A stretch of 35,737 nucleotides of DNA from Terriglobia bacterium (GTDB lineage: Bacteria > Acidobacteriota > Terriglobia > Terriglobales > Acidobacteriaceae). Where the stretch lies: the NCBI GenBank assembly GCA_020073105.1, contig JAIQFW010000061.1, forward strand, positions 1 to 35,737. Reading direction: 5' to 3'. Positions 1-35,737 of the stretch are shown here, piece by piece. A model generated the notes under the pieces. That model was not told the DNA's origin. It saw nothing but the letters and a program-made list of their open reading frames with translations, and searched no databases. Each line of letters starts with the position of its first letter. The first letter of the stretch is position 1. A program made the position numbers and the translations under genes.

Positions 1-3000
1 CGTGACGATGCCGCGCGTTTCCTTGTTGAGCGGAATGTGCAGGCTGATGATGTCCGCGGTGGGTAACGGCGGCTCCGAGTGGTAGCTCAGGTTGAGTTTG
101 TCAAACTGGCCGTTCAGGTTAACCGTAACGTCGTAATCGCGGACCCGGGTCGAAGCCTGCAAATCGAGGACGGGAGTTGTAGTCACCGGATTGATGAAGG
201 TCACCTGTCCGCGCTCCATCCGGTACTTGGTGCCATTGAAGTACACCTCGCCTTCAATGACGTCCGCTCGTCCCAGCAAGACCGGCTTGGCCGTCGTGCC
301 CCGCAGTTGCAAGTCCGCGCCGCCCGAAAGCCGTACCACCGCGGTTTGCATCTGCAGTTCGGGGGTAGTGACGATGTGTACGTCAAGCCGAATACGGTTC
401 AGCAGGGGGTTGGTCTGGGGCAGCGTAGAGCTTTGCGCACTGCGCTGCAAGTAGGAAGCGAAGTCAAACCCCGGCGTCACCGCTAGCTTGGTAATGGTGG
501 CGTTGCCAGAAAGCGTGGAGGCCGTCGACGTACCTGCCCAGTGCAAGTCGGCGTTGGTCATCGAGCTTACACCCGGAGGATAGCGGAGGCGGACATCTTG
601 CCCCCGCAGCGTGAGGTCAAAATTGAGCTGGCGGTTGTAAGCGGTCGCATAACCGCCAAAGCTGACATTGCCACCCCCAACGTGCGCCGTCAGGGTTTCA
701 ATCTGCAAGCGGTCCTGGTTAAAGATGAGTGATCCGTTGATGTCACTCAAACCGCTAGGGAGATCGCTGTATTGGATGGAGCCGTGGCTGATCTGGAGGC
801 GGCCCTGGCTTACCGGCCGATCTGCCGTACCTCCTAGCGCAACATCGATGGTGACCGTTCCGGACGAGGTGAAATCCGGGTTAAGGCTGTGAAGGAGTTC
901 CAGGTCGGCATGGCCGTTGGCCCGCAAATCGAGGCGATGCTCCCCGGTCAACTGCGCCGTGCCCGCCACGATGAGGTCGGTGCCCTGCCCGATCAAACGC
1001 AATTGCTGAATATTGAGCGCTCGATCGGAAACGGCAAATCGGATGGGCCCGTTGTTGCGCACCTGGATATGTTCCGCCTCGGCCAAGAACTCGCTCAGGT
1101 CACCCTTCACTTGCAGTTCACCCGGGTCACGCAACGGCCCAAGCAGCTGCAGATCTCCGGTTGCCTCGGAGTGGCCGGTCAGGTGCCCTTTCAAGTATGT
1201 CCTGAGCACAGGATCCACATCCAAGCGATTGAAATGCAGGTTTACTGTCGCAGGCCACTGGTCGCGCAAATGAACATTGCCGTCGATGTCGAGCGTGGCA
1301 TTGTGAAACTGGGAATGCCCGCTGAGACGCAGTTCCGCCCCCTGGGTCATAGCGTCCAGCGCAAAATCGCCGGCGAGTTCGTGGTCAAAGCTCAGGTCGT
1401 GCAAACGGATCTTTGCGTCAATGACAGGCTCATCCAGGGTTCCTGAACTTTGCGCGTCAAAGTCCATGCGGCCTTCGACCGCCACACGACTGAACTGAAG
1501 AGCGGGAATGCGGGCCAGTTCGAAGTTATTTCCGTGCAGATTCAACTGGAAAACCTTGGTAGAAAAGTTGTAGGTACCGTCTCCAGTGACCTGTGCTCCG
1601 TCCCGTCTGAAGTGAACTTCCTGTAAAGATACTTGTTCCCGGTTGAACGAAAACCCGGCCTCGAATTGCTGAACCGGCCCGCCGTACAGCATTGCCTCGG
1701 AGAGCTGCAGTCGCCCATGGCCTTGGGGTTGCGCTCCGGTGCCTGACGCATGCAGAAAAAGATCCACCTTTCCGCGCACCGGATAGTCTCGGCCAGCCAA
1801 CGCCAGAAGGTCGCCAACATCAGCGTTATGCATCTGTAAGCTCGCGGTAAAGCGACTTGAGTCCGTAAACTTCCGGTTGTCCAGCCCGAAGTCCAAGTCG
1901 AAGCTCAGGTCGGTTCCGTCACGGCGCAAGGTACCGTTATGGGCTGCGAACGCGCGCGGCGAGAGCTCGATCTCCGCTCCCAGATAGTCCCATTGAATCC
2001 GCTTCTGGGAAGTGTGCCCAGTGGCCGGGATGACGAGCTGGAAGTCCTGGGATTGCAGTCTGCCCGCAAAGTCAATTTCTGAAAGTCTTCCGGTGGCGGT
2101 CCCCGTGAACGAGGCACGGCCGCGCACGCTGAACGGAATTCGCTCCGGGTACCCAAGCGCGCTCAGAGCGGGTTCCCACTCGCCCAGATCGAGTGTGCTG
2201 ACCGCGAGCCTCACGGCGGCCTGCTTGGAGAGAGTCCCCGATGCGCGCACCTGGGTTGCCCGGGTTGCGGCGTTGAACTCGGACACCGCCAGTTCCCCCG
2301 CGGCCGCGCGGTAGCGGGCATCAGCGTGCACGTCCAGCGGTAACTGCCCGGGGGGGACCCTGTCGGGCGGGACCACGGTGAGCGCAATTTCAGTCTCGGA
2401 GTCGTGAAGAGACCCCTTCCAGTGAGTTTCAATTGTGCCAGCCGCCAGGCCAGCCAATTTCAGGCGATGCAGCGGGCGAGCGGAGGACGACAGTGCAGCT
2501 GCGATCTCCGCAGCCGAAAGGTCCTTGAAACGCAGGCGGACGCTTCCCTTCTGTCGCTCTGCCACCTTCTGGCCGTTCGGGGTCCCGGACGTTGCTGGGT
2601 TGAGCCAGTTACCGACCTCCGCCTCGCCGCTGACCATGCCTCCCAGCAGCTTCGCCTTGATGTCAGAGATCTTGAGTTGCTGCGGATTAACCCCGAATTG
2701 AGCGCCGAGGCTCTCTGCACGCAGATCGAGAGATTCAACGTGCCAAGCCAAGTCTTTAACCAGGAGGGTCCCATCAGAGGCGAATTGTGGATCTGACCAG
2801 GTGCCACGGCCGGTAGCGTGTACAATTCCTTGGCGCATCTCCGGATGACGCGACACCAGGCCTGCCTCGCGCAAATCCAGGGTGAGATCGTATTCGCCGC
2901 TCACCTCGGGCCGGCGAAAGTTTATCAGCCGGCCACTCCCTGTCAGGTGCGAGCGCCCTGACGTCGCCCTCAAAGACTTCACTTCCAGCCGGTCCGCGCC

Positions 3001-3678
3001 CAACTCAAAGTGAATCTCCCCCATCCATGCTACCGGCCGGAAACCGTCCCACTTCGTGTCGATCTTCCCTACCAGCAAGTCGCCATTGTAGCGGCGATGC
3101 AGCAGTGAATAATCGATGCTGGCAGTAACATTGTCGGCCACAAAATCCAGCGGGACCTTTTGATCATTCCAGATCGCTTCCCCGTGTCGGACCTCCAGAT
3201 GGCCGACCGATGCCGCGAACAGTTGCTCAAGGGGAGTTCTAGCCGACACCGTGCGCAGCTTGGGTTCCGGCTGATTGGTAGTGCCGTCAGGATAGAAGAT
3301 GACGTGAATTACGGGGTGGTCCAGGACGAGCGAATCAAATCCAAATTCCGCCCCCAGCACCGAGATGAGCTTGACCTGCGCGACCAACCGGTCCACGTGG
3401 GCATAGGGCACTTCTCCTTCAGCCTCGCGACCATGGATGGTGAGATCGCGCACGTCCACCACAAAACGGAAGGGCATGGTGTGAATGCTGCCCAGTTCCA
3501 CACGGCCACCAGTGATTCGCTCCAATTCGGCCGCGAGACGGTGCCGCACCATGGCCTGAAAGGAATCTGTCGTCGCGTACCAAGCCAGAAGGCCCAGTGA
3601 CAGCAACCCCATGAACGCAACTAGAGCCAGATACTTCCAGAACCCGCGCCGACGCGGATTGGCGCCGCGGTCGCTCAC
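1..3678 (-). CDS. tamB: TamB-like (DUF490) translocation/assembly protein, 3' end off window
   Basis: An open frame of 1226 codons runs from a GTG at 3678 off the left edge without a stop. The N-terminus has a basic stretch and one hydrophobic anchor (about residues 12-32, WKYLALVAFMGLLSLGLLAW), then an AsmA/TamB-like start (ELGSIHTMPFRFVVDVRDL). The rest is repetitive beta-rich sequence. The part nearest the edge carries the TamB C-terminal signature: FNGTKYRMERGQVTFINP, then VLDLQASTRVRDYDVTV, then LNGQFDKLNLSYHSEPPLP. TamB proteins span the periplasm and work with an Omp85 partner in lipid transport or outer-membrane protein insertion. The GTG overlaps the TGA of the SurA-like gene upstream, so translation is probably coupled. 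The last ~13 codons do not fit the family (see the finding on a chimeric end). The family call is firm; the precise substrate is not known. Confidence 0.88.
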   Translation of the reverse strand, partial: MSDRGANPRRRGFWKYLALVAFMGLLSLGLLAWYATTDSFQAMVRHRLAAELERITGGRVELGSIHTMPFRFVVDVRDLTIHGREAEGEVPYAHVDRLVAQVKLISVLGAEFGFDSLVLDHPVIHVIFYPDGTTNQPEPKLRTVSARTPLEQLFAASVGHLEVRHGEAIWNDQKVPLDFVADNVTASIDYSLLHRRYNGDLLVGKIDTKWDGFRPVAWMGEIHFELGADRLEVKSLRATSGRSHLTGSGRLINFRRPEVSGEYDLTLDLREAGLVSRHPEMRQGIVHATGRGTWSDPQFASDGTLLVKDLAWHVESLDLRAESLGAQFGVNPQQLKISDIKAKLLGGMVSGEAEVGNWLNPATSGTPNGQKVAERQKGSVRLRFKDLSAAEIAAALSSSARPLHRLKLAGLAAGTIETHWKGSLHDSETEIALTVVPPDRVPPGQLPLDVHADARYRAAAGELAVSEFNAATRATQVRASGTLSKQAAVRLAVSTLDLGEWEPALSALGYPERIPFSVRGRASFTGTATGRLSEIDFAGRLQSQDFQLVIPATGHTSQKRIQWDYLGAEIELSPRAFAAHNGTLRRDGTDLSFDLDFGLDNRKFTDSSRFTASLQMHNADVGDLLALAGRDYPVRGKVDLFLHASGTGAQPQGHGRLQLSEAMLYGGPVQQFEAGFSFNREQVSLQEVHFRRDGAQVTGDGTYNFSTKVFQLNLHGNNFELARIPALQFSRVAVEGRMDFDAQSSGTLDEPVIDAKIRLHDLSFDHELAGDFALDAMTQGAELRLSGHSQFHNATLDIDGNVHLRDQWPATVNLHFNRLDVDPVLRTYLKGHLTGHSEATGDLQLLGPLRDPGELQVKGDLSEFLAEAEHIQVRNNGPIRFAVSDRALNIQQLRLIGQGTDLIVAGTAQLTGEHRLDLRANGHADLELLHSLNPDFTSSGTVTIDVALGGTADRPVSQGRLQISHGSIQYSDLPSGLSDINGSLIFNQDRLQIETLTAHVGGGNVSFGGYATAYNRQLNFDLTLRGQDVRLRYPPGVSSMTNADLHWAGTSTASTLSGNATITKLAVTPGFDFASYLQRSAQSSTLPQTNPLLNRIRLDVHIVTTPELQMQTAVVRLSGGADLQLRGTTAKPVLLGRADVIEGEVYFNGTKYRMERGQVTFINPVTTTPVLDLQASTRVRDYDVTVNLNGQFDKLNLSYHSEPPLPTADIISLHIPLNKETRGIVT

Positions 3679-4364
3679 CGCATTTCGCCCGGGGAATCGG
3701 TCGGCGGCAGCTCCTTCCGAATATTGCTTCCGGAGCGCAGGTTTTGTAGCCACGCTACGAGCAATTCGTTCACCTTTTGCTGGGTGAGCAGTTCCTTGAT
3801 CTTGGGACTGACTTGAGCGAGCGGAACATCCTGACCGCCCGATTGCCGGAGTTGCGGCAGGAATTCCTGATTGTAGTAACTCTCAATGCTCTTGGAATCA
3901 ATGTTGACGGCGGGGCGCAGACGGGCATCCACCAGTTGCATCAGGTCCAGCTGCAGTGCGACGTATTGTTTTAGCTCACCTTCGGTGGTTCCACAGCGGT
4001 CAAGAACTGCCTGCCAGCCTGATGGGCTGTCTGCTCCTGGATGCTGTTGCCGGATCTCCGCCATGCGTTGCGCCACATGCTTATCGCTGGCATGTTGAAA
4101 GTCGGAGGCGTGCATTTGCTCCCGCAACAGTTCCTGGTCAATCAGGTGATCCAAAGCGGCCTTACGCTCCTCAGCGGTGAGCTGGCCGGGCGGACGGCCG
4201 TCCACGCAAGCCGCATTGCGCAGGCTATCCTCCCAGTCACTCTGCAAGATAATGTGGCCGTTGACCGTCGCCACAATTCGGTCCAGCACCTCTCCGGCCG
4301 GCGAAGGAACGGCCACGCCGAGACATGCGGTCAAACAAAGAACTATGCAAAACCTACGATTCAT
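3675..4364 (-). CDS. SurA N-domain-like periplasmic chaperone lacking PPIase domain
   Basis: The protein has 229 residues starting at ATG 4364, which shares one base with the TGA of the Omp85 gene (TGATG). A longer in-frame TTG start inside the upstream gene was discarded because the ATG gives a clean signal peptide (MNRRFCIVLCLTACLGVAVPSPAG). The mature start, EVLDRIVATVNGHIILQSDWE, is the typical opening of SurA/PpiD N-domains, followed by a helical region (AALDHLIDQELLREQM) and a C-terminal helix (VNELLVAWLQNLR) that normally packs on the chaperone core. There is no parvulin rotamase domain, and the length leaves no room for one. The inferred role is to hold outer-membrane proteins for the Omp85 protein encoded just upstream. 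A PPIase function should not be assigned. Confidence 0.85.
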   Translation of the reverse strand: MNRRFCIVLCLTACLGVAVPSPAGEVLDRIVATVNGHIILQSDWEDSLRNAACVDGRPPGQLTAEERKAALDHLIDQELLREQMHASDFQHASDKHVAQRMAEIRQQHPGADSPSGWQAVLDRCGTTEGELKQYVALQLDLMQLVDARLRPAVNIDSKSIESYYNQEFLPQLRQSGGQDVPLAQVSPKIKELLTQQKVNELLVAWLQNLRSGSNIRKELPPTDSPGEMR

Positions 4365-7300
4365 CAAAAGCTCTGTCCAATACTGAAGTAAACGTTGAAA
4401 TGTGATGCGTGCTGCGGCACGAAGTAGGAAAGGCTGCCGTTGCTGCCTTGTGTGCAGAAACTTGAAACCGCCTGTCCGCTCGTGCCCGGCTTCGCCTGGC
4501 AACTGGGGAATGCTGGTGGATTCAAATTGTACCCGAAATCGAACCGCACCGGCCCGATGGGCGTCTTATAACGCACGCCGATTCCCACTGCGTGGGACAG
4601 GTAACTGTAGTTGCACTGGCCGGCCGTGCTTTCCTGCAGGCAAAGTTGCGGGTCCTTCTGGCGCCAGCGCAGCAAGTTGTCCAGCATGGCCCGGCTGTCG
4701 GTGAAGACGTTGCCCGCATCCTCGAACAGGACGAAGCTCATGTTGTCCTGAAAATATGGCAATGGGGTCGGGGGCAGACGGAGTTCGAGGCTATTCAGGA
4801 ACAAGGCGCTGCCGCCCAACGGAAATCCGGTCGTCGGATCGCGCGGCCCCGCCTGGTTAAGACCAAAGCCTCGGTGAGAGTTCCCGCCACCTGCCAGGAA
4901 CCGCTCCGCCAGCGGAATGACGGTGGCCGACGGGCAGTCGGTCTGGGCGGGATCGGGACAACTCTGGCCAGGCGGAAGGATAGAGGTATTGCCAAAGGCG
5001 TTCTCCACTCCAACCCGCGTCGAACGGGCAAGCACAAACTTTCGTTCTCGTCGTGGGTTCTTCCCGAACACGTGGTAGGTGGAGTTTTGCGCCAGAATAC
5101 GGCTGAAATCCGCCTCGGAACCGAAATAACTGGTTGCGACCCCAGCCGTGACCGCGTTGTAACTGCCCTTGGTGCTCTCCAGGTCGCTGTCCCGCGTATT
5201 GCGAACGTAACTGAACCCCGGCTCACCGACACGCACCGGCAAGGAAAGCAGGGGGATTTCTGCGGGACTAATCTGGATGTCGCTGGCCTTTACCCGACGA
5301 TAGGTAAGGCTGTAATCCATGGTCGTGACCGGGGATCCCGCCGCGCTTCGAGTAACCACCTGCTCTGCCAGCACCGAGCCCTCCAGACGCTGCGAGGTGA
5401 AGGTGGTAACGTCCAGGGTATTGTCGTAGAAGCTGGAGAACCTGAGCTCCCAATTCTGACTGTTGAACCAGCGCGGTGCCACATAGGTGATCAGACCACG
5501 CTGTTGCAAACTACCGACATCTGCCCTGAAGGTGATGGTGTGGTCCCTTCCCCGGAAGTTGAGCCGGGTCACGGCCAACGACGCCCTCGGGCTGACTCCG
5601 GTCTGACCCTTGGCCTGGTTGGTACCTACCCTTGTAGGCTGCCCGGTCTGAAACTCCAGCCCCAAGCCGTAAGTGAAGGTGTAGCGCTTGGCTTCCTGAA
5701 CATCGACCAAAACGTTCTTATGCGGCAGGCTTCCATCCGGATTCTGCACCGCCGTGTCTACCTGGTTGAAAATGCCCAGATCGTACAGCCGTTTTTGTGT
5801 CTGCAGGATATCGATCTGGCTGAGGGGATCCCCGCTCTTGACCTGCAGCTCACGTTGCGCCACAAAGGGCTTGGTGAAGTTCAGTCCTGCGGTATAGATG
5901 TTGTCCACAAAAATCTGCTCACCCTCATGGATGGTAAAGGTCACATCCATGCGGTGGCCTTGGTCCGGGGTCGGTTTGGCCGAGGCCTCGAAGGTGGCGT
6001 GCGGAAATCCGCGGTTGAAATAGTAATTCAGCAGGTTGTCGCGGTCTTCAGCGATGTAATACTCGGAGAAGGGCTGTCCCTCGGCAGTGTTGATTTCAGC
6101 GCTGAGTTGGGCTTCAGAAAAGGCCTGATTGCCGACGATGTGAAATGCTCCCACCCGGGTCTGTAGACCCTCATCTACGGCGATGGTGATCGCGATGTCA
6201 TTCTCATGGCCTTGATAGTCGTCCGTCGCGTGGGACGTGACCTTGACCTGCTGGAAGCCGTTGGCCCGGTATAGATTCTCCAGGCCCTGAACATCATTTG
6301 CCAGCATGCGCTGGTTGTAGCGTCCGTTGGCAAACAACCGTCCGGCGGGCTGGACCTGCAGGCGCGGAAGCAAGGTCTCGGTGAGAAAGTACTGGTTTCC
6401 GCTGATCTCCAGTCTTACGACCTTATGCCGCGCGCCGGCGTTGATCGCGTAAATGATCTGCAGTTCATTGCCGTTGGTGTTGGGCTGTTTCTTGAGCTCC
6501 ACGGTTGCGTCAAAATAGCCCCGGCCTTGAAGATAGTTCAGCAGATTGTGGCGGCCCTCGTTTAACAGGTCCTCGTCCACCGCGTTCTCCTGGAAAATAG
6601 GGACGTTCTGCTTCAAAACCCCACGCCTGATCCTGAAGCCTTCGGTAGAAACTACGACCTTGGGCCCGGGAACTATATCGAGTACATAGTCCACGGCATT
6701 CGCATCGGGCCGGTACGATTTCTTGCCAATCGACACCTGCGCCAGTAACCGGTTCTGCTTCTGGTAGCGCTTGCGCAGCCGCTCCAGCGCGCTGCTGGTG
6801 CGTTGCATGGAGATCGGATCTCCGGGCCTCAGTTTTGCCGCCCGCTCGATCTCTTGCGGTGAACATCCCGAATCGCAATTCACGGTCAGGCTTCCGACAT
6901 GCGCCTGTGGCCCGGGATCGACGCGAAACCAGATTGCGATCTGTTGTGTGCTGACCTCCGGCCGTTCCTCCGGGGTCACCGAGGAGCGATAGTATCCGTT
7001 TTCTTCCATGAGCTGCCTGATGTTGGTCAGCGCACGGTCAAGCTTGTCGCGAGTAAACAACAACCCCAGCTCGAGTTTGGAAGCGTTAACGATTTGGCCA
7101 GCCGTAGGGCGATTGAGGGCGCCCTCAACCCTCACCTCGGAAACAAAGAGGTTAGACGTGGTGAAGAACAAAAGGGAAAGCCTTCCGTCCTGGGAATGCT
7201 CAGCTTCGACGCGAATATCGCTGAACCGTCCGCTGGCGTACAGCTCACGAATGCTTTGACGGATTAGATCGCGATCAAGGGGCCGACCTTCCTTCTGCGC

Positions 7301-7555
7301 GATCACGTCCCGCAGTCGCTGCTGATCAACCGCGTTCAGCAGATTCGGCCACACTATTTTTTCCACCGTCAGTCCCTGATACGTCGCCATGGTGTCTTGT
7401 TGGCGTACCACTGGGGAGGTCTGTGCTTCACCGGACTGGCCCTGCGCAGGCCCAGGTAGCATGCCGGCGGAGTCCGCGTCCCGCGCTTCCGCGGGGCAGA
7501 CGGCCGCGAGCACCAGCACGGTCAGGGCTTTGGGCAAAGCTCCCCTTAGAAGCAA
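4364..7555 (-). CDS. bamA: BamA/TamA-type Omp85 outer-membrane assembly protein with seven POTRA domains
   Basis: The protein has 1063 residues from TTG 7555, with GAGGAG about 6 bases upstream; an in-frame TAA lies 24 bases before the TTG. Residues 1-25 are a signal peptide. Seven POTRA-like units follow, at about 61-134, 135-216, 217-298, 299-376, 377-465, 466-547 and 548-624, with the usual helix and 'GY/GF' patterns (ENGYY, GRGYF, ANGF, NRGF, LGIF). Residues 625-1063 form the beta-barrel, with the Omp85 loop-6 motif RGF at about 895 (GGGNSHRGFGLN) and a terminal Phe (VYFSIGQSF). Several Cys pairs lie in loop regions (866/873, 972/981, 1019/1034). It is first in an operon with the SurA-like and TamB-like genes. 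E. coli BamA has five POTRA and TamA three, so BamA versus TamA identity is uncertain; the TamB partner would also fit a TamA-like role. Confidence 0.9.
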   Translation of the reverse strand: MLLRGALPKALTVLVLAAVCPAEARDADSAGMLPGPAQGQSGEAQTSPVVRQQDTMATYQGLTVEKIVWPNLLNAVDQQRLRDVIAQKEGRPLDRDLIRQSIRELYASGRFSDIRVEAEHSQDGRLSLLFFTTSNLFVSEVRVEGALNRPTAGQIVNASKLELGLLFTRDKLDRALTNIRQLMEENGYYRSSVTPEERPEVSTQQIAIWFRVDPGPQAHVGSLTVNCDSGCSPQEIERAAKLRPGDPISMQRTSSALERLRKRYQKQNRLLAQVSIGKKSYRPDANAVDYVLDIVPGPKVVVSTEGFRIRRGVLKQNVPIFQENAVDEDLLNEGRHNLLNYLQGRGYFDATVELKKQPNTNGNELQIIYAINAGARHKVVRLEISGNQYFLTETLLPRLQVQPAGRLFANGRYNQRMLANDVQGLENLYRANGFQQVKVTSHATDDYQGHENDIAITIAVDEGLQTRVGAFHIVGNQAFSEAQLSAEINTAEGQPFSEYYIAEDRDNLLNYYFNRGFPHATFEASAKPTPDQGHRMDVTFTIHEGEQIFVDNIYTAGLNFTKPFVAQRELQVKSGDPLSQIDILQTQKRLYDLGIFNQVDTAVQNPDGSLPHKNVLVDVQEAKRYTFTYGLGLEFQTGQPTRVGTNQAKGQTGVSPRASLAVTRLNFRGRDHTITFRADVGSLQQRGLITYVAPRWFNSQNWELRFSSFYDNTLDVTTFTSQRLEGSVLAEQVVTRSAAGSPVTTMDYSLTYRRVKASDIQISPAEIPLLSLPVRVGEPGFSYVRNTRDSDLESTKGSYNAVTAGVATSYFGSEADFSRILAQNSTYHVFGKNPRRERKFVLARSTRVGVENAFGNTSILPPGQSCPDPAQTDCPSATVIPLAERFLAGGGNSHRGFGLNQAGPRDPTTGFPLGGSALFLNSLELRLPPTPLPYFQDNMSFVLFEDAGNVFTDSRAMLDNLLRWRQKDPQLCLQESTAGQCNYSYLSHAVGIGVRYKTPIGPVRFDFGYNLNPPAFPSCQAKPGTSGQAVSSFCTQGSNGSLSYFVPQHASHFNVYFSIGQSF

Positions 7556-7693
7556 ACCGGCTCCTCGGCATCGTTACAGCTGGTTGGCAGCTTTGGTGAA
7601 ACGATCGATAGCAACGTATCTTTTCTCTCTGAGTGCCGTGACGGGTAGGTCGCCCGGCCACGGACCGGTTTCCGTTCGTCGTCCCGTGAAACC

Positions 7694-7699
7694 TATAAT
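7694..7699 (+). promoter_or_regulatory. -10 box for the ThiF-family gene
   Basis: A perfect TATAAT lies in the divergent spacer, 23 bases before the GTG at 7723. No good -35 was found at 16-18 bases. Transcription from it would give a leader of only ~16 bases. It would also place a tiny ATG reading frame (7710-7745, eleven residues) just upstream of and overlapping the GTG; its significance is unknown. Confidence 0.5.
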
Positions 7700-7722
7700 A
7701 ATGGTTTGGATGCTCGTAGACG

Positions 7723-8748
7723 GTGATCTCTTTGGAACTGGATGAAAGATATTCTCGTCAGGTGCTGTTTCGTGGCGTTGGCCCCGAGGGTCAGCGAAAA
7801 TTGGCGGCCTCGCGAGTTGCCGTTATCGGGTGCGGCGCCACGGGCTCAGCGCTCGTGTCCTTGCTGGCCCGCGCCGGTGTGGGCACCATCCGCATCATCG
7901 ATCGCGATTACGTGGAGCCGAGCAATTTGCAGCGGCAATCCTTGTTTGACGAAGCTGACGCCGCGGAGTCCCTTCCCAAAGCGATCGCCGCAGCGCGCAA
8001 GGTGGCAACCTTTAACTCACAGATCATCCTCGAACCCCAAGTTGCAGACCTCACGCCGCCCAACATCGATTCCCTGCTGGAAGGCGCGCAACTGCTTCTC
8101 GACGGCACCGACAACTTCGAGACCCGGTACCTGATCAATGATTTTGCCGTTAAGAATTCCCTTCCCTGGATCTATACCGCGGCGGTGGGCAGCTACGGCG
8201 TGACTCTCAACGTGCTGCCCGGTCGTAGCGCGTGTCTGGCGTGCATCTTTCCCGACCCGCCACAAGGCACATTCGAGACCTGTGAAACCTCGGGAATCCT
8301 GAATTCCACCGTGAACCTTGCGGCCTCGATCGCCGCCACAGAGGCACTCAAACTCCTCGTCGGAGCTGAGCCGCAACTCCGCCGCACCCTGCTCTCCTTC
8401 GACGTCTGGTGGAACGACCGGGCGGAGATCGCTGCCGACCGTCCTCGTCCGGGATGCCGCGCCTGCGACCGCCACGAATTCCCTCACCTTGCCGGAGAAG
8501 GGCGAGCTCATATCACGCTTTGTGGCCGCAATTCGGTGCAGATTCACGAACGGCATCGCCCGGTCGATCTGGTGCAAATGAGCGAGCGTCTCAAGCCCCA
8601 CGGCACGGTCCGGCACAACGACTTCGTTCTGAAGTTCTGGCGGGACCCCTACGAAATGACTCTTTTCCCTGACGGCAGGGCCATCATCAAGGGGACCACC
8701 GATACCGCCGTGGCCCGAAGTCTCTACGCCCGATACGTCGGGACCTAA
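7723..8748 (+). CDS. ThiF/MoeB/HesA-family E1-like adenylyltransferase
   Basis: The protein has 341 residues from GTG 7723. Family enzymes adenylate the C-terminal glycine of a ubiquitin-like sulfur carrier (ThiS, MoaD) for thiamine or molybdopterin synthesis. Visible marks are ELDERYSRQVLF at the start, the nucleotide loop GCGATGS (36-42), acidic D60 then EPSNLQRQ (65-72), GTDN (128-131), zinc-ligand pairs CLAC (171-174) and CRAC (245-248), and C187 in the ETCETSG segment near the usual crossover loop. A C-terminal extension (about 260-341, ending LTLFPDGRAIIKGT..ARSLYARYVG) matches the MoeB/ThiF subtype that carries such a tail. No carrier-protein gene is adjacent, so thiamine versus molybdenum cofactor cannot be decided. 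It is divergent from the Omp85 operon. The start is uncertain: no Shine-Dalgarno precedes the GTG, and TTG 7732 is an alternative. Confidence 0.88.
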   Translation: MISLELDERYSRQVLFRGVGPEGQRKLAASRVAVIGCGATGSALVSLLARAGVGTIRIIDRDYVEPSNLQRQSLFDEADAAESLPKAIAAARKVATFNSQIILEPQVADLTPPNIDSLLEGAQLLLDGTDNFETRYLINDFAVKNSLPWIYTAAVGSYGVTLNVLPGRSACLACIFPDPPQGTFETCETSGILNSTVNLAASIAATEALKLLVGAEPQLRRTLLSFDVWWNDRAEIAADRPRPGCRACDRHEFPHLAGEGRAHITLCGRNSVQIHERHRPVDLVQMSERLKPHGTVRHNDFVLKFWRDPYEMTLFPDGRAIIKGTTDTAVARSLYARYVGT

Positions 8749-8875
8749 CAAAAGCCGCGCCCAGAGCCGGGTTTCGGGTGTATGATTCTTCAGCGCCGGA
8801 TTCTGGAAGCCTCCGCCGGGACATCCTGAGGAACCGCCTTCGGAATCTGACTACCCAGGATTTGTGGAGGATTTT

Positions 8876-9412
8876 ATGCGTTTGCTCTCTGTTCTGTGCA
8901 TGCTTGTTTTGTTGTCTGGACTTGCAGCCGCCCAGGCCACTGTTATTGGTGGCACCGCCAGTAATTGGGTTCCGGCCTACGGCGTTTATGCTGCGCCTTA
9001 CGTTCCCGTGGTCACTACTCCGTCTGTGACTTTGTCCACCGTGTCGCCATCTTCAGTGGGCGCCAGCAATGCCACTTTTGGTTTGGTCGCCGGTGCAACC
9101 AACTCGACCCTGTCCAGTGAGTTCGTGGGCGAGCCTCCGGTCGGGGTCTACACCCAGCCGGTTTGGTATGGTCCCTCGGCAGCAGTGGAAGTCGGAGGAG
9201 GCCCGATGCACGGACACATGCACGGGCAGATGGAACAGGGAGGGTTCGATTTCGTCGCCACTTCCTGGGAAAGCAGCGCGAGTGTGGCCCGGCTGGTAGC
9301 AGCCTCCGGCCCGGCGCGAAAAGCCGCCCGTACCTACACCAACCAGGACGTCGACCGAGTCATTCAAAACACCGGCACGGTTAAATACCGCGGCAAGACC
9401 GAGCACATCTAG
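8876..9412 (+). CDS. small secreted protein of unknown function with His/Met-rich patch
   Basis: The protein has 178 residues. The ATG at 8876 is preceded by GTGGAGG at good spacing and opens a signal peptide (MRLLSVLCMLVLLSGLAAAQA), so it is exported. The mature part starts with a Ser/Thr/Val-rich stretch, which looks unstructured or beta-rich. A Gly/His/Met segment (PMHGHMHGQM, about residues 109-118) could bind a metal such as copper, but that is inference from composition only. The C-terminus is basic and ends DVDRVIQNTGTVKYRGKTEHI. I do not recognise the family. A hairpin follows 14 bases after the stop. It stands alone between the ThiF-family gene and the convergent M48 protease. Confidence 0.8.
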   Translation: MRLLSVLCMLVLLSGLAAAQATVIGGTASNWVPAYGVYAAPYVPVVTTPSVTLSTVSPSSVGASNATFGLVAGATNSTLSSEFVGEPPVGVYTQPVWYGPSAAVEVGGGPMHGHMHGQMEQGGFDFVATSWESSASVARLVAASGPARKAARTYTNQDVDRVIQNTGTVKYRGKTEHI

Positions 9413-9425
9413 TCGACTATTTCGG

Positions 9426-9461
9426 GAGCGGTCTCCTTCGCACGCCGGAGGAGACCCGCTC
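9426..9461. terminator. hairpin between convergent genes, possible terminator
   Basis: GAGCGGTCTCCTT pairs with the right arm at 9447-9461 (one bulge, about 12 pairs), with a short loop. It sits between the stops of the secreted-protein gene and the M48 gene. A weak T-rich tail (CTATTTG) exists only on the plus strand. Confidence 0.5.
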
Positions 9462-10804
9462 TATTTGACGAACTCTCCCGTCCCGCCCTTGCCCCAAGGG
9501 TCGTAGGTCAGGCAGAACCGCACTCGATCCGAGATCGGCGGATGACTGTAGAACAGGAAGACATTCATCGGGTTGGGATCGGGATCGGACAGATCCACCT
9601 CGCCCAGAGCCTGGAAAGCCTGCGCGGCCACCTGGCCTGAATCCGGAGTCAATCCGTGGGTCACTTCCAGCCCATACTGATCGGCCTGATGTTCAAGGTA
9701 CCGGCTGAAGGCGCTGGCGACTGGATTCGCTACAAAGAAAAACGCAGACAGTAGCAGCATCAATGCCGGCAGTGAGGCCCAATCATCCAAGCCACGGACT
9801 CCCCAGCCTCCTCCCCCACGGGCCAGCATCCATCCGATCGAGCGATAGACCAAGTAGAAAAAAATCAGCAGCAGTCCGGCAAGAAACGTGAGTCCCTTGG
9901 CAATGTGCAACAGAACGTAATGTCCCATCTCATGCCCGGCGACATAGACGATCTGTGGAGTATTCATCTTCGCAATCGTGTTGTCCCATACCACAATGCG
10001 TTTCGATCTGCCGATGCCGGTAACGTAGGCGTCCACCGCGGTCGTCTTTTCGCCTGCGCCCATCCAGAACATCCGCTCCGGAGGGATGTTTTGACCGGCC
10101 CGCTGCACCATCTGCTCCAGGCCCGCTACGAGACTGGGGTCCTTCTGCTGTAAAGGCTCAAATTTGTGAAACATCGGGTCGATAACCAATGGCTGCAGAA
10201 AAACCAGAAACACACCGACAGGCAGGGAAATGAGCCAGAAATAGAACCAGCAGCGGCGCGGACTACGGCGAATTGCGCTATAGAGGAGCCAGATCAGGGC
10301 AATTCCGATCACCAGGGAGATCAGCTGGGCCTTAATCCAGTCCCAGCCCCACGAACTCCAACTCTGGACGGAAATGCCAAATCTTTTCTCGACTACTTCA
10401 CCGTAGATGTCCAACGGCAGGGTGAGAACGGCGATGGTTAGCAACAGCAATGGGGAAAACACGGCACTCTGCAGAAAGCGCCGCGAACTGAATCGCTCAG
10501 CCCAGTCGCGGTATTTCGGCGCGAGCTTCCAGCGCAAGATCGCCCAAAGAACCGCAAGGCCGTAGACGAAGCCGATCAGGGCCAAACGAAAGTGGATACG
10601 GCTCCGGTCGTGGGCCTTCTGGTAAACGTCGGCAGGCAAAGTGTAGGCGGTGATTCTCTTCTGCGCCGAGACTTCCCCCACGGGCAACGTGGCGACGCTG
10701 GAAGCCGATGGAACTGGTTGTGCCGCGGAAGGTGACTGCTGTTGGGCTGCGCACAATGGACAAAACCAACCCGCGAGAGCTAGAACCAACAGGAACCGTT
10801 TCAT
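9461..10804 (-). CDS. M48-family (Ste24/CAAX-like) membrane zinc metalloprotease
   Basis: The protein has 447 residues; its ATG at 10804 has AGGAG 7 bases upstream. An N-terminal signal or first membrane segment (1-20) is followed by hydrophobic segments near 72-91, 113-132, 158-176, 185-206, 303-323 and 342-362, in the Ste24 arrangement. The zinc site is HEMGH at 291-295 inside VAGHEMGHYVLLH, with the downstream ligand Glu371 in RYLEHQADQYG. Family members cut proteins within or next to membranes (CAAX processing in eukaryotes, protein quality control in bacteria). Prenylated substrates are not expected here, so quality control is the better guess. It lies 50 bases downstream of aroA on the same strand and may be co-transcribed with it. 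Confidence 0.92.
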   Translation of the reverse strand: MKRFLLVLALAGWFCPLCAAQQQSPSAAQPVPSASSVATLPVGEVSAQKRITAYTLPADVYQKAHDRSRIHFRLALIGFVYGLAVLWAILRWKLAPKYRDWAERFSSRRFLQSAVFSPLLLLTIAVLTLPLDIYGEVVEKRFGISVQSWSSWGWDWIKAQLISLVIGIALIWLLYSAIRRSPRRCWFYFWLISLPVGVFLVFLQPLVIDPMFHKFEPLQQKDPSLVAGLEQMVQRAGQNIPPERMFWMGAGEKTTAVDAYVTGIGRSKRIVVWDNTIAKMNTPQIVYVAGHEMGHYVLLHIAKGLTFLAGLLLIFFYLVYRSIGWMLARGGGGWGVRGLDDWASLPALMLLLSAFFFVANPVASAFSRYLEHQADQYGLEVTHGLTPDSGQVAAQAFQALGEVDLSDPDPNPMNVFLFYSHPPISDRVRFCLTYDPWGKGGTGEFVK

Positions 10805-10854
10805 ATTTCGCTCCTGGATGACGGGGCAAGTCTGCTCCAGTCGGGAGCAATTGT

Positions 10855-12141
10855 CTACCGTTTCACCACGCGCTCCAACACCTCAAAGAATCCTGGATAT
10901 GAAATGACCGCTGCATCTGCTCCGCAAATCAGGGTCTCTCCTTCGGCCCGCAGCGCGGCTATGGCAAAGGCCATGGCGATGCGGTGGTCGCCGTGGGAAT
11001 CAATTTTTGCGCCTCGCAACTTCTGTCCCCCGGGGATCTTCAGCCCATCCTCATGTTCCTCGACCGCTGCCCCCATGGTTCGCAGATTAGTGGCCATGGC
11101 CGCAATGCGATCCGACTCCTTCACGCGCAACTCCCGAGCGTCGCGAATCTCAATGCCGGTAGTGGTATAAGGCGCAATCGCCGCCAGCACGGGGATCTCA
11201 TCGATCAGCATGGCGGTGTGCGGATTCTGGATCGTGACTCCCCGTAACTCGCCTCCTGTGGCCTGCACCGTGCCCACCAGCTCTCCGTGGGTCTCTTCCA
11301 GTTGCGTAACCGATACGCGCAAGCCCATCCCCACCAGCAAGTCCAGGAGGAAGCTTCGCGTCGGGTTCAGTCCCAGACCAGAGATGGTCAGCTGCGATCC
11401 CGGAAACAAGGCAGCTGCGCAGAGAAAAAATGCGGCGCTCGACAAGTCCCCGGGAATCGTGGCTTCGATCGCGCGCAGTTTCTGCCCACCAGCGATGCGG
11501 GATTCATTCCCGTGTTGCTTTACCTCGGCCCCGAACGCGCGCAGAGCCAGTTCTCCGTGATCGCGCGTTCGCAGCGGCTCCTCAACTCGTGTTTCTCCCG
11601 AGGCAAACAATCCGGCAAACAACAACGAGGTCTTCACCTGCGCGCTCGCGACCGGCAGTTTGTACTCAATCGCTCTGAGGCGCGCGCCCGCGATCCGCAA
11701 CGGAGGCCGTCCGCCATCGGCAGCCGTAATCCTGGCGCCCATCATCTCCAGCGGAGTAATCACACGCGCCATGGGCCGCCGGGAGAGCGATTCGTCGCCG
11801 GCCAGTTCGCTGGTGAAATTCTGCCCTGCAAGAACCCCGCTCAGCATGCGCATCGTCGATCCAGAATTCCCGCAGTCGAGGGGCCTGGCCGACGGACGCA
11901 GGTTCGGCCCACGCCCCTGAACCACCACACGGTTCCCTGCACGCTCCCAGTTCACGCCAAGCGACTTGAGGCAGTTCAGGGTGCTGGCGCAATCCGCCCC
12001 GGTCGAAAAGTTCTCCAGAGTGGTAGTGCCCTCGGCGATGCTCGCTAACATGGCGTAGCGATGCGAGATCGACTTGTCCCCCGGTAGGCTCAATGTCCCA
12101 GCAATATTTCGCCCCGGACGAATGATGATTTCTTGCGCCAT
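10855..12141 (-). CDS. aroA: 3-phosphoshikimate 1-carboxyvinyltransferase (EPSP synthase)
   Basis: The protein has 428 residues. It transfers enolpyruvyl from PEP to shikimate-3-phosphate, the sixth step of the shikimate pathway to aromatic amino acids, in the cytoplasm. Diagnostic motifs are LPGDKSISHR with Lys23, LDCGNSGSTMRMLSG (substrate binding) and RELRVKESDRI near the C-terminus, ending with GDHRIAMAFAIAAL. The length is normal. ATG 12141 is chosen over an in-frame GTG at 12171 because homologous proteins begin at this point and because TATAGT ends 9 bases before the ATG, which suggests a leaderless transcript. No Shine-Dalgarno is present. The M48 protease gene follows after 50 bases. 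Confidence 0.97.
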   Translation of the reverse strand: MAQEIIIRPGRNIAGTLSLPGDKSISHRYAMLASIAEGTTTLENFSTGADCASTLNCLKSLGVNWERAGNRVVVQGRGPNLRPSARPLDCGNSGSTMRMLSGVLAGQNFTSELAGDESLSRRPMARVITPLEMMGARITAADGGRPPLRIAGARLRAIEYKLPVASAQVKTSLLFAGLFASGETRVEEPLRTRDHGELALRAFGAEVKQHGNESRIAGGQKLRAIEATIPGDLSSAAFFLCAAALFPGSQLTISGLGLNPTRSFLLDLLVGMGLRVSVTQLEETHGELVGTVQATGGELRGVTIQNPHTAMLIDEIPVLAAIAPYTTTGIEIRDARELRVKESDRIAAMATNLRTMGAAVEEHEDGLKIPGGQKLRGAKIDSHGDHRIAMAFAIAALRAEGETLICGADAAVISYPGFFEVLERVVKR

Positions 12142-12150
12142 GTGTCTATC

Positions 12151-12156
12151 ACTATA
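12151..12156 (-). promoter_or_regulatory. -10 box of aroA (leaderless configuration)
   Basis: TATAGT on the minus strand, with 9 bases between it and the ATG at 12141. A start site 6-9 bases downstream would coincide with the start codon. No convincing -35 was seen. Confidence 0.5.
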
Positions 12157-12269
12157 GCGGAAGAAAACCACGCATTGGGCTGGGGAACGCCGTTGGGGTA
12201 AAGACGTGAGCTAGCTGGCAGAGCCGGACCAAGACTGATTTTTCGCGAAGCGGGGTGGACGATCTAGAC

Positions 12270-12677
12270 TCACACCAGCGCTTTGGCCTCGGCAGTAGCT
12301 TCCTTAAGAATGTCGTTGGGCACTTCCCGGATGCTGACGCTGAACTCAAACATCGGCGTTTCGCTGCCCCGGCCCCAGCGATTGACTTCCCAGTGTGCGC
12401 GGACAAACTTGACGTCCCGATGCTCATTCAGGTCGAGGAGCAAAGGGTGTTGCGCGCGATAGAATTTCTGAGGAAAGTTGGTGAGCGGTTTGGGCCCCCA
12501 AGCTGCGCCGTCAGCCGATCCAAAAATGGTGACGTCCAAGGCTTCCTGCTCGACGACGTTGACGATATTGAGGCTCAACAGAAAGACACGATTGCCTGCG
12601 GCGCTGACGTCTACAGCGGAGCCATCGCCTTTGGCGGTGACTAGTGTCTTCTCGGGTACCAGAAAGGTATCAATCAT
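12270..12677 (-). CDS. conserved-looking hypothetical protein, 135 aa
   Basis: The reading frame begins at ATG 12677 (MIDTFLVPEKTLVTAKGDGSAVDV) and ends KEATAEAKALV. It has no signal peptide or membrane segment. Alternating hydrophobic residues (NRVFLLSLNIVNVV, ALDVTIFGSADG, VKFVRAHWEV, FEFSVSIREV) suggest a beta-sandwich, cytoplasmic protein; I do not recognise a family. An in-frame TTG at 12698 is less likely: TACAAT lies 9 bases before the ATG and there is no Shine-Dalgarno, so a leaderless mRNA is predicted. It lies 128 bases upstream of aroA and 150 bases from the alpha/beta hydrolase, all on one strand, but each seems to have its own promoter. Confidence 0.72.
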   Translation of the reverse strand: MIDTFLVPEKTLVTAKGDGSAVDVSAAGNRVFLLSLNIVNVVEQEALDVTIFGSADGAAWGPKPLTNFPQKFYRAQHPLLLDLNEHRDVKFVRAHWEVNRWGRGSETPMFEFSVSIREVPNDILKEATAEAKALV

Positions 12678-12686
12678 GGCGAGAGA

Positions 12687-12692
12687 ATTGTA
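12687..12692 (-). promoter_or_regulatory. -10 box of the 135-aa hypothetical gene (leaderless configuration)
   Basis: TACAAT on the minus strand ends 9 bases before ATG 12677. It decides the start, because no Shine-Dalgarno precedes either candidate start. Confidence 0.5.
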
Positions 12693-12827
12693 ACTCAAGG
12701 GACAGCTCTCAGCCGCGCCACTGAAACCGGCTGCGGGAAAGCTCGGGTTCTGGGTGGAGCAGCCCTTCAGCGCTGCAGCAAGCCCTTCTCATCATTGGCC
12801 GCTTTAGCGCTTCCTGCCACAACGAGC

Positions 12828-13628
12828 CTACCCCTTGCTCACTCCATCCATGAATTGTCTGATCATCTGGCCCACTTCTGCGGGCTGCTCCCACGGAGAG
12901 TAATGCCCGGCTTTGGCCACCACTTTCACTTGACTGCCGGCAATGTGCTGCTTCATCAACTCCGCTTCGGCGACGCCGGTGAGAATGTCTTCGTCACCGG
13001 TTACGATCAGCGTCGGCACATTAATGGTCTTTAGGGTCTCCACCGAATCGGGGCGCTCCGCCATGCCGCGCTGTACCATCGCGACGTCCTCTGCCGACAT
13101 CTTGCGCATCATGCGCAACGCGCTTTCGGTGAGATCGGGACGGGTCCGGCGAGTCGTCTCTCCCAGAAGCTTGGGAATCATGCTGGCAAAGAACGGTTCC
13201 GTATCGCGTTCTAGCACGTCCGCTGCCGCCTGCATACGTCCGGCTCTGGCCTCCGGAGTGTCTGCCGGTGCCTTGGTATTGCACAGCACCAGCGCCGCCA
13301 CCCGTCCGCGAAATCTCCGCCAGAACTCGAACAGGACATAGCCGCCAATCGAAACTCCGACAAACGGCGCCCGGCCCACGTGCTCTTCATTCAGAATTCG
13401 GGCCAAATCCACGGCATGTTTCGCCATGGTTGCCGGGCCTTCGCCCACGGCTGACTCGCCGTGTCCTCGCAGATCGGGAAGAATCAGGCGATATTGCTGC
13501 ACGAGCGCCTTGCCTGCAGGTTCCCACAGTTCATGGTTGGCGGGAAAAGGATGGAGAAGAACTACAGGCGGGCCATCACCCATGACTTCGTAGGAGATCT
13601 CTGCGTCTCCGCTACGAACTTGCTTCAT
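12828..13628 (-). CDS. alpha/beta-hydrolase fold protein
   Basis: The protein has 266 residues from ATG 13628, preceded by CGGAGCG. The nucleophile elbow is GVSIGG with Ser93; the acid is in TGDEDIL (Asp212 or Asp214) and the base is His242 in AGHYSPWEQP, in the correct order. The oxyanion region is LLHPFPANHELW, followed by DLRGHGES. The protein has no signal peptide, so it is cytoplasmic. This profile fits the 3-oxoadipate enol-lactonase/carboxylesterase-like group, but the substrate cannot be read from sequence and the neighbours (PspC protein, unknown gene) do not help. All catalytic residues are present. Confidence 0.9.
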   Translation of the reverse strand: MKQVRSGDAEISYEVMGDGPPVVLLHPFPANHELWEPAGKALVQQYRLILPDLRGHGESAVGEGPATMAKHAVDLARILNEEHVGRAPFVGVSIGGYVLFEFWRRFRGRVAALVLCNTKAPADTPEARAGRMQAAADVLERDTEPFFASMIPKLLGETTRRTRPDLTESALRMMRKMSAEDVAMVQRGMAERPDSVETLKTINVPTLIVTGDEDILTGVAEAELMKQHIAGSQVKVVAKAGHYSPWEQPAEVGQMIRQFMDGVSKG

Positions 13629-13688
13629 CGCTCCGATTTAAACACAGGAGTTGCGCGCAGACCAATGGAGGACAATTTGTCAGTGTGG

Positions 13689-13708
13689 CGCGGGCGCCCT
13701 CGCCCGCG
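13689..13708. repeat. perfect GC hairpin, REP-like
   Basis: CGCGGGCG, loop CCCT, CGCCCGCG: an 8-pair perfect stem in the spacer between the PspC gene and the alpha/beta hydrolase gene. There is no T-run, so it is more like a REP-type unit than a terminator. Confidence 0.6.
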
Positions 13709-13732
13709 TGTCAGCACTAAGCAACGCGCGAC

Positions 13733-14044
13733 CTAGGGATTCATCACTCTCTGCCCCGCAGGCGCGGAGATCATCAGCGGTTCCTCCGGCATCACGATCC
13801 AGGCGATGGGATACGCCAGCAAGCCCACACCGGTCATCAGCGCGACGATCAGCCAGACCAGTCTCACAACCGTGACATCGATGTCGAAGTATTCGGCAAA
13901 CCCGGCGCACACTCCGGCGATCTTGCGGTCCGCCCGGGGACGAATCAGCCGTTTGCGGGCCAGTACCGCGCCCACTCGTTTGCCGCAATAGGCGCAAACA
14001 TTGGCATCGTCCTGGATGACCTTCCCGCAATAGTTGCAGTACAT
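13733..14044 (-). CDS. zinc-ribbon PspC-domain membrane protein
   Basis: The protein has 103 residues from ATG 14044, with AGGAGG 8 bases upstream. It begins with a zinc ribbon (MYCNYCGKVIQDDANVCAYCG; CxxC...CxxC) and continues with a PspC domain (about 38-90): RKIAGVCAGFAEYFDIDVTVVRLVWLIVALMTGVGLLAYPIAWIVMPEE, which includes the membrane segment. PspC proteins signal envelope stress through PspA in enterobacteria. Here no pspA or pspF homologue is adjacent, so its role is probably structural or stress-related but unproven. The combination of an N-terminal zinc ribbon and PspC occurs in several phyla. Confidence 0.9.
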   Translation of the reverse strand: MYCNYCGKVIQDDANVCAYCGKRVGAVLARKRLIRPRADRKIAGVCAGFAEYFDIDVTVVRLVWLIVALMTGVGLLAYPIAWIVMPEEPLMISAPAGQRVMNP

Positions 14045-14348
14045 AACCCGCCTCCTGAATCAAGATACGAAATTCAGAATACGCCGGTTCCCCACAGCCG
14101 CCAAGGCAGTGGAGGACGGGGCCTCCCTCACAAGCGCTCACTTATGCAGGTCGGGCTAGAGGTTGACCCTCCCGGCTGGTTTCTGGGCGGTAACTGCCGA
14201 GTAGCTGACCACCCGCCCGGAATACGGCGGCGGGGGATGGCCAGCGCCTCTACTACAAACCCGTTACACGGCCGCTCACAAGATCCGTGTTAACGGAACT
14301 GAAATCAGCGTAGAGTTGAACAATCTCTTATCAGCCAAAAGTGCTCGC
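14045..14348. other. GC-rich spacer before the phosphatase gene
   Basis: About 300 bases without a convincing gene. It holds a potential stem GGGCGG...CCGCCC (about 14184-14216) and a CCGT-GTTA-ACGG inverted repeat (14285-14296) upstream of the phosphatase start. No -10 box or Shine-Dalgarno stands out. Confidence 0.4.
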
Positions 14349-15932
14349 ATGGGCAAAGTAAGACTGCGGATCGCTATCGGCCTGACCCTAGTCGCGATGA
14401 CTTGGGCGGTATCGAGCCAGCAGGTCAAGCGATCTATTGGGAGCGACGCACCTCGAATCCAGCGCGCAGAACCAGTCGATGCAACCACCCTCGCGAAGCG
14501 ACAGCGTTTCTTGGAGATGTTTGCTCGGGCATACTTCCCGGGACGAACCGGCCAACTCCTGATCGTGCCGCGCGAAGGCGACTTCATCACTCGGGCCGAC
14601 GTGTCTTACATGCACGGTTCGCCGTGGACGTATGACGTAGCGATTCCGCTGATGTTCGTGGGTCCCGCGGTAAGAACGGGAAGGTACTCGACTCCGGCCG
14701 TGCAGCAGGACGTTACGTTAACCCTTGCGGCTGCGCTTGGCGTGCAGATGCCTCCCACCACGACAGGCCGCGTATTACCGGTTCTACGCACGGGTTTGGC
14801 TCGACCACGAGTGGTCATGTTGCTCGTCCTGGATGGCATGCGCCGGGATTACTTCGATCGCTACGCCGCGTCCATGCCAACCCTCACCGCCCTGCGCCAG
14901 CGTAGTGCCTGGTTCACTCAGGCACGGGTTAACTTTCTTCCGACCAACACAGCTGTTGGGCACTCGACGCTCTCGACCGGGGCCGATCCTCGCGTGCACG
15001 GAATCACAGGGGTCAGCATGTACGAGCGCAAGCAGCGCCGCCGCCACGACTTTTTTGCCGGAGGAACGCCGCAAGATCTGATGGTATTGACGCTGGCTGA
15101 CGTCTGGCAGCTGGCGACGGCTGGTCGCGCGATCGTATTGGCACAGGGCAGCATCGACCGGGCGGCGACGCCGCTCGCAGGACATGGAGTGTGCCAGTTG
15201 AACGGAGCGCCAGTCGTTCTCGCAAGCTACGATCAGGAGACTGGCAACTGGACCACAAACCCCAACTGTTTCCGGCTGCCTGCATATCTGAAGGATCGCA
15301 ATGCCAAAACACTGTGGCCAGCGAGCGGGGAGTGGATGGGTCACAAAATCGACTCGACCGGGGCGGTGCGATATTCGGCTCTGTTTCCAGCATTCGAAGC
15401 CGATGCGATGACCGCGATGATTGAGCGAGAGCCGCTGGGCGAAGACAACGTTCCAGATCTCATTCTGCTGAACTACAAAGGCGCGGATTTCGTGGGCCAC
15501 AAGTACGGTCCGGATTCGGAAGAGCTGCGCGTCACGCTCGGCGAGATGGATCGTCAGTTGAAGCGGATGCTGAGTGCGTTAGAAGCAAAGGTTGGTAATG
15601 ACTATCTCCTTGCGGTGACCGCGGATCATGGCATGCCATCGAAACCATCGTCGCCGGATCGCCGACACTTGGCACCATCGATCGTAGACCTGTTGCACGA
15701 GAAGTTTGATCCAGAGGCGAAGCAGCTGATTACGTCCTTCGAACCGGAAAACGGCCAGATCTTCGTCGATGAGGACCGGCTGTCGTATCTTGGTCTGACA
15801 TTGCGTGACCTGGTTCATTTCCTCGAATCACAGCCGTTCCTTTTTGCGGTGTTCACAAACGACGATGTGCGCCGAGCCGCTAACGCGATGAAGCCTGCGA
15901 CGCTGACCCGCAGGCACTCGAAGTACAAATAG
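14349..15932 (+). CDS. alkaline-phosphatase-superfamily hydrolase with apparently permuted domain order
   Basis: The protein has 527 residues from ATG 14349; this start gives a signal peptide (MGKVRLRIAIGLTLVAMTWAVSSQQ), while an in-frame TTG at 14316 does not. The core (about 153-510) is type I phosphodiesterase/alkaline phosphatase: metal ligand Asp162 (LLVLDGMRRDYFD), nucleophile Thr201 (PTNTAVGHSTLSTG), Asp380/His384 (GADFVGHKYGPDS), Asp426/His427 (TADHGMP). Residues about 60-148 (FPGRTGQLLIVPREGDF, then YMHGSPWTYDVAIPLMFVGPAV, then DVTLTLAAALGVQMP) look like the segment normally found at the C-terminus, including the last metal ligand His89. The C-terminus stops where that segment would normally begin. 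So the ligand set appears complete but rearranged. It probably hydrolyses a phosphomonoester or diester in the periplasm; the substrate is unknown. Confidence 0.85.
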   Translation: MGKVRLRIAIGLTLVAMTWAVSSQQVKRSIGSDAPRIQRAEPVDATTLAKRQRFLEMFARAYFPGRTGQLLIVPREGDFITRADVSYMHGSPWTYDVAIPLMFVGPAVRTGRYSTPAVQQDVTLTLAAALGVQMPPTTTGRVLPVLRTGLARPRVVMLLVLDGMRRDYFDRYAASMPTLTALRQRSAWFTQARVNFLPTNTAVGHSTLSTGADPRVHGITGVSMYERKQRRRHDFFAGGTPQDLMVLTLADVWQLATAGRAIVLAQGSIDRAATPLAGHGVCQLNGAPVVLASYDQETGNWTTNPNCFRLPAYLKDRNAKTLWPASGEWMGHKIDSTGAVRYSALFPAFEADAMTAMIEREPLGEDNVPDLILLNYKGADFVGHKYGPDSEELRVTLGEMDRQLKRMLSALEAKVGNDYLLAVTADHGMPSKPSSPDRRHLAPSIVDLLHEKFDPEAKQLITSFEPENGQIFVDEDRLSYLGLTLRDLVHFLESQPFLFAVFTNDDVRRAANAMKPATLTRRHSKYK

Positions 15933-16282
15933 AGTCGGCCTGGCAACGTGTCGCTACCGAGCCCGGGCAGTTCTCTTGTCACCAGTTCGCGTTTCCCCAA
16001 GGGGGCTTGTTTGCGCCCGCTCCAGCTCAACACGAGCGTTAGCGACCCGGAATGCCCAGATCGGGGGCCAACTCACACACCGATGGTTGCAACATCCCCT
16101 ATCGGTATCGCGAGCGGAGCAACTGGATCTTGTCCCAGGAGATGCCCGGCAACTAGCAGAAAGGGCCTCCGATGCGGCAAATCAGCGTTGCCGCGTGGAC
16201 TCGAAGACCCGAGGGAATTGAAGGGCTTGCCTGGCGCATATTGCCACCGGAACCGGCTGATTCCTTTCGAATGACTGGCCGA

Positions 16283-16364
16283 CCGGAAGTAATTCTTGGG
16301 TTAGCGCCTGGGGCCTCCCCGTTGTGATGGGCCCCCCTTACCGAACCAAGAAGGTCACTTCCGG
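16283..16364. repeat. long imperfect inverted repeat (82 bases)
   Basis: CCGGAAGT at 16283-16290 pairs with ACTTCCGG at 16357-16364. Further in, TTCTTGG pairs with CCAAGAA and GGGGCC with GGCCCC, separated by small internal loops, around a ~15-base apical loop. It has no T-run. It could be a MITE-like relic or a structured transcript. Confidence 0.6.
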
Positions 16365-16540
16365 GCAAGGTTCTTCAATGACAACCCTCCAGAAAACAGA
16401 GACAATCCCGATAATCCTTGCCGGGAACTGGTAATTCCTGCTCGGAGGCCAAAATCCAGATCTTGGAAGGTGCCCAGCTTCCTGTGCCGCAATGACTTAC
16501 GGACACGAGGTTTGGCCACCGGCTTGCGGCTGGATGGGTC

Positions 16541-16545
16541 AAGGA
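16541..16545 (+). promoter_or_regulatory. Shine-Dalgarno deciding the start of the zinc-ribbon membrane protein
   Basis: AAGGA 6 bases before ATG 16552; the upstream in-frame ATGs at 16492 and 16546 lack one. Confidence 0.55.
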
Positions 16546-16551
16546 ATGCTT

Positions 16552-17004
16552 ATGTCCGAAGTAGCGCACAACGAAACTCAAGAATTTTGGCGGCCTCCGG
16601 TAGCGCAACCGGAGCCATCCCCCGCCTCCCTGGCCGGAGCCTGCAACAGTTGCGGCTCAGAATTCATGGTCGGCGCGCGATTCTGTCACGTTTGCGGAGC
16701 TTCGCGTTCGCCAAACGCCTCGTCCTCGACGCAACACGGTTGGATGCCGTCCTGGGAGTTCTTGAAGGTGCTTGAATTCCAGAGCATAAAAGGGTGGCTG
16801 CACCTTTCCACAGCGTCGCTGGTCGCTTTCCTGATGGGGCTGGGCTGCCTGCTGGCGGCGGTTCTGGTTGGCCTCGTCTACTCGGTTCAAAGTATCGCCG
16901 ACTTCCAGGCGATTCAGCTATGGCGAGTCGAGTGGCTTCTGGCTGCGGTAGCAGCATTCGTGGCGGCAATCCTGCTCAGGCGGGATGAGCCGGCAGAAAA
17001 GTAG
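16552..17004 (+). CDS. zinc-ribbon protein with two membrane segments, unknown function
   Basis: The protein has 150 residues from ATG 16552. After an acidic, Pro-rich head comes a double-Cys zinc ribbon (CNSCGSEFMVGARFCHVCG, about 31-49). A linker follows, then a hydrophobic segment (LVAFLMGLGCLLAAVLVGLVYSV) and a second one near the end (VEWLLAAVAAFVAAILL), finishing with a charged tail RRDEPAEK. It is an inner-membrane protein with a small cytosolic zinc finger, resembling many uncharacterised zinc-ribbon membrane proteins. It is convergent with thiD, 32 bases away. No function can be assigned. Confidence 0.75.
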   Translation: MSEVAHNETQEFWRPPVAQPEPSPASLAGACNSCGSEFMVGARFCHVCGASRSPNASSSTQHGWMPSWEFLKVLEFQSIKGWLHLSTASLVAFLMGLGCLLAAVLVGLVYSVQSIADFQAIQLWRVEWLLAAVAAFVAAILLRRDEPAEK

Positions 17005-17036
17005 CTTTCTCCCTGCCAGTCCTGATCACCCTACCG

Positions 17037-17882
17037 TCAGTTCACCGGTTCCGGATCTCCACCCACAGTTCTTCGCTGCTGGTGCATGCGGTAGAGGTGA
17101 TGCACTGGCCCCGTACCTCGCCCCATCGGATGGGCATTGCTGATTGCAGCTGCCACATATGCCTTGGCCAGCAACACCGCTTCCGGCAAACCCCGCCCCA
17201 ACGCCAGGTGGCAGGCCACGGAGGTCGCGAAGGCGCAGCCGGTGCCATGGGTCGAATTGGAACGCAACCGCGCGGACTTGAAGACTTCCTGCTCGACACC
17301 CCGCTTGGTAGTAAAACTCAAAAGATCAATCGCCTTGTCCAGGTGGCCGCCGGTGATCACCACCGCCCCAGCCCCCAATTCGTGAAGCTTGTGCGCTGCC
17401 AACCGCATTTGCTCCGGATTGGTAACCGCCAGCCCGGTCAAGGCGGAGGCTTCATCCACATTCGGGGTTAGAACCGTCGCCAGCGGCACGAGCTTGTCGG
17501 TCAACAGACGTGCCCCCGCGGCGTCCACCAGGTCGGCTCCGGATGTGCTCTTGAGGATGGGATCCAGGACAACATTCGCCAGCTTCTGGCCTTGTAGGAA
17601 CTCTGCCACAGCGCGAACCACCTTTGCCGATCCCAGCATTCCAATGTGAACGGCTGCGATTTCCACGTCGGACGCGAGTTCCGCCAGGGTCTCCGTTACC
17701 AGGTCTGCGGCAACCGGTTCAACCCGGCGAACCCCACCGGTCGACTGCACGGTCAGGGCACTGATGCAGGCCACGCCATAGCAGCCGTGGGCAGCGATGG
17801 TCTTGATGTCAGCCGTCACCCCGGCCCCGGACGAGGGGTCAAAACCCGCAATGGTCAGAACGATGGGAGGAGCGGTTGCCAT
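17037..17882 (-). CDS. thiD: hydroxymethylpyrimidine/phosphomethylpyrimidine kinase
   Basis: The protein has 281 residues from ATG 17882. It phosphorylates HMP and then HMP-P to the pyrophosphate used in thiamine synthesis. It is a ribokinase-fold enzyme: GFDPSSGAGVTADIKTIAAHG at the N-terminus (substrate loop), ALTVQSTGGV, DPILKSTSGADLVD, LTPNVDEASALTG and the anion-hole/catalytic motif NSTHGTGCAFATSVA near residue 220. The length is about that of E. coli ThiD. No TPP riboswitch was recognised upstream, and no other thi gene is adjacent; the ThiF-like gene is 9 kb away. Alternative pyridoxal-kinase activity is possible in this family but the motifs favour ThiD. Confidence 0.95.
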   Translation of the reverse strand: MATAPPIVLTIAGFDPSSGAGVTADIKTIAAHGCYGVACISALTVQSTGGVRRVEPVAADLVTETLAELASDVEIAAVHIGMLGSAKVVRAVAEFLQGQKLANVVLDPILKSTSGADLVDAAGARLLTDKLVPLATVLTPNVDEASALTGLAVTNPEQMRLAAHKLHELGAGAVVITGGHLDKAIDLLSFTTKRGVEQEVFKSARLRSNSTHGTGCAFATSVACHLALGRGLPEAVLLAKAYVAAAISNAHPMGRGTGPVHHLYRMHQQRRTVGGDPEPVN

Positions 17883-18107
17883 AGGTGAACGCTTCCAGAA
17901 AGCCCCTTTACACCGGGATAATCGGACGTTGTACCCTGCCCGATTACATCACGATAACCCGCCTAAGTCACTGAATTTAAGGCGTGAATAGGGTAACTCA
18001 ATCTTAACTGTATGAAAACACGAGCACAGCAAATATTTCATAGTGCACTGAACTTAGGTTATTTAACAAATAGTAAACACGTAAGTAGATGCTACTACAG
18101 GGATATT

Positions 18108-18119
18108 GGTAACATTACC
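18108..18119. promoter_or_regulatory. GGTAA-N2-TTACC palindrome, possible operator
   Basis: Perfect 5-base arms with a 2-base centre in the AT-rich spacer, ~70 bases above the candidate rlpA promoter. Binding of a regulator is inference. Confidence 0.3.
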
Positions 18120-18187
18120 CAAGCTATACAGTGAGTTACGTGAGATATCCATAACTGGCTGGTTACATTCGTACGTGCAAATTCGGG

Positions 18188-18217
18188 TTGACAGGCCCTG
18201 CAGCCGCCCTTTAGCAT
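18188..18217 (+). promoter_or_regulatory. candidate sigma70 promoter for rlpA
   Basis: TTGACA, an 18-base spacer, then TAGCAT. This is the only promoter in the window with a consensus -35. It would give a ~55-base leader ending in AGAGGTG before ATG 18280. Confidence 0.45.
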
Positions 18218-18279
18218 CTCCAGATCATTCCAAGAACCGGTTCTGGGGAGGTACGACTTTAGAGATGAGAGGTGACTGA

Positions 18280-18789
18280 ATGCGAATACGTTTAGCTCAT
18301 GGACTGGCGATCATTTTACTAGTCGCCAGCCTGGGGGCGGCTCAGGGGCCAAACAGCTCAGGGTCGAAAGACACCCAGTTAGCAATACCGATACAAAAGG
18401 CAGGGGAATCCATAGCGAAGCCCCACGCTAATCCTAAACATCACGAACCGTATCAAATTGGGACGGCGTCCTGGTACGGTGATTACTTCGAAGGCAGGCC
18501 CACGGCCAGCGGTGAGCCGTACGATATGTACGACCTGACGGCCGCCCACCCGACGCTACCCCTCGGCTCCTTGGTTAGGGTCACGAACCTGGCCAATGGC
18601 CGCCGGGTCTACGTACGGATCAACGATCGCGGTCCCATTGTCCCGGGCCGGATCATCGACTTGTCCTACGGGGCCGCGCAGACCCTAAACTTCAAGGACA
18701 AGGGTCTGCAACGGGTGCGCCTGGATCTGGTCTCCGCCCGGAGGAACCAGCCTGAGCAGATCGCCATGCTCCAGCCAATAGCCTACTAA
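18280..18789 (+). CDS. rlpA: RlpA-like septal/cell-wall lipoprotein-family protein (double-psi beta-barrel)
   Basis: The protein has 169 residues; ATG 18280 is preceded by AGAGGTG. A signal peptide (about 1-21, ending LGAAQG) has no lipobox cysteine, so it is soluble or loosely attached rather than a lipoprotein. The RlpA double-psi beta-barrel spans about 58-155: YQIGTASWYGDYFEGRPTAS, then LPLGSLVRVTNLANGRRVYVRINDRGP, then GRIIDLSYGAAQTL. RlpA of Pseudomonas is a lytic transglycosylase acting on denuded peptidoglycan at septa. The SPOR domain found there is missing here. It lies 25 bases before pyrF, which seems to have its own promoter inside the spacer. Confidence 0.92.
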   Translation: MRIRLAHGLAIILLVASLGAAQGPNSSGSKDTQLAIPIQKAGESIAKPHANPKHHEPYQIGTASWYGDYFEGRPTASGEPYDMYDLTAAHPTLPLGSLVRVTNLANGRRVYVRINDRGPIVPGRIIDLSYGAAQTLNFKDKGLQRVRLDLVSARRNQPEQIAMLQPIAY

Positions 18790-18801
18790 CCCCAAACGTT
18801 T

Positions 18802-18807
18802 TACACT
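18802..18807 (+). promoter_or_regulatory. -10 box of pyrF (leaderless configuration)
   Basis: TACACT ends 7 bases before ATG 18815, between rlpA and pyrF. An AGAGG also sits right next to the ATG, too close to act as a normal Shine-Dalgarno. Confidence 0.4.
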
Positions 18808-18814
18808 TCAGAGG

Positions 18815-19516
18815 ATGCACGATCCGCGCCAGCGTCTGATCGTTGCCCTGGATGTATCGTCCGCGGCCGCCGCCAGGAAGATCGTGGCGGCCGTGGGCGA
18901 TTCCGCCTTCTGCTACAAAGTGGGCATGCAACTCTACACCGCGGAAGGCCCGCAAATCGTGCGCGATTTGGTGGCCTCAAGGCGAAGAGTGTTTCTGGAT
19001 TTGAAGTACCACGACATACCCAATACTGTGGCCGGTGCCGTGAACGAAGCTGCCCGGCTCGGCGTAAGCATGTTGACGGTACATGCCTCCGGGGGAAGCA
19101 AGATGCTGCGCGCGGCCACCGCTGCCGCAACCTCTGCGAATCCCGCGCTTCTGGTTCTGGCCGTAACCGTACTCACCAGTTTGGAGAATTCCGACCTGGA
19201 CAAACTGGGCGTGCACGGACAGGTGCAAGATCAAGTGCTGCGGCTGGCGGCCCTGGCTCTGGCCAGCGGATGCCAAGGGGTCGTGGCGTCGGCACGCGAG
19301 GCCTCGGGGCTGCGCAGTGAACTGGGAGACAAGTTCGCCATCGTGACCCCAGGCGTGCGTCCCACCGGCGCCGAAGCGGGAGACCAGGCGCGGGTGGTAA
19401 CTCCGGCGGAGGCCATCGCCGCCGGCGCGACATACATCGTGGTAGGACGCCCCATCACCGAGGCGGCCGATCCCGCTGCTGAAGCCCGCGCGATTCTGGG
19501 GCAGATCAGTTCTTAG
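18815..19516 (+). CDS. pyrF: orotidine-5'-phosphate decarboxylase
   Basis: The protein has 233 residues. It performs the last step of UMP synthesis. The TIM barrel starts LIVALDVSSA; the catalytic segment is FLDLKYHDIPNT (Asp62, Lys64, Asp67), followed by LTVHASGGSKML, VTPGVRP (phosphate loop) and VVGRPITEAADP near the C-terminus, as in the bacterial type I family. The length is normal. The stop codon lies inside a run of six 7-base tandem repeats (19515-19556). No other pyr gene is nearby. Confidence 0.97.
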   Translation: MHDPRQRLIVALDVSSAAAARKIVAAVGDSAFCYKVGMQLYTAEGPQIVRDLVASRRRVFLDLKYHDIPNTVAGAVNEAARLGVSMLTVHASGGSKMLRAATAAATSANPALLVLAVTVLTSLENSDLDKLGVHGQVQDQVLRLAALALASGCQGVVASAREASGLRSELGDKFAIVTPGVRPTGAEAGDQARVVTPAEAIAAGATYIVVGRPITEAADPAAEARAILGQISS

Positions 19517-19556
19517 CTTTCAGCTTTCAGCTTTCAGCCGTCAGCTCTCAGCCTTC
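19515..19556. repeat. six tandem 7-base repeats (AGCTTTC type)
   Basis: AGCTTTC three times, then AGCCGTC, AGCTCTC and AGCCTTC. The array begins within the pyrF stop codon. Short simple-sequence arrays of this type also occur near 21.23, 27.15 and 34.17 kb. Confidence 0.85.
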
Positions 19557-19755
19557 AACTTGATTGTGGAATCACACCGAATAGTGATGAATGCCCTTGC
19601 GAAAATTGGCCCAAGCGATAGTCTTGGCGCGTAAATTCTCTCGCTTCCCCGAAGAGCAACTCCCACCGCGGGACGCAGCACCCTTAGAAGCGAGATATCC
19701 AGACTACTTCTCGGATCACGTAGTTCAACACGAGCTGATTTCATGGAGGGGAATC

Positions 19756-21063
19756 ATGAAACATATCGGTCTCTTGCTCGTAGTTCTGTGCGTGTCTCTG
19801 GTGCCGGTGGCGGGAGCGCAGCAGGCAGCGACGAAGCCTGTCGGCAAAATGTGGCATCTGCGGCATCCCCTGACGAACCGGACGCCAAGGACGCCCGGCG
19901 TTACAGCAAGTCAGAGCTTCAACGCTGAGGCCAGTCTGCGGCACAAAGCGAAAATCTGGGAATTCGGTGCCTACGACGGCGGAACCTGGGCTGCTTTGAC
20001 TGACATCAACGATCTTGGCATGGCGGTCGGGTATGGCGACGTTCCTCCGATCGGTCCCGACGGTGCCGGTTCTACCCATACTCTGGCCGTGCCTGTGTTT
20101 GGGCCCCATGCTGGCGAATGGATCGACCTGGGCACGTTGGGCGGGGACCAACCCATGGGGTGGGAAGAGCCCTTTCCGATACAAATCTCGAACACTGGTC
20201 TGGTCGCCACTCATTCCACCACGCCGAACGGGCAGGTGCACGCCGCCGCGTGGACCAAGAGGTCCGGTATGGTTGATCTTGGGACCCTGGCGGATACCGG
20301 CGATCCACGGTATAGCAACTATAACTCGAGTTATGCGGGCGCCACGAACAGACTGGGAACACTGATCGTGGGTTGGAGCGGAGTGGATGGTGCTGCCGAC
20401 GCACCCGTGGTCTGGACGCCATCGCTAAAGTGGAAGAACGGAGAACTGGTCACCAAATGGAAAATCCACAAGCTCGACACAGCAGGGTTTCCGGACCTTA
20501 CCGGCTGGCAGGCTTGGGCGGTGAATGACTTCGGACAGATTGTCGCTATAGCTTTCAACGAGGACGAGTCGATTATCATTTCTGCTCTCTGGAACCCGCG
20601 CCCTGACGGGAAAGGCTGGAAACTCATGCCGCTTCCTCCCTCCCCGGATTACCCAGTCACTCTTGCCTTTCACATCAACGACAGAGGGCAGATCTCAGGC
20701 GCCGTTGTATCGGCGGACGACAGCACCTGGCTTCCCCGGTTTTGGAAGCCACTCAACACAAGAAGGACAAAGTATACCGACCCGATTGAGCTTGCCCTGC
20801 CGCAAGGCTTTGCGGGCTGCGAGAGTGTGGGTCTCAACGAAGTGGGTGACATGACCGGCGATTGTTACAACGACACCACCAGCTTGCCAGTGCGCTGGAC
20901 CACCAAGAACCCGAGCTTCTCTGAGATCATCAGCTTCCCCGGGGATTGGGGTTTCTGCTGGGGCATCAATAACCACCGGACCGCCGTGGCCTTTTACGGT
21001 GGTGGCGAGAATTGTTCAGCCGACAACTATGTCTCATGTGGAGGCGCAACCCAGCTTCACTGA
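19756..21063 (+). CDS. secreted HAF-repeat protein
   Basis: The protein has 435 residues. ATG 19756 has GGAGGGG upstream and opens a signal peptide (MKHIGLLLVVLCVSLVPVAGAQQA); an earlier in-frame start at 19591 is unlikely. The mature chain holds repeated units of the extracellular HAF type: LTDINDLGMAVGYGD, a 'WIDLGTLGGDQPMGW' unit, MVDLGTLADTGD, AVNDFGQIVAIAF, HINDRGQISGAVV, GLNEVGDMTGDCY and GINNHRTAVAFYG. These form a beta-propeller-like fold of unknown function, usually found in exported proteins. Cysteines near the C-terminus suggest disulfides. It ends ahead of a strong terminator and appears monocistronic. Confidence 0.88.
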   Translation: MKHIGLLLVVLCVSLVPVAGAQQAATKPVGKMWHLRHPLTNRTPRTPGVTASQSFNAEASLRHKAKIWEFGAYDGGTWAALTDINDLGMAVGYGDVPPIGPDGAGSTHTLAVPVFGPHAGEWIDLGTLGGDQPMGWEEPFPIQISNTGLVATHSTTPNGQVHAAAWTKRSGMVDLGTLADTGDPRYSNYNSSYAGATNRLGTLIVGWSGVDGAADAPVVWTPSLKWKNGELVTKWKIHKLDTAGFPDLTGWQAWAVNDFGQIVAIAFNEDESIIISALWNPRPDGKGWKLMPLPPSPDYPVTLAFHINDRGQISGAVVSADDSTWLPRFWKPLNTRRTKYTDPIELALPQGFAGCESVGLNEVGDMTGDCYNDTTSLPVRWTTKNPSFSEIISFPGDWGFCWGINNHRTAVAFYGGGENCSADNYVSCGGATQLH

Positions 21064-21118
21064 AGAACAAAGCAGACTGAACGGTACGCCAAGACTCTCC
21101 CATTTTTTGCAGGCCAGA

Positions 21119-21146
21119 GCCGCCCGAAATCTGGGCGGCCTTTTCT
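21119..21146 (+). terminator. Rho-independent terminator after the HAF gene
   Basis: GCCGCCC, 7-base loop, GGGCGGC, then CTTTTCTT; 55 bases after the stop. Confidence 0.85.
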
Positions 21147-21174
21147 TCTGCACGCTACCCAGAGCTCCTTGGGA

Positions 21175-21213
21175 ACACAAACAAAAACCGCCGCGGATGA
21201 CCCTCCGCTGCGG
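21175..21213 (-). terminator. Rho-independent terminator of the small zinc-ribbon gene
   Basis: On the minus strand CCGCAGCGGA pairs with TCCGCGGCGG (one mismatch) around GGGTCA, followed by TTTTTGTTTG. It lies 39 bases after the stop of the 58-residue gene at 21252-21428. Confidence 0.8.
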
Positions 21214-21251
21214 CCGGCACTCCTACCTGACTCCTGACCACTGGCTCCTGA

Positions 21252-21428
21252 CTACAGCTTCTCGTAGAATTCGCATGCCGAGCAGGAAATAAAGATCCCC
21301 CCGGGAACGCCACGCTCGCGGTCCTTCACCCGCTTCACGATCCGTGTGGGCTTGCCGCACTTGGGGCAATCTGTACTCTTCGAGGTGTCCATCACTTTCT
21401 TGCGGTCTGCCGTCTTTGCAATCTTCAT
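21252..21428 (-). CDS. 58-residue zinc-ribbon protein
   Basis: A short gene on the minus strand: ATG 21428 preceded by AGGAGA, stop TAG at 21254-21252. It begins MKIAKTADRKKVMD and continues TDCPKCGKPTRIVKRVKDRERGVPGGIFISCSACEFYEKL. Two CxxC pairs (CPKC and CSAC) would hold one zinc. The product is basic and cytosolic, with a topoisomerase/RNA-binding-like zinc ribbon look ('GIFISCSACEFYE'). No partner is evident. A strong terminator follows. A longer overlapping frame on the same strand (21223-21444) has no family features and is judged a shadow. Confidence 0.82.
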   Translation of the reverse strand: MKIAKTADRKKVMDTSKSTDCPKCGKPTRIVKRVKDRERGVPGGIFISCSACEFYEKL

Positions 21429-21540
21429 CGCTGTCTCCTGACAATATCCCGCCCCAGGCCGCGGCAGGCTTTGAGTATCAAGCTAAGATTTCGGGAGTAA
21501 TTCTAAGGCTGGTTCAGAGCAGCCAGAACAAAGTATTCTC

Positions 21541-21656
21541 CGCCATTGATTTTACATCAAGGCGAGAGCATCGTCTCCCCGAGGGATCTTTCGACTACGC
21601 ATCTCCAATCGCAAGCGATTCGAGATGCTGCGCTCAAGATGACAGCCCTGCCGGTG
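21541..21656. repeat. intergenic element ending in a GTCATCTTGAGCG-type motif
   Basis: The spacer downstream of the 311-aa gene reads, on the minus strand, GTCATCTTGAGCGCAGC (21643-21627) and continues with GAGTCGAA-like words. It includes the small inverted repeat AATCGCAAGCGATT at 21607-21620. Related GTCATYCYGAGCG-like words lie at 22755, 25591 (minus) and 33264 (minus). Confidence 0.45.
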
Positions 21657-22592
21657 CTACTTCGATACCGCAGCGAACAGCTCCGAATGCAGCAACGACT
21701 GAAACTGCTTGTCGTCGGTCTTGAAGTGCATCTGCAGGTTGGAGCTGTCGGAGTTCACGGAAACATTGGCTAGCGCCGCTTTCTCGATCGGCGTGGCGGT
21801 CATTCTCCGGTAGATCACCCCCGCCTTCACCAAGGAGGAAAGGGTCGCAGCCGTAACCGAGTCGGCAGTCACCACATCCAGATCAAAATTCACGCCACTT
21901 TGAAAGTTCATGGTGTAGCGCGAACCCAGAACGCGCTTCTTCACCATATCGAAGTCGGCGAGCTTGCCCGCATCGCCCAGCGCAGACATCAGCATATTTT
22001 GCGTTCCCTGCTGATCGAGCACACTCCACACCGTGCCGGATTCGACCGATCCGATCATGTCGGCGACCTGGGTGTTGGAATCCAAGGTTGTCGCGTAACC
22101 GTCGTGGGCGTCCATAGCGCCCTTCAACGCGGCGGTGTCGCCGAACAGCAGGGTGTTGTCATCGAGAAAGGTCATCTGCATGCCGCCGGACATCGGATAG
22201 ACCGCGTTGTCGTGGTAGCGGAGCGGTTTGACCTTGTTGAGACGCATCTTCTTGAGCACGGTCTTGCTGGAAAACGAACCTTGCGCCGCCCCCACCACCT
22301 TCAAGCCTTGCTTCCCGGCGCGGTAAGAGGCAAAGGTGAGCTGGTCCACATCTTTGTCGGGATCAATTCCGATGCCCTTGAGCTGCCCTTCAAATTCCTT
22401 CAGCGCGGGTGGCAGCACCTGCTGCTTCAGCGCCATAGCGGTATCGGAATTCTTCAGCGTCCGGTAGTCCACAGTAATGACTTGCTGCACGTCCGCCGGA
22501 ATGGCCGTGCGGGCCGAGCTGGGGATGGCGGCACCCCACGCTGCCGGGATGCAGAACAAGACAACACACAGTACGATCTTGACTGGTTTCAT
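21657..22592 (-). CDS. secreted hypothetical protein, 311 aa
   Basis: The protein starts at ATG 22592 (AGAAGG 11 bases upstream) with a signal peptide (MKPVKIVLCVVLFCIPAAWGA). The mature chain opens IPADVQQVITVDYRTLKNSDTAMALKQ and contains FASYRAGKQGLKVVGAAQGSF, LFGDTAALKGAMDAHDG and SGTVWSVLDQQG. The layout, in which a protein threshold-tests a set of 'AL' helices and beta-strands, resembles uncharacterised exported proteins common in Acidobacteriota. It has no catalytic motif that I can see. It stands alone between repeat-bearing spacers. Confidence 0.8.
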   Translation of the reverse strand: MKPVKIVLCVVLFCIPAAWGAAIPSSARTAIPADVQQVITVDYRTLKNSDTAMALKQQVLPPALKEFEGQLKGIGIDPDKDVDQLTFASYRAGKQGLKVVGAAQGSFSSKTVLKKMRLNKVKPLRYHDNAVYPMSGGMQMTFLDDNTLLFGDTAALKGAMDAHDGYATTLDSNTQVADMIGSVESGTVWSVLDQQGTQNMLMSALGDAGKLADFDMVKKRVLGSRYTMNFQSGVNFDLDVVTADSVTAATLSSLVKAGVIYRRMTATPIEKAALANVSVNSDSSNLQMHFKTDDKQFQSLLHSELFAAVSK

Positions 22593-22754
22593 AGCTGAAT
22601 GCCTTCTGAGATATAGGAACTTAGATGCAGAACGGACGACTCCTGTAATCTTGTATCGCTGAGACTATTGTAAGCCAATCAGTCTCGGGGGGATAAGAAA
22701 CCAAAGGCCATCCCTGTGTAATGAAGAGGTACACGGACGGGAGCCCCCCAACTT

Positions 22755-22798
22755 GTCATTCCGAGCGGAGCCGGATCGTGCGCCCGCGAACGATCCGG
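22755..22798. repeat. REP-like element with 9-pair hairpin
   Basis: GTCATTCCGAGCGGAG (22755-22770) is followed by CCGGATCGT, a 10-base loop and ACGATCCGG (22771-22798). It lies in the spacer downstream of the cyclodeaminase gene. Confidence 0.7.
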
Positions 22799-22828
22799 CA
22801 CAGTCGAGGAGTCAGCTGTCTGGGCAGG

Positions 22829-23374
22829 TCAGATGCCCTTCACTGCCCCCATTCTCTTCTTGACTTCGGCAGCAAAGGCGCTGTCCTTGATCGACTCCAG
22901 ATTGATCTCGACGTTGGCCAACGCACCCTGAATCGCCGCTTGGGCCAGCGCCTTCGCGGTGGTCAGATCTGACTTCATGTTGGGATTGGTGATCGGGCCT
23001 AATTTTTCCGTGATGCCCGCCACTTCCCTGGCCTTCTCCGCGACGCTCAGGGGCACGCTGGTAGCCTGCTTCAGCGCGGTATCAATGATTTTGTCGCCAT
23101 CGGCCGAGTCTTTGGCTTGCTTGTAGGCCTTCATCACCACATTAAAGGACTCGGCGTCGGCATCGATGGCCGCTTTCAAGTCTTCGCGAAGCTGCGACAG
23201 CCGGGCGATGGCCTCACTTAGTTCCCTTTCGTATTGCAGGTGGGCCTTTTTCCCTCGCGACATGGAGGCCACCATCGTGGCCAGACCCGCTGCCATAGCC
23301 CCACTGGCCGCCGCAGCGCTCCCCCCTCCCGGCGTCGCTGTGGGTGCCGCTAATTGCTCCACGAACGGCTCCAC
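22829..23374 (-). CDS. cyclodeaminase domain (formiminotetrahydrofolate cyclodeaminase)
   Basis: The reading frame of 181 residues starts at GTG 23374, inside the end of the formiminotransferase frame (25 bases of overlap). The domain turns 5-formimino-THF into methenyl-THF plus ammonia. The family glycine-rich motif TPGGGSAAAASGAMAAGLATMVA is near residue 14, followed by helices typical of FTCD_C, including DLKAAIDADAESFNVVMKAYK. No Shine-Dalgarno precedes the GTG. Read upstream in the same frame, the sequence continues QGLRAGVEPFVEQLAAPT, which looks like coding sequence rather than a gene start. This suggests the domain used to be the C-terminal half of one bifunctional protein (see finding). 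It may still be made by coupling or frameshifting. Confidence 0.82.
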   Translation of the reverse strand: MEPFVEQLAAPTATPGGGSAAAASGAMAAGLATMVASMSRGKKAHLQYERELSEAIARLSQLREDLKAAIDADAESFNVVMKAYKQAKDSADGDKIIDTALKQATSVPLSVAEKAREVAGITEKLGPITNPNMKSDLTTAKALAQAAIQGALANVEINLESIKDSAFAAEVKKRMGAVKGI

Positions 23375-24192
23375 TCCAGCCCGCAGGCCTTGGGGATCAA
23401 TCCCACGATCTCGCTGCTGACCGGCATCACCCCGTAGCGTGCCGCCTCCCGCTTGACCATCTCAAAAACACGATGAATAGGAGTTTGCTCGAAGTCCGTC
23501 AGGTTCATGGATACCTGCGCCATCCCACGAACCAGGAATCCTGCGCCTTTCACAAAACGCATGCCACCGTTGGAGGAGCGCACCGCTTTGGCGATGTTCT
23601 TCGCGATCTGGACATCCGGCGTGCTGAGGAACACGTTGTAAGCGATGAGGAATTTTCGGGCGCCTACCACCGTCGCCCCAGCCGTCGGATGTACTTTGGG
23701 ATCGCCAAAGTCTGGCTTTCTTGCAGGATTGGTGGCAATCTCGGCGCGAATTCCCTCGAACTGCCCACGGCGAATGTTTTCCAGGTTCTGCCGCTCAGGG
23801 GTGGCCGCCGCGGCTTCGTACAGATACACGGGAATCTGGTAGCGTTTCCAGATCTCAGCGCCGACGTGCCGAGCCATGGCTACGCAGTCTTCGATGGTCA
23901 CACCTTCGATCGGGATGAACGGCACCACATCCGCCGCACCCATGCGCGGATGCGCTCCCTGGTGGACGTTCAGGTCAATCAGTTCAGCCGCCTTCCCCAC
24001 GCCGCGTATCGCCGCCTCCTGAATGGGTTCGCGCTCACCCACCAGCGTGATCACGCAGCGATTATGGTCGGCATCCATCTCGCGATCGAGCAGGTACACG
24101 CCATCCATCTTCATGGCCTCAATGATAGCGTCGACTTTGGCTTTGTCGCGGCCTTCGGAAAAATTGGGGACACATTCAACCAGAGTTGACAT
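23350..24192 (-). CDS. glutamate formimidoyltransferase, C-terminus shortened
   Basis: The protein has 280 residues from ATG 24192 (MSTLVECVPNFSEGR, the normal start of the family). It transfers the formimino group from formiminoglutamate (histidine breakdown) to tetrahydrofolate. The catalytic region is NVHQGAHPRMGAADVVPFIP with His81. NFSEGR and KFLIAYNVFLST are family-typical. The frame reaches SEIVGLIPK and then ends with an atypical tail ACGLEWSRSWSN, where homologues normally continue with a helix-rich linker. The cyclodeaminase frame starts within this tail. No hut genes are nearby. TATTCT is 9 bases before the ATG, predicting a leaderless mRNA; a longer frame from 24324 is rejected. 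Confidence 0.9.
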   Translation of the reverse strand: MSTLVECVPNFSEGRDKAKVDAIIEAMKMDGVYLLDREMDADHNRCVITLVGEREPIQEAAIRGVGKAAELIDLNVHQGAHPRMGAADVVPFIPIEGVTIEDCVAMARHVGAEIWKRYQIPVYLYEAAAATPERQNLENIRRGQFEGIRAEIATNPARKPDFGDPKVHPTAGATVVGARKFLIAYNVFLSTPDVQIAKNIAKAVRSSNGGMRFVKGAGFLVRGMAQVSMNLTDFEQTPIHRVFEMVKREAARYGVMPVSSEIVGLIPKACGLEWSRSWSN

Positions 24193-24201
24193 AAGCAGAG
24201 A

Positions 24202-24207
24202 AGAATA
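24202..24207 (-). promoter_or_regulatory. -10 box of the formimidoyltransferase gene (leaderless configuration)
   Basis: TATTCT on the minus strand, 9 bases before ATG 24192; no Shine-Dalgarno. Confidence 0.4.
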
Positions 24208-24307
24208 GCTGGGTAGGTCGTCGCGCTGCAAATGGAAGGCGCTGGAGCGTTTCAGATCATGACTCCGTGTTGGAAGAGCTAGTAGGATTGTATAAGGAGG
24301 GATTTCG

Positions 24308-24505
24308 ATGCGACGGCAAGGCAAATCCGCTCCTTCGCACCCCTACAAGAAGTTTGAAAAAACCGGACTTTGGAAAGCACTAAACAGGGGAATCCACGAC
24401 TTGGTCAAGAATCAGGATCTGAAGGAGCTTGAGCGCAGGGAGTATATTGTGGGCTATCTTTGTAAGTTGCTGACCCGACGCAGGAACAAGCTCTTTTCAA
24501 ATTGA
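24308..24505 (+). CDS. small basic hypothetical protein, 65 aa
   Basis: A strong AAGGAGG lies 8 bases before ATG 24308, which makes this a convincing small gene. The product is basic and helical: MRRQGKSAPSHPYKKFEKTG, then LWKALNRGIHDLVKNQDLKE, then LERREYIVGYLCKLLTRRR. It has no signal peptide, no cysteine pair and no known motif; the pattern of basic and hydrophobic residues could suit nucleic-acid or protein binding, but this is a guess. It is divergent from the formimidoyltransferase gene. Confidence 0.75.
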   Translation: MRRQGKSAPSHPYKKFEKTGLWKALNRGIHDLVKNQDLKELERREYIVGYLCKLLTRRRNKLFSN

Positions 24506-24549
24506 AGGCACAATCGGCGCCGGAATGCCTAGCCACAGCCAAAATTCGG

Positions 24550-24621
24550 AACCACAGAGAGCACAGAGGAACACAGGGGCGAACGCACTTAACTCTGCGT
24601 TCCTCTGTGTCCTCTGTGGTT
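24550..24621. repeat. hairpin repeat of CACAGAGGA type
   Basis: AACCACAGAGAGCACAGAGG at 24550 pairs with the right arm ending CCTCTGTGTCCTCTGTGGTT at 24621; about 24 of 27 positions match around a 12-base loop. The arms have a 9-base internal period. Sister element at 26732-26809. Confidence 0.85.
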
Positions 24622-24632
24622 GAGACTTAGAA

Positions 24633-25208
24633 CTACCGGTGCCAGAATTTCCCGATCCCCAACCGCACCTGCACAGTGTTGATGCCCGGATTCGGCGATG
24701 TCAGCCCAGCGTTTGAGATGTGCATGTAGCGGGCCTCGAGGGTCCAGGTGTACTGCCTCCCCAAGAGATGAACTCCGAATGCGGCCGCGGAGGTGAAATT
24801 CACTCGCGAAGTCCCGGCGGGTACGTCCGTGTTGGTAAAAAGGGTTCCGCCGTTCAATTCCAGATAGGGGACCGCGCTGGCTCGCGTAGCAAAATCCCAC
24901 TTCAGCCCCAATGGGTTGACGCCGGCTCCGTACGCCGTGTTTGACTTTTGCCAGATCACAAACACCGGGACAGCATCCACCACGTACTCGAACCGTCCTT
25001 TCAAGAACCCTGGCCCGTGGGGACGCGTCAGAATCCACCCATAGCGCACACCCGCGTTCCACAGGCCTGTGTCCCGCGTGCCTCCCGGTACGGAATGTCC
25101 GCCGCCTGTCCACACCTGCAGTTCACGGGCACCATCCTCCGGACGGGTTTGCGCCCACGCTACCGAACTCAGGAAGACGAGCAGGATTGCGACGACACGT
25201 TTTGACAT
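24633..25208 (-). CDS. PagL-like acyloxyacyl hydrolase (lipid A 3-O-deacylase family)
   Basis: The protein has 191 residues from ATG 25208, which opens a signal peptide (MSKRVVAILLVFLSSVAWAQT); a longer in-frame start at 25322 would hide it. The chain is a beta-barrel-like outer-membrane protein ending in VQVRLGIGKFWHR. Residues 158-177 hold the PagL motif, EARYMHISNAGLTSPNPGIN, with catalytic His163 and Ser165. The third member of the Pseudomonas triad, a Glu 14 positions after the His, is Asn177 here, as I recall for many homologues. It would remove the 3-O acyl chain from lipid A in the outer membrane, though activity is unproven. Confidence 0.82.
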   Translation of the reverse strand: MSKRVVAILLVFLSSVAWAQTRPEDGARELQVWTGGGHSVPGGTRDTGLWNAGVRYGWILTRPHGPGFLKGRFEYVVDAVPVFVIWQKSNTAYGAGVNPLGLKWDFATRASAVPYLELNGGTLFTNTDVPAGTSRVNFTSAAAFGVHLLGRQYTWTLEARYMHISNAGLTSPNPGINTVQVRLGIGKFWHR

Positions 25209-25303
25209 GAGGTTGAGAAACAATCGGGAAGGATACCGTATTCTTCTCGCATAGCCAAACGCTGTGGCTAGTGGCTCAGTTTGGCTTAGGATCTCAGGAT
25301 TTG

Positions 25304-25400
25304 CTTGGCGTGCTTTGCGCATCCTTGGCGTCCTTTGCGGTTAAGTGCCTGTTTACCGCAAAGTTCGCGAAGAACGGCCGCCAAGAACGCGAAGGAAAGC
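25304..25400. repeat. degenerate hairpin repeat, GCAAAG/GCCAAG type
   Basis: Left arm words TTGGCGT, CTTTGCGC and CCTTTGCGG face right arm words CCGCAAAG, TTCGCGAAG and CCGCCAAGAACGCGAAGG around TTAAGTGCCTGTTTA. The same syntax as 24550-24621 but more degenerate. Confidence 0.6.
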
Positions 25401-25457
25401 AACCCATCGGCTTTGAAACTGCGCCACTACTGCCGGTTGCTCAGCGAACTCTGCGAC

Positions 25458-25560
25458 TGTTCTCCGCGGCCTCTGCGTTTCAAGCTTCTGACGAGAAGCG
25501 GCGAACCCAAAGTCCCAAATCGCCGAGTTCGCGGAGAACACCCGCAGAGTGCGCAGAGAA
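25458..25560. repeat. degenerate hairpin repeat, CGCAGAG type
   Basis: TTCTCCGCGGCCTCTGCGTTTC is matched by TTCGCGGAGAAC and GCAGAGTGCGCAGAG further on, giving an imperfect stem with a ~60-base middle. Confidence 0.55.
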
Positions 25561-25634
25561 ACCCGGCAAAGGACGCTTGCTCCAGGATGACAATCTAAGG
25601 CAAACTGTCGGTCACACAAACTTCGGAGGATAGC

Positions 25635-25907
25635 ATGCCAAAGTTCGTCATCGAACGCGACATTCCGGGCGCCGGCGCCCTTACGCCAGAGCAATTGCAG
25701 GCGATCTCGCAGAAGTCGTGTAGCGTCCTGCGCAACCTCGGGCCGGAGATTCAATGGGTGCACAGCTACGTGACCCAGGACAAGGTCTATTGCATCTATA
25801 ATGCGCCCAGCGAAAAACTGGTTCGGGAACATGCCAGCCAGGGAGGCTTCCCGGCGAACCGTATTTCCGAAATCAAGTCGATCATCGATCCCACGACTGC
25901 AGAGTGA
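25635..25907 (+). CDS. DUF4242-family protein (nickel-binding-protein-like fold)
   Basis: The protein has 90 residues from ATG 25635, with GGAGG 6 bases upstream. The sequence MPKFVIERDIPGAGALTPEQ is the standard DUF4242 start, with IQWVHSYVTQDKVYCIYNAP in the middle and GGFPANRISEIKSIIDPTTAE at the end. It is a ferredoxin-like-fold cytosolic protein; one relative (SCO4226) binds nickel, but binding is not shown in general. It is convergent with the SDR gene, 12 bases apart, and no metal-enzyme gene is close. Confidence 0.9.
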   Translation: MPKFVIERDIPGAGALTPEQLQAISQKSCSVLRNLGPEIQWVHSYVTQDKVYCIYNAPSEKLVREHASQGGFPANRISEIKSIIDPTTAE

Positions 25908-25919
25908 GGTCCCGGCGGT

Positions 25920-26666
25920 TCACAACCCCAGCCCGCCATCCACCGCCAGAATCTGCCCGGTGATGAAGTGTGGTGCCGTGGCAAAGAACAGCACCGCGGC
26001 CGCGATCTCCTCGCCGGTACCGTTCCGCCGCATGGGTGTCTGCTTGGCCATGCGTTTCATAAATGCTGCCGCGGCCTTCTCCCCCAGATCAATCATCCCC
26101 GGGGCCACGCAGTTCACCGAAATCTCCGGCGCCAGCGCTTTGGCCATCACCTTGGTGAGCATATGCACCGCCGCCTTCGAGGAGCAGTAGTGGACGTGAG
26201 TGGCCCAGGGCCTTAAGCCGCCAAGCGACCCCATGTTGATGATCTTGCCCCGCCGTTGCCGCAGCAGGCTCAAGGCCTCGCGGGAGACCAGAAATGGACC
26301 GCGGGTGTTTGAGGCGAAGATGGCGTCCCATTGCCTTAGCGTCAGCTTGGCGAATTCCGCAGTTTCGTAGTTGGCCGCGTTGTTGACCAGGATGTCGATG
26401 CCACCAAGTTCTTTGGCAGTTTCCTTGATGGTGGCCTTTACGCTCTTCTCGTCGGTGACGTCGCAGCGCAGCGCTACGGCACGGACGCCAAAACTGCTGA
26501 GATCGATGACTGTATGCTGGGCCTCGCGAGAAGACTGGTGAAACGTAATGGCCACATCGGCCCCGGCCCTGGCCATCGCCAGTGCGGTCGCCCGTCCCAG
26601 GCGGCGCGCGCCACCGGTGATCAGGGCGGCTTTCCCGGCAAGCGGCTTGTCTCTTTCTTTCGACAC
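25920..26666 (-). CDS. short-chain dehydrogenase/reductase (FabG/pteridine-reductase-like)
   Basis: The protein has 248 residues from GTG 26666. Rossmann motif TGGARRLG (17-24), NNAANY (95-100), then the catalytic set Ser147 (NMGSLGG), Tyr160 and Lys164 (YCSSK), and PGMIDLG after it. C-terminal ITGQILAVDGGLGL is classical. TGGARRLG favours a pteridine-reductase-like or FabG-like NADP(H) enzyme; the substrate is unknown. TACAAT ends 7 bases before the GTG and no Shine-Dalgarno is present, so the mRNA is probably leaderless. Confidence 0.92.
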   Translation of the reverse strand: MSKERDKPLAGKAALITGGARRLGRATALAMARAGADVAITFHQSSREAQHTVIDLSSFGVRAVALRCDVTDEKSVKATIKETAKELGGIDILVNNAANYETAEFAKLTLRQWDAIFASNTRGPFLVSREALSLLRQRRGKIINMGSLGGLRPWATHVHYCSSKAAVHMLTKVMAKALAPEISVNCVAPGMIDLGEKAAAAFMKRMAKQTPMRRNGTGEEIAAAVLFFATAPHFITGQILAVDGGLGL

Positions 26667-26673
26667 GATTGGA

Positions 26674-26679
26674 ATTGTA
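26674..26679 (-). promoter_or_regulatory. -10 box of the SDR gene (leaderless configuration)
   Basis: TACAAT on the minus strand, 7 bases before GTG 26666. Confidence 0.45.
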
Positions 26680-26731
26680 TCCTGTGCGAGCGGAGGCGCG
26701 CCGGGACTCTGGGTAATGTCTTAAGTTGATC

Positions 26732-26809
26732 AACCACAAAGGACACAAAGGAACACAAAGCCTCCCATTCATGGATTTTCTTTGTGCTCCTTTGTGTCCT
26801 TCGTGGTTA
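26732..26809. repeat. hairpin repeat of CACAAAGGA type
   Basis: AACCACAAAGGACACAAAGG (from 26732) pairs with CCTTTGTGTCCTTCGTGGTT (to 26809); about 28 of 30 positions match. It has the same 9-base syntax as 24550-24621, with AAA in place of AGA. Confidence 0.87.
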
Positions 26810-26862
26810 ACTTGGGACACTACTGGACTCGTCCGCCAGTGGAAATGCCGGTTCACACTTGT

Positions 26863-26868
26863 TACACT
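26863..26868 (+). promoter_or_regulatory. -10 box of the glutaredoxin-like gene (leaderless configuration)
   Basis: TACACT ends 6 bases before GTG 26875, which supports that start over the upstream in-frame ATG 26845. Confidence 0.4.
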
Positions 26869-26874
26869 CGCCGC

Positions 26875-27120
26875 GTGAACGAGTCGCACCAGGTCGTCCT
26901 TTACTCCCGCAAGGGGTGCCACTTGTGCGAGATCGTCAAAGAGACACTCACGAAACTCCAGCGCCGGGGCGGCTTCCACTGGCAGGAGATTGACGTCGAC
27001 TCCGACGACCAGCTCCGCCGCCAGTTCACCGATGAAGTCCCGGTCGTGTTCATCGACGGCCGCAAGGCCTTCAAGTACCGCATGGATGAGCAGGAGTTTT
27101 TGCGCAAGCTGGCGGGGTGA
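26875..27120 (+). CDS. glutaredoxin-like (DUF836-type) thiol protein
   Basis: The protein has 81 residues from GTG 26875 (VNESHQVVLYSRKGCHLCE). The CHLC redox motif sits at the end of the first strand, as in the DUF836/glutaredoxin-like family, followed by EIDVDSDDQLRRQF, the cis-proline segment DEVPVVFIDGRKAF and a short helix. It should reduce disulfides or shuttle thiols in the cytoplasm. ATG 26845 would add ten residues with no family match. A spacer of 116 bases carrying a shared repeat word separates it from the acyl-CoA ligase. Confidence 0.85.
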   Translation: MNESHQVVLYSRKGCHLCEIVKETLTKLQRRGGFHWQEIDVDSDDQLRRQFTDEVPVVFIDGRKAFKYRMDEQEFLRKLAG

Positions 27121-27150
27121 GCGCAAGGACGCAATTCCGAGAACTGTGCA

Positions 27151-27167
27151 CTGAGAACCGAGAACTG
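27151..27167. repeat. 17-base word shared with 34170-34186 (inverted)
   Basis: The plus strand here is the exact reverse complement of CAGTTCTCGGTTCTCAG at 34170. Both are short intergenic arrays of CAGTTCT-like words. Confidence 0.8.
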
Positions 27168-27221
27168 CTCTTTCTTTGGTTCGCATCTGCCTTTGTCTTT
27201 AGCCAGCGCCTGTCTTTCCGT

Positions 27222-27227
27222 TACAAT
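27222..27227 (+). promoter_or_regulatory. -10 box of the acyl-CoA ligase gene (leaderless configuration)
   Basis: TACAAT, 9 bases before ATG 27237, no Shine-Dalgarno. Confidence 0.45.
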
Positions 27228-27236
27228 TCCCTCCGC

Positions 27237-28805
27237 ATGCTGCGCACCCAGCTCTACGCCGATCCGCACGGCCGCTTTGTGCACGAACTGGTTCTCGATA
27301 GCTGCCGCCGTTTCCCGCGGAAAACCGCCATCGTCGACAGCTCCTGCGGCCGGCGCATTACTTACGGCGAATATGGCGACATGGTAGAGAATCTCGCCCG
27401 CGGGTTCATCGCTGCCGGCCTGAAACCCGGCGAAGTCTTCGCCATCTTCCTGGCCAACTCCTGGGAGTTCTGCGCAGCCTACCACGCGGCCACGTTGGCG
27501 GGTGCCACTCCTACGCTGCTTAATCCCACCTACCGCGAGCGTGAGGTCCGCTATCAGTTGGAGAATTCCGGCGCCGTCATGCTGCTGACCGATGGCCCGA
27601 GCCTCGAAGGCGTTTCCCTCTCCGGTCTCCCAAACTTGCGGCGTGTCTTTACTGCCCGCCAGACCGCGGCTGGGACTGATCCCATTGCGAGCCTGCTGCA
27701 GCCTGCTCTTGCAGTCTTCCCCAGGCCCAGCCAGCCATCGGATCAAGCGCTCGGCGCACTTCCCTACTCCAGCGGAACCACCGGACTGCCTAAAGGGGTC
27801 ATGCTTTCGCATTACAACCTGGTGTCGAATGTTTTTCAGTTCATCGGCCCGAACGGAACGCAGATCTGTCACGACTCGGTGGTGTGCTGCTTTCTTCCGC
27901 TCTACCACATTTACGGGTTGAACGTGGTGCTGAACCCGGTGCTCACGCTGGGTGCAACTCTGGTGCTGATGCCGCGTTTCAACGCTCAGCAATTCTGCTC
28001 CCTGATTGTTGAGGAAGGCGTAACCATGGCGCCGACTGTGCCCCCCGCGCTGAATGCGCTTTGCCAGGCCGCGGAGGCTGGGCAGTTTCCCAAGAACCAC
28101 CGGGTGCAGTGGGTGAAGTCCGGGGCTGCGCCGCTCGCTCCCGAACTGGCTCGCCGTTTCACTTCCCTTACCGGAATCCTGGTCTGCCAGGGCTACGGTA
28201 TGACCGAGGCGTCGCCAGTCACCCACATCGGATTTCTAGAGCCCGAGCTCTACCGGCCGGAATCCATCGGCCAGCCCATGGCGCAGACCGACTGCCGGGT
28301 GGTGGACGACCAGGGGAACGAAGCCGCACTGGGCCAGCCCGGAGAGTTGGTCATGCGTGGGCCGCAGTTCATGTTGGGATATTGGAAAGAACCGCAGGCC
28401 ACAGCAGCCGCGCTGCGCGACGGGTGGTTCTGGTCCGGGGACGTGGTCACGCGGGACGCCGAGGACTTCTACTACGTGGTGGACCGGCGCAAAGAAATGA
28501 TCAAGTACAAAGGCTTTCCGGTTGCTCCCGCGGAGGTCGAAAGCGTGCTGCTGGAGCATCCCGCTGTGCGTGATTGCGGTGTGGTGGGGCGCGCTGACTC
28601 TGCAGCCGGCGAAATTCCGGTGGCATTTGTGGTACTGCGCGAAGGCTCTGTCGCTTCCGATAAGATGAAAGACGAATTGTCGGGATTCGTGGCCGACCGC
28701 CTCACCCACTACAAGCAACCTCGGGTAGTTTGTTTTGTGGACGCGATTCCCAAGACAGCGTCAGGAAAAATCCTGCGGCGAGAGTTGAGAAAAACGCTGA
28801 CCTAG
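27237..28805 (+). CDS. acyl-CoA synthetase / 4-coumarate-CoA-ligase-like AMP-binding enzyme
   Basis: The protein has 522 residues from ATG 27237; an in-frame start at 27117 overlapping the glutaredoxin gene is unlikely because the extra residues read from the repeat spacer. ANL-superfamily motifs are present: YSSGTTGLPKGVMLSH (A3, about 177-192), VKSGAAPL, GYGMTEASPV (A5), WFWSGDVVTRD (A7), YKGFPVAPAEVE (A8) and catalytic Lys511 in PKTASGKILRRELR (A10). It forms an acyl- or aryl-CoA through an acyl-adenylate. The layout is closest to the 4-coumarate/long-chain acyl-CoA ligase branch. The substrate is undetermined, since no fatty-acid or aromatic pathway gene is beside it. Confidence 0.93.
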   Translation: MLRTQLYADPHGRFVHELVLDSCRRFPRKTAIVDSSCGRRITYGEYGDMVENLARGFIAAGLKPGEVFAIFLANSWEFCAAYHAATLAGATPTLLNPTYREREVRYQLENSGAVMLLTDGPSLEGVSLSGLPNLRRVFTARQTAAGTDPIASLLQPALAVFPRPSQPSDQALGALPYSSGTTGLPKGVMLSHYNLVSNVFQFIGPNGTQICHDSVVCCFLPLYHIYGLNVVLNPVLTLGATLVLMPRFNAQQFCSLIVEEGVTMAPTVPPALNALCQAAEAGQFPKNHRVQWVKSGAAPLAPELARRFTSLTGILVCQGYGMTEASPVTHIGFLEPELYRPESIGQPMAQTDCRVVDDQGNEAALGQPGELVMRGPQFMLGYWKEPQATAAALRDGWFWSGDVVTRDAEDFYYVVDRRKEMIKYKGFPVAPAEVESVLLEHPAVRDCGVVGRADSAAGEIPVAFVVLREGSVASDKMKDELSGFVADRLTHYKQPRVVCFVDAIPKTASGKILRRELRKTLT

Positions 28806-29027
28806 CCTGCATTATCCAGGAGCGCGAAGGAACCGGGGAAGGGCCCGGATCCCTCCTAAGTAATCCAGCCTCGGGCGGGAAGTTTCTCCCGGTACTCCAA
28901 CAGAATTACCCGTTTCGCAAGCACCTCAGAGCCCGCAGTCACGCACAAAACAAAAGAGATATCGATCCTCCTGCCCTACCCACCGGTGGCATGGAACGTG
29001 CTCCCCACGAGTAAGGAGTTCACCCCT

Positions 29028-29687
29028 ATGAGGACTAATTGTGTGCGGTCACTTGTGGCTCTCGGCGTCGCCGTGCTGCTCACGCTAGCGGCTCTGTCTG
29101 GCGACAACCAGGTACTCGGTGAAATCGAGTTTCAGGGCGCCACCAAAGTCGAAAAGACTTCGGGCGTTTGGATTGACGGCCAATATCTCGGCTATCTGAA
29201 AGAGCTCAAGGGATCGAAGAAGGTACTGCTTCTGCCCGGCCAGCACGACATCGCCGTTCGTCAGGGTGGCTACAAAGACTTCCGCACCACTGTGAACGTT
29301 GCGCCAGGAGAGAAACAGCTGGTGTTGGTCAAGATGGCCAAGGATGTGCGCTTCCAGATGCCCGAGGTGACCGCCGAGATCAAAATGTCAGTGAATCCCG
29401 ACCGCGCGGCCGTTTTTCTCGACGATCTGTTCGTTGGGCACGTAGGCGAGTTTGGCGGAGCCGGCAAAGGCCTTCTCGTCGCCCCCGGACACCGCAAGAT
29501 CACCATCAGTCTGCCGGGCTATCAGAGCTTCCACACGGAAGTCGATCTTGCGCCGAACCAGAAGTTCGAGGTCAAAACTGAGTTGCAGAAGCAGGCCATC
29601 GGAGCCGCCTACACTCCGCTCTCCCTCGGCCCAGACGGCAAGGTCTATGCCCAGAACGACGGGCACCTGTTCGTGATCGGCAACTAG
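29028..29687 (+). CDS. exported PEGA-domain protein
   Basis: The protein has 219 residues. ATG 29028 has AAGGAG 10 bases upstream and opens a signal peptide (MRTNCVRSLVALGVAVLLTLAALSG). Two PEGA-type repeats follow: VWIDGQYLGYLKELKGSKKVLLLPGQHDIAVRQGGYKDF (about 41-80) and AVFLDDLFVGHVGEFGGAGKGLLVAPGHRKITISLPGYQSF (about 126-166), each a small beta unit with the PG.H motif. PEGA domains are found on surface or envelope proteins of unknown function. The C-terminus ends VYAQNDGHLFVIGN. It has no partner that identifies a role; the FKBP gene follows after 123 bases. Confidence 0.85.
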   Translation: MRTNCVRSLVALGVAVLLTLAALSGDNQVLGEIEFQGATKVEKTSGVWIDGQYLGYLKELKGSKKVLLLPGQHDIAVRQGGYKDFRTTVNVAPGEKQLVLVKMAKDVRFQMPEVTAEIKMSVNPDRAAVFLDDLFVGHVGEFGGAGKGLLVAPGHRKITISLPGYQSFHTEVDLAPNQKFEVKTELQKQAIGAAYTPLSLGPDGKVYAQNDGHLFVIGN

Positions 29688-29798
29688 AAGTCGCGCCAAG
29701 AGCTGTAGATCTACGCGGAGCCTTCAGCGCTGCTTTCCGGCGCTCACCTCGCGCCAGCGCCCCAAACCTGTCAATTTGCGGCCTTGGCGAAGCAATGG

Positions 29799-29804
29799 GA
29801 CAAT
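29799..29804 (+). promoter_or_regulatory. -10 box of the FKBP gene (leaderless configuration)
   Basis: GACAAT ends 6 bases before ATG 29811. A weaker match than the others; it departs from the consensus at the first base. Confidence 0.3.
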
Positions 29805-29810
29805 AGACGG

Positions 29811-30623
29811 ATGTCAAGAACTCTCGCCTTCACGCTATCCATATTGGCTGCGGGAATGATGCTGCTGGGAAATGCCCTGGCGCAGCAGACTCCGGCAGCC
29901 ACGCCCTCACCGACCTCTCCCGCGAAAGCTCCCGCGCCGCCGGCAGCGCAGACCCCGAGTGCTTCGGGTCTCACCACCCAAAAAGACAAATTCAGTTACG
30001 CCCTGGGCATGAATCTCGGGGTGAACCTGCAAAGGCAGTCCGTCCCCGTTGACCCCGACTTGGTTTCCCGGGGACTGAAGGACGGCATGGCCGGGGGCAA
30101 GATGTTGATGACCGAGGACGAAGCGCGAGCCGCAATGATGGAAATGCAACAGGAAGTCCAGAAACGGCAGCAGGAAAAGATGAAGGTACTGGGCGAGGCC
30201 AACAAGAAAGAGGGCGATGCATTTCTCGCCGCCAACAAGGCGAAAGAGGGCGTCGTTACCCTGCCCAGCGGCCTGCAATACAAGATTCTGACGGCAGGTA
30301 CGGGACCGAAACCAACTGCGACCGACAAGGTGGTCTGCAACTACCGGGGCACGCTGATCGACGGCAAGGAGTTTGACAGCTCCTACAAGCGCAACGAGCC
30401 CGCGACCTTTTCGGTCAATGGAGTCATCAAGGGTTGGACCGAGGCGCTGCAACTCATGCCCACAGGGTCGAAGTGGCAACTCTTCGTTCCTCCCGATCTT
30501 GCCTACGGAGAGCGGGGCGCGGGCCAGGACATCGGCCCTGACGCGACCCTGATTTTTGAGGTGGAGCTCCTTTCCATCGCGGAGAAGGAAAAGGAACCGG
30601 AGAAGGCCCCAGACAAGAAATAA
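29811..30623 (+). CDS. FKBP-type peptidyl-prolyl isomerase, periplasmic (FkpA/Mip-like)
   Basis: The protein has 270 residues from ATG 29811; an in-frame ATG at 29784 adds nine residues and spoils the signal peptide (MSRTLAFTLSILAAGMMLLGNALAQ). A Pro/Ala linker (27-50) leads to the FKBP N-domain (about 60-140, FSYALGMNLGVNLQRQ, with long helices used for dimerisation) and the FKBP catalytic domain (about 150-257: GLQYKILTAGTG, YRGTLIDGKEFDSSY, GWTEALQLMPTGSKW, VPPDLAYGERGAG, LIFEVELLSI). It should speed proline isomerisation and act as a chaperone in the periplasm, a PPIase activity that the SurA-like protein at 3.7-4.4 kb lacks. Confidence 0.95.
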   Translation: MSRTLAFTLSILAAGMMLLGNALAQQTPAATPSPTSPAKAPAPPAAQTPSASGLTTQKDKFSYALGMNLGVNLQRQSVPVDPDLVSRGLKDGMAGGKMLMTEDEARAAMMEMQQEVQKRQQEKMKVLGEANKKEGDAFLAANKAKEGVVTLPSGLQYKILTAGTGPKPTATDKVVCNYRGTLIDGKEFDSSYKRNEPATFSVNGVIKGWTEALQLMPTGSKWQLFVPPDLAYGERGAGQDIGPDATLIFEVELLSIAEKEKEPEKAPDKK

Positions 30624-30720
30624 TGGACCGCAATTGGTTGAGGGCGCCATATCCGTGGCGAACCTGGCTTCCCTGCCGTTCTCCCGGGTGTGCGCCTTTC
30701 ATGTTTCTTCTTGATCGCTA

Positions 30721-31134
30721 ATGTTTGACGAAATCGTAGAAGTGCTGAAGAGAGACTCCTCCCTTCACTGCGAAGTTGGCCCTCGCCACATTCGTGTTCC
30801 GCCTGTCGATCCAACTGGATTTGAAGTCAGGATTCTGCAGACGGGGCGAGGGGCCTACATGGTTTGGTTCGATGGCTGGCACGAGGAATTTGACGACTAT
30901 TCCGAAGCCGTGAGGTGCTTTGCTTTTGGGCTGTCGTCGCATTGCCGTCTCAAGGTCCTCCTGAAGGGAAAAATGCGCTACCGCTGGACGGTCGAATGTC
31001 AGAAGAATTCGCAGTGGGCAGAGGACTCGACAACTGGTTTACTGCTGTTCCCGTTCTGGCGAAGAACGTCAGTCGCGTACCTGGCGAACAAAGCTAACCT
31101 CGAGTACACTCCACCCGCCCAGCTGCGGCGGTGA
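30721..31134 (+). CDS. hypothetical cytosolic protein, 137 aa
   Basis: The protein begins at ATG 30721 (MFDEIVEVLKRDSSLHCEVGPRHIRVPP) and ends YTPPAQLRR. It has no signal peptide or membrane segment; the middle (VRILQTGRGAYMVWFDGWHEEFDDYSEAVRCFAFGL) mixes beta and alpha elements and is rich in Trp/Phe. No Shine-Dalgarno or -10 was seen close to the ATG. I do not recognise a family. It faces the RHS-type gene, with only nine bases between the two stops. Confidence 0.65.
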   Translation: MFDEIVEVLKRDSSLHCEVGPRHIRVPPVDPTGFEVRILQTGRGAYMVWFDGWHEEFDDYSEAVRCFAFGLSSHCRLKVLLKGKMRYRWTVECQKNSQWAEDSTTGLLLFPFWRRTSVAYLANKANLEYTPPAQLRR

Positions 31135-31143
31135 AGGCGAGTC

Positions 31144-33084
31144 TCACTGTGCCCGGCTAAGCTGAAAGAACCTGTCTCTGAGCTTCACAACATACGTTTC
31201 GGTGGGTGACTTCACCTGGACCGCCTCCCCGCTGTACTCGATCTGGTACATCATGCGATCGCCCGCATCGGCCTCGACGACTCGGCCTTCGGCATCGTAG
31301 TGCAATGTGAGCACACGCCCGTCCTCGGCCGCTCGGATCATGCGATGTGCCGGGTCGTAGTCATAGTGAAGTCTGTGGTCATGGTCACGCACCTCTGTCA
31401 AGAAACCGTCCGTGTCATAGAGATATTGTGTACTCCCGCCGTTATCGTCCTCGATTCTCTGCACCATTTCGCCGTTGTAGGTAAACCTCCAGCTATGCGC
31501 GTACGAACTTGCCAGGTCCTTGCCTCCCGTCTGCAGTGCCCGTGCGATGTGGCCGTAGCCGTCCCGTTCGGCCGCGATCTGATCACCGTCCGGGTCCGTC
31601 TTGTCGATGAAGTAACACGGCACGGCGGAGTTCGGACCACAGCCGAGATAGTGCCAGACGGTCCCGTCGGGGCTTTGGATCTTCCATCTGCCCTCCCAGG
31701 AGAGCACCGCGCCACTGAACTCGCCAGCGTTGCCCGGGGCAACATACTTGGCGTCGCCTGAAAATCCCACGCCGGGCGTGATGCGGTAGAACTCCACACC
31801 GTAGATGCTGATTGTCCGCAGGCTCTGCGGGTCGGTGGACCACACCGTGTCGTCCAGATTGTGCCAGGTGCTCTTGCCAAACGCCCTCACCTTGCCGTCA
31901 TAGGTATGACTGGCGTACATGCGGCGCAGAAAAAGCCCCATAGGGCCGGGACTATACAGATCCGTGCGCTCAGTTCGAAACTCGCCATGCGACAGGTCGA
32001 CCTCGTAGTAGCTGCCCCGGCCAATAGCGGAAGGCTCGAGGCAGGGGTGGACCGGTTCCAGCCGTTCTAAACCAGCCACATTTGCACTGATAAAACTAAG
32101 GCACGGGGTACCGTCGATGTCGCCCTGGTAGGCCTGATGCGCCAGGTCGGTGAGCAGATAATGTTCACTAGCTTCATCGATGCTTCGCAAGTTAGCTTCG
32201 AAGGCCATCAAGCTCTCTGGCCGGCTGCTCTTCTGAAATTCAAAGTACATCAGCCCCAGACACTTCATCGCGATCTTTCTAAGGCGCTCGGTTCGGATTG
32301 CCGCATTGGGCCTTCTCCCGAAGGCAGCGGGATCCAGGTGCGCGGTCAGTACGGCATATTTGTTTGCCAGCCGATAGTTGAATGTGAAGTCCCAACCGAG
32401 ACTGCGGGGATAAATGTCATCGTCAATTACACCCATGATTCTCGCGTCTTCGTCGTCGGCAATTTGGGGGAATTTCCCGGCCATCGCCTCGACCAGCATC
32501 TCAGCGATCCACTGGTTCCGCTTGCTGTCGCGTGCCTCTTCTGGCAGGTCCATCGCGGGCAGCATTACGGCCCGAACCCCACACTCCTCTTGCAGAAACT
32601 TGGCCAGTTCCTCCACCTCCGCAGCCGCCGGAGCACCAATTGCTACGAGGTACAGACGCCGATTGCCATGCAACTGGTCAGCCTTCGCTACGCCGCCTAG
32701 CGGCGAAAGGTTGAGCACATGATCTTCCGTCACATCGCGAATCTCACCTTGCAATAAAGCCCAGGCGCTTGAGCTACGGTACAACTCGAAGAAGGCAAAC
32801 CCTCGGGCCTCCGATCCCTTCACATAGGCAAACACGGTCGCGACTCCGTTCAGGTTCCATCCCATGGCTAGGGGTATGCGAACATCGTTGCCAAATTCAG
32901 CGCGCACCCGCGTATCTTGCAGCAGGCGTTCACGCGCTACCGCCAGAAAATCCGACCTCATGAGCCACGTTTCATACAACCCAACCACGATGCAGAGCGC
33001 CAGCAGGAACATGACCGCAATGAGCAATCCGGGAGTTCTCTCCGCACTGACGGGATTGGAAGAGGGAGTCTGCTGAACAATCAT
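31144..33084 (-). CDS. membrane protein: Coa1/Tim21-like segment, degenerate archaemetzincin-like domain, RHS/YD-repeat C-terminus
   Basis: The protein has 646 residues from ATG 33084. One membrane segment (about 20-41) anchors it. Residues 55-128 resemble the small Coa1/Tim21 fold. Residues about 142-310 follow the archaemetzincin (peptidase M54) layout: RRLYLVAIGAP, RNQWIAEMLVEAM, RIMGVIDDDIYP, YAVLTAHLDP. Where M54 enzymes have HExxHxxGxxH, this protein reads RKIAMKCLGLMYFEF (269-283), so the zinc site is lost. Residues about 358-640 are RHS-like: GSYYEVDLSHGEFRTERTDLYSPGP, then YD-type units WRFTYNGEMVQRIEDDNGGS, YLYDTDGFLTEVRDHDHRLHYDYD, LHYDAEGRVVEADAG. There is no toxin tail or RHS shell of full size. 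No protease activity should be assumed. The role is unknown; binding or scaffold is a guess. Confidence 0.75.
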   Translation of the reverse strand: MIVQQTPSSNPVSAERTPGLLIAVMFLLALCIVVGLYETWLMRSDFLAVARERLLQDTRVRAEFGNDVRIPLAMGWNLNGVATVFAYVKGSEARGFAFFELYRSSSAWALLQGEIRDVTEDHVLNLSPLGGVAKADQLHGNRRLYLVAIGAPAAAEVEELAKFLQEECGVRAVMLPAMDLPEEARDSKRNQWIAEMLVEAMAGKFPQIADDEDARIMGVIDDDIYPRSLGWDFTFNYRLANKYAVLTAHLDPAAFGRRPNAAIRTERLRKIAMKCLGLMYFEFQKSSRPESLMAFEANLRSIDEASEHYLLTDLAHQAYQGDIDGTPCLSFISANVAGLERLEPVHPCLEPSAIGRGSYYEVDLSHGEFRTERTDLYSPGPMGLFLRRMYASHTYDGKVRAFGKSTWHNLDDTVWSTDPQSLRTISIYGVEFYRITPGVGFSGDAKYVAPGNAGEFSGAVLSWEGRWKIQSPDGTVWHYLGCGPNSAVPCYFIDKTDPDGDQIAAERDGYGHIARALQTGGKDLASSYAHSWRFTYNGEMVQRIEDDNGGSTQYLYDTDGFLTEVRDHDHRLHYDYDPAHRMIRAAEDGRVLTLHYDAEGRVVEADAGDRMMYQIEYSGEAVQVKSPTETYVVKLRDRFFQLSRAQ

Positions 33085-33090
33085 CCAGCA

Positions 33091-33096
33091 ATTATA
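33091..33096 (-). promoter_or_regulatory. -10 box of the RHS/AMZ-like gene (leaderless configuration)
   Basis: A perfect TATAAT on the minus strand, 6 bases before ATG 33084; no Shine-Dalgarno. Confidence 0.55.
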
Positions 33097-33240
33097 GGAA
33101 GGCCATACAGGGATTCTTAATTACCAAAGTGATGCAGGCGATCTTGTCGGAGGACGGTGGGCGGGACGGCGCTCACCCAGGGACGTAGCGCCACTCCGCC
33201 AAACAAACCCTCACGCACACGGGCAAAGCGGGATTCCCCA

Positions 33241-33264
33241 CCGCTGCAGCGGGTCCGGAATGAC
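33241..33264. repeat. palindrome plus GGAATGAC motif, REP-like
   Basis: CCGCTGCAGCGG (33241-33252) is a perfect 12-base palindrome, followed by TCCGGAATGAC (33254-33264). Read on the minus strand it begins GTCATTCCGGA, like the element at 22755. It sits downstream of the VOC gene. Confidence 0.6.
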
Positions 33265-33276
33265 GAATTGAACTGA

Positions 33277-34071
33277 CTACTTTCTGGGCATTGATTGAAA
33301 GATGGCAAACACCGCTCCCTGCGGGTCGGCCACGATAGCAAAACGTCCGACATTCTCCATCGTCATTGGTTCGAGGTAGAACTTGGCACCAAGCTGCTTG
33401 GCCTTGCCTGCCGTAGCATCACAATTGGAAACCTGGAAATACGGCAGCCAGTGTGCCGGAGTGCGAGGATTGTTTGGCCGCACTGGCGGAATACCCCCTA
33501 TAAACTCTTCCCCATTCTGAATATGGGAGTAACCCGACGGCGGATCGTCGTCGGTATCGGCAGAGATCTTCCATCCGAGCATGTCGCTGTAAAACTTTCC
33601 GGCACGATCGGGGTTGGGCGTATTCAGGTCCGCCCAGCAGAGCGTACCATCCACGCCACCGATACCGATGCCGGTGTTCTTCTTCGGTTGCCACACACAA
33701 AAGGTCGCGCCGGTCGGGTCTTGCAGGACCGCCATGCGGCCCGCCTCCATCACATCAAACGCAGGAGCAAAGACTTTGCCGCCGGCGTTGGTAGCCCGAG
33801 TCACCGCCGCGTCGGCGTTGTCGACGGCGATGTAGATCATCCAGTGCGGGGGTACGCCTTGCGAACGCTGATCGGGGCGCAAGGTACATCCGGCAGCCGC
33901 GTCGCGGCCCTGCAACCGGAAAATGGTATAGAAATCGCCGGGGCCCATGGGCATGTCATTGGCTTCCCAACCAAACAGTGAGCTGTAAAACTTCTTGGCG
34001 GCGTTCTGATCGGTGGTGGCAAGTTCGATCCAACAGAAGGACCCAGGCTGGTGCTTGTCGATGTTGGCCAT
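33277..34071 (-). CDS. two-domain VOC (glyoxalase/bleomycin-resistance fold) protein
   Basis: The protein has 264 residues from ATG 34071 (MANIDKHQPGSFCWIELATTD); a longer frame from 34125 is discarded because TATACT lies 7 bases before this ATG. Two VOC modules are arranged in tandem: about 10-128 (FCWIELATTDQNAAKKFYSSLFGWE ... RMAVLQDPTGATFCVWQP) and about 138-260 (LCWADLNTPNPDRAGKFYSDMLGWK ... RFAIVADPQGAVFAIFQ). The closing DP.GA.F motif repeats in both. The substrate of such proteins is unknown; they bind metals or small molecules, and many are annotated only as VOC family. It follows the aminotransferase gene on the same strand. Confidence 0.9.
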   Translation of the reverse strand: MANIDKHQPGSFCWIELATTDQNAAKKFYSSLFGWEANDMPMGPGDFYTIFRLQGRDAAAGCTLRPDQRSQGVPPHWMIYIAVDNADAAVTRATNAGGKVFAPAFDVMEAGRMAVLQDPTGATFCVWQPKKNTGIGIGGVDGTLCWADLNTPNPDRAGKFYSDMLGWKISADTDDDPPSGYSHIQNGEEFIGGIPPVRPNNPRTPAHWLPYFQVSNCDATAGKAKQLGAKFYLEPMTMENVGRFAIVADPQGAVFAIFQSMPRK

Positions 34072-34078
34072 GTGGCGA

Positions 34079-34084
34079 AGTATA
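34079..34084 (-). promoter_or_regulatory. -10 box of the VOC gene (leaderless configuration)
   Basis: TATACT on the minus strand, 7 bases before ATG 34071. A partial -35 (TTGTCG) lies 18 bases upstream of it. Confidence 0.5.
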
Positions 34085-34169
34085 AGCGGGTCAGACGATT
34101 CTCGACAAAACCTGGTTTTCCACAAGTTCAGGATGGCAGCAATCGGCAGAGCAACCAGTTGTCAGTTCA

Positions 34170-34186
34170 CAGTTCTCGGTTCTCAG
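34170..34186. repeat. 17-base word shared with 27151-27167 (inverted)
   Basis: CAGTTCTCGGTTCTCAG within TTGTCAGTTCACAGTTCTCG...; the reverse complement is found intact at 27151. It lies between the VOC and aminotransferase genes. Confidence 0.8.
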
Positions 34187-34192
34187 AATTGC

Positions 34193-35365
34193 CTACGAAC
34201 CGTTCATGAGTTCCAGCACGCGCTCGATTCCCTGGCGAAACTGTGCAGGTGGCGTAATCAAGCTCACCACCAGGTAGCCATCACTGGGAAAATCATAGAA
34301 GTGTCCAGGATGAACCAATACTGCAACCTTGCGCAAAACATCGATGGCGAGCTCTTCGTCGGACTGCGTTACTGGCACCCGCAACACCGCGCACCATCCG
34401 CCTTCGACGTCCAGACGCTGGCAGGCCTTCTGCTTGGCCAATCCGCGATCGAGTTCCTCCAGGTTGGAGCGGAGGCGATCCAGCAACAAAGGCTGGATAG
34501 TGTTGCGCTGTTCCAACAAAACCGGCGCGGCCAGTTGGATGGGTGCATTCAGGGAAAGATAGGTATCGGCGATCACCTCGAGGCGAGCCAGGGCGGGGTT
34601 TACTTTGTCCTCGGGGCCGCTCGTGACCACCCAGGCCAGCTTCATCTGCGGCAAGGCGGAGATTTTTGACAGGCCGCTGAGCGTGAAGGTCAGCGCCTCT
34701 CCGTTCGCAGCGAAGGTCTGGCGTGATGCCCCATCGTGCGCGTAATCGAGAAACACCTCATCCACGATGAGCGATAGGTTGTACTCCCGGCAGAAGTCGT
34801 TGAGCGCGGTCTGTTCCGCCCGCGTAACGTACGATCCCGTGGGATTGTTGGGATGCACCACGACTACAGCGCGGGTGCGATGGGTCACCGCTTTGTACAA
34901 CGACGGAAAGTCAATCTGCCAGCCGTGGTCATAGAGCAACGGATACGGAACCAGCTTCACATCCTCCAGGTCGGCAAGAAACTCGAACAAGGGATAGCTG
35001 GGCTTGGGCACCAGAATTTCGTCTTCCGGGTTGCAAAGCAGGCGAAAGACGTACGAATAGCCCTCGCTGGTGCTAGTGGTAAGCAGCACGGATTCGGGAT
35101 CAATATCGAATTCCTCGTGCTGCTTGCGGTAATACTCGGCGACCGCCAGGCGCGCGCCGCGCAGCCCCCTGGGTTGGGGATCGTAATCGAGCGCATCCGG
35201 CTGGATGAGCGATTGCATGATGGCTTCTTCGTCGTAGTGCAACTCGGCGCGGGTGGGATTGGAGATGGTGAGGTCCAGCACCTCCATGCCCGCCGCCTGC
35301 AGCTCCCGCTGCACTTCGGTGAAGCGGTTGGGGGTGAGCTTCCAGTCGGTACGATGAGAGAACAT
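34193..35365 (-). CDS. class I/II PLP-dependent aminotransferase
   Basis: The protein has 390 residues from ATG 35365; longer upstream starts are discarded because TATCAT lies 9 bases before this ATG. Fold type I aminotransferase marks: TISNPTRAELHY near 33-44, TTSTSEGYSYVF (cofactor phosphate), HPNNPTGSYV with Asn174, LSLIVDEVFLDYAHD (Asp202) and the PLP lysine Lys234 in LSGLSKISALPQMKLAW. The substrate is uncertain; the best fit is the aspartate/aromatic or LL-diaminopimelate-like group. It is monocistronic by its promoter, followed by the VOC gene after 121 bases. Confidence 0.92.
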   Translation of the reverse strand: MFSHRTDWKLTPNRFTEVQRELQAAGMEVLDLTISNPTRAELHYDEEAIMQSLIQPDALDYDPQPRGLRGARLAVAEYYRKQHEEFDIDPESVLLTTSTSEGYSYVFRLLCNPEDEILVPKPSYPLFEFLADLEDVKLVPYPLLYDHGWQIDFPSLYKAVTHRTRAVVVVHPNNPTGSYVTRAEQTALNDFCREYNLSLIVDEVFLDYAHDGASRQTFAANGEALTFTLSGLSKISALPQMKLAWVVTSGPEDKVNPALARLEVIADTYLSLNAPIQLAAPVLLEQRNTIQPLLLDRLRSNLEELDRGLAKQKACQRLDVEGGWCAVLRVPVTQSDEELAIDVLRKVAVLVHPGHFYDFPSDGYLVVSLITPPAQFRQGIERVLELMNGS

Positions 35366-35374
35366 GCCGTATCC

Positions 35375-35380
35375 ATGATA
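35375..35380 (-). promoter_or_regulatory. -10 box of the aminotransferase gene (leaderless configuration)
   Basis: TATCAT on the minus strand, 9 bases before ATG 35365. Confidence 0.4.
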
Positions 35381-35421
35381 CGGAATGTGAGGAAAGAAGT
35401 GGCTACGACTTGCGGGGACGG

Positions 35422-35737
35422 CTACCGGTACGCGCCCCACATATCGTCGATGAAGCTGTATTGCGGAAATTCACCTTGCAGCCAGTAGCGCGTCTGGCCC
35501 TGGCGCTCCCAGTCTGCGCTGTAATCAAAACCGCTTTGCACCTTGATATCGGCCACGGCCTGGGCATCGTCCTCCGTCATCCAGCGATCGACGTAGTCAA
35601 AGAACGCGGGATAGTTCCAGACGTTCTCCGCATGCATGATATGCATGCTGAGCGCCTCGCCGACCCACGAGACCGAAGTACAGCACCTGCGGTATGCTTC
35701 CCCGAGCTGTTCATTGCCGTTGATCAGCGGCCAATTC
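35422..35737 (-). CDS. C-terminal end of an unrecognised protein, 5' part off window
   Basis: The last 104 residues of a longer gene. The frame is open to the window edge: NWPLINGNEQLGEAYRRCCT, then SVSWVGEALSMHIMHAENVW, then NYPAFFDYVDRWM, ending YSFIDDMWGAYR. The internal ATG at 35646 should not be taken as the start. The combination YRRCCT.SWVG and YPAFFDYVDRWM reminds me of the end of large uncharacterised proteins possibly of the six-hairpin/heparinase-like kind, but I cannot assign it. It lies 56 bases upstream of the aminotransferase gene on the same strand. Confidence 0.75.
   Translation of the reverse strand, partial: NWPLINGNEQLGEAYRRCCTSVSWVGEALSMHIMHAENVWNYPAFFDYVDRWMTEDDAQAVADIKVQSGFDYSADWERQGQTRYWLQGEFPQYSFIDDMWGAYR

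Follow-up and report, generated by a model that had tools for sequence, protein, structure and literature searches.

Last quarter moved to the front: an Acidobacteriota phosphatase that has apparently kept its fold and active site

The window, i.e. the whole 35,737-nucleotide stretch of Terriglobia DNA analysed here, carries on its forward strand one open, uninterrupted frame at 14349..15932 which encodes a 527-residue protein of the alkaline phosphatase superfamily. It starts with ATG, and an alternative in-frame TTG lies 33 bases upstream. Membership of the superfamily is by the Pfam profile Phosphodiest (PF01663, E 8.3e-33), whose curated cut-off is well exceeded (114.8 bits against 23) and whose match spans only residues 156-432. 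No tRNA was found in the window, and PADLOC matched no family in it.

Residues 1-44 (14349..14480, +) comprise a hydrophobic start and a linker modelled with low confidence (pLDDT below 50 for residues 1-39). Judged by eye the start resembles, and is probably, an export signal; a lipobox-like cysteine is visible near the N-terminus of several relatives. Residues 45-147 (14481..14789, +) form a segment that is C-terminal in PafA and PhoK (PafA chain 448-529) and is displaced here to the front of the core, residues 148-512 (14790..15884, +). Between the two, at about residues 140-153 (14766..14807, +), is the junction at which the former C-terminus (TGRVLP) meets the former N-terminus (ARPRVV), as placed from the junctions of 26 permuted sequences and from the best rotation point, 149. 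The former ends are joined by few residues (TGRVLP-VLRTG-LARPRVV).

The correspondence with PafA, a model enzyme for phosphoryl transfer, extends to individual residues. (PafA literature numbers, used for residues here, are the chain numbers plus 11, an offset fixed from the T79S and N100A substitutions in the title of entry 5too.) H89 (14613..14615), in the displaced segment, is at the position of PafA H486. In the core, D162 (14832..14834) is at that of D38, T201 (14949..14951) at that of the nucleophile T79, D380 and H384 (15486..15500) at those of D305 and H309, and D426 and H427 (15624..15629) at those of D352 and H353; we take these seven PafA residues to be its ligand and nucleophile positions. 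All seven residue numbers had been given correctly in a sequence-only reading of this DNA. Three further PafA residues, N100, K162 and R164 (named in the 5too title), we take to be phosphate-binding. Their positions are occupied by V222 (15012..15014), I269 (15153..15155) and R271 (15159..15161), so that this set is not matched. Also in the core is K377 (15477..15479), where permuted sequences have lysine and ordinary ones serine. All of these features are on the forward strand.

The order of the parts was the main claim of the sequence-only reading, which had recognised the C-terminal segment ahead of the nucleophile and other ligands and had seen in this the pattern of a circular permutation. 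Profile and pairwise searches bear this out. The best match of the protein among PDB sequences (phmmer) is PafA, entry 5tj3, in three pieces whose order is swapped: residues 148-316 on chain 13-204 (i-value 2.6e-9), residues 353-487 on chain 267-407 (9.8e-10) and residues 62-143 on chain 448-529 (0.0024, which is weak, in a single-sequence search). PhoK (3q3q) is matched in two pieces, by residues 124-507 and then, at the PhoK end, by residues 59-143, with an HGSPW motif in the segment. Among NCBIfam models, PhoY is matched at its very end (412-539 of 539) by residues 17-144, and PafA at model positions 254-442 by residues 320-497. The PafA equivalog NF042991 scores 163.6 bits in three stretches, below its 650 cut-off, and its ordinary segment order is absent from the window protein. 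The segment comes first in all twelve permuted-type records (the window, L002 and L037-L046, with L002 and L043 truncated where their contigs stop). In the 30 other homologous loci (L003-L031 and L047, counting L029, whose nucleophile part gave no match) it always follows the metal-ligand part.

A rotation scan put the swapped order in quantitative terms. Profiles were made from a 26-row alignment of permuted proteins (A2), in native order and at 17 rotation points, and run on 40 ordinary proteins. With the native-order profile the mean best-domain score was 121.6 bits and none of the 40 was covered over more than 90% in one piece. With the profile rotated at 149, the best of the 18 arrangements, the mean rose to 170.1 bits and 29 of the 40 were so covered. 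(Every cut tried from 120 to 180 gives the same coverage, 29/40, and the score has its maximum at 149.) The change from 0/40 to 29/40 and from 121.6 to 170.1 bits rules out chance as the source of the swapped order. The rotated profile A3, run on 193 genomes of one class, matched ordinary proteins in one piece (5-470, 4-469 and 3-470 of its 471 positions in G617, G616 and G613) and permuted proteins in two swapped pieces. G613, a single-contig genome, has one protein of each kind. Many further matches in the 193 genomes cover only about positions 190-470 of the profile. An alignment with the parts swapped had been proposed as a check of the permutation, and in the rotated profile the ordinary proteins fit in one piece. 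At the level of sequence, then, it is confirmed that the window protein is a natural circular permutant, both parts of which are homologous to a single ancestor of PafA/PhoK type.

Structure prediction points the same way. With the 26-row alignment, AlphaFold gave a model of the window protein with pLDDT 85.1 and pTM 0.85; the stretches below 50 are residues 1-39 and 517-527, and the blocks that cover residues 41-150 average about 89. VIA-align superposed model residues 148-510 on PafA 24-445 (Z 28.1, rmsd 3.3, 348 residues); no PafA residue from about 446 onward is paired. Ranked by Z, the five nearest structures are PafA and SPAP/PhoK entries, ahead of diesterases. These alignments mostly span model residues 145-516, i.e. 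the core and not the displaced segment. Of the superposition that the sequence-only reading had proposed, the part concerning the core thus holds, with the PafA C-terminal part left free, and the placing of the segment falls outside the alignment. Foldseek full-length alignments (TM 0.50, rmsd 7.4) were given no weight, since a program that aligns residues in sequential order is unable to trace a permutation. An estimate from the TM formula (d0 about 8.1 A, 51 residues below 50) suggests that pTM would hardly exceed 0.7 were residues 45-147 predicted off the core. Modelled alone, the segment gave pLDDT 41.6 and pTM 0.33, from an alignment thinner than that of the whole protein (6 rows against 26); in the models it does not seem to behave as a domain of its own.

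The last observation bears on a different reading, in which the segment would be an independent N-terminal domain that merely resembles the C-terminal segment, the true C-terminus having been lost and the enzyme being inactive or differently built. The weak single-sequence score of the segment (i-value 0.0024) speaks for it. Against it, the segment holds the seventh ligand within the motif HGSPW.YD, which is invariant in the 26 permuted rows, its profile match runs to the very end of PhoY, and rotation yields one-piece matches. The segment is modelled poorly alone and confidently with the core, and the gene is under the purifying selection described below. An independent domain is on these grounds highly improbable, and residues 45-147 are taken in what follows as the former C-terminal part of the enzyme.

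The permuted order is found well beyond the window. Another contig of the window's genome (C76) carries a further copy, 92% identical over residues 1-364 and truncated by the end of that contig. Exact peptide patterns, run on named genomes, gave 11 loci, ten of them permuted. Of 398 genomes in the window's taxonomic family, 5 have a match at E 1e-40, and of 347 in a sample of its phylum, 12 have one at E 1e-60 (its own included in each case; one of the 12 is broken). Matches are denser in the class of G426: 27 of 193 genomes at E 1e-40. Full-length permuted copies are present in 25 of them, which answers the question, raised by the sequence-only reading, of whether homologues share the order; the other two have a partial copy at a contig edge (L119) and a decayed copy (L120). 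This class is taken as lying in the window's phylum, because one genome, G613/G733, is common to both samples; the title 'Woeseiaceae' that G426 bears is accordingly doubted. Nominal members of other phyla yielded little: at E 1e-60 the sample from the phylum of G423 (nominally Verrucomicrobia) gave 1 of 387 and that from the class of G425 (nominally Gammaproteobacteria) 1 of 274, in each case the seed genome itself. The family is not claimed outside Acidobacteriota for the reason that only these seed contigs matched there; these single contigs may be mis-binned or recent transfers. Among viral contigs searched with A1 there were seven pattern matches, none encoding a relative, and among plasmids 20 records were returned, all below 60% identity and none with one place covering more than 80% of the query.

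Such a distribution is difficult to reconcile with an artefact, whether a frameshift or assembly error, against which the sequence-only reading had itself cautioned, or a functionless product in which the tail of one tandem gene is joined to the head of its neighbour. The window genome is a draft of 308 contigs, one relative is the decayed copy L120, and another (L044/L035) has an N gap, all of which would suit an artefact. Against this, the same order recurs in every one of the twelve records and in the single-contig, 7.5 Mb genome G613/G733, 25 of the 193 genomes in one class have full-length permuted copies, the segment was detected only once in the window at E 1e-2, and comparison of the window's copy with ten permuted relatives gives dN/dS values of 0.13-0.24. 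With genes so conserved and ratios so low, the joining of two genes by error is refuted as an account of the family, and an artefact is extremely improbable. Judged from these ratios, the permuted proteins are under purifying selection.

A tree of 66 rows, comprising the 26 permuted sequences (rotated) and 40 ordinary ones, has one branch that parts the two sets with SH-aLRT 100; it is unrooted and made in quick mode, and the permuted branch is long (1.37). The 40 are what remained of 53 ordinary loci after 13 failed the open-frame or motif filter, and two of them are identical. Ten of the 26, the window's included, form one close group. Left out of the 26-row alignment were L063 and L064 (by a motif filter), L002 and L043 (cut) and L044 (N gap), as well as six more full-length copies from the 193-genome class; L119 and L120 were unaligned. 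Judged from the tree, the permuted proteins apparently descend from one permutation event. Duplication followed by trimming, suggested as possible by the sequence-only reading, is the textbook route to circular permutation. No second copy of either part was found in the window (tblastn, E 1e-2).

The same 66 rows served to compare the active sites. Since they are related, residue counts among them are not independent. The seven PafA metal and nucleophile positions are invariant in all 66, in agreement with the proposal of the sequence-only reading that the two parts together supply a full ligand set; the ordinary rows had been selected with a motif that contains the H486 position, so that the invariance of that column is partly built in. 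The R164 position is arginine in 66/66. The other two phosphate-binding positions have fared differently. At the N100 position ordinary rows have Asn (39) or Asp (1), and permuted rows Asn (17) or Val (9, the window among them). At the K162 position all 40 ordinary rows have lysine and none of the 26 permuted rows does (Ile 9, Thr 7, Ala 9, Val 1). A lysine is found instead at position 377, three residues before the ligand D380, in all 26 permuted rows, against serine in all 40 ordinary ones. Two residues before this in the chain, position 375 is Asn in 26/26 permuted rows and Ser (38) or Gly (2) in ordinary ones. The permutation and the lysine change fall on one branch, so that their perfect correlation amounts to one pair of events and not to repeated evidence. 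In the AlphaFold model position 377 lies between a strand (370-376) and a helix (378-386). This helix bears D380 and H384, and it is because 377 adjoins it that a role for K377 at the phosphate is plausible.

Because the N100 and K162 positions are changed in the window protein, its fold is more certain than any phosphomonoesterase activity. The permuted enzyme could be a dedicated phosphodiesterase, or another hydrolase of phospho-esters, with the lysine change as a specificity switch. This reading is compatible with the permutation and narrows it. For it are the loss of lysine at the K162 position in 26/26 rows together with the gain of K377, and a best Pfam match to the phosphodiesterase/nucleotide pyrophosphatase family. 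Set against these are the arginine kept at the R164 position in 26/26, the top five structural neighbours (PafA and SPAP/PhoK, which are named alkaline phosphatases) and a genetic context that names no substrate. A specialised diesterase or related hydrolase is, on balance, quite possible, if a little short of probable. The broader description, a PafA/PhoK-like metal phosphohydrolase, is retained here.

In part of Terriglobia the gene appears to be surrounded by traces of mobility. The longest stretch at about 90-95% DNA identity with other genera is 14193-15990 (L033/L042), and with L032, L034 and L035 the shared stretch runs from about 14201/14207 to 15948. Beyond 14193-15990, a comparison at E 1e-5 of flanks reaching at most 6 kb on each side gave only four short 67-78% matches in L038 and, in L033/L042, a block of 50 bases. 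These similarity boundaries led to inverted ends. In L155 the ends CATAAGCGCTAACTTAAG and CTTAAGTTAGCGCTTATG are present on both sides (one mismatch, on one side), and in L156 likewise, the left end having three mismatches. The window has a left end, CACAAGCGCTCACTTATG, at 14129..14146, with three mismatches to CATAAGCGCTAACTTAAG, and a decayed right end, CTTGGGTTAGCGCCT, at 16295..16309, recognised by eye. Just outside them are direct repeats which resemble a target duplication, GGGGCCTCCC(T) at 14118..14128 and GGGGCCTCCC(C) at 16310..16320; GGGGCCTCCC is found in the window at only these two places (14118 and 16310) on either strand. Direct repeats of about 10-11 bases thus lie outside the ends in all three copies (GGGGTGAGCCC in L155, GGGCGCTCTCC in L156). 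By way of comparison, 80 of 32,637 window positions start a 10-mer that is seen again 1.5-3 kb downstream. The phosphatase frame fills most of each unit between ends, apparently with no transposase inside. (The idea that GCGCTAACTTAAG is a repeat common in the window's genome was rejected: it has 3 one-mismatch sites, and a reversed control has 17.)

Ends together with direct repeats enclose the gene in three of six Terriglobia copies (window, L155 and L156); of the others examined, L157 has one clear end, and none was found in L158 and L048. In a set of 14 records the ends were sought and found in four (window, L042, L038 and L044) and were absent from ten. When two mismatches at most are allowed, the end motif occurs in few copies and only modestly more often than its control: 7 against 2 in G107, 6 against 2 in G239, 5 against 2 in G384, 2 against 1 in G332 and 1 against 1 in G000. 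Five further genomes have 0, and in two of these the control gives one match. The ends are not peculiar to the phosphatase. In G239 they flank, on both sides, a GH1 beta-glucosidase gene (L148, with an imperfect direct repeat), and in G107 the same end is on one side of such a gene (L150); the two genes are 90% identical over 1591 bases. G239 also has an insertion sequence (L149) that shares this left end and encodes a DDE_Tnp_1 transposase; its right end was not found. The transposase matches 2 of 12 genomes, G239 and, as broken copies, G384, and at E 1e-20 none of G000, G107 and G332.

The direct repeats of the cassettes fit GGG(N)5CCC, the target that IS231 prefers. The ends and repeat lengths fit the IS231 consensus. 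Table 1 of the 2008 paper PMC2266710 gives IS231 ends as CAT-------AA--TAA--- with direct repeats of 10-12, and IS231, a subgroup of IS4, is described there as almost exclusive to the B. cereus group. Passenger cassettes mobilised in trans by the IS231A transposase were first found in B. cereus, according to PMC3913671. The cassettes here are like MIC231 of Bacillus cereus, as that paper presents it, in IS231-type ends, repeats of 10-12 bp and one passenger gene, and unlike it in their Acidobacteriota host, in their passengers (permuted phosphatase and GH1) and in the decay of several ends.

The spread of a single gene could also be due to ordinary recombination or to mis-binned contigs, with no transposing cassette. 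Two of the six copies (L158 and L048) are without recognisable ends and L157 has one clear end, all the genomes are drafts, the end motif is modestly above control, and the L149 transposase is missing from three genomes at E 1e-20. These points count for that explanation; those which make it unlikely are the ends on both sides in L155 and L156 and, decayed, in the window, each with its direct repeat outside, the recurrence of the same ends around the GH1 gene in L148 and on one side in L150, and their agreement with the IS231 consensus and repeat length. A transposing cassette is therefore kept as the preferred account for part of Terriglobia.

The events would then be as follows. An ancestor near PafA and PhoK was circularly permuted once. 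Some 100 residues from the end of the ordinary protein, among them one histidine that binds metal, became the front part of the chain. A new export signal precedes them, and was needed because the old one would now sit inside the chain. The old C-terminus would run through a short linker into the old N-terminus, and the new C-terminus would be where the segment formerly began. The segment would fold back on the core so that H89 joins D162, T201, D380, H384, D426 and H427 in one two-metal site. Homology, invariance and a confident model speak for this shared site; its geometry, the metals and export are predicted. By analogy with PafA, T201 would attack phosphorus to form a phospho-threonine intermediate that is released by water. 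The loss of Lys162 and the fixing of K377 are perfectly correlated in 66 rows, and K377 may have taken over a contact with the phosphoryl group or the substrate and so shifted specificity. In part of Terriglobia the gene would travel alone in a cassette bounded by IS231-type ends, which an IS4-family transposase presumably mobilises in trans; three copies show the ends and repeats. This explanation as a whole (an exported PafA/PhoK-like metal phosphohydrolase, one permutation, a lysine swap and a Terriglobia cassette) is considered very probable. A bolder version holds that a subfamily with a catalysis of its own arose from the first natural circular permutation in the superfamily: released from its former termini, the enzyme would have exchanged its phosphate-binding lysine at the 162 position for K377, gained a new specificity and spread among soil Acidobacteriota in a single-gene cassette moved in trans by an IS231-like transposase. 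This version is offered tentatively as a conjecture that may well prove too strong.

Among known enzymes PafA (5tj3, 5too; NF042991) is like the window protein in core fold (Z 28.1), in the seven metal and nucleophile positions and in the Arg164 position. It differs in that its segment is C-terminal and Lys162 is present, where the window protein has the segment first and K377. PhoK/SPAP (3q3q, 5xwi, 5xwk) shares the core (Z 24.7-25.7) and HGSPW in the segment, but has the ordinary order. Nucleotide pyrophosphatase/phosphodiesterases and phosphonoacetate hydrolase share the superfamily core (Z about 15-19) and PF01663; they too have the ordinary order and are more distant. The full-text literature searched (mostly without subscription papers, in which absence is not proof) yielded no description of a circular permutation in the alkaline phosphatase superfamily, PafA or nucleotide pyrophosphatases, consistent with the statement of the sequence-only reading that it knew of none; an SGNH hydrolase review and an iridovirus genome paper were among the matches listed. 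In the accessible part of PMC6355987 a 559-residue 'alkaline phosphatase family protein', nearest to an Acidobacteriaceae protein, is listed among soil phosphatases, and the string 'permut' does not occur there. PMC8812569 presents PafA as a phosphate-insensitive phosphatase studied for environmental phosphorus release, and mentions Acidobacteria homologues whose activity is still to be ascertained.

The sequence-only reading noticed the order of the parts; how large the family is, the exchange of a lysine and the cassette had escaped it. The permuted proteins make up a subfamily that is conserved, selected, apparently of single origin, changed in one lysine and probably mobile in part of its range, with a function, beyond the fold, that is probably phosphohydrolytic. 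A natural permutant with the same seven positions means that this fold tolerates a cut at a new place, and the linked lysine change is a ready experiment on the rebuilding of an active site. Phosphatase counts in Acidobacteriota may be low because profiles of ordinary order split the permuted family. The cassette suggests that soil bacteria trade single exported enzymes via IS231-like elements outside Bacillus.

In the window, the frames adjoining the phosphatase gene, read by eye as an EPSP-synthase-like (AroA) protein (10855-12171) and an alpha/beta-hydrolase (12828-13628), are probably ordinary chromosomal surroundings. The genome that the window comes from has a second permuted phosphatase copy at locus L048 (G000 C76 2862-3953), 92% identical to the window copy, with different flanks and with its gene cut by the contig end; it may be a second locus or the product of a strain mixture, with neither favoured. 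The permuted copy at L120 (G583 C32) is decayed, with most of its N-terminal segment gone and a further break downstream. For the copy at L046 (genome G426), the title or binning of the record looks doubtful, since it is titled Woeseiaceae yet the genome's class is assigned to the window's phylum through one shared genome.

An IS4-family (IS231-like) insertion sequence is present in genome G239 (C58; L149 2465-3913 / L166). Its left end is intact and its DDE transposase is 462 aa; a right end was looked for in these loci and none was found, and a calcineurin-like phosphoesterase gene directly follows the element. The same ends that bound the phosphatase unit also bound a GH1 beta-glucosidase gene at L148 (G239 C92, 1100-2888) and, at one end only in the sequence available, at L150 (G107 C306, 2631-4314). 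The two beta-glucosidases, from two genera and with different neighbours, are 90% identical, and that of L148 is broken into two frames.

The phosphatase unit with its inverted ends and direct repeats spans 14118-16320 in the window, 1163-2899 in L155 and 804-2891 in L156. In all three the phosphatase is the sole gene enclosed; the inverted ends are of IS231 type and the direct repeats have the pattern GGG...CCC, so that the unit looks like a mobile insertion cassette in Acidobacteriota.
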